Assembly: GCF_014132355.1 (NCBI RefSeq)
Contig: NZ_BLZO01000030.1
Location: 1 to 60,640 of the forward strand
DNA length: 60,640 bases
Direction: 5' to 3'
Source: Okeania sp. KiyG1
Lineage (GTDB): Bacteria; Cyanobacteriota; Cyanobacteriia; Cyanobacteriales; Microcoleaceae
Shown here: positions 1-60,640 of the stretch, one piece after another
Numbering within the stretch: the stretch's first letter is position 1
Layout of the letters: each line of letters starts with the position of its first letter
Notes under the pieces: model-generated
Told to the model about the DNA's origin: nothing
Seen by the model: only the letters and a program-made list of their open reading frames with translations
The model's database searches: none
Made by a program: the position numbers and the translations under genes

Positions 1-422
1 ATGAGAGCATGGAGCATCACGATACAGCCTTCACCAATACGGGCGTTAAATACTGTAGAGCGAAAGCCAATAAAAGACTCATCTCCGATATAGCAGGGGC
101 CGTGAATTAGGGCTTTGTGAGTGATAGAAACATCTTTACCTATCCATACAGAATAGCTTTGGTTGTCGTCTCCTACTACTCTTCCTTGTTCTAGGCCGTG
201 AATTACTACTCCATCTTGGATATTGCTTCCTGCGCCGATAAAGAAGGGAGTACCTTCGTCAGCACGAATGGATGTACCGGGAGCTACTAATACATGGGCT
301 CCCATGCGAACATCTCCAATAACATTAGAAAAGGAGTGAACATAAGAGCTACTATCTATCTTTGGCTGTGCCAAATTTTTTGACCAGGGGGTCGGTGGAG
401 CCGCTTCGTTGCGGTGTGGCAT
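1..422 (-). CDS. ccmM: CcmM, carboxysome scaffold protein (N-terminal part, cut by window edge)
   Basis: Reading down from an ATG at 422 gives [20 protein letters not shown] followed by a left-handed beta-helix hexapeptide pattern ([46 protein letters not shown]). This is the gamma-carbonic-anhydrase-like N-terminal domain of CcmM, which organises Rubisco and carbonic anhydrase inside beta-carboxysomes. The His of VIHG and of ITHKALIHG fit the metal-binding histidines of the family. About 140 codons are present; the C-terminal Rubisco small-subunit-like repeats lie beyond position 1. A GAAGGAG ribosome site precedes the ATG. It is the last gene in the window of the minus-strand order ccmK2-ccmK1-ccmL-ccmM. 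A MITE (474-666) separates it from ccmL. Confidence 0.93.
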
Positions 423-473
423 ATTTGTTTTTTCTCCTTCAGCTAAATGTTGGATGTTAGTGTATTAAATCAA

Positions 474-666
474 TGGCGTTGGTGAAAAGAGGTATGATAT
501 CTTCTCCGGATAAGAGCGCAAACAAAAAACTTTCTCCCTCTACATACTCTTTCTTCTTCTTTCTTTCCTCCTGACTCGGTCCTTCCTCCAGGGAGGGAGG
601 GGCGAGGGGTGGGTTGACTCCATAAATAATTAAGATTAATATCATACACGCTCTTCACCAACGCCA
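474..666. mobile_element. MITE between ccmL and ccmM (GGCGTTGGTGAA ends)
   Basis: A 193-bp insert is bounded by a 12-bp terminal inverted repeat, GGCGTTGGTGAA at 474-485 and TTCACCAACGCC at 655-666. Inside is a GC-rich, pyrimidine/purine-biased stretch with no convincing reading frame. It lies inside the carboxysome operon, so the ccmL-ccmM spacer is about 310 bases instead of the usual short gap. No target duplication could be fixed. Confidence 0.6.
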
Positions 667-733
667 AATAAATTTCTTACAGTTCAAGATTTCAACATCC
701 AACAGTTCAAGCTATTGTTAATTAATTGACTGT

Positions 734-1036
734 TCAACGATATTGGTCTTTTTTACTGTAGATCATGCCATTGTCCACCGCGATCGTGTCAATAATTGCG
801 ACTACTCTGGCATCTATAGGCAGTTGTTCACTACGAGGTATTTCACGAGCTGCTCCCCCACGACTAACCAAAACCCATTCATCTATTCCGGCTCCGACAT
901 TATCGGCAGCTACTTCATATTTAGGCAGTGGATGGCCTTCTTTGTCTATGAATTGCAGCAGAAGTAGCTTTGTTCCTTGCAAGCTAGGCTCTTTCTGGGT
1001 GCTGACAACAGTGCCACAAACTTTGGCAATTTGCAT
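734..1036 (-). CDS. ccmL: CcmL, carboxysome pentameric vertex protein
   Basis: A 100-residue protein of the EutN/CcmL family, starting MQIAKVCGTVVSTQKEPSLQ and containing the family segments GTKLLLLQ and VAADNVGAGIDEWVLVSRGG. CcmL forms pentamers that close the twelve vertices of the beta-carboxysome shell. The length is normal for the family. It lies third in the minus-strand ccm order, after ccmK1, but separated from it by almost 900 bases of repeats and a MITE. Co-transcription with ccmK therefore cannot be taken for granted. Confidence 0.95.
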   Translation of the reverse strand: MQIAKVCGTVVSTQKEPSLQGTKLLLLQFIDKEGHPLPKYEVAADNVGAGIDEWVLVSRGGAAREIPRSEQLPIDARVVAIIDTIAVDNGMIYSKKDQYR

Positions 1037-1912
1037 GATCTCTTAATTTAATTACATGATTTCAGATATTAGATTTTTAGATTGAAACCTGAAAAGTTTT
1101 TTTCACTCTCAGTTTGATTATGTGCTAGAATTTACTCACTAATGCTCGCTAATATTTCCTGTTTCTACCAAGAAGTGCCAATTTTTTCACTCTGTAGAAT
1201 GTCACGCTCATGCCTGAGTGCCATAACATATCCTTCAGCTTTCAATAAATATTGACTGATAATTACTGAGGGCTTTGATACATTAATTGCTGCATCTTTA
1301 GAGATATTTATCGCATTTGAAAAATTGCAGCTTTCAGCGGTCAGACTAAAAACAGAAACTATTTTGCGGTTCCAAACTCAGAGTTGAGGATTAAATAAAC
1401 TCCAGAGGTTCATGAATGGAACTATATCTGTTGACGGTATACTCCATTTAACTCTTGATAGATAATAAAACCCCATTCCCAGGAACACAGCTTTTAAAAG
1501 TAGGAAATTTACCGAATAATTAATAATTAATAATTAAATAATTCTGCTTTAAAGCCTCCCCTTTTAAGGGAAAAAAAGAAATAATATTTCCTTATATTCA
1601 ATCAAGAACGGTTTTAAGCAGAAGTAATTATCAATTATCCATTATCAATTATCCATTAATGAACTACTGTTGTTTTACTCTAGGAAACACTTTATAGTAC
1701 AGGATGGCAGAAATAACTAACCAGCTACAAAATCCTAAAAGCCTTACCAATCAAGTTTTTTGAGGGCGTTAGCGGAGCTTGGCGCTAGCCAATGCCATTT
1801 GCTTCGCATAACTATCGTTAACGCCCCTACGACTTTTGACTTCCGCGTAGCGGCACTAGGTAAATTATCTTTTTCAGTTCAATCTCAAAACCTGCTATCC
1901 GCAATCAAGTTA
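1037..1912. other. Repeat-filled spacer between ccmK1 and ccmL
   Basis: No gene is seen in this 876-base gap. It holds one MITE (about 1509-1666) and, at about 1762-1855, a GC-rich short dispersed repeat with GCGGAGC, GCTTCGCATAACTATCG and GTTAACGCCCCTAC pieces. Nearly the same repeat occurs at 5470-5560. Both look like typical cyanobacterial short interspersed sequences. Confidence 0.6.
1509..1666 (+). mobile_element. MITE family A copy (ACCGAATAATTAA ... TTAATGAA)
   Basis: The element begins ACCGAATAATTAATAATTAA, has the core AAAGCCTCCCCTTTTAAGGG, a CAATCAAGAACGGTTTTAA segment, then repeated ATTATCAATTATCC and ends TTAATGAA. Related copies, often with different internal repeat numbers, are at about 5587-5750, 11346-11476, 23780-23978, 26957-27062, 28951-29146, 42929-43254, 51553-51966 and 55884-56053. 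No transposase is encoded. Confidence 0.65.
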
Positions 1913-2251
1913 TTATCTGTTTACTGGACGAATAGAAGATGTGCTGTCACGAAACTGTTCTACCTCTTCTGTATAACGAATAGGTAAAACATACTCTAGG
2001 TTTTCATGGGGACGAGCGATGATATGGGTAGACATTGTTTGGCCTCCATTTACCCGCTTGACGTTATCAACTCCTGCTGCTACAGAAGCTTGTACTTCAG
2101 ATACATCTCCGCGAATTATTACAGTTACCCGACCACTACCAATTTTTTCATAGCCAACAAGGGTGACTCGTGCAGCTTTCACCATTGCATCTGCTGCTTC
2201 TACGACTGCTGGAAAGCCTAGGGTTTCTACCATCCCGACGGCAATTGACAT
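1913..2251 (-). CDS. ccmK1: CcmK1-type carboxysome hexameric shell protein
   Basis: A 112-residue single-BMC-domain protein ([20 protein letters not shown] ... [20 protein letters not shown] ... [18 protein letters not shown]). These hexamers tile the flat faces of the beta-carboxysome, and the KIGSGR loop lines the central pore. The C-terminal tail ([15 protein letters not shown]) is longer than that of its neighbour, as in CcmK1 relative to CcmK2 of other cyanobacteria. It is second in the minus-strand order K2-K1-L-M. The K1/K2 assignment rests on length and order. Confidence 0.93.
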
Positions 2252-2680
2252 TATTCTTACTCCGTGATATACTTTTGCTTTACTTGTATATGTATTAACT
2301 TTTCTTAGTTATGGCTACTTGGAATAATCATTGCTTTTCCAAATAATGCCCGATGTTGGGGAGCGATCAATTCCTAAATTTACTAGAATTTTAGATGATA
2401 ATTTTTGAATGCTTTCCTGGAATGGGCAATCTCTTGAGAATGATTGCCCTAAAATCTTAGGGTAAAGTTGGTGTTTTTGCTCACAGAACCTAAAGCACGA
2501 TCTTAAAGCTTGTGAATTTAGCATTCTTCATTACAGATGTATATTTTTGATCTGCAAAGTTACTTAGCTCTAAGACTTTAATCATTATGTTTGCAGCTAT
2601 CTGCAAAAAAAATATTTCATCAACCAGCTCTAGTCAAAATATTTGTAGTATTTCTCACTGCCTCAAATGAGTCTTGCTAA
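2252..2680. other. Spacer between ccmK2 and ccmK1, no gene seen
   Basis: This AT-rich 429-base spacer has no convincing coding sequence, and no MITE was recognised in it. It is long for two adjacent shell genes that are usually close together, so a separate promoter for ccmK1 is possible but was not identified. Confidence 0.4.
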
Positions 2681-2992
2681 CTAATAAGTTCGGAACTGAT
2701 CGACTTCTTCAGTATATCGAATTGGTAATACATACTCTAAGTTTTCGTGGGGACGAGCAATAATATGAGTGGATACTACCTCACCACCGTTAACTCGTTT
2801 GGCTGATTCTATACCTGCAGCCACAGAAGCTTGTACTTCCGATACATCTCCTCGGACAATTACTGTTACACGAGCGCTACCAATTTTCTCGTAACCGACC
2901 AGAGTAACTCTAGCTGCTTTAACCATCGCATCCGCAGCTTCTACTACCGCTGGAAACCCTCTAGTTTCAATCATTCCTACCGCAATTGGCAT
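2681..2992 (-). CDS. ccmK2: CcmK2-type carboxysome hexameric shell protein
   Basis: A 103-residue BMC-domain protein ([20 protein letters not shown] ... [20 protein letters not shown] ... [15 protein letters not shown]). It is nearly identical to the next gene apart from the shorter C-terminus, and has the length typical of CcmK2, the main shell facet protein. Upstream is TAGGAGG close to the ATG, a strong ribosome site. It is the first gene of the minus-strand ccm order and is divergent from ndhF at 3391, so the 400 bases between them carry both promoters. Confidence 0.95.
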
Positions 2993-3390
2993 TTTTTTTC
3001 CTCCTATTGACCAATAGTTAACTTAAGCATTGAGGCCAGTGTCGTCTCTAGATAGTTTTCAAGGGAATCCCCATTTTTATGATTAAATCTATCAAAATGC
3101 TATAGCTTTAGCATAGAGAAACATGGCATCGTTGACAATAGCAACTATCATCATAATTCATAATTGTAGATATTTATAAAAATAAATTCCCTAAAATTGA
3201 AATCTTTGGACTTAATGACTTAATTATGAATTCAACGATCCTCAGTCTCCAGATACTAATCCTAAATTTTTTTATTACTTTTGGAACCATGCTCTTTAGG
3301 AGTAGGAAAATCAGTACATATACTTATAATAACTTGAACCTATATTAATCATATATATTTATTTTAACAGCGAAGGTAAACAAATAATAA
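2993..3390. promoter_or_regulatory. Divergent control region of ccmK2 and ndhF
   Basis: This AT-rich 398-base interval separates two head-to-head CO2-concentrating units. It is the natural place for binding of the LysR-type regulators (CcmR/NdhR or CmpR) known to control such genes in cyanobacteria, but no operator is certain. The ndhF ATG at 3391 has only GAAGG (about 3373) as a weak ribosome-site candidate, rather far upstream. Confidence 0.4.
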
Positions 3391-5235
3391 ATGATAGAAT
3401 TTCTGACTCAAAACTGTTGGTGGATACCTTTTTATAGCTTAGTTGGATCAATTTTGACTTTACCCTGGTCAATAGGGATAATCCAACGCACAGGACCACG
3501 GCCAGCAGCTTATTTTAATATTTTTATGACGTTATTGGCCTTTATTCATGGTTCCATTGTTTATCAAGCTGTCTGGAGCCAAGAACGACGAGAAATCATA
3601 TTCAACTGGCTACAAACGGCAGACCTCAACTTATCTTTTGCCTTTAATATCTCATCTGTAACCGTTGGAGCAATGGATGTTGTGACGGGTTTTAGTCTAT
3701 TAGCCCAACTTTATGCCTTGGGGTATTTAGAAAAAGATTGGGCGCTAGCCAGATTTTTTGGACTAATGGGATTTTTTGAGGCAGCAATGAGTGGCTTAAC
3801 AATTAGTGACTCTTTGTTCATTTCCTATGCTTTGCTAGAAATGCTGACTCTTTCTACTTATTTATTAGTAGGTTTCTGGTATGCTCAACCTCTGGTCGTC
3901 ACAGCAGCTAGAGATGCATTTTTAACAAAGCGGGTGGGAGATGTTTTGCTACTTATGGGAGTAGTTGCCATATCAGCTTTGGCTGGAAGCATGAATTTTA
4001 GTGACCTATATGAATGGGCTGAAAGAGTAGAACTTTCTCCTATTACAGGTAATTTGTTAGGGTTGGCTTTGATTGCGGGGCCAATAGGTAAATGCGCTCA
4101 ATTTCCTCTGCATCTATGGTTGGATGAGGCAATGGAGGGGCCAAATCCTGCTTCGATTTTGCGGAACACTGTGGTGGTTGCCATCGGAGCTTATGTAATG
4201 ATCCAAATGCAGCCGATTTTAATTATTGCTCCTGTGGCTTTAAATGTATTAGTGGCGATCGGAACTGTAACGGCGATCGGAGCTTCTCTAGTTGCTCTGG
4301 CTCAAATTGACCTTAAGCGTACTTTGTGTCATTCTACTAGCGCTTACCTGGGTTTAGTGTTTATTTCTGTTGGTACAGAATGGACTGGTTTTGGCTTGCT
4401 ATTACTGTTGGCTCATTGCATTGCTAAAGCACTATTATTTATGAGTGCTGGGGGTGTAATATTAACTACTAATAGCCAAGACCTTACAGAGATGGGGGGG
4501 TTGTGGTCTCGAATGCCGGTTACTACAAGTTCTTTTTTGGTAGGCACTGCAGGTTTAATCGGGTTACTACCTTTAGGGGGTTTCTGGGCGTTACGCCAAG
4601 GTTTGGATGTGTTTTGGATTATCGATCCTTGGGTAGTACCTATTTTGTTATTTGTTAATTTCTTGACTGCTTTAAATTTAACCCGTGTTTACCGTCTGGT
4701 ATTCTTGGGTGAATTTCAGCAGAAAACGAAACGCGCGCCAGAAGTTCCCTGGGCGATGGCTGTACCGATGGTATCGTTAATTATCGTTACTCTACTGACA
4801 CCGATAATGATGCAACGGTTATCACTGTTACCTGACTGGGGTTATCTCAACTTAGCTGTTGTTGTCTTGTTAGTTGCATCTGGTTTGATTGGTGTTATTT
4901 TTGGTAGCATGATCGATTTAGGTAGATGTTGGTCTCGACCAATATATGCTCCTTTGCGTTTTGTTCAAGATTTGCTTGCTTATGATTTCTATATCTATCG
5001 CTTCTACAATGTAACTGTGGTATTTGTAGTTACTCAAATTTCAAGGTTAAATGCTTGGGTTGACCGTTATATTGTTGATGGAGTTGTTAATTTAGTTGGC
5101 TTGGCAACGATTTTTAGTGGGGAAGGTTTGAAGTATGGGGTGTCTGGTAAAGGCCAATCTTATGTGCTTACTATTCTGATAGGGGTTAGTGTTTTGGGGG
5201 TTTTGGCGCTGTGGTCAATCGATTTTAGTTTTTGA
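3391..5235 (+). CDS. ndhF4: NdhF subunit of a CO2-uptake NDH-1 complex (NdhF4-like)
   Basis: A 614-residue polytopic membrane protein of the Nqo12/NdhF family. Conserved antiporter-like features include GPIGKCAQFPLHLWLDEAMEG around residue 230, with the lysine and histidine of the proton channel, and HCIAKALLFMSAG near residue 340. In cyanobacteria NdhF3/NdhF4 proteins belong to the NDH-1MS complexes, which drive hydration of CO2 to bicarbonate at the thylakoid membrane with NdhD3/4 and CupA/B. The position next to ccm genes fits the CO2-uptake forms, and the F4 choice is an inference. The expected ndhD and cup partners are not downstream; a repeat region follows instead. Confidence 0.85.
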   Translation: MIEFLTQNCWWIPFYSLVGSILTLPWSIGIIQRTGPRPAAYFNIFMTLLAFIHGSIVYQAVWSQERREIIFNWLQTADLNLSFAFNISSVTVGAMDVVTGFSLLAQLYALGYLEKDWALARFFGLMGFFEAAMSGLTISDSLFISYALLEMLTLSTYLLVGFWYAQPLVVTAARDAFLTKRVGDVLLLMGVVAISALAGSMNFSDLYEWAERVELSPITGNLLGLALIAGPIGKCAQFPLHLWLDEAMEGPNPASILRNTVVVAIGAYVMIQMQPILIIAPVALNVLVAIGTVTAIGASLVALAQIDLKRTLCHSTSAYLGLVFISVGTEWTGFGLLLLLAHCIAKALLFMSAGGVILTTNSQDLTEMGGLWSRMPVTTSSFLVGTAGLIGLLPLGGFWALRQGLDVFWIIDPWVVPILLFVNFLTALNLTRVYRLVFLGEFQQKTKRAPEVPWAMAVPMVSLIIVTLLTPIMMQRLSLLPDWGYLNLAVVVLLVASGLIGVIFGSMIDLGRCWSRPIYAPLRFVQDLLAYDFYIYRFYNVTVVFVVTQISRLNAWVDRYIVDGVVNLVGLATIFSGEGLKYGVSGKGQSYVLTILIGVSVLGVLALWSIDFSF

Positions 5236-6102
5236 AGGTAAGGAAGAAGGAAGAAGGAAGAGGGAAGAAGGAAGAGGGAAGAAGGAAGAAGGCAGAAGGA
5301 TTAAATTTATTGGGGTGGGGGATGGGGAGGGTCGATCTAAATTTAATGTTGAGCAATTAAGAATAGCGCGGAACCCTCTCCGATGGAACATTTTAGTCGT
5401 GTCACGCCACTAACTACTAGACCGATACATCTAATTTTATCAGGACTTACGCAGAGACTCTACATACAGGGAGGGCGTTTTGCTCCGCAACATATAAAGC
5501 GGAGCTTTGCGGAACGCAAATGCCATTTGCTTCGCATAACTATCGTTAACGCCCCTACAGATGGTGTGTGATTTGATATGCGTGCTTCATTAATTGATAA
5601 TGGATAATTGATAATTGATAATTACCTCTGGTTAAAACCGTTCTTGATTGAATATCAGGAGATATTATTTCTTTTTTTTCCCCTTAAAAGGGGAGGCTTT
5701 AAACCAGAATTATTTAATTATTAATAATTGATAATTAATAATTCGGTAAGTCCCGTTTATGCAGAGGGGCGGGGGCGCAGGGCTAATTCATTGTCGCCAG
5801 AGAATATTTACAACTCTATATTTTTGGTTAACTAACTCTAGTGTCGTGTCAAGCTGAAAATGGTGTATTAAATTTTTGAGTATAATTCTTGCTCTGACTA
5901 AGGTTTAGAGAATTTTCCTAAAACACTATTTCAAGCTTGACGCGCTACTAGCAAGATGTACAAAATTTCAAAGGATACAATTTTTCTCCCTTGACAATGA
6001 ATTGACAAATGCTCCCCTCTTCCCCTCCTGGGAGGGGAGGGGCTAGGGTGGGTCCCCTACTCCCCTACTACCTTTTTCTAAGTTTGACAATAAATTGACC
6101 CA
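5236..6102. repeat. Repeat-rich intergenic region after ndhF
   Basis: It contains a purine run of GGAAGAAGGAAGA units (5240-5300), a GC-rich dispersed repeat (about 5470-5560, related to 1762-1855), a reverse-oriented MITE family A copy (about 5587-5750) and poly-pyrimidine CCCCTACTCCCC tracts. No gene was recognised. Confidence 0.6.
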
Positions 6103-6458
6103 GGGGCGGGGGCGGGTTTACCCAGTCGTGGGTGACACCATTAATTTAACGCGGATTATTGGGGCAGGGGCGGGTTTACCCAGTCGTGGGTGACACCATT
6201 AATTTAACGCGGATTATTGGGGCAGGGGCGGGTTTACCCAGTCGTGGGTGACACCATTAATTTAACGCGGATTATTGGGGCAGGGGCGGGTTTACCCAGT
6301 CGTGGGTGACACCATTAATTTAAGGCGGATTATTGGGGCAGGGGCGGGTTTACCCAGTCGTGGGTGACACCATTAATTTAAGGCGGATTATTGGGGCAGG
6401 GGCGGGTTTACCCAGTCGTGGGTGACACCATTAATTTAAGGCGGAACCCGCCCCTACT
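6103..6458. repeat. 58-bp tandem repeat, six copies
   Basis: The CCCAGTCGTGGG core recurs at 6121, 6179, 6237, 6295, 6353 and 6411, exactly 58 bases apart. Copies 1-3 read TTTAACGCGG and copies 4-6 read TTTAAGGCGG, so the array grew from two variants. Each unit holds a small hairpin (ACCC-AGTCGT-GGGT). The array is closed by AACCCGCCCCTA, the complement of the repeated AGGGGCGGGTT, so the ancestor was itself an inverted-repeat element. No reading frame is conserved. Confidence 0.85.
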
Positions 6459-6459
6459 A

Positions 6460-6770
6460 TAGACATCTCCAATAATAAAAAATAAAATTAATTATCGTAC
6501 ATAAATCGGCGTTGCTGAATTGAAGTATGAATGTGTGATTGTTTGGTTCTCGCCTTCGCCCCCGCGCATCCCCCGTTCAACAAAAAGCGCAGCAACATCT
6601 GGCTTCCCCCGATCCTGCGGGGGACGGGAGGGGGATCAAGGGGGACTTTTAGAGTTTTATTCCCCCCAATGGGTGGGGGCTAGGGGGGCTTGCATCATAC
6701 CCAGAATCAGCAACGCCCGTACATAAATCATTAATTATTTCCACCTACTCCCTATTTTTTGGAGATGTCT
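6460..6770. mobile_element. Nested MITE with TAGACATCTCC ends, upstream of the transporter
   Basis: TAGACATCTCCAA at 6460 and TTGGAGATGTCTT at 6758-6770 form terminal inverted repeats. These ends are the same as those of the dead IS5-like copies at 38391 and 43405, which suggests those enzymes once moved it. A second pair, GGCGTTGCTGAATT (about 6508) and CAGAATCAGCAACGCC (about 6699-6715), is nested inside, marking a second MITE that jumped into the first. The right end sits directly before the start codon at 6772. Confidence 0.65.
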
Positions 6771-6771
6771 T

Positions 6772-8166
6772 ATGAATAACTCTTTCCCTCAAACTGAAAA
6801 ACTTAACTTCTGGACTAAATTAGCTTATGGTGCTGGCGATCTAGGTCCGGCAATTTGCGCTAATATCCAGGTATTTTTCTTGCTGTATTTTTTTACTAAT
6901 GTTGCTGGTTTACCTGCTGGTATTGCGGGTAGTATTTTGATGATTGGGAAAATTTCTGATGCTATTAATGACCCGATAATTGGGGTGATGAGCGATCGCA
7001 CTGTTCATCCTTGGGGTAGACGTTATCCTTGGATGGTTTTTGGTGCTATTCCTTTTGGGATTTTATTTTTTTTGCAGTGGATAGTTCCTAGTACTAATCA
7101 GTCTTTTTTATTTTGGTATTATGTGATAATTGCTATTTTATTTAATATTGCTTATACAGTTGTTAATCTTCCCTACGCGGCTTTAACTCCAGAGTTAACA
7201 CAAAATTATCATGAACGAACAAGTTTAAATAGTTTCAGATTTGCTTTTTCTATTGGTGGTAGTATTCTTTCTTTAGTTCTTGCTCAATTAATTTTTTCTC
7301 TTTTCCCAGATAATCCTATTCAACAGTATATAGTTTTGGGTATTGTCTGTTCAGTAATTTCTGTTTTACCTATTTATTGGTGTTTTTTTGGAACTCGCAA
7401 ACGGACACTTTCTGCTAATAAAAAACAGGAGGAAGATAATAATACTAATTTACCAATTATTGAACAAATTCGAGTTGCTTTTAATAACGGTCCGTTTTTA
7501 TTTGTGATTGGTATTTATCTGTGTTCTTGGTTGGGAGTGCAATTAACTGCTTCGATTTTGCCTTATTTTGTAATTAATTGGATGGGGTTACCGGAATCGA
7601 CTTTTCCTCAAGTTGCGATCGCTGTTCAAGGTACTGCTTTAACTATGTTGTTTGTTTGGAGTTTTGTTAGTAAAAAACTGGGGAAGAAAGCTGTTTATTT
7701 TATGGGTGTTTGTTTGTGGATAATTGCTCAGGGTGGGTTATTTTTTATTCAACCTGGACAGGTTGGTTTATTGTATTGTTTGGCAATAATTGCTGGTTTT
7801 GGGGTGTCAATTGCTTATTTAATTCCTTGGTCAATGATTCCTGATGTTATCGATTTAGATGAGTTAAATACTGGGCAAAGAAGAGAGGGAATTTTTTATT
7901 CTTTTATGGTTTTTTTGCAGAAGGTAGGGTTAGCTATTGGATTGTTTTTAGTAGGGGTAGCTTTGGATATTGCTGGATTTATTGAAAGTGTTCCTGGGGA
8001 GACTCCACCTATTCAACCGGACTCTGCTCTTTTGGCAATTCGTGTGGCAATTGGTCTGTTACCTACTGTGTTTTTAATTGTTGGATTATTGTTGGCTTAT
8101 TTATATCCTATTACAAGGGAAGTACATGATGAAATTTTATTGAAGTTGAAGGAAAGGAAAGAATAA
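6772..8166 (+). CDS. GPH-family (MFS) sugar:cation symporter-like transporter
   Basis: A 464-residue protein with about 12 hydrophobic segments, close in pattern to the glycoside-pentoside-hexuronide:cation symporters (MelB group). Marks are KLAYGAGDLGPAI at residues 12-24, GKISDAINDPIIGVMSDR near 70 and WSMIPDVIDLDELNTGQRRE near 350. It probably moves a sugar or glycoside across the inner membrane with a cation; the substrate cannot be told. The start at 6772 is chosen because GGAG (6761-6764) is seven bases upstream. That GGAG is the terminal repeat of the preceding MITE. Confidence 0.85.
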   Translation: MNNSFPQTEKLNFWTKLAYGAGDLGPAICANIQVFFLLYFFTNVAGLPAGIAGSILMIGKISDAINDPIIGVMSDRTVHPWGRRYPWMVFGAIPFGILFFLQWIVPSTNQSFLFWYYVIIAILFNIAYTVVNLPYAALTPELTQNYHERTSLNSFRFAFSIGGSILSLVLAQLIFSLFPDNPIQQYIVLGIVCSVISVLPIYWCFFGTRKRTLSANKKQEEDNNTNLPIIEQIRVAFNNGPFLFVIGIYLCSWLGVQLTASILPYFVINWMGLPESTFPQVAIAVQGTALTMLFVWSFVSKKLGKKAVYFMGVCLWIIAQGGLFFIQPGQVGLLYCLAIIAGFGVSIAYLIPWSMIPDVIDLDELNTGQRREGIFYSFMVFLQKVGLAIGLFLVGVALDIAGFIESVPGETPPIQPDSALLAIRVAIGLLPTVFLIVGLLLAYLYPITREVHDEILLKLKERKE

Positions 8167-8838
8167 AAAGGTGTTAGGTTTTAGGTGGTAGGTGGTAGGT
8201 TTTAGGTGGTAGGTTTTAGGTGGTAGGTTTTAGGTTTTAGGTTTTAGGTGGAAAGTCTAATAGACATCTTCAGAAAAAAGGAATAGGGAATAGGGAATAG
8301 GGGGAAATAATTGATTATTTATGCCGATAATTGATTTTATTTTTAATTGTTGGAGATGTCTAATAGGCATCTGGTGAAAAATAAATAAACTTTTTAATTA
8401 GAGCAAGCTTTGGAAATAAAACTTCACCCTAAAAAATCCTTTTTTGTGCCTTTTTTGTAAACATATCTTACCGAAAAATTGTGGTCTAAAACCTAATTAA
8501 TAAATATTTGCTACAAATAGCTAGGATATTTCTTAGGAGTCATAATTCAGGAGTAATGAGTCAGAATAAATGGCTTAAATACCATTTTTAGGTCGTAAAT
8601 AATCCTTTTTGTCAAAGGGCATATCCTGTAAAATATTTTTATTCCTCTTACTATTGGTAACATTATTTTTTAAATCTGGTCTAAAAACTCCCTTTTAAAA
8701 GGGATAAAAAAATAGACTATTCCTAATGTCAAGCCTCCTTATTACAGAGGTACTGATAACTGATAACTGATAACTGATAACTGAAATGACCTGTTGCCTA
8801 CTCCTGCAAAAAATCTATATCTTTTTCGGAGAAGTCTG
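8167..8838. repeat. Intergenic repeats, MITE and low-complexity DNA
   Basis: It starts with a TTTTAGGTGGTAGG low-complexity run (8170-8250). A 102-bp MITE follows with TAGACATCTTC at 8261 and GGAGATGTCTA ending at 8362. Later a CCTCCTTATTACAGAGGTA segment and four TGATAACTGA units (8755-8785) are followed by GAAATGACC. The complement of those units occurs at about 14469. No gene was seen. Confidence 0.6.
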
Positions 8839-10095
8839 ATGCTGAAACAAATAACTTTAGAAAATTGGAAAAGTTTCCGTCATGCGGAATTATATATCGA
8901 TCCTTTAACAGTTTTAATCGGTACTAATGCTAGTGGAAAATCTAATGTTGTTGATGCTTTGGATTTTTTGAATAGTATTATGCAAGGTACTTCAGTAGAA
9001 GCGGTATTAACAGGCGATCGCTACAGTTCAGGTATTAGAGGTGGGGTTGAATGGGCAGTTAGAAAACCTGAAACAAAATTTAGTTTTCAAGTATTAGTAG
9101 ATGGCGAAAATGAAGCGGGTGATTATCTTTATAAAATTACTATAGAAACTCAACCTACTATACAGGTAATATATGAATCTTTAACTTTGATTGATAGTCA
9201 AAAACTCTCAGATAGTAATTCATTTCAGCAACTTTCTTTTATCTCCTCAACTGTGGTACCAGACGGGGTAAAGTATAAGCTTTTTGAAGCAGATAAAGAA
9301 TATATTGAAAAAATTTATCCCACTCCTAATCCTTGGTTGGATCGTTTTACAACACAGATTCCTTCCTATGAATTTGATAATGTTCATCAAATTATGCTTG
9401 CCGAAAGTATAGTACCAAATCTTCTCAAAAAGATTTTTATTTTAAATCCCATACCTTCCCAAATGCGGGATTATTCACGCCTATCAAAAAAGTTAGAAAG
9501 AGATGGTTCTAATATTGCTGGAGTTTTAGCAGCATTACCAGAAAAACAGAAAACTGAAGTAGAAGAATATTTATTAAAATATCTGGCAAAATTACCAGAA
9601 GGAGATATGCAAAAAGTTTGGGCTGAAACTGTAGGAAGACTAGGCAGCGATGCCATGCTTTACTGTGAAGAAATCTGGCATCCTAATCAACAACCAATGA
9701 TAGTTGATGCTCGTGGAATGTCTGATGGAACTTTACGATTTTTGGCAATTTTAACAGCTATGTTAACTCAGCCAGAAAAAAGTTTAATTGTTATAGAGGA
9801 AGTAGATAATGGTTTGCATCCTTCTCGTGCTGGATTACTATTACAAATGTTAAGAGAAATTGGAGAACAGCGCCAAATTGATGTTTTGGTTACAACTCAT
9901 AATTCTGCTTTATTAGACGAACTAACTCCAAAATTTATTCCTTTTGTGATGGTGACTTATCGAGATAAACAAACTGGAGAAAGTCAGTTAATTCCTTTAG
10001 AGGATATTGAAGATTTACCGAAGTTAATGGCATCAGGAACTTTAGGCAAAATTGCCAGTAAGGGTTTGATTGAGAAGAGTCTCAAAGCAGATTAA
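8839..10095 (+). CDS. AAA_21/RecF-like ABC-type ATPase, first gene of an ATPase-PIN pair
   Basis: A 418-residue protein from the ATG at 8839, preceded by CGGAGAAG; a longer TTG start at 8794 lacks a ribosome site. It has MLKQITLENWKSFRHAEL, then Walker A GTNASGKS (about residues 28-35), an ABC-like signature GMSDGTLRFLAIL, Walker B SLIVIEEVDNGLHP and switch histidine VLVTTHNSALLDEL. This is the SMC/RecF-type architecture of AAA_21/AAA_15 proteins, used as sensors in defence pairs such as PARIS (AriA) and RloA. No TOPRIM domain is seen. The PIN-like gene follows after five bases, so the two are almost surely co-translated. Confidence 0.85.
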   Translation: MLKQITLENWKSFRHAELYIDPLTVLIGTNASGKSNVVDALDFLNSIMQGTSVEAVLTGDRYSSGIRGGVEWAVRKPETKFSFQVLVDGENEAGDYLYKITIETQPTIQVIYESLTLIDSQKLSDSNSFQQLSFISSTVVPDGVKYKLFEADKEYIEKIYPTPNPWLDRFTTQIPSYEFDNVHQIMLAESIVPNLLKKIFILNPIPSQMRDYSRLSKKLERDGSNIAGVLAALPEKQKTEVEEYLLKYLAKLPEGDMQKVWAETVGRLGSDAMLYCEEIWHPNQQPMIVDARGMSDGTLRFLAILTAMLTQPEKSLIVIEEVDNGLHPSRAGLLLQMLREIGEQRQIDVLVTTHNSALLDELTPKFIPFVMVTYRDKQTGESQLIPLEDIEDLPKLMASGTLGKIASKGLIEKSLKAD

Positions 10096-10100
10096 AGAGT

Positions 10101-10616
10101 ATGAAAAAAGTGCTAATTATTGATACTTCAATTCTCTGTGTTTATTTGGGAGTACCTGGGAAGGAAACTTGTGGCTCTGAAGGTAATAAATGGGATAAGG
10201 TTAAAGTCTATGAAATCTTCGAAAAAGAGGAGAAAGCAAAGACTACTTTTGTTTTACCTTTAGCAACAATCATTGAAACAGGTAATCATATTGCTCAAGC
10301 AAATATTAAGCGCTATGAAATAGCTAAAGAATTAGGAAATTTGATGAAACTAACTGCAGATAATCAAAATCCTTGGGCAGCATTTATAGAACAGTCAAAG
10401 TTATGGGATGCAGAAAATTTGAAGGATTTAGCTGATGAATTTCCGAATTTTGCTAGTCAAGGACTTGCATTGGGAGATGCTACAATTAAACGGGTTGCTG
10501 ATTATTATGCTAAGTCAGGATTTGATGTAGAAATTATCACTGGGGATACAGGTTTAAAATCTTATGAACCTCCAAAACCTGAACTGACTCCTCGACGCAG
10601 AAAATACAAAAAATAA
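10101..10616 (+). CDS. PIN-like nuclease, partner of the upstream ATPase
   Basis: A 171-residue protein starting MKKVLIIDTSILCVYLG. Acidic residues sit where PIN-domain metal ligands are expected: D8 (IIDTS), E59 (IIETGNH), D126 (LGDATIK) and D149 (ITGDTGL). PIN domains are single-strand RNA nucleases, often toxins. The start is five bases after the ATPase stop, with AAAGAG as a weak ribosome site. It is not a standard VapC: it is longer, has an insertion around residues 20-45, and lies next to an ATPase rather than a small antitoxin. The effector role in a two-gene defence or stress module is an inference. Confidence 0.7.
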   Translation: MKKVLIIDTSILCVYLGVPGKETCGSEGNKWDKVKVYEIFEKEEKAKTTFVLPLATIIETGNHIAQANIKRYEIAKELGNLMKLTADNQNPWAAFIEQSKLWDAENLKDLADEFPNFASQGLALGDATIKRVADYYAKSGFDVEIITGDTGLKSYEPPKPELTPRRRKYKK

Positions 10617-11019
10617 AGCAGCAATATTTACATTTTTTGTAGATTAATGAGATTTTATTTTTAGCAATAAGCACTATAAAATTATCGTCTATCTAATATT
10701 ATGTTAGGTTAAATGCTTATAATAAAAACCTGGAACTTTGTAGGTTGGATTGAGAAAGGAAACCCAACAATAATATTGTATTTGTTAGGTTGCTGAATCA
10801 AAGGATGAATCTTTGTTGGAATAGGTAAATCTCATATTTAATATTTCTAACTTGTTTTTTCTCCAAGCTTACAATTCATCCCACAAATATACAACTCCAT
10901 CATATTGTATCTGTTGGGTTGCGCGTTGGCGGAGCCTAGCGGCAGCTATATCGCTTAACCCAACCTACTGTATTATAATAGTTGAAAAAGTTGGTTTAAA
11001 TATTCAGGAGTAAGAATTA
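10617..11019. repeat. Intergenic region with AACCCAACA-type dispersed repeats
   Basis: It holds GTAGGTTGGATTGAG...GAAACCCAACA (about 10740-10770) and a second repeat ending GGCGGAGCCTAGCGGCAGC...CTTAACCCAACCTAC (10915-10970). A close relative is at 14148-14177. No gene was seen. Confidence 0.5.
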
Positions 11020-11560
11020 ATGCCAGCTAAAGACTTCTATCACGATACAGTAAAAAATGCCTTGATTAAGGATGGATGGACGATTACTAACGACCCCTAT
11101 ATTTTGAGTATTGGAAAAAGAGATTTGTTTTTTGATTTGGGAGCGAACAAATTACTTTCTGCTGAAAAGGGTTTGAAAAAAATTGCTGTGGAGATTAAAA
11201 GTTTTACCAGTTTATCGCGAGTGAATGACTTAGAAAAAGCATTAGCTCAATATATTTTATACTACGATATTATAAAAAATATTGAACCGGAGCGGTTACT
11301 ATATTTAGCGATTACAGAAAGTATTTTCGAGGAGTTTTTTACCGAATAATTAAGGTTTAAAGCCTTTCCTTTAAAGGAGAAAAAAGGAAAAAATTTCCCT
11401 ACTAGGTCAATCCTCTTGTTTTCAAGGATAGGTAATTATTAATTATTAATTATTAAGTATTAATTATTAATTGTTGAATGAACCTATCGGTCAAATATTA
11501 TTAAAAAATAAAAGGTTTAGTTTAATAACTTTTGATGTAAAACAGGAGGTTATTTGTCAA
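11020..11560 (+). pseudogene. xisH: xisH family gene interrupted by a MITE
   Basis: The open part (11020-11349) encodes MPAKDFYHDTVKNALIKDGW ... KIAVEIKSF ... LYLAITESIFEEFF, the N-terminal two thirds of an XisH protein, an endonuclease-fold accessory factor first linked to excision of the fdxN element. It then runs into MITE family A (about 11346-11476). Past the element the missing end resumes as PIGQILLKNKRF and FDVKQEVICQWIP before a TAA at 11558-11560. XisH proteins are about 138 residues, and joining both parts restores that length. The open frame alone (109 residues) is therefore a truncation. Confidence 0.85.
11346..11476 (+). mobile_element. MITE family A copy inside xisH
   Basis: ACCGAATAATTAAGG, core AAAGCCTTTCCTTTAAAGG, then ATTATTAATTATTAATTATT and an end of GTTGAATGAA. 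It interrupts xisH. Exact ends are uncertain by a few bases because the GAA at both edges can belong to the gene or the element. Confidence 0.75.
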
Positions 11561-11895
11561 TGGATACCATAAATAATTATCATCAAATTATTACTAAAAT
11601 TTTGGGATAATATGCTAATTTACCCTATGCTCACGGTAACTTAGAACGAAAATTTATTGTTGGTGAAGACCACAAAAACTATTTATTATTAACAGTAGGA
11701 TATTTAAAAGGAAAAAGAGTTCATGCTTGTGTGGTTCACTTGGAAATTATTAATGAGAAAATCTGGATTCACGAGGATGGATTAGAAGATGGAATTGCGT
11801 TAGATTTACTTATGGCAGGTATTCCTAAAAATAAAATTGTATTAGGGTTTCATCCGCCAGAGGTGCGACCTTTAACAGAATTTGCGGTTAATTAA
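11561..11895 (+). pseudogene. xisI: xisI family gene with an internal stop
   Basis: MDTINNYHQIITKILG starts at about 11561, just past the xisH end, then hits TAA (11608-11610) where the family usually has Glu. In the same frame it continues YANLPYAHGNLERKFIVG ... VHLEIINEKIWIHEDGLEDG ... GIPKNKIVLGFHPPEVR and ends TEFAVN with TAA at 11893-11895. This is a full XisI except for one nonsense change, so the xisHI pair is dead in both genes. XisI is the partner of XisH in the excision-control family. Confidence 0.85.
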
Positions 11896-11914
11896 AATTA
11901 GGGAAAATTGCGAA

Positions 11915-12037
11915 AATTATCAACGATATTCAAATTCTTCTATTGCTTTAGTAAATGATTTAATATTAGTTACTCATAATGTTAGAGAATTTAGCCTAAT
12001 TGAAGGGTTAAAAATTGAAGATTGGGAAGCAGAATAA
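11915..12037 (+). pseudogene. C-terminal fragment of a VapC-type PIN toxin
   Basis: The frame ending TAA at 12035-12037 reads ALVNDLILVTHNVREFSLIE then GLKIEDWEAE. This is the standard C-terminal end of VapC toxins (VTHN.REF, DWE). The N-terminal part and an antitoxin gene are absent. It lies in a cluster of decayed genes. Confidence 0.75.
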
Positions 12038-12166
12038 TAGGTAAGTCTAACAAGCAATGAGGAAATAATATTAAATCCGCTGATTGTCATACAATGCTTA
12101 AGGGCGAATGGCCATTCGCCCCTACAATATAGACTCTTATCTTTAATATTGAATAACACCAATGCT

Positions 12167-12298
12167 ACCGGATTTGATATAAACCTTTGAATACTTTTAC
12201 TGAAGCAATAGAGACTTTTCGTACAGCTATTTATTTCCATTTTTTTGATTGTTTGATTAACAATACTAATGTATTTACCTCTGATATCAAATCCGGTT
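12167..12298. mobile_element. MITE with ACCGGATTTGATAT ends
   Basis: ACCGGATTTGATATAAACC at about 12167 and TGATATCAAATCCGGTTA ending near 12298 form a terminal inverted repeat. The same end occurs at 38373 (ATATCAAATCCG), 41504-41518, 52037 and 52569. Any encoded peptide here is incidental. Confidence 0.55.
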
Positions 12299-12439
12299 AA
12301 TTGCACTATAGAATCCTGTTATATAACATCTGTCTATTAATTCTATAAATAGTTCATAAGATAATCGTTGATTTTAAATTCTCTTTTATTGCAAAGTTTT
12401 TTCAGTCTCTGGCTTGATTGATTTTCCCGGAGTTGAGAT

Positions 12440-13045
12440 TGTAAGGAACTCTTAACTTTATTATAGTATTGATTGATAGATTTTAACGGTCTGCCATTTA
12501 TCACTCTTTGGTTTGATTCCAGCTTGATTAAAAGTTAATGTAGCTAAATTGTTTAATCCTATATCAATACTAGCAACACAGTTTTTTTCTAAGAGGTATT
12601 GTTTTTCGCATTTCTCATAAATGACTTCAATTACATAATGGTTAAGTCTGGGGACGAGACGAACTTGTTTTATTTGTGAAGTAGGTACTAATGTTTTTAG
12701 ATAAATTCCTGTATAAGTTGGATTAATAATTCCTTGTTTTAATTGCCTCTTGCTGATGGCTTGTGTGGTATAAACTACAATATTTCTTCCCGTTATTTTA
12801 TTTTTATATTTAGGAATACGAGGACAAGATTTAAACTTTGATGGGTTTTGTTTATAAACTTCATTTGCTGCTAAAAAGCTTTTCGGTGTTTCTATCTAGT
12901 ATCATCAAGATTTGTTGAGATACTTTAGCTGGCATTGCTTGATAGTCTGGTTGAGTAGAGAGTGTTTTTTGCAGGTCATAATAGGAAAGATTTGTATTTT
13001 CAAATATAAAAGACTGACGAACTAAGTAATTAGCATGAGTTTAAG
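12440..13045 (-). pseudogene. tnpB: Degenerate tnpB (IS605/IS1341-type) N-terminal half
   Basis: The reverse strand, read across several frames with many stops, gives fragments such as NYLVRQSFIFENTNLSYYDL, QPDYQAMPAKVSQQIL and INGRPLKSINQYYNK. These match the intact TnpB encoded at 46763-47998 (YQALPTKVSKQII; KGRPLKAINTFYNK). The RuvC catalytic part is missing. Confidence 0.8.
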
Positions 13046-13429
13046 AGATTTTTAGACAAAAAACACAGTTGGTCAATTTCAGCATAAAACCGATGATTTT
13101 TCGTATGGGATATGTCTCTCAACTAATCTCATAAATCAAGGAGTTAAAATTACTATAATAATTCGAGCATTTAGGAATTTTTGTTATTATTTAGTCTTGA
13201 ATTCTTAGCTTACTTCACTATACCATTAAACATCTGGCCTTTGAGTTATTAAATTTTGTCAAGTATTTAATAGCTTCTTAATACAAATTAACGAAGATAT
13301 TTGACATTGTTTGACTATGTATGACTAGATTTATGTATAACTTTTATTATACTTCAATATTTAATCTCCCCTACTCCCCCGATCCCCTACTCCCTTACTC
13401 CCCTACTCCCCTACTCTCCCACTTCCCCC
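13046..13429. other. AT-rich gap without a recognised gene
   Basis: No gene or known element was recognised. The right part (13365-13430) is a CCCCTACTCCC pyrimidine run like those found in many other spacers here. Confidence 0.4.
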
Positions 13430-14110
13430 TTAATCACACTCCACTAAATTCCCAGCAGAAACAAACCCAGACAGGGGAGAAGTAATTTCCACCCACCTAC
13501 GTTTTTCTCCATTTCGGTCAGGAATTAAACGATAATTTTCCACAAGGGTAAGCTGACTATCAACAGGAACTTTTCCTTTATATTCGGATCGTCTAGTAGC
13601 ATTTGTCCGTACTGCTAAACCCCGTGGTGCTTTTTTACTATCAATTTGACGACATAAATTTTGATCTATTTGTGATGTTGACTCAGTAGGAGACGGTCTT
13701 TCTGTGGGGAAATTATCAACAGAAGTATTTTGACCGGAAGGTTCCGTTGGAGTTTCTGTCGCTACTTCAGAACATTCTATTAAATTATTTTCATTGCCTG
13801 GAAAACCTCTAGAAACAAACCCTGAAATAGGAGCAGTAATTTCTACCCAAGTTCGACCTGCTGGACCTCTAATATTGCGATAACCTTCTATTAATTTCAC
13901 TTGTTGATTTGCATCTACTGTACCTACTGTAGGAGAATTTGGGGTTGGTCTTTTTTGAACAATTAAACCTTGTTGATCATTAACTTGACGACATAAACTA
14001 GCAGTTTCTTGAGATATTTGAGCTATTTTAATGGTTGTAGCGATCGCTCTTTTGGGAACACCGAGGGCGATCGTTAGTATTAATGTTAGCAATGCCACTG
14101 GTTGACGCAT
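13430..14110 (-). CDS. Exported protein with two SH3b-like domains
   Basis: A 226-residue protein with an N-terminal hydrophobic signal segment (ALLTLILTIALGVPKRAIA). Two similar halves follow: about residues 37-110 (LCRQVNDQQGLIVQKRPTPN ... VEITAPISGFVSRG) and 152-224 (LCRQIDSKKAPRGLAVRTNA ... VEITSPLSGFVSAG). They are joined by a Thr/Ser/Pro-rich linker. Bacterial SH3b domains usually bind cell-wall peptides or act in envelope proteins. The paired cysteines (LCRQ and EC) in each half could form disulfides outside the cell. No catalytic domain is present. It stands alone downstream of pheS on the same strand. Confidence 0.75.
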   Translation of the reverse strand: MRQPVALLTLILTIALGVPKRAIATTIKIAQISQETASLCRQVNDQQGLIVQKRPTPNSPTVGTVDANQQVKLIEGYRNIRGPAGRTWVEITAPISGFVSRGFPGNENNLIECSEVATETPTEPSGQNTSVDNFPTERPSPTESTSQIDQNLCRQIDSKKAPRGLAVRTNATRRSEYKGKVPVDSQLTLVENYRLIPDRNGEKRRWVEITSPLSGFVSAGNLVECD

Positions 14111-14690
14111 ATTTATTTTTCAAGTCAAAAGTAATTTCAAGCTTAGTAGGTTGGGTTGAGGAACGAAACCCAACAAATAGTGTAGTGTCTAGAATAAAAT
14201 GCTGGGTAAACTAAATATCAAAAATAGGGAACAGGGAATAGTAGGAAAAACATTTCCCTGTCTCAAGATTACGATCGCCATAAGTCCTAACTGCTCTGGT
14301 TATTGCTATATCTCAAATCAATATTTTGAAGTTTTGGTTTACCTAATATGGCAGTCGCCACTATGAGTTAGGACATCGGGTAATTATAATGATTCATAAC
14401 GCGAGCAAGATGCTCGCACTAATTGTCAAACACAAACCAAGCGGTTGCTATAAGTTAAAAAGGAAGATGGGTCATTTCAGTTATCAGTTATCAGTTATCA
14501 GTTATCAGTACCTCTAGTTAAAGTCAGAGGCTTGAAATATTGAACTTGATTTTTTTTCATCCTCTTAAAAGGGGAGACTTAAGAGCTTATTTTTTTGGTC
14601 AGACCAAACCTATACTCCCCACACTCCTCACACTCCCTCTATATTTACGCTGAATGCTGAAATGCTTAATGCTGAAATGCTGATAGCTAT
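14111..14690. repeat. Intergenic repeats upstream of the SH3b gene
   Basis: It contains GTAGGTTGGGTTGAGGAACG (14148-14167, ending AACCCAACA), and four TCAGTTATCAGTTATCAG units (14476-14507) that mirror those at 8755-8785. A CCTCTAGTTAAAGTCAGAGG hairpin and repeated GCTGAATGCTGAAATGC words just after the pheS stop follow. No gene was seen. Confidence 0.5.
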
Positions 14691-15692
14691 TTAAAACTGC
14701 TGCAAAAAACGTAAGTCGCTGGCATAAACTCGCCGAATATCATCTATTTGATGCAACACCATGGCAAATCTTTCTATGCCAAAACCCGCGGCAAAACCTG
14801 TATATTTCTCCGAATCATAACCTACTGCTTCTAATACGTTGGGGTCTACCATCCCACATCCTAATACTTCTAACCATTTACCATTCCACTGCAAATCTAC
14901 TTCTGCTGAGGGTTCGGTGAATGGGAAATAGCTGGCACGGAAACGAATGGGTAGGTCTCCGAACATTTGTCTGAGGAATTCTTTGATGGTTCCTTTGAGG
15001 TCTGAAAATCTTAGTCCTTCGTCTACTGCTAATAGTTCCAGTTGATGGAATACTGCTGCGTGGGTAGCGTCTACTGTGTCGCGTCGATAAACACGACCGG
15101 GAGCTATGATTCGCATCGGGGGTTCGTGGTTTTTCATATAACGGATCTGGACTGAAGAGGTATGGGTCCGCATTAAGTTACCGTCTGGTAGGTAGAAGGT
15201 ATCTTGCATATCTCTGGCAGGGTGGTCCGGTGGTGTGTTTAAGGCTTCAAAGTTGTAGTAGTCGGTTTCCATTTCTGGACCTGTGGCGACTGTGTAGCCT
15301 AAGCCAATGAATATGTCTAGGGCACGGTCTATGAGGTTGTTGAGGGGATGGATTTTTCCTTGGGGACGATATACTCCTGGCATTGATACGTCTAGGGTTT
15401 CGGCTTGGAGTTTGGCTGCTATTTCTGCTGTTTTGAGGTTTGTCCGCTTTTGGTCTAGGTTACTCTGGATGGCTTGTTTGACTTGGTTGGCGATCGCTCC
15501 TACTTTTGGTCGTTCTTCTGGGCTGAGTTTGCCCATACCTCCCAGGATTTTGGATACTTGGCCTTTTTTGCCTAGGTAGTTAATTCTTAGTTCTTCTAGT
15601 TTTTCTAGGTTTTCTGTTGTGGCGATCGCTTCTGTTGCTGTTTGGCGTAGTTCTGTTAGTTGGGTTTCTATTTCTGTTAGTTGAGTTGCCAT
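14691..15692 (-). CDS. pheS: Phenylalanine-tRNA ligase alpha subunit
   Basis: A 333-residue class II aminoacyl-tRNA synthetase subunit that charges tRNA-Phe as an alpha2beta2 enzyme. An N-terminal coiled coil ([20 protein letters not shown]) is followed by motif 2 ([19 protein letters not shown]) and motif 3 ([11 protein letters not shown]). The length is typical. pheT is not adjacent. The 5' end and promoter have been duplicated in tandem upstream (15695-16850). The likely own promoter, read on the minus strand, is TTGAAC (15807-15812) and TACAAT (15784-15789) with 17-base spacing. Confidence 0.96.
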
Positions 15693-15783
15693 AGTTTGTT
15701 ATTTTTTTTGTGCTTTAGTATATAGAATCTTTTTTAGTTGAATAATTAGTCATGTCTAGGGGCGAGTAAATCCCAATATAACT

Positions 15784-15812
15784 ATTGTATCTGATTTTTT
15801 GTCAAAGTTCAA
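15784..15812 (-). promoter_or_regulatory. Probable pheS promoter
   Basis: On the minus strand, TTGAAC (15812-15807), a 17-base spacer and TACAAT (15789-15784) match a sigma-70-type promoter about 95 bases before the pheS ATG. The same pair recurs in the four upstream copies. Confidence 0.55.
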
Positions 15813-15842
15813 CCCGATTTTTGAGTCGGTCGGGCTTTTTTT
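15812..15842 (+). terminator. Hairpin plus T run, repeated in each pheS-upstream unit
   Basis: CCCGA...TCGGG followed by eight T on the plus strand looks like an intrinsic terminator for rightward transcription. It sits just behind the pheS promoter in every tandem unit, at about 15812, 16007, 16412, 16607 and 16798. No rightward gene feeds it here. Confidence 0.45.
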
Positions 15843-16850
15843 TCGGGTGCTTATCAGGATGTAGTTGGTTGAGGTGTTAACAATGGTATGGTTTGTTATT
15901 TTTTTGTGCTTTAGTATATAGAATCTTTTTTAGTTGAATAATTAGTCATGCGTAGGGGCGAGGAACCCCCAATATAACTATTGTATCTGATTTTTTATTA
16001 AAGTTCAACCTGATTTTTGAGTCGGCCGGGATTTTTTTGGATGCTTCTCAGGATGAAATGAGATAGGTGAGGATTTTAACTATAGTTTTATGTCAGTTTT
16101 TCTAGGTTTTCTGTTGTGGCGATCGCTTTGTTTGTAGTTTTGCTCTAGCCGTAATATTAAGTACTGCAAAAGTTCAAGCCTAAGTAAGAGTCTGGTGTGG
16201 ATTTTTCAAGGTTTTTGTTGTGGCGATCGCTTCTGTTGCTGTTTGCCGTAGTTCTGTTAGTTGGGTTTCTATTTCTGTGAGTTGGGTTGCCATGGTTTGT
16301 TATTTTTTTGTGCTTTAGTATATAGAATCTTTTTTAGTTGAATAATTAGTCATGCCTAGGGGCGAGTGACTCCCAATATAACTATTGTATCTGATTTTTT
16401 ATTAAAGTTCAACCTGATTTTTGAGTCCGCCGGGCTTTTTTGGGTGCTTATCAGGATTTACTTGGTCGAGGTGTTAACAATGGTATGGTTTGTTATTTTT
16501 TTGTGCTTTTAACTGTAGAGTCTTTTTTAGTTGAATAAAAAGTCATGTATAGGGACGAGTGACTCCCAATATAACTATTGTATCTGACTTTTTGTGAAAG
16601 TTCAACCCGATTTTTGAGTCCGTCGGCTTTTTTTGGTGCTTCTCAGGATGTAGTTGATCGAGGTGTTAAAAACAATATGATTTGTTATTTTATTTTGTGC
16701 TTTAGTAATAGAATCTTTTTTGGTTGAATAAATAGTCATGCTTAGGGGCGAGTAACTCCCAATGTAAGTATTGTATCTGATTTTTTGTGAAAGTTCAACC
16801 TGATTTTTGAGTCCGCCGGGCTTTTTTTTCGGGAGCCTCTCAGGATGTTG

Positions 16851-17067
16851 CAATCGTAGGGGCGGGTTCCACGTTAAGTTAATTGCATGACAAATGATTT
16901 AGATAAACCCGCCCCACCCCATTGATGAAGTCAGAATTCAGAAGTTATTTTTGTAACTGGGATTTGAGCAAGGCTCCAAAAATATTGCGCTTTAAAAAGC
17001 GGGGTTTTAGACCTATATTATTTTGATAATCTAATGCTTTACTTTTGTCTAAATAGGTAACGAATTA
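16851..17067. other. Gap between the pheS repeats and the CRISPR array
   Basis: It holds a GTAGGGGCGGGTTCC...AAACCCGCCCC inverted repeat (16858-16915), related to the 58-bp tandem unit at 6103-6458, and otherwise AT-rich sequence at the trailer side of the CRISPR array. No cas gene was seen. Confidence 0.5.
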
Positions 17068-17830
17068 GTTTCAATCCCTAAGTAGGGATTTGGTTTGGGA
17101 AAGTTATTTGGTAACTGACGACTCTGCCATCTTGAAGTTTCAATCCCTAAGTAGGGATTTGGTTTGGGAAAGGCTACCTTTGATCCCAAGATATCAGAAT
17201 ATTCTGATGTTTCAATCCCTAAGTAGGGATTTGGTTTGGGAAAGCCTTTAATTTGTATAGGCAAACAAATCTTTGCAATGAGTTTCAATCCCTAAGTAGG
17301 GATTTGGTTTGGGAAAGTAAAGACTATAAAATTCTGCAAAAAAATGCTTCTGAGGGTTTCAATCCCTAAGTAGGGATTTGGTTTGGGAAAGCTTATTAGG
17401 ATCTCTGCCTAGTTCTGAAACAGTTAGTCTGTTTCAATCCCTAAGTAGGGATTTGGTTTGGGAAAGGGAGATGTCGCCTACGACATTTCTGCTATGGTTG
17501 CAAAGTTTCAATCCCTAAGTAGGGATTTGGTTTGGGAAAGGACTGGTTTAGGAGATGGAACTCCGAACTCTGGTCTTATGTTTCAATCCCTAAGTAGGGA
17601 TTTGGTTTGGGAAAGTTTCTTTTGAAACATTAGTAGAAAGATACCTTAGTGTTTCAATCCCTAAGTAGGGATTTGGTTTGGGAAAGTCAAGAAACCGTTG
17701 ACGACGACGGTAACATAATGTTTCAATCCCTAAGTAGGGATTTGGTTTGGGAAAGAATTTCAGTTGTGAAAAACAAAAAAGGTGATAAGTACTAGTTTCA
17801 ATCCCTAAGTAGGGATTTGGTTTGGGAAAG
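17068..17830 (-). CRISPR. CRISPR array: 11 identical 36-nt repeats, 10 spacers
   Basis: Repeats start at 17068, 17137, 17209, 17282, 17356, 17431, 17505, 17580, 17651, 17720 and 17795, all identical as far as read. Each begins GTTTCAATCCCTAAGTAGGG and ends GGTTTGGGAAAG. Spacers are 33-39 nt. Reversed, the repeat ends in GGGATTGAAAC, the usual 3' end of cyanobacterial repeats, so the array is probably transcribed on the minus strand with its leader to the right (17831 onward). No cas gene occurs in the window, so processing must come from a locus elsewhere. The repeat style resembles type I-D/III arrays (inference). No direct match to the window was noticed for any spacer. Confidence 0.98.
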
Positions 17831-18160
17831 AGCTACGATCTAGAAGCACCACACAGCAATGGTTCCAGACCCCCCCCAATATACGCTTCCCTTTGATTAA
17901 AATGTCAACAAGGCAAATTTTGCCAAAATGACAAGGCTCAAACCCTTACTATACAAGGCACATACACGGGTCAACGAGAGAATCAGGGTTACAGCGATTC
18001 TGGGAGGCGCGTATGTGGGGTACCATGCAAAGATGAAAAACCATCTTTCAACAACTCAATCCACATAAGAATTGACTAAAAAAATATTGCTATTCATTTT
18101 TCGAGGTTCTTTATGCTTTTTATCATAACTCCTACCAACAAAATTTGTCAATGAAATTTT
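17831..18160 (-). promoter_or_regulatory. Probable CRISPR leader
   Basis: This sequence lies on the leader side if the array is read on the minus strand. It includes a C8 run (about 17870), a GGCAAATTTTGCC palindrome (17912-17924), TACAAGG/CACATACACGGG words and then very AT-rich DNA. No ORF. The role rests on position and repeat orientation only. Confidence 0.45.
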
Positions 18161-18399
18161 TCGTAGCTTTATCAAGATTTATCTAAAATCTAAAATAATT
18201 AGTCCCAAAAGGCTCCACTCTTCAACTTTCCGTCATAGAATTGTGTTTGGCGAATATAGCACTATAAGAATTGGGCACGGACATTTTTCAATCCTAAAAC
18301 CCTTTTACAATTTGCTATTTTCTATTCCCTATTCCCTGTTCCCTATTCCCTAGCGCCTAGCGCTATAATTCTTGCTTCAATCTTTTTTATTTTTCAAAA

Positions 18400-19203
18400 A
18401 TGAAACTATTAATAAGTAACGACGATGGCATTTTTGCAGAAGGTATCCGGAGTTTGGCTAATGGTTTAGCAGCGGTAGGCCATGAAGTTTTTGTAGTTTG
18501 TCCTGACAAGGAACGTTCAGCCACAGGTCATGGTTTAACATTACATCAACCTATTCGGGCGGAAATAGTCAAGTCAATTTTTGATGACACCGTCACAGCT
18601 TGGGCCTGTTCTGGTACTCCTGCCGACTGTGTAAAACTAGCCTTATTTGCCTTACTAGATACTCAGCCAGATTTAGTATTAGCAGGAATTAATCATGGTC
18701 CCAACTTAGGAACAGATATTTTATATTCCGGAACAGTTTCTGCTGCCATGGAAGGAGTGGTGGAAAACATTCCGAGTATTGCCTTTAGTCTTGGTAGTTA
18801 TACCTCTAGAAACTTTGAAGTTGCTGTCAATTTTGCTCAAGATTTGGTGAAAAAAATTGAAAATGAACCTTTAGCTAATGTAATGTTGCTAAATGTAAAT
18901 ATTCCGGCAGTTAAAGAAACAGAAATAGCAGGAGTACAAATTACCCGTCAAGGAGTTCGTCGCTATATAGATATATTTGAAAAACGGGTCGATCCACGAG
19001 GCAAAACTTATTACTGGCTAGCTGGAGAGGTACAGGAAGATGTGGAAGAAACCAACGACCACTCCTCTGTGGAAAAGTTATCAACAGATGTCCAGGCAAT
19101 GCGTGAAAAATATATTACAATTACCCCTTTGCAATACAATTTCACCTATGGTAAACAACTAGGCTATATCCAAAAATGGAAGATTGATAATTTTCGTGAA
19201 TAG
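18400..19203 (+). CDS. surE: SurE 5'/3'-nucleotidase (survival protein E)
   Basis: A 267-residue protein with the SurE start motif [16 protein letters not shown] (D8 and D9 metal ligands), [16 protein letters not shown], the [12 protein letters not shown] segment and [20 protein letters not shown]. SurE is a metal-dependent phosphatase acting on nucleoside monophosphates and is linked to stationary-phase survival. The length is normal. It stands alone; upstream is a low-complexity run of GGGAATAGGGAATAG on the reverse strand. Confidence 0.96.
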
Positions 19204-19520
19204 ATCACTTTTATGCAGTAGAAATTAAGGCTAAACTATAAAATAATAGGCAAGATAATCAAAATTGCAGATCGAAAAAACTCATCAAAGCATTTTAAAT
19301 TCCGCACTGCGGTCACTCAATGCCGAGAGATTAGAATGGCGCTTTGGGGATTTTCTTCAAAGCATTGCGTAAGCGTTGCGGCGCGTTAGCGCGATACCGC
19401 CTGCGTTGATGGTTCTGCCGTCACGTTGCTATGAACGGTTTTCCCGACTTTTGCGGGGAATTGCCGGGCTTGATGTATCTGAGTAGTGAAAAATTTCGTT
19501 GATTGAATAAAAATTTAAGT
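19204..19520. other. Intergenic region with a GC-rich dispersed repeat
   Basis: GCGTAAGCGTTGCGGCGCGT and neighbouring hairpin-forming words (19366-19415) make a short GC-rich insert in AT-rich DNA. A second hairpin-like stretch, CCCGACTTTTGCGGGG, is at 19443-19458. No gene. Confidence 0.45.
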
Positions 19521-19910
19521 ATGAGCGCTCCCACATCTAAGAGTCATTCTGTTACCTGCCCAATTTGTCATCGCTCCAGTGCGACACAACCACTAGAAGT
19601 ATTTAATGGGCTATTTACTTGTCCATATTGTCATTCCCATCTGGTTATTAGTTGGAGTGGCCATTATGTCAGGGACCCTCTGGCTCTCCAACAGCTAGAT
19701 ATTGGACAAATGCTGAGAAGGCAAAGTAGACCTCTGGCGAGATTACGTCGCGACCTGAGCAGGCAGTATTTACCTATAGTTGTGGCGCTCGGCAGTGTCT
19801 TATTGTTTGGAGGGGCGATCGCTTCTCTAAGTAAGTTTGATTTTCAATTTGGTATGTTTGATGGGGTATTAGAGTGGGTGCAAGAAAAAGAACATTTGAA
19901 TAATGAATAA
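19521..19910 (+). CDS. Small zinc-ribbon membrane protein
   Basis: A 129-residue protein from ATG 19521; an in-frame TTG at 19503 is an alternative. Two CxxC knuckles, CPIC (13-16) and CPYC (34-37), make a zinc ribbon. A basic stretch (RRQSRPLARLRRDLSRQ) and one membrane segment (about 84-103, LPIVVALGSVLLFGGAI) follow, so the ribbon probably faces the cytoplasm. The family is not recognised by name, but similar short zinc-ribbon proteins are common in cyanobacteria. Downstream is a run of GAATAATGAATAATGAATAA. Confidence 0.65.
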   Translation: MSAPTSKSHSVTCPICHRSSATQPLEVFNGLFTCPYCHSHLVISWSGHYVRDPLALQQLDIGQMLRRQSRPLARLRRDLSRQYLPIVVALGSVLLFGGAIASLSKFDFQFGMFDGVLEWVQEKEHLNNE

Positions 19911-20059
19911 TGAATAATGAATAATGAATAAGGTCTAATTGCTTATGGATAGTCAACGACCTGACACTTTGTATCTTATGACCTGAACAATTCTTTTCAA
20001 GGAGAAGGAGGAAGGAATTATGTTGTAATGACTAAATAAATCTTGCTTGAGGAGTTAAT

Positions 20060-20707
20060 ATGCTTGTGTTAGAAGAAAATGAAATTGTATATGAAATTTT
20101 ACAGGAAAAAGATTTAGAACAAACTATTAATTGTTTAGTTGATGTATTTCCTAGTGCAGAACCTATTTCAAGGGCACTTAAAATTACTCCTAGTGAGTTT
20201 TATCCTTTTGCTGAAATGGTTTGCCAAAAAGCTGTATCAGAAGGATTATCTCATATTGCTAAAAATTCAGCTACTTCTGAAGTGGCTGGGTTTATTATTT
20301 CAGAGAGTTTCTCAAAGGAGTCGTACGAAGAAATAGACAAAAGTATTCCTCAGAATTTTGAGGTTGTTTTCCAATTTTTAAGAGAACTAAATGAGCAGTA
20401 CGAGATGGAGAAAAAAGTCGTTAATAGCAAGATATTTCATGTCTTTTTATTGGGAGCTAGAGAACAATATAGAGGTAGAAAGATTAGTAATAAATTAGTA
20501 GAAAATAATCTTAAGATGGCAGCTCAAGCAGGATTTTCCAAAGCAATAGTAGAAGCTAGTGGAAAGATATCGCAGCACATTTGTCGGAAGTATGGGTTTG
20601 AGGATAGAGTTTCTTTAGATTATCAGACTTTTGAATATAAAGGAGTCAAAGTATTTGAGGGAATAAAAGAGCATGAAAGCTGTATTTTGATGGAGAAAGT
20701 TTTTTAA
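20060..20707 (+). CDS. GNAT-family N-acetyltransferase
   Basis: A 215-residue protein with the GNAT acetyl-CoA site at about residues 136-160 (LLGAREQYRGRKISNKLVEN), preceded by the beta strand KIFHVFLLG and followed by KAIVEASGKISQHICRKYGF. The layout (long N-terminal part, REQYRGR) recalls arylalkylamine/dopamine acetyltransferase-like proteins more than RimI, but the substrate is unknown. GGAG is six bases before the ATG. It lies alone between repeat-rich spacers. Confidence 0.75.
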   Translation: MLVLEENEIVYEILQEKDLEQTINCLVDVFPSAEPISRALKITPSEFYPFAEMVCQKAVSEGLSHIAKNSATSEVAGFIISESFSKESYEEIDKSIPQNFEVVFQFLRELNEQYEMEKKVVNSKIFHVFLLGAREQYRGRKISNKLVENNLKMAAQAGFSKAIVEASGKISQHICRKYGFEDRVSLDYQTFEYKGVKVFEGIKEHESCILMEKVF

Positions 20708-21120
20708 GTCAAAATTCAAAATTCAAAAGTCAAAAGTTAGAAATAAAAGAAGTAAAAAGTAAGAGATAAAAAAGTAAGAAGTAAGAAGTAAGAAGAAAAT
20801 TATAGTGGTCAACAGGAGTCAAGGATTCAGTAAGTATTTATGCTTAATATTGAAATGAGGATTTGACGAGCGATCGAGGTAAATGAAGATAATTTCTATA
20901 GTATAAATACCTAAGCAAGTTACGGATTTTATACTAAATTTCATATTATGCTCTTGAAGTGCGGAATGTGGGCTAAAAAACTCAAAAAGTTAGTAGTTTA
21001 GGCAAGGGTTGGGCAGAACAATCTGGGGACAATTCTTACTCCTACCTCCTCTAAATTCTCCTAACTCCTGTCTCCTACCCCAGCAAAAAGACTTTCCATA
21101 AGCAAACCCTACTTAAAATA
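20708..21120. repeat. Low-complexity and repeat spacer
   Basis: It starts with an AAAATTCAAAAGTC / AAGTAAGAAG run (20708-20800). Its end contains CTCCTACCTCCTC and CCAGCAAAAAGACTTTCCAT...GCAAACCCTA (about 21080-21113), which resembles the right end of the TAGGG(C/T)TTGCTGA MITE family seen at 52097-52409 and 53135-53341. No gene. Confidence 0.45.
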
Positions 21121-22836
21121 TCACTTTTGACTTTTGACTTTAGTGAAACTGTTTTTGCTTTCTCTCGTGACTAATGCCCATCCTTTGATAGTATTCAAAA
21201 CTTTCAGATTTTCTAGGGTAAGGTTATTCAAATTTGATGCTTGAACTAATAGATATGGTTGAGACTGATTTTGCCATTGTTGTTGAATTTTTTGTGGCCC
21301 TACACGCTTGATGAGGCGATCGCTATAAAAATTTAAAGAGGGACGATCTTTAGTATCAAAGGAGTAAATTATCTGACCGGGGGGTGTATATTTCTGAATC
21401 ATTTCTCCGACTGGTTTGACTGGATAGTTTTCTTGCAATTCCCAGATCCAATGAGGGGAGTTAACAAAGAGTAGGAGTGAAAGATATGTTCCCCAAATCA
21501 AGATTGACAAAAACTGACGGTCTTGTTGGTTTAATAGTATGGTTACTATTGTCGTTGTCAAGGCAATAGTTATTGAGATCAATCGTAAATGTAAATCTAG
21601 TTTTGTCTGATTTTCCTCTCCGAGATGAAAAATACCGCTGGAGTAAAGCCAAGCAATCCAAGTTAGTAAGGCGAGGAGTGCAAAAATGGCTACTACTAGA
21701 CGGTGATAAATAGTGGGGATACCTTTAGGATGTTTTTTACTCTCACCTTGAGTATGAGGATATTGATAAATTGGAAACCGAAAGTATCCCAAATCTACTG
21801 GAAATTGGTACCAAATTTCTGTCAGATAAGTACCGACTGCTAGAGCAAAAGCAGGATAAATAGGTAGTACATACCAGGGGAGTTTGGTATTCATTAACGA
21901 AATAGCTAATAAATATATTCCGCTCCAGACCAAGACTAATTTTCCCCAACTGAGATTCCGATTTTTCCAACTCAGATATATTCCGGGAAACCAGAAAAGT
22001 TGCCAGGGGAAAGTAGACTCTAGAATTTCCAATAAATAATACCAAATAGGTCCATCGTGACTGCCTACGGGTTGCCAAATACGTTTGAGAGATTGATGGA
22101 AAAAGTTGGCATGGAAAAATTCTATTCCGTAATGGAAAAATTGAGCTGTGTACCACAGAAATACTGGGAGCATTCCGAGTAAGATACCACTCCAAAAATA
22201 TTTACAACGCAATAGTCGGGGAGTATCCCACAAGAGGAAGAAAAAAGCGATCGCTCCTAAAAGTAATCCTAAAATAATTCCTTTTGTGAGGGAAAGTAGG
22301 GAAAAACTCAGACCAATAGCTAGAGAATAACGGAGGTTACGACGCGATCGTAAAATGCACCAAATCATCAGTAGAAAAAAACAAAGTACTGCTCCATCTA
22401 ACATTGCTAAACGTCCATGTCGCACGATAGGCAACAAAGTTAAGTAGACTAAAGCAGAGAAAATGGCGGGAGTGCGGGGACGAAATAATTCTCTCGCAAT
22501 ACTATAAATTAAGGGTACAGAGAATGTTGTGAATAAAGCAGGGAATAAACGTGTGGTTAGTTCAGTTACTCCGGCGATATTGTAGACAAAAGCGATCGAC
22601 CAATGCACTAATGGTGGTTTATTCAAATAGGGAGTATTATTGATAGTTGGATAAAGCCAATTCCAATTTTTTCTGGTTATTTCTCTAGCTACTTGAGCGA
22701 CTATTCCTTCATCCCAGTCTCGCAAAGGTAATGTGTCTAAATTAGTAGAAAATAATAACAATGCTGCTAATAATAAGCTGGCAATTATAAGTGAATCTAT
22801 ATGGGTATTTTTGTTGGTGAAAATTTTCTCAAACAT
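21121..22836 (-). CDS. ArnT/PMT-like glycosyltransferase (GT39/GT83 type), membrane protein
   Basis: A 571-residue polytopic protein. The first loop carries the family signature PLRDWDEGIVAQVAREI with the acidic pair at about residues 40-41 (DE), followed by YLNKPPLVHWSIAF and RLFPALFTTFSVPLIY. About ten to twelve membrane segments precede a C-terminal periplasmic part. Such enzymes move a sugar from a polyprenyl-phosphate donor onto lipid or protein at the outer face of the inner membrane. The acceptor is unknown. It stands alone on the minus strand. Confidence 0.85.
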   Translation of the reverse strand: MFEKIFTNKNTHIDSLIIASLLLAALLLFSTNLDTLPLRDWDEGIVAQVAREITRKNWNWLYPTINNTPYLNKPPLVHWSIAFVYNIAGVTELTTRLFPALFTTFSVPLIYSIARELFRPRTPAIFSALVYLTLLPIVRHGRLAMLDGAVLCFFLLMIWCILRSRRNLRYSLAIGLSFSLLSLTKGIILGLLLGAIAFFFLLWDTPRLLRCKYFWSGILLGMLPVFLWYTAQFFHYGIEFFHANFFHQSLKRIWQPVGSHDGPIWYYLLEILESTFPWQLFWFPGIYLSWKNRNLSWGKLVLVWSGIYLLAISLMNTKLPWYVLPIYPAFALAVGTYLTEIWYQFPVDLGYFRFPIYQYPHTQGESKKHPKGIPTIYHRLVVAIFALLALLTWIAWLYSSGIFHLGEENQTKLDLHLRLISITIALTTTIVTILLNQQDRQFLSILIWGTYLSLLLFVNSPHWIWELQENYPVKPVGEMIQKYTPPGQIIYSFDTKDRPSLNFYSDRLIKRVGPQKIQQQWQNQSQPYLLVQASNLNNLTLENLKVLNTIKGWALVTRESKNSFTKVKSQK

Positions 22837-23978
22837 TTATTCAATTCAAAAGTCAATTTGTAAGTATGATTATTATTTTCAAAGCTTAACGCTAATAATG
22901 ATATAGCAATCTTATTTGAGTTGTGAAATATTGTAGATTTTAGGGAATAAGGAATAGGGAACAGGGAGTAAATTTCTAGAAAAATGGTATGAACAATAGA
23001 CATCTCCTCCAAAAGAGGCAACAGGCAACAGCTCCGGAAGGCAACGGGGAACCCACCCTCGCCCCTCCCCTCCCAAAAGGGGAATAATTGATAATTTATG
23101 GATAAGAATTGATTTTATTTTTGATTATTGGAGATGTCTAATGATGTCGTGAGGAAGTTATACAACTCTAGCTTATGCTAAATAAAGGGCAAGTTTATTT
23201 TCTGGAGATACAGCACAGCAGATTCCAAGTAGATGAAGTACGGATATTAACAATTAAAGTAAGCATTCCGTAGGAAATGCTTACCAATTAAATATTTGTA
23301 GTGCAGGCATTTTGCCCGTGACAGGTGTACCTCACCAAAGTGGAATTCGCTGTATCTATTTTAGGGAATAGGGAGAAATAATTGATGATTTATGTGCGAT
23401 AATTGATTTTATTTTTGATTATTTGGAGATGCCTAATACCATTTCTCACGCAAGAATGCTTAGTATGATTGGGTGGGGACCCACCCTCGCCCCTCCCCCG
23501 ACCGTGGAGGGGAAGTGTGGGAAGTGTGGGAAGTGGACGGGAGGGGTTAAAAGTAGGAAAAATCTATACTAACCGACTAATAATTGTCAAAAAAAGACTT
23601 TGAATCTTGGTAAATATTTGACTATTGAAGTATAGCATTAATGCATGGGAATTGGTATAATAGAAAATCTGTATTAATATGAAGTAATTTTCTATTACTG
23701 TATAACCGAATTTTATATAAGTCCCCATCCATTTTTTCTTCCTTCTTCCTTCCTTTCTAATCCTTCCTTCTGACCGAAAAATGAAGGTATAAAGCCTCTC
23801 CATTCATGGAGAAAAAAGCGGTCTAGGAATGGCTATCTTCGGAGCGGCTCTGATAAGAGCAGGTCTCCTCGCCATATCCAATCGACAAAGAAAAGAAAAA
23901 AAATCCTTTTAGCCAATCTTCTTATTTATAAGAAGACGTAATTGTTAATTATTAATTGTTAATTATTAATTGTTGAAT
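22837..23978. repeat. 1.1-kb mobile-element-rich spacer
   Basis: It holds a TAGACATCTCC MITE (22997-23140), a partial copy of the same family ending GGAGATGCCTA (about 23340-23436), CCCACCCTCGCCCCTCCC runs, and at about 23780-23978 a long MITE family A copy whose right end runs directly into the start codon of the next gene. No gene was seen. Confidence 0.6.
22997..23140. mobile_element. MITE with TAGACATCTCC ends
   Basis: TAGACATCTCC at 22997 and GGAGATGTCTA ending at 23140. The internal right part ATTGATTTTATTTTTGATTA is shared with copies at 8261-8362 and 51468 onward. Confidence 0.65.
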
Positions 23979-25440
23979 ATGAACTTACCTGTAATTTTAG
24001 ATATTGCCATTGGTTTAATTTTTATTTATCTGATTTTTAGTGTACTCGCTAGTGAAATCCAATCAATTTTGACAATAATTTTGCAATGGCGAGCCACCCA
24101 TTTAAAAAAATCAATTGAAGAGTTAATTGCTGGTGAAACTCATATCAACAAAAATAATTCTAAATCTAGTACAGAAATTGAAAAAGTGCAAAAGCTAACT
24201 AAATCTCTGTATCAAAATCAATTAATTAAAAACCTTAACTATAGTGGTGGCAAAGGTCCATTAGAAAGAGGATTTCGGAAAATAATTCAGATGCTTGGTA
24301 ATTTAAGTCGAGCTGTAACTGGAATTAATAATATTTTTGATGTAGAAAAAACTGCTCCTTCTTCTATTCCATCAGATACATTTGCTGCCAGTTTAATTGA
24401 TACTTTGAAGCTGCAAGAATTAATGCAAATGATTAGTGAGGATAAATTAAGAGATTTTACCGATAATATTTTGGTAAAGATCAAGAAAATATTAGATAAA
24501 TTGAATATAGAAGACACCAGTCAACAGAAAAAAATTCAGGCTGAATTTGAGAATTTGCATCAAGAGTTGAATCAAAATATTCAGGATTATAAAAATAACT
24601 TAGCAAATCTTGATTTAACATTGGATAGAACTTTAAATAAGCTAGATTTATACACAAAAAATCTCTAGAAATTTTGCCAGATAAACATAGTAAAGAATTT
24701 AATAGCCAAATAAATTTAGTCACACAAGTATTAAAAATCCCCATGAAAGAAAAGTTTTAGTAACTGAAATGGAACCAAGTGCCTCTAATTTATTAAAATT
24801 TTTGAGAGAGATAATGGAAATGGGAAAAGCTGCGCAAACAGATTTGCAAAATAATAAGAAGGAAATTCACCAAAAAGCTATTGAAATGATTGAATTATTG
24901 CCTGAATCTTTACGAAAAAGTTTATATATTTTAGCAAAACAAGCGACAACAAAAATTTCAGTAACAGGTAATGCTTTACATCAGTTTCAGAAAGAAATTG
25001 AGATATGGTTCGATAGTGGAATGGAAAGGGCTGCTGGTGTTTATAAGCGTAATGCTAAAGGAGTTGCTTTTTTGATTGGTGTTATTATTGCTATAGTTGC
25101 CAATGTTGATACATTAAATATGGTTGATAATTTATCAAAAGATTCTTTAATGCGGGCAACAATTAATAGTTATTCCCAGGAATTAATCAATAATAATTCT
25201 AATCCAAGTGAGTTAGAAATAGGAGATATTCAAAATCAGGTAAATGCAGCATTAGAGAATTTAGAATTACCTATTGGTTGGGGTCAAGAACAAACAAATA
25301 AAACCTCAGTTAGTAAATCAATTACTTATTTAGAAGGATTAAAAAAAATATTGGGTTGGCTAATTAGTGGCATAGCTATATCTATGGGGGGGCATTTCTG
25401 GTTTAATTTATTAGAAAATATTTATAGGGTTAAAAAATGA
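23979..25440 (+). pseudogene. Conserved membrane protein gene with two homopolymer frameshifts
   Basis: Three frames form one protein. Frame 1 (23979-24660) gives MNLPVILDIAIGLIFIYLIF with an N-terminal membrane helix and a linker. After an AAAAAA run (24656-24661), one missing A moves the frame to SLEILPDKHSKEFNSQINLV then TQVLKIPMKEKF. After a TTTT run (24755-24758), one missing T moves it to the frame ending at 25440, with MERAAGVYKRNAKGVAFLIG and a C-terminal pair of membrane segments (LGWLISGIAISMGGHFWFNL). This matches a widespread uncharacterised bacterial family with an N-terminal TM, a helical middle and a C-terminal YKRR..-TM-NVDT part. No function is known to me. It may be intact if the runs are misread. 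Confidence 0.75.
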
Positions 25441-25642
25441 ATTATTGAGGAGACAGGAGACAGGAGACAGGAGTCATATCATGTCCGGTTGAATACTGAT
25501 AAATAAACAACTGAGGAGTCAGGAGTAGGGGCGAATGGCATTCGCCCCTACAGGAGTCAGGAGGGAAGAAAGAAGCAAGAAGAGAGAACCAGATCAGGCA
25601 ATGCAAAATTTTTCCTTCCTTCTTCCTTCTTTCATAACACAA
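25441..25642. other. Spacer with low-complexity runs
   Basis: AGACAGGAGACAGGAGACAG and AGGGGCGAATGGCATTCGCC-type words, the latter a palindromic dispersed repeat also seen at 12101. No gene. Confidence 0.4.
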
Positions 25643-26953
25643 TTAAAAAATAAAAATAACTTGTAAATGCCAATCTAAATCTTGACGAATAATTTCTATT
25701 CTACTGATAAATTCGCGCAAGTAAAATCTCCTTTCTGACTCTGATAAATCCCACCAAAATTGGGTTATGCAAACCGCTTTGGCAGTCTCTAATAAATTGA
25801 CTGGTGGTAACTGGTTAAGTTGACTTTGTAATTGAGCAATTTCTGTTCTAATTTTGTAAGTACGGAGTTCAGCAGTTTCTCGGTCAAGAATGCCATTTTC
25901 CGTGAGATTTGGTAGTTGAAAAAGAATATCTTGCTTATCAGAAATATCCTGTTTAATTGTACTCTTAATTCCATCCATATTTGGCATTTCTAAAGCAGCG
26001 ATCGCCGATGGTAAATCTCGACAAATTATTTCTATAGTTTCTGCCAAAATTTGTTGATAATTTAAAGCTTTACATTTTGGTTTGCGGGAACAACTTTTGG
26101 GACGCAAATAGAGATATTCTTTCTCTTTGCGAAAAGTAGTAACTTTTGCCGTAATCATTGGAGACTGACATTCTGTGCAGACAACTAAACCTGCTAGAGA
26201 ATGGGGGGCGCTGGCAGTGCGCGGTGGCATTCGGCGGTTGCGTCGGAGCAAACGTTCGACTTGAGCAGCTTCTTCTCTAGAAATTATGGGAAGATGAGTA
26301 TTAGAGATGACTTCATTATTTTGATATTGTAAGTCACCACGATAAACGGGGTTGGTTAACCAACGTCGTCCAGTGGTAACGGAGATTTTTTTGCCGTATT
26401 TTTTCTGAATATAGCGAACAGCACCGCGCAAGGAAGCAAACAGAAGGAAGTTTTCAAAGAAGTCTTTGACAACGGGAGCAGCACTTCTGTCCAGGGTGTA
26501 ACGGTCCTTACCTCGGCGATATCCGTAGGGTGCTTTACCTGGTGGGGGTATGGCTTTAATGCGGTTGCGAGCATGGGCAGTGCGAATTTTGCGACTATGT
26601 TGGTTTTGGCGAATTTGGTTGAGGAGTCTGAGTAAGTCTATTTTGCTTGGTGAGGTGCTGCTTGGTGAGTTGGGGTTGATGTTGATATCTGAGTCGAGGG
26701 GAATAATTTGAATATTGAGAGATTCGAGTTGGTTGAGGCGATCGCATACTTCTTCTACAGAGTCTCCCAATTCTTCAAGTTTACGAATTAAGAGATAATT
26801 AACTGCTTGAGTTTGACAGTCGAGTAGGAGTTGTTGGAGTTGTTGGCGATCGCCTAAGTCGTGATAAATATGGTCAACTTCCCACCCCCAAGTTGTGCGG
26901 TCTGGGGCAGTTTCAAACAGGGGGTTTGTATATGAATAGGCAATAATTCTCAC
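25643..26953 (-). CDS. Large serine recombinase-like protein with degenerate catalytic domain
   Basis: A 436-residue protein with the domain order of large serine recombinases: resolvase-like N-terminus (1-110), Recombinase domain (about 135-240; GKAPYGYRRGKDRYTLD, NPVYRGDL), zinc ribbon (CTEC then a later CSRKPKC) and a C-terminal coiled coil. The N-terminal active site is not canonical. The usual Y-x-R-V-S reads AYSYTNPLF, and the usual D-R-L-x-R reads LEELGDS, so the catalytic serine and arginines seem lost. It could bind DNA without cutting. No att sites or prophage lie beside it. Confidence 0.8.
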   Translation of the reverse strand: MRIIAYSYTNPLFETAPDRTTWGWEVDHIYHDLGDRQQLQQLLLDCQTQAVNYLLIRKLEELGDSVEEVCDRLNQLESLNIQIIPLDSDININPNSPSSTSPSKIDLLRLLNQIRQNQHSRKIRTAHARNRIKAIPPPGKAPYGYRRGKDRYTLDRSAAPVVKDFFENFLLFASLRGAVRYIQKKYGKKISVTTGRRWLTNPVYRGDLQYQNNEVISNTHLPIISREEAAQVERLLRRNRRMPPRTASAPHSLAGLVVCTECQSPMITAKVTTFRKEKEYLYLRPKSCSRKPKCKALNYQQILAETIEIICRDLPSAIAALEMPNMDGIKSTIKQDISDKQDILFQLPNLTENGILDRETAELRTYKIRTEIAQLQSQLNQLPPVNLLETAKAVCITQFWWDLSESERRFYLREFISRIEIIRQDLDWHLQVIFIF

Positions 26954-27126
26954 AGATTATCTTACCGAAAAATTCAGGTATAAAGCCTCTCTTTATAATT
27001 GATAATTGACAATTGATAATTATCAATTTTTAAAGACATAATTATCCATTATCAATTAATGAACCCATCCTCTTAAATTGATAAGAAGAGGTAATTCTAA
27101 ATTCTAAATTCTAAATTCTAAATTCT
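26954..27126 (+). mobile_element. MITE family A remnant between recombinase and VOC genes
   Basis: TTACCGAAAAATTCAGG, AAAGCCTCTC, repeated TTGATAATTGACAATTGATA and an end TCAATTAATGAAC at about 27062. This is followed by CCTCTTAAATTGATAAGAAGAGG and four ATTCTAAATTCTAA units (27092-27123). Confidence 0.55.
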
Positions 27127-27489
27127 TTAATGTTGACTTAATTCTATAATATTACCGTCGGGGTCTTGAGTAAATAATGCAGCTCTACCGGAAGCACTCA
27201 TTTGAATAGGGGAATTATTTGCTAGTAGTTGTGCTTTAGCACTATCTATGTCAGCTACAGAAAATGCTAAATGTCGGTTTCTGCCCAATTTTTCTAAATT
27301 TACTAAATCTGAAATTATTTCTGAGGATACTATTAGATGTATTTGGAAGTTGCCGACTTGATACCATGTACCGGGAAAATTGAGGGAGCGTTCTACTTTT
27401 GGGAGTTGGAGAATTTGACCATAGAAATGTTCGGCTTTTTCAAGGTCTGAAACTAACAGAGCGGCATGGAGATATTGAGTTATTTGCAT
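27127..27489 (-). CDS. VOC-family (glyoxalase/dioxygenase fold) protein
   Basis: A 120-residue single-domain VOC protein. It has MQITQYLHAALLVSDLEKAE (first beta-alpha-beta with metal ligand H8), FYGQILQLPKVER, HLAFSVADID (H94 region) and DPDGNIIELSQH (E116). These fit the H/H/E metal set of the superfamily, which includes glyoxalase I, ring-cleaving dioxygenases and fosfomycin-type enzymes. The substrate cannot be inferred. The gene is divergent from the 96-bp tandem array. Confidence 0.85.
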   Translation of the reverse strand: MQITQYLHAALLVSDLEKAEHFYGQILQLPKVERSLNFPGTWYQVGNFQIHLIVSSEIISDLVNLEKLGRNRHLAFSVADIDSAKAQLLANNSPIQMSASGRAALFTQDPDGNIIELSQH

Positions 27490-27712
27490 AGTTTATATTA
27501 TGGATAAGTGGTTGGTTATTTAGTAAGCATTTCCTACGGAATGCTGCGCAAACTGCTCTTAGCAGTCAGCGCTTTGAGCGAATAATAAATAATTCTTTCT
27601 CAGGTTAACTATCTATGAGCTATTAGCTTAAAAAGGTAGTGTTAGGTCTCTGTTTCGGAGCAGTCCGGACCGAAAAGTTTGGGTTGCTCATCCGCGACAC
27701 GGGAGCAAGTCC

Positions 27713-28944
27713 TTTAATTTTAGAAGGGGTTGCTTCCTAGCCTTTTCATTCCGGAATAGTTTTTCAATGAGCAGATTTTAATAGTAACTTTTAATTGTCT
27801 ATCAGTCATTTAATTTTAGGAGGGATTGCTCTCTAGTTTTTATGTTCCGGAATAGTTTTTCAATGAGCAGATTTTAGTAGTAACTTTTAATTGTCTATCA
27901 TTCCTTTAATTTTAGGAGGGGTTGTGCCCTAGTTTTTCAATTCCGGAATAGTTTTTAAAGGAGCAGATTTTCATAGTAACTTTTAATTGTCTATCAGTCA
28001 TTTAATTTTAGGAGGGGTTGCTTTCTAGCTTTTATGTTCCGGAATACTTTTTCAAGGAGTATATTTTCATCGTAACTTTTAATTGTCTATCAGTCATTTA
28101 ATTTTAGGAGGGGTTGTGCCCTAGCTTTTATGTTCCGGAATACTTTTTCAAGGAGTATATTTTCATCGTAACTTTTAATTGTCTATCAGTCATTTAATTT
28201 TAGGAGGGGTTGCTCTCTAGTTTTTATGTTCCGGAATAGTTTTTCAATGAGCAGATTTTAGTAGTAACTTTTAATTGTCTATCATTCCTTTAATTTTAGG
28301 AGGGGTTGTGCCCTAGTTTTTCAATTCCGGAATAGTTTTTCAATGAGCAGATTTTAGTAGTAACTTTTAATTGTCTATCATTCCTTTAATTTTAGGAGGG
28401 GTTGTGCCCTAGTTTTTCAATTCCGGAATAGTTTTTAAAGGAGCAGATTTTCATAGTAACTTTTAATTGTCTATCAGTCATTTAATTTTAGGAGGGGTTG
28501 TGCCCTAGCTTTTATGTTCCGGAATACTTTTTCAAGGAGTATATTTTCATCGTAACTTTTAATTGTCTATCAGTCATTTAATTTTAGGAGGGGTTGCTCC
28601 TAGGTTTTTCGTTCCGGAATACTTTTTCAAGGAGTATATTTTCATCGTAACTTTTAATTGTCTATCAGTCATTTAATTTTAGGAGGGGTTGCTCCTAGGT
28701 TTTTCGTTCCGGAATACTTTTTCAAGGAGCAGACTTTAACTGTCTATCAGTCATTTAATTTTAGGAGGGGTTGCTCCTAGGTTTTTTCGTTCCGGAATAC
28801 TTTTTCAAGGAGTATATTTTCATCGTAACTTTTAATTGTCTATCAGTCATTTAATTTTAGGAGGGGTTGCTCTCTAGTTTTTATGTTCCGGAATACTTTT
28901 TCAAGGAGTATACTTTCATCGTAACTTTTAATTATCTATCAATC
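27713..28944. repeat. 96-bp tandem repeat array, 13 copies
   Basis: TTTAATTTTAG recurs at 27713, 27809, 27905, 28001, 28097, 28193, 28289, 28385, 28481, 28577, 28672, 28754 and 28850. The period is 96, except 95 and one 82-base copy lacking part of the middle. Each unit holds GGAGGGGTTG, a TTCCGGAA palindrome and TAACTTTTAATTGTCTATC. Alternating variants (GTGCCCTAG, CTCTCTAG, CTCCTAGG) recur in blocks, showing growth by multi-unit duplication. All six frames have stops, so it is not a coding repeat. Confidence 0.9.
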
Positions 28945-29647
28945 GTTTTTACCGAATAATTAATAATTAATTATTAAATAATTCGCGCCTTAAAGCCTCC
29001 CCTTTTAAGGAGAAAAAAGCGGTCGAGGGGTGGCGAGGATACCTCGACATATCCAATGGACTAAGAGAAAAGACTATATTCCTGATATTCAATTCCGTAA
29101 CGGTTAAAACCCGAGGTAATTATCAATTATCCATTATCTATTAATGAACTCCTCCTTAATAGCTGAAGTCCGCAGTTCCTCTGTCAGAGGCTAGCTAATA
29201 GTTAATGGCCAAATGCTTAACTTATTTCTAAATTTTGACATCTATATAATACAGTAATTTAATCATTGCTCTACCGATTGAATCTCAAAGCATTGACTGA
29301 TATTGGCTCAAGCCTTTTTTGGGTTGAAAAAAGTTCCAGGTCTCACGTCCAAAACCCTCAAAAATTTAGTATAAAAGGCAGAATAATTGCAGAAAAATTC
29401 AGGGACAAATATATCAGACTACCTCCTAATTAAATTCTATTCTCTGCTCCTCCTAACTACTCTCTACTCCCCCACTACCCTGCTCCCCTACTTCTTAAAA
29501 ATATTTTTTCAGCAAACCCTAATTAAGGAGGCAAATCTATTTACTGATAGTAGTATAGATAAAATTTTATGGATTTTTTTTGATAAAAAGAGCATAGAAA
29601 TTAACTTCTATGCCTTGGCAGTAAGAAAATTTTTGATAGTAATAAAT
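28945..29647. repeat. MITE copy and repeats between tandem array and helicase
   Basis: A MITE family A copy (about 28951-29146) abuts the 96-bp array. A TAGCTGAAGTCCGCAGTTCC piece (29159-29178) is shared in reverse with 38160. CTCCCCCACTACCC runs and TTCAGCAAACCCTAATTAAGG (about 29508-29528, a MITE end) follow. No gene seen. Confidence 0.5.
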
Positions 29648-31207
29648 TTAGCGGTCGTTGAGATTCCATTGGGGCGATCGCTTATAGGTAAAAGTGAAAG
29701 GTTTACCACTTTCTGCTATGTCTATAACTTGTCGAATTTCTTGATACATTGGATAGTCATCTATTCCACTCAAAACTGCCCAACCCCGCGCTCTGGTTAA
29801 AGCAACAAATAAGGCATTTCGGAGATTAATATTACTCTCATTTTCAGCAATTTTATCGACACCAATTACATAAACCATATCTGCTTCATTTCCCTTAGCG
29901 CGATGAATTAGAGAAATAGTAATTCCTGCTTCATGCCAAAATTGGTTTCGGTTTCTGTCATTACGTTCTAAGTCATTAATATTACTTGCACTAGAAATAT
30001 AAATATTAATGTTTTGCTGAATCAAAAATTCTCCAACTTCTTTTTGTAATGCCATTGCTTCTTCCCGTGACGAACCCAAAACAATAACTAAAATATTTCG
30101 GGAGGGGTTAAGTTTATCGAATTCAAGATTATATTTAATCTTGTCAGATAAAGCAGTTAATTCAGCCTCTCTATTTTTATAGATATTAAATTCTAAAACA
30201 GGTTTTTTCCAAATTTCAGGAAGAGGATTAGGATAATTTTCAGGAGGGCGAGACAAAGTAATTTTTTGACCATTATTAAAACTGCCTTCCACTTGATAAC
30301 CAATTTTTTCCCAATCCTTTTTATTTGTATATCTAGACAACATTCCATCAGAGCGAAATAATCCCATTCCAATTCCATGAGCAGCGGTAAGTATTGAGTG
30401 AGGAGTGCGAAAACATTGTTTCATAATTATGCTTTTGGAAATAGCTCCTTTATCTATACCTTTCACTAAATCGCTCAATTCTTCACCAAATAATTCTTTG
30501 GCAGTGGGAATTTTTAGACTGTGTAAACTTTGTGCTTCATCATAAGCCCAAATTAAACGTTTTTGTTGAGGTTTTTCAGAATTAACAGGTCGTAAAGCTT
30601 GCCATGCTAGCCAATAAATTGGTTGTTTACCTTTAAATTTTAATTCATCGCGCACTACTAGATCCTGTCCTTCATCAATTAATATTGCATCAAACATCGG
30701 TTGAATTTCTCTAGCTTCTAGTAACTGAATAACAACTTTAGCTAACTGTTCGGGAGGAGAATAATTTGGATAATTATGAGGTTCTGGTTTGAAATTGTGA
30801 GCTTTACGAATTTTTCGGTATAAACCATTTTTTTCGTCAGTTCCCCAAGCATGAAATACTTTGAGTTTAGAATTTCTTTTGTCGTATTGAACTTTACCGT
30901 CGCTAAAGTATTTTAGCCATTTATTTACTTGTTTTTCCATCAAGTCGTAGAGAGAACGAGTAAAAAATACTAAAGCAATATCCCAGTCAGGATTTTGTAA
31001 GTGCATATAAGCAGCTTTTTGACATAATAAAACTGTTTTTCCCGAACCAGCAATTCCTCTAATTCGTTGCGGTCCGGGAGGAATTATTTTTGCCATTGGT
31101 TCGAGATTTTTTGATAATGTGCCGAGTTGGGAGTGCATCTCAGTAATAGCGCTGGAACGGGTTAAATTTTGTTGTGAATTTGTCATAGAAAAAGAAGTTT
31201 TTCTCAT
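29648..31207 (-). CDS. Superfamily 1 (UvrD/Rep-like) helicase
   Basis: A 519-residue protein. It has PQRIRGIAGSGKTVLLCQKA (Walker A, residues 51-58), FFTRSLYDLM (motif Ia), ILIDEGQDL (Walker B, 175-183), QCFRTPHSIL (motif IV-like), HRAKGNEADMVYVIG (motif V) and NALFVALTRARGWAVLSG (motif VI). It should move on DNA or RNA using ATP. Related cyanobacterial proteins, as I recall them, carry an N-terminal NERD-type nuclease-like domain. Here only about 40 residues precede motif I, so the N-terminus may be lost, and the start is uncertain (31207 or an internal ATG at 31186). The 32-bp tandem array lies upstream. Confidence 0.8.
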   Translation of the reverse strand: MRKTSFSMTNSQQNLTRSSAITEMHSQLGTLSKNLEPMAKIIPPGPQRIRGIAGSGKTVLLCQKAAYMHLQNPDWDIALVFFTRSLYDLMEKQVNKWLKYFSDGKVQYDKRNSKLKVFHAWGTDEKNGLYRKIRKAHNFKPEPHNYPNYSPPEQLAKVVIQLLEAREIQPMFDAILIDEGQDLVVRDELKFKGKQPIYWLAWQALRPVNSEKPQQKRLIWAYDEAQSLHSLKIPTAKELFGEELSDLVKGIDKGAISKSIIMKQCFRTPHSILTAAHGIGMGLFRSDGMLSRYTNKKDWEKIGYQVEGSFNNGQKITLSRPPENYPNPLPEIWKKPVLEFNIYKNREAELTALSDKIKYNLEFDKLNPSRNILVIVLGSSREEAMALQKEVGEFLIQQNINIYISSASNINDLERNDRNRNQFWHEAGITISLIHRAKGNEADMVYVIGVDKIAENESNINLRNALFVALTRARGWAVLSGIDDYPMYQEIRQVIDIAESGKPFTFTYKRSPQWNLNDR

Positions 31208-31538
31208 GCAAAATGTTTACTATTCCAAGTTAGTCTGAGGTTTAATTAATCATCAAGAGCAGATGAGGTCAGAATAAACTGAACCGAACTGACCTTGTTA
31301 ATTGAGTTAAAATATGATTGGTATTTTTTTGGTATTTTTGAAGAGTCGATCTCTCCTCCCTTAAAAAGGGCAGGGTCAATTTATTGTCATTAGAGAAAAA
31401 GGGAGTAGGGGAGTGGGGGAGTGGCTCACAGAGATTATGGCACGGATACAGGGATAGGGAAGGGAGTGGGGGAGATTTGCACAATTAAATGTATTTCTAA
31501 CTTAATATTCTCTGACGACAAAGAATTAGCCCGGCCTT

Positions 31539-32310
31539 AAAAAGGGAGGAGTATTAAAAGTCTCTCTGGAAAAAGGGAGGAACTATTAAAAGTCTTCCTG
31601 GAAAAAGGGAGTAACTGTCAAAAGTCTTCCAATAAAAAGGCAGGAATTATTAAAAGTATTTCTAGAAAAAGGGAGTAACTATTAAAAGTATTTCTAGAAA
31701 AAGGCAGGAATTATTAAAAGTCTTCCTGGAAAAAGGGAGTAACTGTCAAAAGTCTTCTGATAAAAAGCCAGGGATTATTAAAAGTATTTCTAGAAAAAGG
31801 GAGGAACTATTAAAAGTCTTCCTGGAAAAAGGGAGTAACTGTCAAAAGTCTTCCGATAAAAAGCCAGGGATTATTAAAAGTATTTCTAGAAAAAGGGAGT
31901 AACTATTAAAAGTCTCTCGGGAAAAAGGCAGAAATTATTAAAAGTCTCTCTGGAAAAAGGGAGGAACTATTAAAAGTCTTTCTAGAAAAAGGCAGGAATT
32001 ATTAAAAGTCTCTCTAGAAAAAGGCAGGAATTATTAAAAGTCTCTCTGGAAAAAGGGAGGAACTATTAAAAGTCTTCCTGGAAAAAGGCAGGAATTATTA
32101 AAAATCTTCCTGGAAAAAGGGAGTAACTATTCAAAGTCTTTCTAGAAAAAGGCAGGAATTATTAAAAATCTTCCTGGAAAAAGGGAGTAACTATTCAAAG
32201 TCTTTCTAGAAAAAGGCAGGAATTATTAAAAATCTTCCTGGAAAAAGGGAGGAATTATCAAAAATCTTCCTGGAAAAAGGGGATAACTATTTAAAATTAT
32301 CTCTTTTTAA
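31539..32310. repeat. 32-bp tandem repeat array, about 24 copies
   Basis: AAAAAGG recurs at 31570, 31602, 31634 and so on to 32274 at 32-base steps. The unit is GGAAAAAGGGAGGAACTATT then AAAAGTCTTCCT, with variants GGCAGGAATTATT and GGGAGTAACTGTC. Variants come in alternating blocks. The array sits between the helicase (minus) and the NACHT gene (plus), so it lies in the shared upstream region of both. Confidence 0.9.
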
Positions 32311-32353
32311 GGGAGATTTAGGGAGAACGTAAATTTCGAGTAATCAAACAATC

Positions 32354-35300
32354 ATGGCATCTAAAAAAAGCAGAAGTATTAAAGCTACCAATTCGGGAAT
32401 AGAAAAACTCAGAAAGGCAAAAAAGAACCTAAGTTACGAAAAACTGGCAGAAAAAACAGGTGTTTCTCCATCTACTGTTAAACGCTTTTTTTATGGTAAA
32501 GCAGTTGATATTCCCTACGCAGAATGGATTACCCAAGCCTTAAATTTAGAATTAAAAGATATTGTCGAACCCCAAGTTTTCCCACCACAAACTAATAATA
32601 TAGAAGCAGAGAAAAATTTATTAATTCATCGGCAAACTTGTCAAAAAATGCTGAGGGAAAAAAGACATTTAACCACGAACCCCCTCACAATAGGCGACGG
32701 TACAACATTCGATCGCGCAGAAATTTATGTACCACTGGGGTTGGTCGAGCGCAAATGTCAACCCAAACGCGATAGTAATTGTACTGCGGAAAATGGTTCG
32801 GAATTATATGCTCCCACCAACTACGAAATAACTAAGACGTTAGAGTTAAATCAATTTTTTGAAGAAGTGTTGCGTCAGGGACACACTCCGAAAAGTCAAG
32901 GCAAACGTATCGCTATTATTGGAGAACCTGGTGCGGGAAAAACAACTTTATTGCAGCATATTGGGGAGTGGGTGTTTGCCGAAACTGAGCAAGATGTTGT
33001 TATTTGGGTGTCTTTAGCAGATTTAGATGGGAAAACTATTGAGGAATATTTGCTGCAAGTTTGGCTAAAAGAAGCTTTTCTGACGGCGCGGGTGAAACCG
33101 GAAATGGAGGATGCTTTGGTGGAGTTGTTTAACCGGGGGTCGGTGTGGTTATTGTTGGATGGTGTGGATGAGATGTCTGTGGATAATGCTTTGGCAGTAG
33201 TCGCTTCTCAACTTAAAGGTTGGGTTGGGGAAGCACGGGCGGTTTTGAGTTGTCGGTTGAATGTTTGGGATGGGGGAAAAAATGCGTTGTTTGATTTTGA
33301 TGTTTATCGAAATCTTGATTTTTCTGAGTTACAGGTGGGTGAGTTTATCGGTAAATGGTTTGTTAATTTGGAGTTGGGAAAAAAGTTAGATCGGGAGTTG
33401 AAAAAACCGGGAAAAGAAAGGATTAGAAATTTGGTAAAAAATCCTTTGCGCTTGGCACTACTTTGTTATTCTTGGCAGCGACGACAGGGGAGGTTGCCCA
33501 CTACAAAAGCTGCTCTTTATGAAAGATTTGTGGAGGTTTTTTATGAATGGAAGGAGGAAATTTTTCCTACTACTTCTGCTATTCGGAAAGAATTAAATCT
33601 TGCTTTGGGGAAATTAGCACAACAGGCTATTTCTCAAACAAATTCTAGGTTTAGACTTTCTCGTTCGTTGGTTTGTCAGATTCTTGGGGAAAGTGATACT
33701 TGGTTATTTCAACTAATAATAAAATTAGGTTGGTTGAATCAAGTGGGTGTAGCTGTAGAAAATTCTGAGTCGCCTGTTTATGCTTTTTTTCATCCGACTT
33801 TTCAAGAATATTTTGCTGCTTTGGCGGTGGAAAATTGGCAGTTTTTCTTTAAGTATATTCCTGAAAATCCCGCTCAGGGAATTTACCGCATTTTTCAACC
33901 GGAATGGAAACAGATTTTTTTGTTATGGTTGGGGCGAGAAGATGTTGATGAAAGTCAAAGAAAGGAATTTTTTGAACAGTTAATAAATTTTGAGGATGGC
34001 TGTGGTAATTTTTATCGGATTAAAGCATATTTTATTGCTCAAAATGGATTTTGTGAATTAGGAAAATGTTCTGCTGACTATCCTCTTACTAAAGTTTTTA
34101 AGCAGTGTAGAAAATGGCAAAAATTTCGGGATGATTCGCAGTTTATACGTAAGCATTCAGCTATTAGCTATCAGCTCTCAGCAAAAGAAGGGGGTTTTAA
34201 TGAATATAGACTGTTTCAGCTGGCTTTTATAGTAAGTATAAATTCTGACTCAATTAGTCAAGCTTTTATCTCAAACTAAAAGCAATAGCTGATGGCTGAT
34301 AGCTGACGGCTGAATGCTTACGTTTATACATCCTTGGCGATTAGGTTTTGTACAGCCTAGTCAGGAAATTAGCAACCCTGAAAAAGTTGAGATTTTGCTG
34401 AAACAATTAACAACTAATACTGAGGAAAAGGAACTGAGAAAAACTTTTCACGAAATTGGTAAATTTGGTGCTGGTAATTCTCAGGCTGTAACAACTTTGC
34501 TTCAGTTAATTGAGAGTTCTAGCTCTCCTTTTTTCCATGCTGAAATTGCTCAAACTTTAGGAAAAATTGCTATAGGTACTCCAGAAGTTATTGATGCTTT
34601 AGTTAAATTATTAGAAGTCAGCCAAGACTACAATACTCTCTTATATTCTATGAGTAGTTTGCAAATTCTCGGTGTAGGAAATTCAAAGGTTATTAATGCT
34701 TTGATAAAAGTTTTGAAAAGTGACTTAAAGCAGGATTTTCTTTATTGTCAAGCTGCGGATAGTTTATGGAAAATTAATCCCGGAAATAAAGAAGCAATTA
34801 ATTGCCTAAATAATTTAATTCAAAATACTAAAGATAACTCAGACCGCGTATCGGCAGCTTGGATACTAGGAGAAATTGACCCGCAAAATTCTCTAGCTAT
34901 TTCTGCTTTAGTTAATGAAATTCGTCCCGGATGGATGAATAATCAAACTAGCGACGCTCTTAATGCTTTGCAGCACATTACTAAAGGCGATAAATTGGAA
35001 TTAATCAAGCTTATACATCCTTATGAAGTAGGAGTTATAGCAATAGATAATCATGGTTGGGATGGTTTAATAATTATCAAAAATTATCAGGATATAGATA
35101 AATATAGTATCCTCAAAATTTATATGCGAAATTGCGAAATAATTTTTACTATCTCTGGAGCAGAAGCAGAATTTATTCAAGCAATTTTTCAAGGAAACTT
35201 TGCAGCAGCAGTCACCGCATTAGAAAAATATTTACCAGAATATCAAACCTGGGAAAAAAAATATTGGGGATATTATCAAGAGATTTCGGAAGAAGAAGAA

Positions 35301-35465
35301 GTTCCAGATTGGATATATACTTCCGAGGAACATTATCAAGATTCTAATCCCTTTTTTCTAGACCGTACTCCCGGTTGTTTTGTTTATGAATTTGCCGAAA
35401 GTTTTCTTTGGAGTCATGCCGAAAAAATGAATTATTCCGACTTTTATAAACTCTGGCAAAATTAA
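32354..35465 (+). pseudogene. HTH-NACHT-HEAT (bacterial NLR-like) NTPase split by a 175-bp MITE
   Basis: The first open part (32354 to about 34147, 598 codons) has an N-terminal helix-turn-helix (LSYEKLAEKTGVSPSTVKRF, residues 26-45), Walker A GEPGAGKT (190-197), Walker B LLLDGVDEM (266-274), and an effector-type helical region. A MITE (34148-34322) then introduces a stop. The second open part (34314-35465) continues with HEAT repeats (VIDALVKLLEVS, VINALIKVLK, DRVSAAWILGEID). Removing the MITE and one target copy (181 bases) fuses them in frame as DDSQFIHPWRLGFVQPSQ, about 976 residues. NACHT-HEAT STAND proteins in bacteria include antiphage sensors (bNACHT). Both parts may still be made as separate pieces. 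Confidence 0.85.
34148..34322. mobile_element. 175-bp MITE inserted in the NACHT gene
   Basis: Perfect 14-bp ends CGTAAGCATTCAGC and GCTGAATGCTTACG are extended by AGCTATCAGC words. TTTATA at 34142-34147 is duplicated at 34323-34328, giving a 6-bp target duplication. A related but diverged copy is at 38120-38280. No transposase for these ends lies in the window. Confidence 0.9.
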
Positions 35466-36080
35466 CCCTCTTGTTTATTTAGCTTCTCAAGTATCGAAAA
35501 AGAATAGTAGGGTATAGCAGAAGGAAAAAGAAAGAAATCTTGAATAAAAAAAGGTAAAAATAATAGATATAACTATCTAATATAGCAATCAGGAATCAGA
35601 TGTGAGAATTGAGGTGTTTTTTTAAAGCTTATGATATAGCAGTTTTTTTATTCTTATGTATTCGTTTCTTCCCTCCATACCTATTCCCTCCATACCTATT
35701 CCCTCCATACCTAGAACAAAAGTCTCCAATATCTCACAACTCAAATCATATTGCTATATCAAATCCGTTGGCTTCGGAGTAATATAATTCTGTTGTTTGA
35801 GCGCCATTGCCAAATCTTTCTCGATCTCCCCATCTCCCGAAACTCCCCACACCTCCCATACCTCCCACCCTCCCCACACTATAAATCTAATTACACCAAT
35901 GCTACCGGACATAATATTACTAGGACTTGCCGACATACAGAAAAGCTATCTGTACAGACTCTAATCATCATTTAGTGCAAAAAAGCCTCCTCATATTCTT
36001 AAAAATATCTAAAGTTTTTGAGACACAAGACTACCAAGAGGTAGAAAGGTTATATTCACAACAAAGTGAGGAAAAAATTT
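35466..36080. other. Intergenic region between NACHT and ALDH genes
   Basis: No gene. It contains three CCCTCCATACCTATT units (35671-35712), CTCCCCACACCTCCCATACC runs and a copy of ATATCAAATCCG / ACCAATGCTACCGGA words (35757-35912), typical of a MITE family. Confidence 0.45.
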
Positions 36081-37553
36081 ATGGTAATAGCTACAAGACC
36101 AGAACAACAAGTTAAAATCGGCCCCACCAAACTATTAATTAATAACGAGTGGGTAGAAAGTGCTTCCGGCAAGCGCTTTGAAACAATTAACCCGGCAACA
36201 GGAGAAGTTATTTGTGACGTTGCCGAAGCAGATGCGCCAGATGTAGATAAGGCTGTAAGCGTAGCCCGGAAAGCATTTACCAGTGGCGACTGGCCGAAAA
36301 TGTCTGCTACCCAACGAGGCGAACTCCTCTACAAATTAGCAGATTTGATGGAACAAAATATAGAAGAGTTGGCTAGACTAGAAACCCTAGATAATGGTAA
36401 GCCACTCAAAGACTCTCTCAGTGCAGACTTACCTTTAGCGATCGCCTGTTATCGCTATTATGCTGGTTGGGCAGACAAAGTTCAAGGCAAAACCATCCCT
36501 ATCAATGGCCCCTACTTCTGCTATACCCGCCACGAACCAGTAGGAGTTGTCGGTCAAATCATTCCTTGGAACTTCCCTATATTAATGCAAGCATGGAAAC
36601 TTGCCCCAGCATTGGCAATGGGTAATACATTAGTAATGAAAACTGCTGAACAAACACCATTGTCAGCTTTTCGGGTTGGAGAGCTAGCAGTCGAAGCTGG
36701 TTTTCCTCCTGGTGTAGTCAATATTTTGTCTGGTTATGGCCCAACTGCTGGTGCTGCCATTTCCCACCATCACGATATTGATAAAGTTGCTTTCACTGGT
36801 TCTACAGAAGTAGGTCATTTAATCATGGAAGCTGCTGCCAAGAGTAACTTAAAGCGGGTGACTTTGGAACTCGGTGGCAAGAGTCCTAACATTGTGTTTG
36901 CTGATGCAGATATGGATGCTGCTATTGAAGGCTCACATTTTGCTTTATTTTTTAATCAAGGTCAGTGTTGCTGTGCGGGTTCTCGTCTGTTTGTGGAAGA
37001 GAAATGTTATGACGATTTTGTTGCCAAAAGTGTAGAACGGGCAAAACGCCGGATGGTAGGCGACCCATTTGCTGAGAGTGTGGAACAAGGACCTCAAGTT
37101 GATGAAGAACAGTTTAATAAAGTGATGAGTTATATTGAGTCTGGTCAACGGGATGGTGCCCAGATGTTATGCGGTGGGGCAAGAGTTGGCGATCGCGGTT
37201 ATTTTATTGCACCAACTGTATTTGCTGATGTGCAAGATCATATGAAAATTGCTCAAGAGGAAATTTTTGGTCCGGTAATGAGTATCATTAAGTTTAAGGA
37301 TATTGATGAACTGGTAGAACGAGCAAATAATACGATGTATGGTTTGGCTGCTGGTGTCTGGACACAAGATGTGAGTAAGGCGCATACTGTTGCTCATAGA
37401 CTGCGTGCAGGTACTGTTTGGGTAAATTGTTATGATGTGTTTGATGCTGCTGCACCGTTTGGTGGTTTTAAGCAGTCTGGTATTGGTCGGGAGTTAGGTG
37501 AGTATGGTTTACAGCAGTATACAGAGATTAAGACTGTAACTGTGAAGATGTAG
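36081..37553 (+). CDS. NAD(P)-dependent aldehyde dehydrogenase
   Basis: A 490-residue ALDH-superfamily enzyme from ATG 36081, with GAGG ten bases upstream (an upstream GTG at 36066 would add five residues). Catalytic Cys lies in [12 protein letters not shown], the general-base Glu in [10 protein letters not shown], the oxyanion Asn in IIPWNFPIL, and the C-terminal EEIFGPVM is present. Two cysteines follow GQC directly (CCC), as in retinal/betaine-type ALDHs. It oxidises aldehydes to acids; similar cyanobacterial enzymes act on apocarotenals and alkanals. It stands alone. Confidence 0.92.
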
Positions 37554-37792
37554 TTGATGATTATAGCGCTACGCGCAATTCAGAACTCAGAAGTCAGAAG
37601 TAATCTCTGAGTGAGTTTTTTCCTAGGTCAATGCTCCGCAAACAACATTTAGCAATGTCCTCACTTTTGCTTCGACTACTATAATACTTCTACTAGACTA
37701 CTCCGAAAAAAAGTAGGGACGTTCCATAGAACATCCCTACAATGGTTACTTGAATAAGGTTGATAATTTCTGGAGATTTTACTCAAAACATA
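37554..37792. other. Gap with an inverted repeat, no gene
   Basis: It contains GTAGGGACGTTCCATAGAAC (37710-37729) and the related GTTCTATGGAACG-type palindrome, shared with 44930-44955 (TAGGAGCGTTCCATAGAAC). No gene was seen. Confidence 0.35.
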
Positions 37793-38119
37793 TCAACAAC
37801 CAACAATTATTTCACTCTTAAAAACTACATACCAATTAACTTTTTTTCTAGCACTCCAAACACCAAATCCCATCATTAAAACTAACCCAGAAATTAGAGA
37901 AGGCTCCGGTACATCTTTACCAGTCCCATTGCCATTTGTGAGATTGCCATCAGTAGTTATATTTTGACTAGAAGGGGATGTTTTAGTAGTCAAAAATTGT
38001 GATAAATCTGAACTTTCAGCCAAATTAGTTTGTGTAGAAAAACTGCTATTATTCTCTGTTTAATTTACCACAATAGCCTGAACCGTCAATTTGTAAGCCA
38101 ATCCTAAGCTTATAATCAT
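37793..38119 (-). pseudogene. Small PEP-CTERM anchored protein with an internal stop
   Basis: The C-terminus has the sorting signal VPEPSLISGLVLMMGFGVWS then ARKK, a PEP-CTERM domain recognised by an exosortase. Reading upstream in frame reaches a TAA (about 38061-38063) and, before it, MIISLGLAYKLTVQAIVVN from an ATG at 38117-38119, which looks like a short signal segment. A CAA-to-TAA change would explain the stop. The gene start touches the MITE at 38120, so its own promoter is gone. The middle is Ser/Thr/Asn-rich. Confidence 0.5.
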
Positions 38120-38280
38120 AGGTAAGCATTCAGCCGTCAGCTAGCCTCCTGTGGTCGGAACTGCGGACTTCAGCTATTGCTTTTCCTGTGGCTTTAAAGC
38201 TGTATTAATTGAGCTAGAATTAATCTTACTACAAAAGTTGTTAAAGTCTATATTCATTTAAACTATGTCCTTAAAAGCAG
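38120..38280. mobile_element. Diverged copy of the NACHT-gene MITE family
   Basis: GGTAAGCATTCAGCCGTCAG, then TTCAGCTATTGCTTTT and AAAGTCTATATTCATTTAAA match the reverse of the element at 34148-34322. It has an extra CTCCTGTGGTCGGAACTGCG stretch, also present at 29160-29180. The right end is not clear. Confidence 0.6.
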
Positions 38281-38390
38281 GGTCTTATTGCGCTCGAGCT
38301 GACTACTAATAGCTGTTTGCGCAGCATTCCGCGTCTCTACCATTTGTCAAAAACATTTATAAAATTGGTATAATATCAAATCCGTTTTAT

Positions 38391-39581
38391 TAGACATCTC
38401 CAAAATAGAAAATAAGGTAAAATTATCAAAACCATTTATGTATACAGTCTCCCAAATGAATCCAACTTTAGAATATATTTCTAATCATCCACTCATAAAC
38501 AAAAAGAATTATTGGTATTACTTATGAACAGCTAATAAAATTAATAGAAAATGCCCAAAGAATAGAATCAGAAAAAAAGGAGGCGATGTAGCTGCCGCAC
38601 TTGCTCCGCCAACGCCAAAACAGAAAAAAGATTAATTAAAGCAGGTGGAGGAAGAAAAAAGAATTTAACAAAGGAAGAAGAAATAATTTTAACGTGATTT
38701 TATTTACATCAAATACCAACTTTTCAAACATTAGGAATTAACTTTGGTATAAGTGAATCAAGTGCTAATAATATTTTTCGCGCTCTGGATAGATATTCTC
38801 AGAGAATTACTGCCAGCAAGTTTATTAGAACAAGTAAAAAAAAAGTTTTAGGTATTGGAATGGGTAAAGGAGATATTAACAGAATTAGAATTAATTGTAG
38901 ATAGTACAGAACAAGGTAGAGAAAGACCAAGTGAATATAAAAACCAAGAAAAATATTACTCAGGAAACAAGAAAAATCATAATGAGTAAAAATCAAATAA
39001 TAACGACACCAAAAGGAACAGAAATAGTGGATGTAATAGTAGGAGAAAAAGGTCCAGTAAGTGATGTAAAAATATTAAGAAAACAACAGGATAAAAAACT
39101 TTGATAAAAAACAAAAATTCCAAGGAGATAAAGCTTATGAAGGAGTAGAAAGAACTACTACACCAAAAAAGAAACCAAGAAAAAAAGAAATGCCACCAGA
39201 AATCAAAGAAGAAAATCAAGAAAAAGCCAAAAAAAGAATATTTGTAGAACATGTAATAAGATTAATTAAAATATTTGGACTTGCTAGAGAAAGATTCAGA
39301 TTAAAAGATAATAATTATCAAAAAGTAATTTTAACAATATGTGGTTTAGTGCGACTAAGAATTGGCTCATTTATATTAGTATAAATCATCAAAAACTGAG
39401 ATAAAAATAATAAATCAAAGTCTAATAAATATTTGAATTAGTAACACTAAGTGTCTCTGATACCCATAAAACTGTACAAATTAACTATCTTCATAAGTAG
39501 CGATAACCTCCGGTTAAGCGTACGCTATCGCTCCACTAAAGATAGTTAGTATAAGCGTTTGAGTATTTTTGGAGATGTCTA
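38391..39581 (+). mobile_element. Degenerate IS5-like insertion sequence, copy 1
   Basis: TAGACATCTCCAAAATA at 38391 and TTTTTGGAGATGTCTA ending at 39581 are terminal inverted repeats. Inside, broken frames give LEYISNHPLI, IGITYEQLIKLIENAQRIES, YLHQIPTFQTLGINFGISES, VKEILTELELIVDSTEQGRE and FVEHVIRLIKIFGLARERFR. This is a DDE_Tnp_4 (IS5-type) transposase with an HTH and catalytic Asp in VDST. Several frameshifts and stops make it inactive. Its ends equal those of MITEs at 6460, 8261, 22997 and 52411. Confidence 0.85.
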
Positions 39582-39695
39582 TTGAACATAAAAAAATTCT
39601 CTAATCGTCATAACTACGCTCATTTTTGTAATTCTCTCTCCTCCTGACTAGGTCCTCCTGACTTCCCATCCCCTCCTGGGAGGGGTTAGGGGCTG
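39582..39695. other. Repeat DNA between the IS5-like and IS4-like elements
   Basis: CTCCTGACTAGGTCCTCCTG and CCCATCCCCTCCTGGGAGGG words, similar to 545-600 and 41455-41490. No gene. Confidence 0.4.
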
Positions 39696-39726
39696 ACAAG
39701 GGTAGGTTTTTTACATTAATCGTATA

Positions 39727-40161
39727 ATGGGAGTTAGACAAGGTAGACAAGGGGGGAAAGTGGACAAGGGAGAAGAAGAAAAAAGAGGGATTAAAACTCA
39801 TGAAGATATCATTATCTATCAAAAAGCATTTGATCCGGCTATGACTATCTTTGAATTATCAAAACAATTCCCTACTGAAGAAAGATACTCTCTGACTGAC
39901 CAAATTCGTCGTTCCGGAGCGCTCTGTTTGTGCCAACCTTGCGGAGGCGTGGCGAAAAAGAAGGTATCAAGCATCATTTGTCGCGCTTATTAAATGATTG
40001 TGAAGCTGAATCTGCAGCAAACGCAAGTCTGGCTCAAATTTGCTGTGAAGTGTAACTATATATCTCCAGAACAAGGAAGAGAATTATATAGCAAATATAA
40101 TCAAATTTTAAGTGGACTAGTCAAAATGATTAATGCTCCAGAAAATTGGTTAATTGGTTAA
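39727..40161 (+). pseudogene. Four-helix-bundle (S23/Avd-like) protein, frameshifted passenger of the transposon
   Basis: The N-terminus is THEDIIIYQKAFDPAMTIFE then LSKQFPTEERYSLTDQIRRS. An extra base shifts the frame, and SVCANLAEAWRKRRYQASFV continues in another frame. A further shift gives LNDCEAES, and another gives TQVWLKFAVKCNYISPEQGR ending NAPENWLIG with TAA at 40159-40161. This is the four-helix-bundle family known from 23S rRNA intervening sequences and Avd of diversity-generating retroelements. No reverse transcriptase or template repeat is nearby. At least three indels make it a pseudogene. Confidence 0.85.
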
Positions 40162-40164
40162 GCT

Positions 40165-41337
40165 ATGTTAAAGAATAAGTATCTTAAAGACTGGTCAAGA
40201 ATTGTATCTTATCACTTTCCTCATTTGTCATTACCGGAAATAGCAGGCTTAGTTAGTTGGAGTTTTGGCATGGTTATAACTGGCTCAAGCAGTCTAACTA
40301 GAGTTTCTGAATTGATTGCTAAAGTGAATGGAGAAAAAACTAATACAGTACGAAAACGACTCAAAGAATGGTATCAAGAGAGTAAGGCAAAAAAAGGTAA
40401 AAATAGACTTGAATTAGATGTTAATAAATGCTTTGTACCTTTACTAAAATGGATTATTAGCTTATGGAATAGTGAGGAAAAATGGCTGCCATTGGCAATA
40501 GATGCAACTAATATTGGGCAAAACTTTACGGTTCTGTCTCTTCATACTCTCTATCAGGGTTGTGGTATTCCTGTAGCCTGGAAAATTGTGAAAGGTACAG
40601 AAAAAGGCTCTTCGAAGCCTCATTGGCAAAATCTGTTTAAATCTTTATCAAATGCCATACCTGATGATTGGCAAGTCATTGTCTTGGCAGATAGGGGATT
40701 GTATGCTGATTGGTTATTTGCTGAAATTTGTGCTTTAAATTGGCATCCTTTTTTGAGAATCAATGATCAAGGAACATATCGAATAATAGGGGAAAATGAA
40801 TGGCAACCTTTAAAGACAGTTGTGCCTCAAACAGCAATGAGTTGGTCAGGTAAGGTTAGTTGTTTTAAAACTAACCCTATTGATTGTACTTTATTAGCCT
40901 GTTGGTCTGAAGGTTACAAAACTCCTTGGTTAATTATTACTGACTTAGAACCAGAACAAGGAAATGCTCAATGGTACAGTTTACGCTTTTGGATTGAATC
41001 AAGTTATCGAGATGTTAAAAGTGATGGTTGGCAGTGGCATAAAACCAGATTAAGAGAACCAGCTAGAGCTGAGAGAATCTGGTTAGCTATGGCAGTAGCT
41101 ACTCTCTGGACTGTAACAGTTGGTACTAATGAACAGCGACATTTATCAGACAAGTTCAAAAACCAAGTAATTACCGAAAACTGTGAAAATCAGCAACTTG
41201 AATTGAAGCCAACAAATCGAACTATATCTTGTTTTTTACAAGGACTAATTAATATTGTTGCTGATTTACTTTGCGCTAAAGGTATTTCCTTAAATGGATT
41301 ATTTCCACAATCATCTTTTGTTGTGAATACTTCGTAA
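40165..41337 (+). CDS. IS4-family DDE transposase, intact
   Basis: A 390-residue transposase. The probable catalytic residues are Asp in LAIDATNIG (about residue 113), Asp in VLADRGLYADWLF (about 176) and Glu in RFWIESSYRDVKSDGWQW (about 276), with the Y-(2)-R-(3)-DG-(6)-K-like arrangement of the IS4 group around YRDVKSDGWQWHKTR. The frame is uninterrupted, so this is the one DDE transposase in the window that could be active. It starts three bases after the passenger pseudogene stop, without a clear ribosome site, which suggests translational coupling in the ancestor. Confidence 0.88.
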   Translation: MLKNKYLKDWSRIVSYHFPHLSLPEIAGLVSWSFGMVITGSSSLTRVSELIAKVNGEKTNTVRKRLKEWYQESKAKKGKNRLELDVNKCFVPLLKWIISLWNSEEKWLPLAIDATNIGQNFTVLSLHTLYQGCGIPVAWKIVKGTEKGSSKPHWQNLFKSLSNAIPDDWQVIVLADRGLYADWLFAEICALNWHPFLRINDQGTYRIIGENEWQPLKTVVPQTAMSWSGKVSCFKTNPIDCTLLACWSEGYKTPWLIITDLEPEQGNAQWYSLRFWIESSYRDVKSDGWQWHKTRLREPARAERIWLAMAVATLWTVTVGTNEQRHLSDKFKNQVITENCENQQLELKPTNRTISCFLQGLINIVADLLCAKGISLNGLFPQSSFVVNTS

Positions 41338-41428
41338 TATACATTCATCTTCTTTCTTCCTTGTCTACTTTCCTTCCTTGTCCTCCTTGTCTCATCTCCA
41401 CTATCCTATGTAAAAAACCTACCCTTGT

Positions 41429-41519
41429 GAGGGGGTTAGGGGTGGGTTGGGAGGGGTTAGGGGTGGGTTGACTCCTCCTGACTTAACTATTCTATGGCTG
41501 TTTAACCGGATTTGATATA
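41429..41519. mobile_element. Right flank of the nested elements with an ACCGGATTTGATAT end
   Basis: TTTAACCGGATTTGATATA ends directly at the ATG at 41520. Together with AATATCAAATCCGTTTTA at 38372-38389 it makes an inverted pair enclosing both IS elements, as expected if they inserted into an older MITE of the 12167-12298 type. Confidence 0.45.
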
Positions 41520-42359
41520 ATGAATAAAAAAAGTCTGACTTTAATCGGATTATTTTTAACAACTATCCTCTTAATAACAATAAACTTATTTTCTACCCAA
41601 AATGCCGAAAGTAAATCACAAAACCCTCTATCTCTTGGTTTCCAAATTATTAATAATTCTCAGGGAACAACTCTTTATCAAAAAGATTTAGATTATGTGC
41701 AAGTTGTAGATTTAACTAAAGGTGCAAAAATTAATTTTATCTATGGAAATATCACAGACTTAGGTACTAAAAAAGGAGCTTACGGCGGTAACGATCCACA
41801 ATTTGAACGTCAGACAATATCACAAGTATGGTCTAACTTATATTCAGAAAATTCAAGTTTATTTTGTATTACTAATGGTCAATTTTTTAGAAACGATAAA
41901 AATACCTCTACAGGGTTAGCATTTCCTGTCAAGTCAGATGGAATTATAGTTAGCGATGGTTATGCAGGAGAAATAGAATTTCCCGATGAAAAATTAATGC
42001 TAGAAGTCTGGAATGATAGAGCATTAATTAGCAAGTTTCAGCCAAATAATCTCCAATTATCAACAGCACCTAATCTGATTGTTGGTTTACAGGAAAATGC
42101 TGATAAAGGAGTAGAAAATCAAACAGGTAGAACATTTATTGGAGTTCAAGATCAAGATGGCGATCGCCTCAATGAAAAAATTTTAATTTTTACTTCTAAA
42201 CAAGCAACTCAACCCCATGCAGCTGAAGTTTTGAAAAGTTTCGGTGCCAATCAAGTAATAATGTTAGATGGTGGAGGTTCTACACAATTAATTTGTCAGG
42301 GAAATAATTATATAACTTCACCAAGAACTATACCTCAAATGATTGTTATATTAGGGTAG
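41520..42359 (+). CDS. Phosphodiester glycosidase (NAGPA-domain) family exported protein
   Basis: A 279-residue protein with an N-terminal membrane/signal segment (LTLIGLFLTTILLITINLFS). The NAGPA/DUF2233 hallmarks follow: CITNGQFFRND (about 117-127), GRTFIGVQDQDGD (about 203), and VIMLDGGGSTQLICQGN (about 243-259). This family removes GlcNAc-type caps from phosphodiesters or modifies exopolysaccharide. The protein probably acts outside the membrane. A MITE-type end reaches up to its ATG and no ribosome site is visible, so expression is in doubt. Confidence 0.85.
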   Translation: MNKKSLTLIGLFLTTILLITINLFSTQNAESKSQNPLSLGFQIINNSQGTTLYQKDLDYVQVVDLTKGAKINFIYGNITDLGTKKGAYGGNDPQFERQTISQVWSNLYSENSSLFCITNGQFFRNDKNTSTGLAFPVKSDGIIVSDGYAGEIEFPDEKLMLEVWNDRALISKFQPNNLQLSTAPNLIVGLQENADKGVENQTGRTFIGVQDQDGDRLNEKILIFTSKQATQPHAAEVLKSFGANQVIMLDGGGSTQLICQGNNYITSPRTIPQMIVILG

Positions 42360-42400
42360 TTTTATAAATATTTGGTAAAGTTATTGAGACTTTTTAGGTG

Positions 42401-43404
42401 TTTATTTAAAGATTCGGTGTTGGAGTAATTTTTCTAATTTGTAGCGATATGGAGAAAAGTTTGGATAAAGTTCAATAGCCTTTTGATCAGAAGCGATCGC
42501 CTCTTTTTTAACAAGTTTACAGACTTATTCTACTAATTTTCCAATGAAATTATACACAATCTGTAGGGTTTAACGACCGTTAACCTCTACTATCCATGAA
42601 GTCAGAAGTTAAAATCCTGATTTTACTAATTTTCCTCAGATTAGATAAAATTTGCTGCGTTAAAATATTGTAACCCTTAGCAATTCTAGAAATAGCAATG
42701 TTTGTATCTTTTTCAAAACCTCTCCTTAAAATAGAAAGCACATTTTCCTTAAAATAACGAGTCATTATAATAACTTTAACTCTTGGAGAAAAATCAACTA
42801 AGTCTGTAAGCTGTGGAAAAAAGTTTTGGTTAATAAATGGATAAGACCTTTTGTAAGCAACCAGTTGCTTATTTTTTGGCACTTTAATGTTGCGAATTTT
42901 TTGCTTAATCGTTAGCTTGGTTTCAAGAACGGGGGGTGGTTCATTAATTGATAATTGATAATGGATAATGAATAATTACCTCTGGTTAAAACCGCTACGG
43001 AATTGAATATAAGGAAATATTATTTCTTCTCTTGGTCGATTGGATATGGTTAGGAAACCCATCCATCCCACCCTACGGGAAGCTGCGCTACGACCGCTGT
43101 CTTGGTCGATTGGATATGGCTAGGGGACCTCGCCATCCCACCCTTCGGGAAGCTACGCTAACGACCGCTTTTTTCCCCTTAAAAGGGGAGGCTTCAAGGC
43201 GCGAATTATTTAATTGTTAATTATTAATTATTAATTATTAATTATTCGGTAAGACCATAGCTTGTCAGTTAAAGAATTTAAGTGTTTAGCAGAGTCAGAA
43301 ACATATTGGGGAAAATAGTTTCCTCCCATAGCAACACACTCCTCTAAATTATCTAAAACCTTTAATAACATAGTGGTTCTACTTCCTTCGACACCCGTAA
43401 CAAA
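42401..43404 (-). pseudogene. TPR/sulfotransferase gene broken by a MITE and an IS
   Basis: Pieces in reverse order: 43404-43255 encodes FVTGVEGSRTTMLLKVLDNL then EECVAMGGNYFPQYVS, a sulfotransferase PAPS-binding start; family A MITE at about 43254-42929; 42928-42580 encodes PPPVLETKLTIKQKIRNIKV ... YPFINQNFFPQLTDLVDFSP then RVKVIIMTRYFKENVLSIL, ending SDFMDSRG. A fragment at about 42520-42401 reads AIASDQKAIELYPNFSPYRY, a tetratricopeptide end. The 5' end is cut by the IS5-like copy at 43405. The gene probably coded a TPR-linked sulfotransferase using PAPS. Confidence 0.75.
42929..43254 (-). mobile_element. Long MITE family A copy inside the sulfotransferase pseudogene
   Basis: Reverse orientation: TTCATTAATTGATAATTGAT at the left, then TACCTCTGGTTAAAACCG, core CCCCTTAAAAGGGGAGGC and an end ATTATTCGGTAAG. 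It has an internal duplication of a TTGGTCGATTGGATATGG segment (about 43033 and 43103) with GGGAAGCT hairpin words. The 51651-51966 copy has the same insertion. Confidence 0.75.
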
Positions 43405-44569
43405 TAGACCTCTCCAAAATAGAAATTAAGGTAAAATTGTAGTGCCCAATTATATATATGCTGTCCCCAAATGAATAATGTATTAGAATATATTTATAAT
43501 CATCCACTCATAAACAAAAAGGATTATTGGTATTACAGATAAACAACTAATAAAATTAATAGAAAATGCTCAAAAAGTTGAAGACAAAAAAAGACAGGCG
43601 ATAATGCTCCGCATCGCTAACGCGAACGCCAGTGAAGAAAAAAGATTTAAATAGGGAGGAGGAAGAAAAAAGTCTTTAGGCAAGGCGGAAGAGATAATGT
43701 TGACATTATATTATTTGCATCATGTACCAACATTTCAACTGCTAGGAGCAACCTAAGCGAGTTAGTGAATCAACAGCAAATAATATTTTTCGCGCTTTGG
43801 AGCGATATTTTGAGGGAATTATTACCATCTAGTTTACTAGAGGAATTCTCGGGAAAAGAAAACGAATATTTATGGATAAAAGAAGCTTTGACAGAAATAG
43901 AATTGAGAGTTGATAGTACTTCAGCAGGATATATTCAGGCCAAAAAATGATGAAAAGCAGAAAAAATATTACTCAGTCAAGCCAAAAAGTCATACGTTAA
44001 AAAATCAAATAGTAATCACTAGCTTTGGGAAAAGAAATAGTTGATGTAATAGTAGGAGAAAGAGGTCCAGAGAGTGATATAAATTTATTCAAAAAACAAC
44101 AAAAAAAGTTTGATAAAGAACAAAGATTTCAAGGAGATAAAGGTGATCAAGGTGGGGAAAGAATTGACAGGCCAAAGAAAAAAAAAGAAACCATAAAATG
44201 TCATACAAAGTCAAGAAAGAGAATCAAAAAAAAGCTCAAAAAAGAAGATTTGTAGAACATGTAATAAGACTGATAAAAATCTGCGCGAGTGGCACGAGAA
44301 AGATTCAGATTAAAAGAGAGTAACCCGTGAAAAAGTAATTTTAACAATATGTGGTTTAGTGAGATTAAGAATAGGAACACTAATGTTAACATAAATCATA
44401 ACTTTAGGTATAGTAAAAAGCCAGAAATAATTACATAAAAATGCTAAATAATTAACAATAACTATCTGTAATACTATAAATCTCATAAAAAATGACTATC
44501 TGGAGGAGCTGGCGATCGCTCTCTCAAAGATAGTTACAGTAAGTGCTTGATAATTTTTGGAGATGTCTA
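43405..44569 (+). mobile_element. Degenerate IS5-like insertion sequence, copy 2
   Basis: TAGACCTCTCCAAAATAG at 43405 and TTTTTGGAGATGTCTA ending at 44569. Broken frames show LEYIYNHPLI, YLHHVPTFQLLGAT, SESTANNIFRALERYF, LRELLPSSLLEEFSGKENEY and ALTEIELRVDST, the same transposase type as copy 1. A short GC-rich word (GCTCCGCATCGCTAACGCG) is inserted at the same place in the N-terminal coding part as a related word in copy 1. Confidence 0.8.
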
Positions 44570-45037
44570 ATATAAACGTTTTAGATGATAAATAATTTTC
44601 CCTTGAATCATTTTGATGATTCTTACATTCCGACATTAGCTCAATTTCCTTAGCAAGCCAAATTTACAAAACAAAACAAAAAATAGGTAATTTTTTTGTC
44701 ATCTTACCTAAAGCTAAAAGTCAGCATAATTAAGGTAATTGAGTTTTTTATATTCAATTTATCTCCTAAGTTATTGGCTAGTTTTGCATCAATTTACTGA
44801 ATTTTTCTGCTGAAATTCAAGAAAATTTCTTCACATAAAATGGCGAAACTATTGTCTGTTCCCCACAAATCGACCCGTCTCCGTGTCTTCCCCCCACCGA
44901 CCAATTTTTTCAGCAGACCCTATTTATGGTAGGAGCGTTCCATAGAACACCCCTACATAATATTTTGTTGAAAATTATGCTAACTGAAAGCTGTTTGCGG
45001 AGCATTCCGTTAGGAAAAGCTGATTGCTGATAGCTAT
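44570..45037. repeat. Spacer with a MITE of the TAGGG(T)CTGCTGAAAAA family
   Basis: About 44700-44933 is an element ending TTTTTTCAGCAGACCCTA, with GCTAAAAGTCAGCATAATTA near its left. An inverted relative is at 58260-58495, sharing ATTTGCATCAATTTACTGAA and TTCTTCACATAAAAT. GGAGCGTTCCATAGAAC follows (44939-44955). No gene. Confidence 0.55.
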
Positions 45038-46405
45038 TTAATGACCAATACCTACATATTGAAAACCAGCAGTTTCCAACTCTTTGCGATCGCAGAAATT
45101 ACGTCCATCAACAAATAAATTATGTTCCATGGACTTCACCATTTTAGCATAATCTAATTTCTCAAACTGTTTCCAGTCAGTCACCAACACCAAAGCATCA
45201 CAACCATCAGCAAGTCTTTCTACATCTGTTTCCACTACCACACCAGTCAAACCATGACGCATACCAGACTGAGAAATAATCGGATCGTAAGCCTTCACCT
45301 TTGCCCCCAACCTGTTCAACTCTTGAATCAAATCTAGAGAAGGTGCATCCCGCATATCATCAGTATCAGGCTTAAACGTCAAACCCAATAAACCAATAGT
45401 CTTACCCTTAAGAATTTTCAGCGCTTGCTGTAACTTATCTATTGCTATCATGCGTTGACGCTTATTCACCTCAATTGCTGATTTCAACAACTGTGCCTCA
45501 CAACCATAGTCATCAGCAGTATGTACTAAAGCAGAAACATCCTTCGGGAAACAAGAGCCACCCCAACCAATACCAGCTTGTAAAAATTTATTACCAATGC
45601 GGGAGTCTAAACCAATACCCTTAGAAACCTGAGTCACATCTGCACCGACGCGGTCGCAAATATTAGCAATCTCATTCACAAAACTAATCTTAGTTGCCAA
45701 GAAAGAATTAGCAGCATACTTAATCATTTCCGCAGAACTCAAATCTGTTGTTACCACTGCTACTGGTGGGAGTGAAGGATCGTCACCATACTTACGTTCA
45801 ACCAGAGGTGTATAAAGCTCCAACATCATATCTAATGCCTTTTGACTATTACTACCCAATACTATGCGGTCTGGATTAAAAGTATCGAATATAGCGGAAC
45901 CTTCGCGTAAAAACTCTGGGTTACTAACCACATCAAATTCAGCTTCAATATCTGTACCGGAGCCACCATCTTCTTTTTTCCGTTCATCAACCCCATCTAA
46001 AACAATTCTTCGTACCCAGTCACCAGAACCAATAGGTACAGTTGATTTATTTACAATTACCTTATAACCTGTAGTCAAATGAGCGCCTATCCCTTTCGCC
46101 ACTGCCTCAACATAACGAGTATCGCTTTCCCCTGTAGGGAGTGGGGGAGTACCAACAGCAATAAATAAGATATCGCCATGCTCTACCCCAGCTTTCAAGT
46201 CAGATGTAAACTCTAGGGTTCCTGCTTTGGTGCAACCTTGCATCAGTTCAGATAACCCTGGTTCGTAGATTGGAGACTGTCCTGATTTTAAGAGTTTAAC
46301 TTTTTCCTCGTTGTTGTCTACGCAAATTACATGATGTCCTGTATGAGAAAGACAAACTCCTGTAACTAAACCAACGTAACCAGTACCAATAACGCAAACA
46401 CGCAT
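45038..46405 (-). CDS. ugd: UDP-glucose 6-dehydrogenase
   Basis: A 455-residue NAD-dependent enzyme that oxidises UDP-glucose to UDP-glucuronate. The N-terminal Rossmann fold MRVCVIGTGYVGLVTGVCLS, IAVGTPPLPTGESD, the central EMIKYAANSFLATKISFVNE and the catalytic Cys in GIGWGGSCFPKD (about residue 280) are all present. The C-terminal UDP-binding LLGLTFKPDTDDMRDAPS is also intact. It is on the same strand as uxs (48131-51367), which uses its product, with a TnpB element between them. The uxs-ugd pair was probably contiguous before that insertion. Confidence 0.96.
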   Translation of the reverse strand: MRVCVIGTGYVGLVTGVCLSHTGHHVICVDNNEEKVKLLKSGQSPIYEPGLSELMQGCTKAGTLEFTSDLKAGVEHGDILFIAVGTPPLPTGESDTRYVEAVAKGIGAHLTTGYKVIVNKSTVPIGSGDWVRRIVLDGVDERKKEDGGSGTDIEAEFDVVSNPEFLREGSAIFDTFNPDRIVLGSNSQKALDMMLELYTPLVERKYGDDPSLPPVAVVTTDLSSAEMIKYAANSFLATKISFVNEIANICDRVGADVTQVSKGIGLDSRIGNKFLQAGIGWGGSCFPKDVSALVHTADDYGCEAQLLKSAIEVNKRQRMIAIDKLQQALKILKGKTIGLLGLTFKPDTDDMRDAPSLDLIQELNRLGAKVKAYDPIISQSGMRHGLTGVVVETDVERLADGCDALVLVTDWKQFEKLDYAKMVKSMEHNLFVDGRNFCDRKELETAGFQYVGIGH

Positions 46406-46762
46406 ATTTATATCCTCAAAATTTTTAACAGGAAAAAAGACTTACCAATGGATCGTGGATAATTAATAATTAATCCCTAGAGGTTTATAGCCTCTTCTTA
46501 CCAATGGATAATTGATAATTAAATTCACTATCTAGAGAGTGTAAAGTTCTAGAAATAACTATTGCTAGCTAAGGCTTTCAGTTATCTAAAGGTGAGAAAC
46601 TTTCTATTCGCAACTGTAGGCACTGTAAGCTTTTCCAGTCAGACTTTCAGTCTTAAAAACAATCATTCTGTTAGAAGAACTTTGTACTCTCCAATCATTA
46701 TCAATTAATACATAATTATCCATTATTCATTGCACCGCTCAACTAAACTTACTCAAACTTAC
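46406..46762. repeat. Inverted-repeat elements between ugd and tnpB
   Basis: 46440-46525 carries CCAATGGATAATTGATAATT words around CCCTAGAGGTTTATAGCCTC, a MITE remnant. A 157-base element spans 46535-46691: GAGAGTGTAAAGTTCT at the left and AGAACTTTGTACTCTC at the right pair at 14 of 16 positions. It has a small AGACTTTCAGTCT hairpin inside. It could be a MITE or part of the TnpB right end. No gene. Confidence 0.5.
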
Positions 46763-47998
46763 TCAAAAGCCTGAAATCTTAGTCATTCGTAGTGGATCAA
46801 GCACTACAGGGTTAAACGGCAAACCCTTTATTCCCTGGTCAAAGACATCAGGAATTACTTTTTTAATTATATTCAATGACCCATTTACATCTGCATTTAA
46901 TAATTTATTTTTCCGAGTTTTATACAATCCTCGTGTTACTCTTTTTCCACTAAATTTCGGTTTGTTTTCTCCATATTTTGGTAAATCATCCCCGTCTAAA
47001 CAGCTTGATTGAGATGTATAAGATTCTTCTGTTATTATTACTTTTATTCCTCTTAGTTGGGCTTTATATCTTAACATCTCTATTAACTTATAATGAGGGA
47101 TATTCACAAATTGTTGATTGTTCTTTTTCCCTAATTTTATCTCTTGTTTCCAACTCTGATTATGCCCAATAATCAATACTCCTATTTTATGGTTTACACA
47201 CCAATCTATTACTCTTTTACTTGCTGTATGGAGATAGTTTTCAACTCGACAATTTCGTTTGTGAGTTAATTTTTTTAACCGATGAGAATTGCTTTTATTC
47301 TGATTAGTTTTTAATTGAGATTGTAAAAAAGAGCGCTGTTTATTATAAAAGGTGTTAATAGCTTTTAATGGTCTGCCTTTTATCAAAAGAGGTGAAGTTC
47401 CTGTTTGATTTGTAGTTACAGCTATTAAATTATTTACTCCTAAATCTACTCCTGCTATTTGTTTATTTTCTGTTGTTTCCTCCGATTTTTCATAGACTAT
47501 TTCTATTATATAACAGCTACTTTTCGGGATAATCCTTGCCTCTATTATTTCTGTCTGTGAAGTGGGTATTTTTATTTCACTCATGGATAAGTGACAAATC
47601 CCCTTTTTTAAGGTTTTTTTGTAAATTGATTCATTAGGATAGGGCAGAATATTTCGGCCTTTTGTTTTATGTTTATATTTGGGAATTTTTGGTTTACCTA
47701 AAAATTTCTTTGGCTGTTTTTGCCATGCTTTTAAAGCAGAAAAATAACTACTCCAAGCTGAGTCTAATCTTCTGATTATTTGCTTGCTAACTTTAGTTGG
47801 TAAAGCTTGATAATCGTCACTTTTAGATACCTTGTGATCAAGCTCATTAAAATTTAATTTCTTTTTGTTTTCAAAGAAATGTTGGCGATAATGGTAATTG
47901 GCTAAATTGAACAGATTTTTCGACAAAAAAGCCTTGTGGTCACAAGCTGACCATAAATAATGTGATTTGGTAATAACATGACGTTCAACTAGCTTCAT
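46763..47998 (-). CDS. tnpB: TnpB, RNA-guided nuclease of an IS605/IS1341-type element
   Basis: A 411-residue OrfB/TnpB protein with an intact RuvC active site: Asp in IAGVDLGVNNLIAV (about residue 191), Glu in VIITEESYTSQSSC (about 321) and Asp in LLNADVNGSLNII (about 373). The zinc-finger is reduced: SSC is followed by SCLDGDDLPKYG, and the second CxxC is not clear. TnpB proteins cut DNA using an omega-RNA from their own 3' end. No tnpA is present, so it is a solitary element that would need help to move. It sits between uxs and ugd on the same strand. Confidence 0.9.
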   Translation of the reverse strand: MKLVERHVITKSHYLWSACDHKAFLSKNLFNLANYHYRQHFFENKKKLNFNELDHKVSKSDDYQALPTKVSKQIIRRLDSAWSSYFSALKAWQKQPKKFLGKPKIPKYKHKTKGRNILPYPNESIYKKTLKKGICHLSMSEIKIPTSQTEIIEARIIPKSSCYIIEIVYEKSEETTENKQIAGVDLGVNNLIAVTTNQTGTSPLLIKGRPLKAINTFYNKQRSFLQSQLKTNQNKSNSHRLKKLTHKRNCRVENYLHTASKRVIDWCVNHKIGVLIIGHNQSWKQEIKLGKKNNQQFVNIPHYKLIEMLRYKAQLRGIKVIITEESYTSQSSCLDGDDLPKYGENKPKFSGKRVTRGLYKTRKNKLLNADVNGSLNIIKKVIPDVFDQGIKGLPFNPVVLDPLRMTKISGF

Positions 47999-48042
47999 AC
48001 CTTAATTGTAGCTAATAACGACTCAATGGATAGACAACTGAA

Positions 48043-48089
48043 CAAACTTACTCATTTTAGTTTTATAGCTATAGTTATGAGTAAGTTTG
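48043..48089. repeat. Left-end hairpin of the TnpB element
   Basis: CAAACTTACTCAT (48043-48055) and ATGAGTAAGTTTG (48077-48089) form a perfect 13-bp stem with a 21-base loop, about 45 bases before the tnpB start. GAGTAAGTTTG also occurs twice just after the tnpB stop. Such hairpins mark the ends of IS200/IS605 elements, where TnpA recognises them. Confidence 0.65.
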
Positions 48090-48130
48090 ACGAGTTTTAG
48101 ACAAGTTTTCGCTTTCTGTATTTACCCCTT

Positions 48131-51100
48131 TCAAATTTTTGGCGGTTCATTTTTGAGCCGCTCTCGAAAATCTTCTATGGTCAATTTTAACCCTTCTTGG
48201 AGAGGAACAGTAGGCTCCCAACCTAAATATTTTTTAGCACGAGTAATATCTGGTTGTCGCTGTTTCGGATCATCTTGTGGTAGAGGTTTATATGTTATTT
48301 CTGCATCTGGGTTAACCATGTGTTGAATTGTGTGAGCCAATTCTAGTATGGTATATTCTCCAGGGTTGCCGATGTTAACTGGTCCAATAAAGTCTTGATT
48401 CATTAATCGAATAAACCCTTCGACCAAGTCTGACACATAACAGAAACTTCTGGTTTGAGAGCCATCTCCATATACTGTTAGTGGTATTCCTTTTAAGGCT
48501 TGTGTAATAAAGTTACTTACTACTCGACCATCATTTTCTAACATTCTTGGTCCGTAAGTATTATGAGCAAAAATTCCGTAGCTTCCTCCAATAAAGTTTT
48601 CATAATTTGGTACTGAAAAATCATACACATAATCATCTATTTCAAATTCCTCAATACTTTCTATTTTTGCCCAGACAATATCACCAGTACTTTTTGCCGA
48701 TATTTTTTGTTGAATGTTAGACAAATTCTCAATATTGTTATCTTCTAAACCCTCTATTATTATCCGGTAAATTTTATTATCCTTTACCTCTATTTCTGAG
48801 ACATTTGCTACTAGTCCAAACTTAGCTAAAATTAATACTAATTTTTCAGCGATCGCCTGACTTTCACTCTTAAATTCAATCTTTGAATTTAGTCGATCTT
48901 CTACTAGATTATTTCCTTCATTCAATCCCTGTAAAAAGCTAATCAATTGTTTTGGAGGAAGTTGTAAAATCCAATTAGGAATATTTTTTTCTTGATTCCC
49001 AAAATTCAATCCTTCTGCAATTAAATCGACCAGAATTTTTGACTTAACACTTATAGACCCTTCTACCTTAATTTCACATTGACAGTCAAATATTCTTTCT
49101 ACTACTTCTATTAATTTTGCTAATTTCTCAGCTTCTCCTTTAAACAACAATTCATTGTCTATCAAACTTCCTTGAGCAACATAAAACCCTAATAACCATA
49201 AAAATTCTTCTATATTCTCTATCCAATTTTTAATTGCCTTTGAAGATAAATAGCAAATTTTCTCTTTTTTAGATAGAGGAAGTTCTAAATATTTCCATAG
49301 ATGCAAAGGAATCTGATTTTTGGCCTCGTAGCTTTTTAGTATTGAGTAAAGTTGTTCGGGATGAACATCTTTTGCCAATAAATACTCACGAATTTTACCT
49401 CCATATTTTTCTATATAAGAGATAGTCTGTTCACTTTCTACAGATATTTCTTCTTGAATAGAAATTTTCTCTGTAATGTGGAATGGTGGTAAAGGTTGCT
49501 CCAAAAAACTGATATAACTAGGAACTCCTATTTCATCTCCCACCTTTAATTCATTTCCAAAAACTGCTTGAGGTCGGTCGTTATTATCCCTACTAAATAA
49601 ACTATGGTCTTCAGTAATTTTTATCTGCTTACCCCAGACAGTTTTTATCTGATAACCCTTCTTCTTCACATGATGTTTCCAAATTGCAGAAATTGGTTTA
49701 ATTACTGTCTTAGAATTTTCATCAAAACAAGGCACCGATACATTAGAAATATCTCCATTAATCCTGTCATAACATTCAGCAAAACTTTCATAATAGAGTT
49801 TTTCACCAATGTAATAAACTACCTTTTGGTCTCCAGTCAAACTATTAAAAATTCTGACTACTCGAATATCAACATTATTCTGACGATGGTAATCAAATGC
49901 CAAAGTTTCTGCTACTCGCTTCCCCTCGTCATAACATTGACCACACCAAGCAGCACGCCCATTTCTCCTAACAAAAACCACATGGTTTGTGACATTAACA
50001 CAATAAACTTTTCCCACATAATGGAACCGTTCTGGTGTCACTAAATTCGCATCCTTAGCAGGTCGAATATTCACTCGATAAAGGTCACGTCCCACTGCAT
50101 GAGAAACTACCGAAGCCGCATAACCACAACGAAGTGCTAATTCTTGTACATCATCTGCTAATTGTTTAGATTTACTATAGTAAGCGTAGCAATCTCCCTC
50201 TTCCGAACCATCACCTATTATCAGAGCTTTAAATAAGATTAATAACTGTCGTTTTGATAGTTGGAATAACTCACGAGGAATGTATTTTTCACCAGACTTA
50301 CCTAAAGGCAATAAAATCTCAGCTAACTGTTTACTACAAATCCTAAATTGACCGTCATCCGAATCAGATAAAGTTTCAGTAAAATTCAACCCTAAACGAC
50401 TTAAACAATTAGCAATTTTCAAACCTCCTTCAGAATTTCCTCTAGCAATTAACACATTATAATCTGCTACATCATAATCATTTCCCCCTACCACTCGCGA
50501 CATTTTTCTCACATCAACGCAACCTTCAGAAATGAAATAACCCAAAAATTCTAGCCAGTCATCCATGAAGATTTTGTCTACTTTTACCTTGGCATTTCTA
50601 GGATAAGTTCCTAACTCAAACCATTCTACTTCTTCCCCTTCAAAATCTCCTCCAGTTAATGCCTGCAAACTTTGCCAATGCTTATCTTCATCTGCCCTGA
50701 TAAACTTTAATTTATCAGTTTTGCTACGCACATACATCCAATGGTTAGGAGTCACACAAAAATCCAACTTACTATTAGCAAAACGGTACATTTCCCCAAT
50801 ATATGGTTGTACGATATATTCATCAGGAATATGATATTCGACTTTACCTTCTGGATTTAAAGTTGCTACTTTTACTTCTGGTTGTAAATCTGGAAAAGCC
50901 ACCCAACCTGCTTCAGTTAAAATTTCAGTTTTAGGGTCAAAACACGAGCGAATGCCAATACAATTAACATTACCTCTATATTCCTCCGTTTGAGGATGTA
51001 CATCTGGGTCTCCATATACCTCAGATGTAGAAGCCAAAAAGAACCTTGCCTTTACCCTTTTAGCTAACCCCAACATATTCAATGTCCCCATCACATTCGT

Positions 51101-51367
51101 TTTAATTGTCTTGACAGGGTTGTATTGATAGTGTATTGGACTAGCAGGACAAGCTAGATGATAAATTTGATCCGCTTCCAATCTAATAGGTTCAGTAATA
51201 TCGTGGCGAATTAACTCAAAATAAGGATGATTCAACCACCTTAAAATATTGCGCTTAGTTCCTGTGTAAAAATTATCAAGACAGATGACTTCATGGCCTT
51301 GTTCCATTAATCTATCGATGAGATGAGAACCAAGAAAACCCGCGCCACCTGTTACTAATATTTTCAT
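48131..51367 (-). CDS. uxs: UDP-glucuronate decarboxylase (UDP-xylose synthase) with two inteins
   Basis: The 1078-residue precursor holds a 314-residue host enzyme in three pieces: residues 1-141 ([43 protein letters not shown]), 478-508 ([20 protein letters not shown]) and 937-1078 ([17 protein letters not shown]). This is an SDR enzyme that converts UDP-glucuronate to UDP-xylose. The catalytic YxxxK pair (Y479, K483) begins one residue after intein 1, so splicing is needed for activity. Intein 2 splits the conserved FN/TYGPRM segment. With ugd it makes a UDP-sugar pathway feeding polysaccharide synthesis. Confidence 0.95.
48560..49843 (-). other. Intein 2 in Uxs (428 residues, endonuclease degenerate)
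   Basis: Residues 509-936 of the precursor. It starts [11 protein letters not shown] with Ser as nucleophile, has block [13 protein letters not shown], and ends [20 protein letters not shown] then HN with T937 as the +1 residue. The central region has [12 protein letters not shown] and [13 protein letters not shown] in the two LAGLIDADG positions, but the catalytic Asp/Glu are replaced by Gln and Asn, so homing is likely lost while splicing blocks are intact. Confidence 0.9.
49937..50944 (-). other. Intein 1 in Uxs (336 residues, LAGLIDADG homing type)
   Basis: Residues 142-477 of the precursor. It starts [14 protein letters not shown] (block A), has a block [12 protein letters not shown], two LAGLIDADG-like helices ([15 protein letters not shown] and [18 protein letters not shown]), and a C-terminal block [21 protein letters not shown] then WCGQ before C478. 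The last residue is Gln rather than the usual Asn, and the His before it is replaced by Gly; both are known but uncommon. The +1 residue is Cys. The endonuclease acidic residues look kept (E281, D385). Confidence 0.92.
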
Positions 51368-52096
51368 TACTTCTACTTCCGAGCAATTTAATTTGTTGTG
51401 ATTTTCAACAAATGAATAATCACATCAAGCTCCATCATACACTAACAAAGTATGCGCCTGAAATATATTAGACATTTCCAGAAAAGAGGGAACAGGGAAC
51501 AGGGAGAAATAATTGATAATTTATGGATAAGAATTGATTTTATTTTTGATTTTTACCGAATAATTAATAATTAGGGTTTGCGCTTCACTAGTCTTTTAGT
51601 AGGGGTAGGAGACAGCTATACTGGAGAAATGGGAATAAGCGAGGAGGTAGGATTCATTAATGGATAATGGACAATGGATAATTGATAATTACCTCTGGTT
51701 AAAACCGTTCTTGATTGAAGATAAGGAAATATTATTTCTTCTCTTGGTCGATTGGATATGGTTAAGAAACCCATCCATCCTACCCTTCGGGAAGCTGCGC
51801 TTTTTCCTTCGGAATGCTTCCCTACGGGGTGCTGCGCAAACGCAAATATGTCGCGTAGCGTTAACGTAGTTATGCGCCAGCAAAACGACCGCTTTTTTCC
51901 CCTTAAAAGAGGAGGTTTTAAACCAGAATTATTTAATTATTAATTATTAATTATTAATTATTCGGTAAGAATTGTCCCAAGATTGTTCTGCCTAACTATG
52001 CGCCTAAAATACTAACTTTTTGAGCATAAAGAGCTGATATCAAATCCGGTTGAATACTTACTATATAGTTTAGAGTAGGGGAGTGGGGGAGATTAG

Positions 52097-52409
52097 ATAG
52101 GGCTTGCTGATTAAATTTAAAAGTATTTACAGATAAAGGTTTTAACCTTTTCGGGGTCGAATTGCAGTGCCTGGTTTTCAGCTCTTCACGCTCAAAAAGG
52201 AGCGTATTTTAGGCACATAGTTGGGCAGAAAAATCATTCTTACAATTCTTCTCCTACCTCCTCGCTCGTTCCCATTTATCCAGTATAGCTGTCTTCCCCT
52301 CCAGGGAGGGGTTAGGGTGGGTTGTCTTCCCTCCAGGGAGGGGAGGGGCGAGGGGTGGGTTGTCTCCTGTCTCCTACCCTCACCCATAAGACTTTTTCAG
52401 CAAACCCTA
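52097..52409. mobile_element. MITE with TAGGGCTTGCTGA ends, copy 1
   Basis: TAGGGCTTGCTGA at 52097-52109 and TCAGCAAACCCTA ending at 52409 form the terminal inverted repeat. AGAT occurs outside both ends, a likely short target duplication. The inside has CCCTCCAGGGAGGGG runs and no gene. Confidence 0.55.
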
Positions 52410-52410
52410 G

Positions 52411-52516
52411 ATAGACATCTCCAATAATAAAAAATCTATGATCGTATTATCGTACAGAAATTATCAATTATTTCCCCCTCCATACCTACTCCCTATGGGT
52501 GGAAGAGATGTCTAAT
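52411..52516. mobile_element. MITE with TAGACATCTCC ends
   Basis: TAGACATCTCCAATAATAAA at 52411 and GAAGAGATGTCTA ending near 52516. The internal sequence ATCGTATTATCGTACA relates to the copy at 6460-6770. Confidence 0.55.
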
Positions 52517-53134
52517 ATTGGAGTAATTTAAGAAATTATAAACAGATATTATATAGTCGGATTCTATGTGCAACCCCACCGGATTTGATATGAAAACCAG
52601 GCACTTTTTAAAGGCCCCAAAAAGGCTAAAGTCTTTATACGTTAATGCTTTTATATTTAATCAGCAAGCCCTAATTAAGGTTTGCGCTCAAAAGTCTTTT
52701 AGTAGCGGGGAGGAGCCAGAATCCAGAATCCAGAATCCAGGAGGAATGAGAATCATAGAAGAGGTAGCCAGAAGAATTTTCCCTTAATTTTCTATCTCTA
52801 TCTTGCCCAAAATCCTAGATTTTTGAACTGGAATTACCTAAAAGCTGGTACTCCCTTAGTATCTACAAAATCTGAAATCTTTACCAGTAAAGACTTTGAT
52901 ATTTATTCAGCAAGCCCTAATTAAATAATTAAATAATTAAACAATTCAGCTTTATTAGCCTCTCCTTGAAAGGGGAAAAAAATAAATTTTTTCGGCGTTG
53001 GTCAATCCTCTCCCTAAAAGAGCTATCCCTGATAAGGAACTCCTGAAAACCTTGTGGGAAGCAGGGGAGTAGGGGAGCAGGGAGCAGGGGAGAAAGGATA
53101 AAGAATCATAGTAGACAGGAAAAACTACTTAGGG

Positions 53135-53341
53135 CTTGCTGAATAAAGCTAAAAGCATTAAGATATAAAGATTTTAGCCTTTTAAGTTATGAAAAAGTAC
53201 CTAGTTTTTGGCTATTGTCGTCTCAAAATGGTAAAATCTCCACCCTGAAGATCAGAAAATTTTGCTGTAGCAGATACTCTAAACTATTCCCTGTTCCCAG
53301 TTAAGTGTTCCCTTTCTTAACTAATAGACTTTTTCAGCAAA
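53135..53341. mobile_element. MITE with TAGGGCTTGCTGA ends, copy 2
   Basis: TAGGGCTTGCTGAATAAAGC begins at 53135 and TTTTTCAGCAAACCC ends at about 53341. CTACTTA lies at both edges, giving a 6-7-bp target duplication (CTACTTAGGG at the left, CCCTACTTAAG at the right). No gene inside. The related 58260-58495 and 44700-44933 elements have CTGCTGAAAAA ends. Confidence 0.65.
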
Positions 53342-53540
53342 CCCTACTTAAGTTATCAAAAAAATGTACTTTTTAATACACTTTTTCTCTTACAAAAACC
53401 TTTTCAAGACTTCTACATAACTTGTCTATTTTGTCAATTTTTATGTGAAGAAAGATGTTTATAAAGCATAGCTAAAAGAGAGAGGTAATTATCCATTATC
53501 CATTATCCATTATCAATTAATGAACAGCTTAGTTCAAGTA

Positions 53541-55346
53541 TTAATCTAATCGCAAAACTGCCATAAAAGCCTCTTGTGGCACATCAACTGTACCTAATGA
53601 CTTCATTCGTTTTTTACCCTTTGCCTGTTTTTGCAGTAATTTTTTCTTACGACTAATATCTCCGCCATAACACTTAGCCAAAACATCTTTCCGTAAAGCA
53701 GGAATATGTTCACTAGCAATAACTTTAGAACCAATAGATGCTTGAATTGGTACCTTAAATTGATGGCGAGGAATTAATTCTTTCAGCTTTTCTGCCAAAG
53801 CACGACCTACTCCATAAGCTTTATCCTTATGTACAATTACAGCTAAAGCATCCACTGGTTCAGCATTAATCATAATATCTAGCTTCACCAAAGGATTTTC
53901 ACGATAACCTATAAGATGATATTCCATACTCGCATAACCACGAGACCGAGATTTCATTTGGTCAAAAAAGTCTGTGACTACTTCTGCCAAAGGAATTTCA
54001 TATACTAAAGTTGTCCTACCCCTAGCCAGATACTTCATATCCTTAAATATTCCACGTCGTGATTGACCCAACTCCATTAATGTCCCTACATATTCTTCTG
54101 GAGTAATCATTTCTACCTGGACATAAGGTTCTTCAATTTTTTCTCGGTAATTAGGGTCTGGTAATAAATTTGGATTATCCACCATAATCACTTCCTCTTT
54201 GCTAGTAGTTACTTGATAAACTACCGATGGAGAAGTAACAATTAAATCTAAATTATATTCTCGCTCCAACCTTTCCTGGACAATTTCCATGTGCAGCAAC
54301 CCTAAAAAACCACATCGAAACCCAAAACCCATTGCACTTGATGTTTCTGCCTCATAAGATAGAGCTGCATCATTAAGTTTGAGTCGGTCTAGAGCTTCTC
54401 GTAAATCAGGAAACTGGTCCGCATCAGTAGGAAATAAACCACAAAAGACCATAGGTTTAGCTTCCGTATAACCAGGTAAAGGAGCCTCTGCTTGTTTCTT
54501 AGCTAGAGTAATTGTATCTCCCACCCTCGCATCTTCCACAGCTTTGATAGCTGCCCCTAAATAACCTACCTCTCCTGCGTGAAGCTCTTGTACTGGTTTT
54601 TGAGTAGGAGAAAGAACTCCCAATTCATCTATTTCATATTCTTTTCCCGATGCCATGAGTCGGATACGATCGCCTTTAGCAATAGTCCCATCCATGACCC
54701 GGAAATATACAATTACCCCTCGATATGGGTCATAATAACTATCAAATATCAGAGCGCGTAACTTTTCATCAATAGTATCTTGTGGTGGTGGTACTAATTG
54801 AACAATTGATGCGAGAATTTCCGGAATCCCAATTCCTTCTTTGGCAGATGCTAAAATTGCCCCCGAACAGTCTAGGCCAATTATTTCTTCTATCTCTTGT
54901 TTTACTCTCTCTGGTTCTGCTCCTGGAAGGTCAATTTTATTTAAGACCGGAATAATTTCTAGGTTATGCTCCAAAGCTAAGTAGACATTCGCTAAAGTCT
55001 GAGCTTCTACTCCTTGGGAAGCATCTACTACTAATAAAGCACCTTCACAAGCGGCCAGAGAGCGCGACACCTCATAAGAAAAGTCCACATGGCCAGGGGT
55101 ATCTATAAGATTTAATACATATTCCTCTCCATTTTCAGCACGATAATTCATTCGAGCAGCTTGCAGCTTGATTGTAATACCACGCTCCCTTTCTAAGTCC
55201 ATTGTGTCTAGGAATTGCTCCTTCATCTCACGGTCTTCCACAGTGCCAGTTGCTTGTAAGAGGCGATCGGCTAAAGTTGATTTTCCATGATCTATATGGG
55301 CAATAATTGAAAAGTTACGAATGTGAGATACAGGAACTTTTGTCAT
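53541..55346 (-). CDS. lepA: Elongation factor 4 (LepA)
   Basis: A 601-residue translational GTPase that back-translocates stalled ribosomes. G1 is [15 protein letters not shown] (about residues 16-30), G2 [14 protein letters not shown]3 [12 protein letters not shown] and G4 NKIDLPGA. The LepA-specific C-terminal domain has [20 protein letters not shown] and [15 protein letters not shown] near the end. The frame is complete, unlike several neighbours. It stands alone on the minus strand. Confidence 0.97.
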
Positions 55347-55883
55347 ACTTTTGTTAATAATGTGAAATACCTTATTTTTGTTATTGTCTTACAACTTAGA
55401 TAACATTAATAATTTAGAGTCAAATTGAGTATAACTAAATCAAACGGTTAGGGATTAAAACTTTAATCATCATAAAAATTTGGTAAGTGGAAAACCACCG
55501 TCTTTTAAGCGGTGGATGGAAAGAACGCGACGGATTTTAACCCATAATCAAAAATGTGTTACACTTAATAACTCAAGACACATTGACCTCTGAATCATGG
55601 TGAAAGCCCGATATCTAATGGACGCTTCAGTTGAATGGTAGTTAAGGGAAAACGTGGTTCGGTGTTGGCCAGCACTCTATTTCCAGCCGTTAGACAGTAC
55701 GTTGTACGCGACTAGCGAGTGAATTAACTAACAATTAAAAAAGTAGTCTCAATAGTCGGCAGACCGGAGAGAGTAGTGGCGATCAGCACCGCCTAGTTAG
55801 CTGCTGCTGTATGCTTACTACGGTACGGTACTGGCAATGTGGCCGTTCCTAGCAATGTGGAAATCGTGGTTTTAACTCGATTT
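55347..55883 (+). ncRNA. Structured, GC-richer non-coding region of unknown origin
   Basis: After about 55490 the sequence changes character: GC-richer and with hairpins, for example CCACCG-TCTTTTAA-GCGGTGG (55494-55515), then GGTGAAAGCCCGATATC, GGTTCGGTGTTGGCC and GGCGATCAGCACCGCC. No frame is open for long. GGTGAAAGCCC recalls group II intron domain I, and the first hairpin recalls ends of IS605-type elements, but neither was confirmed. It stops at a MITE family A copy. Confidence 0.35.
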
Positions 55884-56053
55884 ACCGAAGAATTAATTAA
55901 TAATTAAATAATTAAATAATTAAATAATTAAATAATTCAGGTTTAAAGCCGACCCTTTCAAGGGGAAAAAATTGATAATATTCCTTACCGCGTCAATCTT
56001 CGTTCCGGTTTTAGGGAGAGGTAATTATCCATTATCCATTATCCATTAATGAA
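55884..56053 (+). mobile_element. MITE family A copy in the structured region
   Basis: TTTACCGAAGAATTAATTAA, five AAATAATT units, core AAAGCC...CAAGGGG, GGTAATTATCCATTATCC, ends TTAATGAA at about 56053. Confidence 0.65.
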
Positions 56054-56189
56054 AGCTTCTCTGAATAATCAACGGACTAAAGTCCCGTGGAGTGTCAAAA
56101 CCATCACTTTGATGCACAAAACTATAAGATATGCTTGAAATACAATGTCCATCTACTTTTACCTTAACACCTTTACTCTTGGCACAATC

Positions 56190-56260
56190 CAACTTTGATG
56201 TCGGCAAGGGGTCTCCCGTTATACGAATGTTAACGGGAGGGGAATTGCCGACCAACAAAT
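56190..56260. repeat. Large nested hairpin
   Basis: GTCGGCAAGGGGTCTCCCGT (from about 56200) and its partner ACGGGAG...TTGCCGAC (to about 56252) pair as an outer 8-bp stem (GTCGGCAA/TTGCCGAC) and an inner 9-bp stem (CTCCCGTTA/TAACGGGAG), with a short internal loop. Confidence 0.7.
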
Positions 56261-56319
56261 AAACCGCGTAGCGTCCACTTAGTTTCTTGCATTGTGTACT
56301 TCTTTGTGTTATCCTGCAT

Positions 56320-56606
56320 ATATCAGGGGTAGCGGTAATACGCACCTGATAACAGCAAGCTCGAAAACGAATAGCGAGTATGGGGTTCAATTGGCGAAGT
56401 TAAGCGTCAACCCGTGAAAAGGTAAAACTCTTGAGGGAACTTTTCGGAGTACAGAATTGTTTAGTACAAAAAGGCGGTGGGTCTCATCGTCTGGTGTCTG
56501 TGGAGGGTTAAGTGGTTGTACTCCCTGTGTTTCGCTCCGCGACATGTAACGCGCAGCGTTGCGCCAGCAAAACAGAAAGCCCGCGTCCGTGAGGTTGGGA
56601 AGCCTA
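56320..56606 (+). ncRNA. Probable omega-RNA (TnpB guide RNA) scaffold without its tnpB
   Basis: The order GGGTTCAATTGGCGAAG, CCCGTGAAAAGGTAAAACTC, TTCGGAGTACAGAA, GTGGAGGGTTAAGTGGTTGT then ACTCCC and finally AAAGCCCGCGTCCGTGAGG resembles the 3' non-coding end of cyanobacterial IS1341-type tnpB elements as I remember it. A GC-rich short repeat (TTCGCTCCGCGACATG to GCGCCAGC, about 56531-56570) interrupts one loop. CCTACATCA (56603-56611) and TGATGTAGG (56624-56632) follow as a 9-bp inverted repeat at the scaffold end. No tnpB is upstream on this strand; a MITE and other sequence sit there. Confidence 0.4.
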
Positions 56607-56632
56607 CATCATAATCTTTGATTTGATGTAGG

Positions 56633-56977
56633 AGAACGTCACTCTATCTATATATTTCTTAACATATTTTAATCCTGAAGATTTTTGTATCTCTAATCCC
56701 ACTTAATTTCAGGGTAGTTCTGCATACCATAGTAATGGTACACAGCAAAGAGGAATACCTGGCACGGGAGGAGGATGTTAATTCTTGAAATACTACTTGT
56801 TAAAGTGAGATTTGTTGAAAGACCCAGGCATGAGGGAAAATACAATCAACCGATAACCTACGGAAATTAATACTCTGTATGTGGTGGTAAGCTGGAGAAA
56901 ATTCACTTACCTCAGAGAGTGGAGTATGTCAACATGATAATATACAGTAGCTTTTCTAGATTTGAGATTGTCTTACT
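56633..56977. other. Intergenic region upstream of the RHH gene
   Basis: No coding frame. It contains GGTAGTTCTGCATACCATAG and CACGGGAGGAGGATG words of unknown meaning. Confidence 0.3.
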
Positions 56978-57205
56978 ATGAATGAGTCTGAAGTTAATCA
57001 GTCGAAATTGCCAGAAAAAGTAGAATTATCTATCAACATAGATTCTAGATTATTAGACCAAGTTCAACATTTGACAAATGACCCTAGTAAGGTCATTGAA
57101 AGTGCCCTTCGTCAGTGGTTAAGAGGAGGACTTCCAGAAGATGAGTTGGCCCTAACACTTCAAAGAAACCCTCCTATCCCACCAAGAGGGGAATGGAACG
57201 ATTAA
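56978..57205 (+). CDS. Small ribbon-helix-helix-like protein
   Basis: A 75-residue protein. KVELSINIDSRLLDQVQHLT (about 14-33) gives a beta strand and helix, followed by NDPSKVIESALRQWLR, the second helix of a ribbon-helix-helix fold like CcdA/CopG-type DNA-binding proteins. The C-terminus (LQRNPPIPPRGEWND) is proline-rich. No toxin gene follows it (the next gene is the dnaJ-like one), so a toxin-antitoxin role is not supported. It may be a regulator conserved in cyanobacteria. Confidence 0.6.
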   Translation: MNESEVNQSKLPEKVELSINIDSRLLDQVQHLTNDPSKVIESALRQWLRGGLPEDELALTLQRNPPIPPRGEWND

Positions 57206-57308
57206 AATACTATTTACTTCAGATTGTCTGAAAAGCTGATATGAAGTTAATATAGTTATTGACAACAATTAATTGAGTTTGGAAACTACAAACAACAAAA
57301 ATTAAAGA

Positions 57309-57780
57309 ATGTCAAAATACACTCCTTTTGGCGTGAATTATTATTCTTTGCTTGGACTCCATCCCCAAGCATCTAATCAGGAAATTAGAAGAGCATATCG
57401 AGAATTAAGTAAGCGCTATCATCCAGATACTACAGATATGCCGGAGGCGCTCGCTAAGGCAAAATTTCAGCAAATTAATGAAGCTTATGCTACTCTTGTC
57501 AACTCAGAAAAAGATTAGAGTACGACCAAAAATTAGGCGTTTATATGTAGATGATTTGAGTCAAAGAGTTAATTTTTATCATAGAAATTCATCTAGTTAC
57601 TTAGATCCTCAAGACAGACCATTATCTGCTGGTGAATTATTTGCTTTATTGATTATTGGTGTAACTTTAATTTGTTGTTTGTTGATAGCTATTACTATTG
57701 GGCTCATACGCCCAGAGTTAACTATCCAACCTATTGAACCACCTGGAAATCAATTTATAGAAATTCAACATTCGCTATAG
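57309..57780 (+). CDS. DnaJ-domain membrane protein, frameshifted at an A run
   Basis: Codons from 57309 give a J domain, MSKYTPFGVNYYSLLGLHPQ, YRELSKRYHPDTTDMPEALA with the HPD motif at about residues 38-40. The frame stops after NSEKD at 57518, but one more A in the AAAAA run (57507-57511) would give NSEKRLEYDQKIRRLYVDDL, the normal family continuation. It would then run to 57780, with SSYLDPQDRPLSAGELFALL and one membrane segment (ALLIIGVTLICCLLIAITIG). The whole protein would be about 157 residues, a membrane-anchored J-domain cochaperone found in cyanobacteria beside DUF3143. Confidence 0.82.
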
Positions 57781-57986
57781 CTTTATTGGTTCAATGGACA
57801 TATCTATAAATAAATATTTAAGATTGGATTAATTTATATGATATTATTGAAAGAATAACTGGAAAAAGTCAATATATATAGTACTAATTAATGCAATTAA
57901 ATTATGAGAAGTCTTTTTAAGTTATTAAAATTATTATCAAATCTAAATCTAAATCTAAATATTTTTGTTTGTAAGTACGAAAAAAG

Positions 57987-58259
57987 ATGGATATTCCCAA
58001 ACCAGATACCCCTTTATACAACCACCCTCTGCCCAAAATTGAGCAATGGCTCCAAGAAAATGGTTGCCAACAAAATTCTGAAAAATTGCATTGTTGGTGG
58101 GTAGAAAAACCTACTTGGAAAGCAGAATTATCACTTGATATCGATCAACTTACAGTCCGCTATGTGGACGCTAGTGCTAATGGTGATGATATTCAACGCT
58201 CTTTTAAATATTCCTTGAGTCGCCAGGACCTCGAAGAAGCAATATTTTGTGGGCCTTAG
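57987..58259 (+). CDS. DUF3143 family protein
   Basis: A 90-residue protein (MDIPKPDTPLYNHPLPKIEQ ... LHCWWVEKPTWKAEL ... LTVRYVDASANGDDIQRSFK ... SLSRQDLEEAIFCGP) matching the DUF3143 family of cyanobacteria, of unknown function. It follows the DnaJ-domain gene on the same strand, an arrangement I recall as common, which hints at a shared role. The ATG at 57987 is chosen because the family begins there; no clear ribosome site was found. Confidence 0.85.
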   Translation: MDIPKPDTPLYNHPLPKIEQWLQENGCQQNSEKLHCWWVEKPTWKAELSLDIDQLTVRYVDASANGDDIQRSFKYSLSRQDLEEAIFCGP

Positions 58260-58565
58260 TTAGGGTCTGCTGAAAAAATTGTTTGGTGGGGGTAGGACGC
58301 GGGGACGCGGAGATGGGGGACAGGCAGCGGTTTCGGCAATTTTATGTGAAGAAATTTTGAATCTCAGCAGAAAATTTCAGTAAATTGATGCAAATAAGAG
58401 CCATAAACGTAGGAGATAAACTGAATATCAAAAGCTCCATTACCGTAAACTATCCTGACTTTTAGCTTTATTCAGCTAGCCTTAGTTAATATAACTTCAG
58501 CCAACAAAATTGAACTAAAGAATCAGAAAGGTTAGCTTTCTGTATTACTTAAATATATCTACACA
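58260..58565. mobile_element. MITE of the AGGGTCTGCTGAAAAA family and spacer
   Basis: TTAGGGTCTGCTGAAAAAAT (58259 onward) and TTTATTCAGCTAGCCTTAGTTAA (to about 58493). It is the inverted relative of 44700-44933. The rest to 58565 is AT-rich and empty. Confidence 0.55.
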
Positions 58566-59311
58566 TCATATCTTACCAAACCTACGTTGACGTTTCTGGT
58601 AAGCAAATAAGGCACGATGAAATTCAGAACGGTTAAAATCAGGCCAAAATGTTTCAGTAACATAAATTTCAGAATAAGCCATTTGCCATAATAAAAATTA
58701 CTAATTCGCATTTCCCCACTGGTACGAATTAACAAATCAGGATGAGAAATTCCAGCAGTATAAAGATATTGCTCAAATAACCCTTCATTAATTTCCTCTG
58801 GCTTTAGTAAGCCTTTTTGTACCTGAGAAGCGATCGCCTGACAAGCGTGTACAATTTCCTGACGTCCTCCATAATTAGTAGCTACAGTAAACTTAATCCC
58901 CTGATTTTGCTGAGTCATTTCCATAGAATGCTTAATCTCAGCTTGTAAAGATAGAGGTAAAGAACTTAGATTACCAACAAATCTAATTTGAACATCTTCT
59001 GCCACCATCTCCTTTAGTTCTTGACGTAAAATTTTTTCAAATAAAGTCATCAAAAAATTAACTTCCTCTAGTGGCCTGCCCCAATTTTCACTAGAGAATG
59101 CGTAAGCAGTCAATGCTTCTATACCCCAATCTCGACTACACCTTAGTAGAGCTTTCAGCGCTTCCACCCCACGCCTATGACCCATAATTCTAGGTAAACC
59201 ACGGTGTCCCGCCCAGCGACCATTGCCATCCATAATCACAGCTACATGACGAGGCAACTTTTCTGGTTCGAGGTCAACAGGTAAATCTTGTAAGCAAGTT
59301 CCTTGATTCAT
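58566..59311 (-). CDS. uppS: Isoprenyl (undecaprenyl) diphosphate synthase, frameshifted at a T run
   Basis: The start is taken at 59311 ([20 protein letters not shown]), overlapping the cdaA stop as ATGA; an upstream ATG at 59353 would overlap by 46 bases. Catalytic Asp lies in [20 protein letters not shown]. At SGEMRISNF the frame is lost: a run of five T (58693-58697 as A on the plus strand) should be six, giving [20 protein letters not shown], then [18 protein letters not shown] and stop at 58566-58568. That C-terminus is the conserved dimer end. The enzyme makes the polyprenyl carrier for peptidoglycan and is usually essential, so this is more likely an unread base than a dead gene. Confidence 0.88.
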
Positions 59312-60270
59312 CTTTTCTTTCGAGGAGCTGATGGACTTTGACGAAGCATCCATGACATTAATCTCGATCCTTTAGATCCCATTTTAAGTCCAAGATTAAC
59401 TAGAGTGAATGGTTTTGTATTTTTTTCACTACCTGATAGAAATAGGCGTTGTTCTAATAATTCCTTAAGTTTATTGCTAGTTAAGGGTCGATTTAAAGTC
59501 CCTTTTTCGGCCAGAGAAATAGAACCTGTTTCTTCAGACACCACTACGCAGATGCACTTTTCTACTTGTTCTGTAATTCCCATAGCAGCTCGATGACGAG
59601 TCCCTAATTGCCTGGAAGCTATTCTCTCAGACAGTGGTAGAATCACACCAGCCGATATAATTTTATGTTCTCGAATTAGGACTGCGCCATCGTGCAATAA
59701 AGTTTTTGGCTGAAATATGGTTTGTAATAGTTCCTTAGAAAGTTCAGCATTTAACTTTACCCCTGGTACAGAAAAATCCCTCTCATCTATAGGCCCTTCT
59801 GTCTCTATGATTAACAAAGCGCCTATACGATTTTGAGACAGTTGTTTGATTGATTCTACTATTTCATCAATAATGCTATCTGATTCAGGTAAAACTCTGC
59901 TATTATGTCCAAACATTTGCAGAATTTCTCCCTGTCCCAACTGCTCAAGAAACCGACGGAATTCTGATTGTAATATTACTGCCATTGAAACAGCAGAGCC
60001 TATAACTAAGCTGTTGAGGGCAAAACTTAAAAGTCTTAATTCAGCCCATTGACTTAAAGCCGAAGCCAACATTAAGACTATAAACCCTCTTACCATCCAT
60101 AATGTGCGACGTTCCCCTATGATGACAAGCACCATATATATCAAGGCTAGAACAAGTCCGATATCGATACTGTGTACCACCAAGGACTGGATCAAGTCTG
60201 AGTCATTATTGGTACTTTGTACAACCAAGAGCTGGACTAAGCCTGGGTCATTACTAAGACCCGATTTCAT
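59308..60270 (-). CDS. cdaA: Diadenylate cyclase CdaA (c-di-AMP synthase)
   Basis: A 320-residue protein with three N-terminal membrane segments (about 33-95), then a DAC domain with DGA (LLHDGAVLI, about residue 193), GTRHRAAMG (about 222-230) and [12 protein letters not shown]. It joins two ATP into c-di-AMP, a messenger for osmotic and potassium control. The C-terminal basic tail ([11 protein letters not shown]) is longer than usual. It overlaps uppS by four bases, and cdaA-uppS pairs are the rule in cyanobacteria. Note the 320-residue start at 60270 adds a short hydrophobic-poor N-terminus whose exact start is not certain. Confidence 0.93.
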
Positions 60271-60640
60271 TGAACTTTAATTATTAATCTAACGGCAACT
60301 TTTGATGTGTTTTTTTATTTAACATTGGTGTCATCAGTAGCAAGGAGCGTTTGTTCTCTTGCTTGACATCCTCTGTTCATTGGACATTTTTTGTATTAGT
60401 AGCTTTGTGGAATATGATAGATGTTATACTGCTGTACAATACCTATACAATTCCGGCAAAATTTGGTCAAACCTGACCCACCCTCTAGCTCCCTCCCAGG
60501 AGGGATGGGGGTGGGTGATGTTTGCTTCTTGCTTCAACCTGGGAGGTCGCCCTCTTCCAGTCCACAAGCGTAAATTCGGGTACACCCTACCCTATTAAAT
60601 TGATTAATTCCCCCATACTGAGATAGCACCAGTGCCGCAT
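60271..60640. other. Right edge of the window, no gene recognised
   Basis: Upstream of cdaA. It contains CCTCTAGCTCCCTCCCAGGA / GGGATGGGGGTGGGTG repeat DNA (60481-60515). In related genomes lysA is often upstream of cdaA, but it is not seen here. Confidence 0.35.

Follow-up and report, generated by a model that had tools for sequence, protein, structure and literature searches.

Two inteins with contrasting endonuclease motifs interrupt the predicted UDP-glucuronate decarboxylase gene of Okeania sp. KiyG1

How can an enzyme be made from a gene that is interrupted twice, once directly before its YxxxK motif, and how did the two interruptions come to lie so close together? This question is raised by a gene in a 60,640-nucleotide stretch of DNA from Okeania sp. 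KiyG1 (contig NZ_BLZO01000030.1), referred to here as the window. An earlier note, made from the letters alone, had read the gene (uxs) as a UDP-glucuronate decarboxylase (UXS) with two inteins. Our analysis makes it likely that uxs carries two self-excising class-1-type inteins of independent origin; intein 1 has a plausibly active endonuclease, whereas that of intein 2, a long-standing resident, is dead.

The uxs precursor and its host enzyme

The uxs precursor is encoded on the minus strand (48131-51367), starts with ATG and is 1078 aa long. Its borders were recomputed, giving the N-extein at residues 1-141 (50945-51367), intein 1 at residues 142-477 (336 aa; 49937-50944), the middle extein at residues 478-508 (49844-49936), intein 2 at residues 509-936 (428 aa; 48560-49843) and the C-extein at residues 937-1078 (48134-48559, with the stop codon at 48131-48133), all on the minus strand. 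These are exactly the borders given in the earlier note, and its 314-residue joined enzyme (141 + 31 + 142), its 31 host residues between the inteins and its placement of the YxxxK Tyr at residue 479 were likewise reproduced. The best solved match to the joined host was human UXS1 (4gll; residues 2-308, 455 bits); the best non-UXS chain reached 149 bits. By sequence membership and the YxxxK motif, the host is classed as a UDP-glucuronate decarboxylase, as had been claimed.

Orthologous inteins occur at exactly the same positions elsewhere and other genomes have uninterrupted sites, so the insert borders are not due to chance. The reading of the inserts as genuine domains of an unusual host enzyme has the open frame and nothing more in its favour. 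It is refuted by the intein motifs and intein folds of both inserts and by relatives in which both sites are empty: in 33 of the 62 family genomes, an orthologue covering at least 300 of the 314 residues, with an identity of 84% or higher, is uninterrupted. The probability of this reading is close to nil.

Anatomy of the two inteins

Intein 1 is inserted directly before the host motif Cys-Tyr-Asp-Glu-Gly-Lys. It has the class 1 features of an N-terminal Cys, a block B TxxH (TPNH), a block F His and a +1 Cys, with the blocks assigned by eye, but it ends Cys-Gly-Gln rather than with a C-terminal Asn after His, Gly replacing the penultimate His. The Gln end is absent from the earlier note. Seven residues (C1, T65, H68, C315, H321, C334 and G335) are invariant in 23/23 aligned rows, and Cys+1 is found at all 26 UXS junctions read. 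In class 3 inteins there is no N-terminal nucleophile and a block F Cys acts instead; this class was ruled out for intein 1, in which Cys1 is present beside C315, both in 23/23 rows. That the Cys-Gly-Gln-Cys junction has a redox role is speculation. The Pfam Intein_splicing model gave no match to intein 1, and LAGLIDADG_3 matched it at 36.6 bits (cut-off 22.5). Both catalytic acids are present in its endonuclease motifs, ISEG and IIGDGS, and the acids (E140 and D245) are invariant in 23/23 rows.

Intein 2 splits the host sequence RIFN/TYGPRM and has the class 1 features Ser1, a block B Thr/His, a His-Asn end and Thr+1. The nucleophiles (Cys versus Ser) and +1 residues (Cys versus Thr) of the two inteins were therefore given correctly before. 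S1, T77, H80, H427 and N428 are invariant in 22/22 rows, and the Pfam Intein_splicing match is 85.5 bits (cut-off 35.8). Where two LAGLIDADG motifs with catalytic acids would be expected, intein 2 has VAQGS and NEGNN with the acids missing, and its LAGLIDADG_3 match of 22.0 bits is slightly below the 22.5 cut-off. In Okeania SIO3B5, intein 2 (L104, 6102-7493) has an in-frame insertion of ~40 residues (IEEGVRSQESGVRR...) at the dead endonuclease motif.

AlphaFold2 models were built with host flanks of 20 or 10 residues per side. The top PDB match was the TliVMA intein for intein 1 (pLDDT 85.9) and 2cw7 for intein 2 (pLDDT 88.4), and the matches to the models comprised VMA inteins, further full-length inteins and I-DmoI. 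In sequence and predicted structure, both inserts are inteins, with intein and homing-endonuclease structures as their best PDB matches.

Distribution and independent arrival

Intein 1 was found in 17 and intein 2 in 16 of the 62 family genomes; for intein 2, 22 genomes matched and six were dropped as having only partial matches of 25-37% identity elsewhere. Ten genomes, including Trichodesmium erythraeum, carry both inteins, seven carry intein 1 only and six intein 2 only. In six further genomes (G001, G005, G019, G020, G036 and G050) the uxs matches were partial, fragmentary, distant or absent. The two inteins are only distantly alike, with 22% identity over 183 columns, the alignable part being the endonuclease. 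Together with the separate occurrence of each intein, this supports the independent arrival that the earlier note had proposed.

Across 386 phylum-wide genomes, 13 matched intein 1 (11 of these full length, at 65% identity or more) and eight matched intein 2. A scan of named genomes gave 84 relatives of intein 1, of which 80 were kept; 26 of these sit in UXS genes, among them those of Okeania SIO3B5, SIO2C9, SIO3I5 and SIO2F4, Hydrocoleum CS-953, T. erythraeum and Prochloron didemni. Intein 1 was also seen at the same UXS site in MAGs labelled Deltaproteobacteria (L127, 64% identity) and Acidobacteria (L121, 70%), reflecting transfer or misbinning. In a phage collection, intein 1 had relatives only below 60% identity (128 records), and none were found for intein 2. 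Four IMG/VR contigs (L196, L197, L199 and L198) have intein 2 relatives at the same site of UXS-like genes, with identical flanks in the first three and with AEG and WEGDGN intact in L196; two more relatives (L200 and L201) lie in another gene. The viral-contig relatives at the same UXS-like site suggest that phages may act as carriers of intein 2.

Splicing and the C-terminal Gln of intein 1

We infer that both inteins excise from a single long precursor to leave the 314-residue enzyme. Intein 1 would use Cys1, Cys+1 and cyclisation of its C-terminal Gln in place of Asn, and intein 2 would use Ser1, Asn and Thr+1. Since intein 1 lies directly before Cys-Tyr-Asp-Glu-Gly-Lys, the enzyme should be inactive until intein 1 has left. 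In the passages available from PMC4031507, Gln cyclisation is accepted as a substitute for Asn in Gln-ended inteins, as are penultimate residues other than His as intein variants.

To see where the Gln end occurs, intein 1 junctions were read for 73 of the 80 loci. At the 26 UXS loci, ten copies end with Gln (nine from Okeania, Hydrocoleum and Trichodesmium plus Prochloron) and 16 with Asn, and at the 47 loci in other host genes Asn was found at all 45 that were readable. A set of 31 UXS copies divides into 11 with Gln (ten Okeania/Trichodesmium/Hydrocoleum copies plus Prochloron) and 20 with Asn. In the tree of these 31 copies, all ten Okeania-type rows with Gln fall into a single clade (100/100). 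With Prochloron included, the tree needs at least two changes for the Gln end; a single Gln clade was not rejected (AU p 0.075). Among 12 intein 1 relatives on viral contigs, one (L189) is Gln-ended; it lies in another gene and ends Trp-Cys-Gly-Gln, which makes more than one origin of the Gln end probable in the wider intein family. Intein 2 is present in 11/11 Gln-bearing genes compared to 3/20 Asn-bearing rows, a comparison confounded by kinship.

Selection was measured as dN/dS in the Okeania/Trichodesmium clade, using ten genes for intein 1 and 15 each for intein 2 and the host. The host gave 0.085, the splicing halves 0.196 and 0.099 in intein 1 and 0.164 and 0.126 in intein 2, and the endonuclease parts 0.347 and 0.367, respectively. 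In both inteins, purifying selection acts on the splicing halves, and more tightly than on the endonuclease parts. This bears on whether the Gln-ended intein 1 still splices well or whether the gene is instead an effective pseudogene or a slow switch. Poor splicing would fit the missing penultimate His and the slowing by Gln of two characterised Pol II inteins, although in the CIV intein Gln gives better splicing than Asn does (both from passages of PMC4031507). It is hard to square with the low dN/dS of the host and of the intein 1 splicing halves (0.10-0.20), or with the search of the genome at E 1e-30, which gave no closer UXS copy (next match 33% identity). We regard poor splicing as quite improbable.

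Endonuclease state and history of the inteins

The endonuclease acids of intein 2 are missing, as aligned, in 15/15 members of the clade. They are kept in G008, QS_4_48_99, G180, SW_9_44_58 and G284, and the motifs are also changed in Prochloron, G339 and G175. In intein 1, the second motif is an intact GDG in the six Okeania/Hydrocoleum carriers; in the four copies from Trichodesmium the acid is retained but the residues around it have eroded (DDN, DDN, GDA and GDN). Mean dS between groups Okeania A and Okeania/Hydrocoleum B was 0.329 for the host, 0.196 for intein 1 and 0.390 for intein 2 (nine pairs, non-independent). Intein 2 has thus diverged about as much as the host, and intein 1, which is patchily absent, has diverged less than its host gene. 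A single group of all clade genes without intein 1 was rejected (AU p 0.001); for the three Okeania without intein 1 as one group, AU p was 0.078.

Intein 1 may have been gained and lost at its site through a plausibly active homing endonuclease, and intein 2 would be retained because only its precise removal spares the enzyme. Alternatively, both inteins are purely vertical relics, the patchiness of intein 1 reflecting several precise losses and its endonuclease being no longer active. Vertical descent is consistent with the intein 1 tree, whose test gave no significant rejection of the host groupings (AU p 0.454 and 0.139), so that homing rests on the dS of non-independent pairs and on patchiness. 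It is also consistent with the eroded second motif of the four Trichodesmium copies and with the intein 1 endonuclease being about as relaxed in dN/dS as the dead one of intein 2, a similarity that counts against strong present selection for intein 1 endonuclease activity. The low dS of intein 1 relative to the host and intein 2, the intact GDG in six carriers and a synonymous hotspot at the intein 1 site in the Okeania/Hydrocoleum groups, described below, argue against vertical descent. On balance, purely vertical descent is unlikely, but it keeps appreciable weight.

A synonymous hotspot at the intein 1 insertion point

Host codons flanking the intein 1 insertion point show raised synonymous variation, the hotspot comprising codons 138-141 before the intein (50945-50956, minus strand) and codons 142-147 after it (49919-49936, minus strand). 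For the six genes of Okeania A, synonymous differences were seen in 0.362 of pairs over the 14 codons that surround the point, compared to 0.104 gene-wide (permutation p 0.00005; leave-one-out p at most 0.0006). Of 286 windows, the one starting at codon 136 ranked best. Because this zone was spotted before being tested, the p-value for group A is optimistic; groups other than A were examined afterwards. The four group B genes gave 0.345 compared to 0.172 (p 0.010), with the best window starting at codon 137, and all 15 clade genes together gave p 0.012. When the ten A and B genes are taken together, most of the excess falls in codons 138-147 (~10 codons, 30 bp; residue-matched permutation p 0.0005). 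Neither group showed elevation at site 2, where intein 2 is inserted (A, p 0.14; B, p 0.23).

The hotspot may record a DNA-level arms race, in which uxs alleles of Okeania and Hydrocoleum were repeatedly recoded with the protein unchanged, escaping the intein 1 homing endonuclease and leaving the site of the dead endonuclease untouched. We put this forward tentatively, as somewhat less than an even chance. A zone of ~30 bp fits the length of a LAGLIDADG recognition site. The escape reading is supported by the lack of a hotspot both in Trichodesmium, where the second motif is eroded (four genes, p 0.28), and at the dead intein's site in Okeania; the active-looking and the dead endonuclease lie only 93 bp of host sequence apart, so site 2 serves as an internal control for escape at site 1. 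Homing endonucleases tolerate single synonymous changes, according to passages of PMC3024317, so escape would need several. Co-conversion as the sole cause is disfavoured because the zone is only ~10 codons long and codons 131-137 are invariant in the ten A and B genes, in which codons 150 and 154 do vary.

A cause that has nothing to do with the endonuclease, such as local mutation, short-patch recombination or chance variation among conserved motifs, has about an even chance of being right. The hotspot is present in Okeania A carriers alone and in non-carriers alone, its changes are homoplasious (consistency index 0.37 versus 0.62), and its haplotypes recur in carriers and non-carriers, all of which such a cause would explain. 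It would also explain why other groups carrying intein 1 lack the hotspot; none was seen in three carriers of genus group g9 or in a five-gene Halothece-like group. The hotspot is nevertheless centred on the insertion point to within ~30 bp, appears in each of the two groups A and B, and withstood the residue-matched permutation.

As a control, 22 of the 23 uninterrupted g9 genes were used (G014 was left out). Site 1 was not elevated in these intein-free genes (0.272 compared to 0.229, p 0.23). Nor was the Okeania ratio reached by any of 300 six-gene subsets drawn at random, which again speaks against an unrelated cause. The top synonymous window of the g9 genes is at site 2 (0.360 compared to 0.229, p 0.018), so a conserved-motif window can stand out with no intein, which favours such a cause. 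In genus group g10 (L023-L026, L059, L061, L062 and L073; eight of ten genomes, with G052 unparsed and the partial G050 left out), the site 1 zone is among the least variable (0.083-0.092 compared to 0.21-0.23). Four of the eight genes carry intein 1, and the zone is low whether or not the intein is present, contrary to what Okeania shows. Small numbers, a zone seen beforehand and other causes that move the measure in g9 and g10 keep escape from the endonuclease at modest odds.

Relation to known inteins

T. erythraeum (L112) has the same gene interrupted at the same two sites, with intein 1 Gln-ended and intein 2 Asn-ended, and differs in the second endonuclease motif of intein 1 (GDN, compared to GDG in the window). 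Its double-intein epimerase is, we presume, the Ter Ndse-1/-2 pair catalogued earlier in InBase. The suspicion in the earlier note that the double intein is not new is therefore probably right.

Genes with two inteins, inteins ending in Gln, decay of the endonuclease and patchy homing have all been described before (PMC10643990, PMC6195587 and PMC4031507). The Pab and Mma Pol II and CIV ribonucleotide reductase inteins share a C-terminal Gln expected to cyclise; in uxs, unlike in these inteins as described in passages of PMC4031507, the replacement of Asn by Gln occurs among orthologous copies of a single intein at a single site, which yields an Asn/Gln series. The haloarchaeal MCM-a/MCM-d inteins are also two nearby inteins in one gene with patchy presence, but in the passages of PMC10643990 both of their endonucleases are active, whereas in uxs, which is not a replication gene, one endonuclease is without its acids. 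Similarly, Mycobacterium smegmatis DnaBi1 and DnaBi2, for which a cysteine toggle has been proposed, are two unlike inteins in one protein; DnaBi1 is class 3, whereas uxs intein 1 has an N-terminal Cys (passages of PMC6195587). A search by title and abstract, with InBase and most subscription journals outside it, found no paper on uxs inteins or on a synonymous hotspot at an intein site, and uxs is not named in the passages of PMC3620165 consulted.

The double intein itself is one more case. What is new is the Gln/Asn split at one site, the selection on the splicing halves, the contrasting endonuclease fates and the hotspot at site 1. The Asn- and Gln-ended copies of intein 1 at one site form a natural series for adaptation to the loss of a key Asn. 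If the synonymous-only escape footprint is true, past homing activity would be readable from sequence.

Neighbourhood and other loci in the genome

Downstream of uxs, the window encodes a nucleotide-sugar (UDP-glucose 6-type) dehydrogenase (45038-46405, minus strand; TIGR03026, 446 bits), which could supply the UXS substrate and would fit the predicted decarboxylase activity. A dehydrogenase-type motif was found on the same strand as uxs in 21/26 relatives, and in 20 of those 21 the uxs start motif was also matched and lies upstream of the dehydrogenase; that of L122 was not matched. In L105, L111, L121, L124 and L127 there was no such dehydrogenase-type motif within the sequence examined. Between uxs and the dehydrogenase lies a TnpB-family gene (46763-47998, minus strand; guided_TnpB, 192 bits). 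Elsewhere in the window, models of undecaprenyl diphosphate synthase match its ORF (58559-59353, minus strand) only to about residue 221 of 264, and the usual C-terminal part is in another frame, indicating a frameshift, either real or from assembly. Further ORFs of 1771, 1875, 901 and 1121 residues on contigs C117, C65 and C8 of the same genome have three, four, one and two matches to intein splicing domains, respectively, where one intein can count twice.
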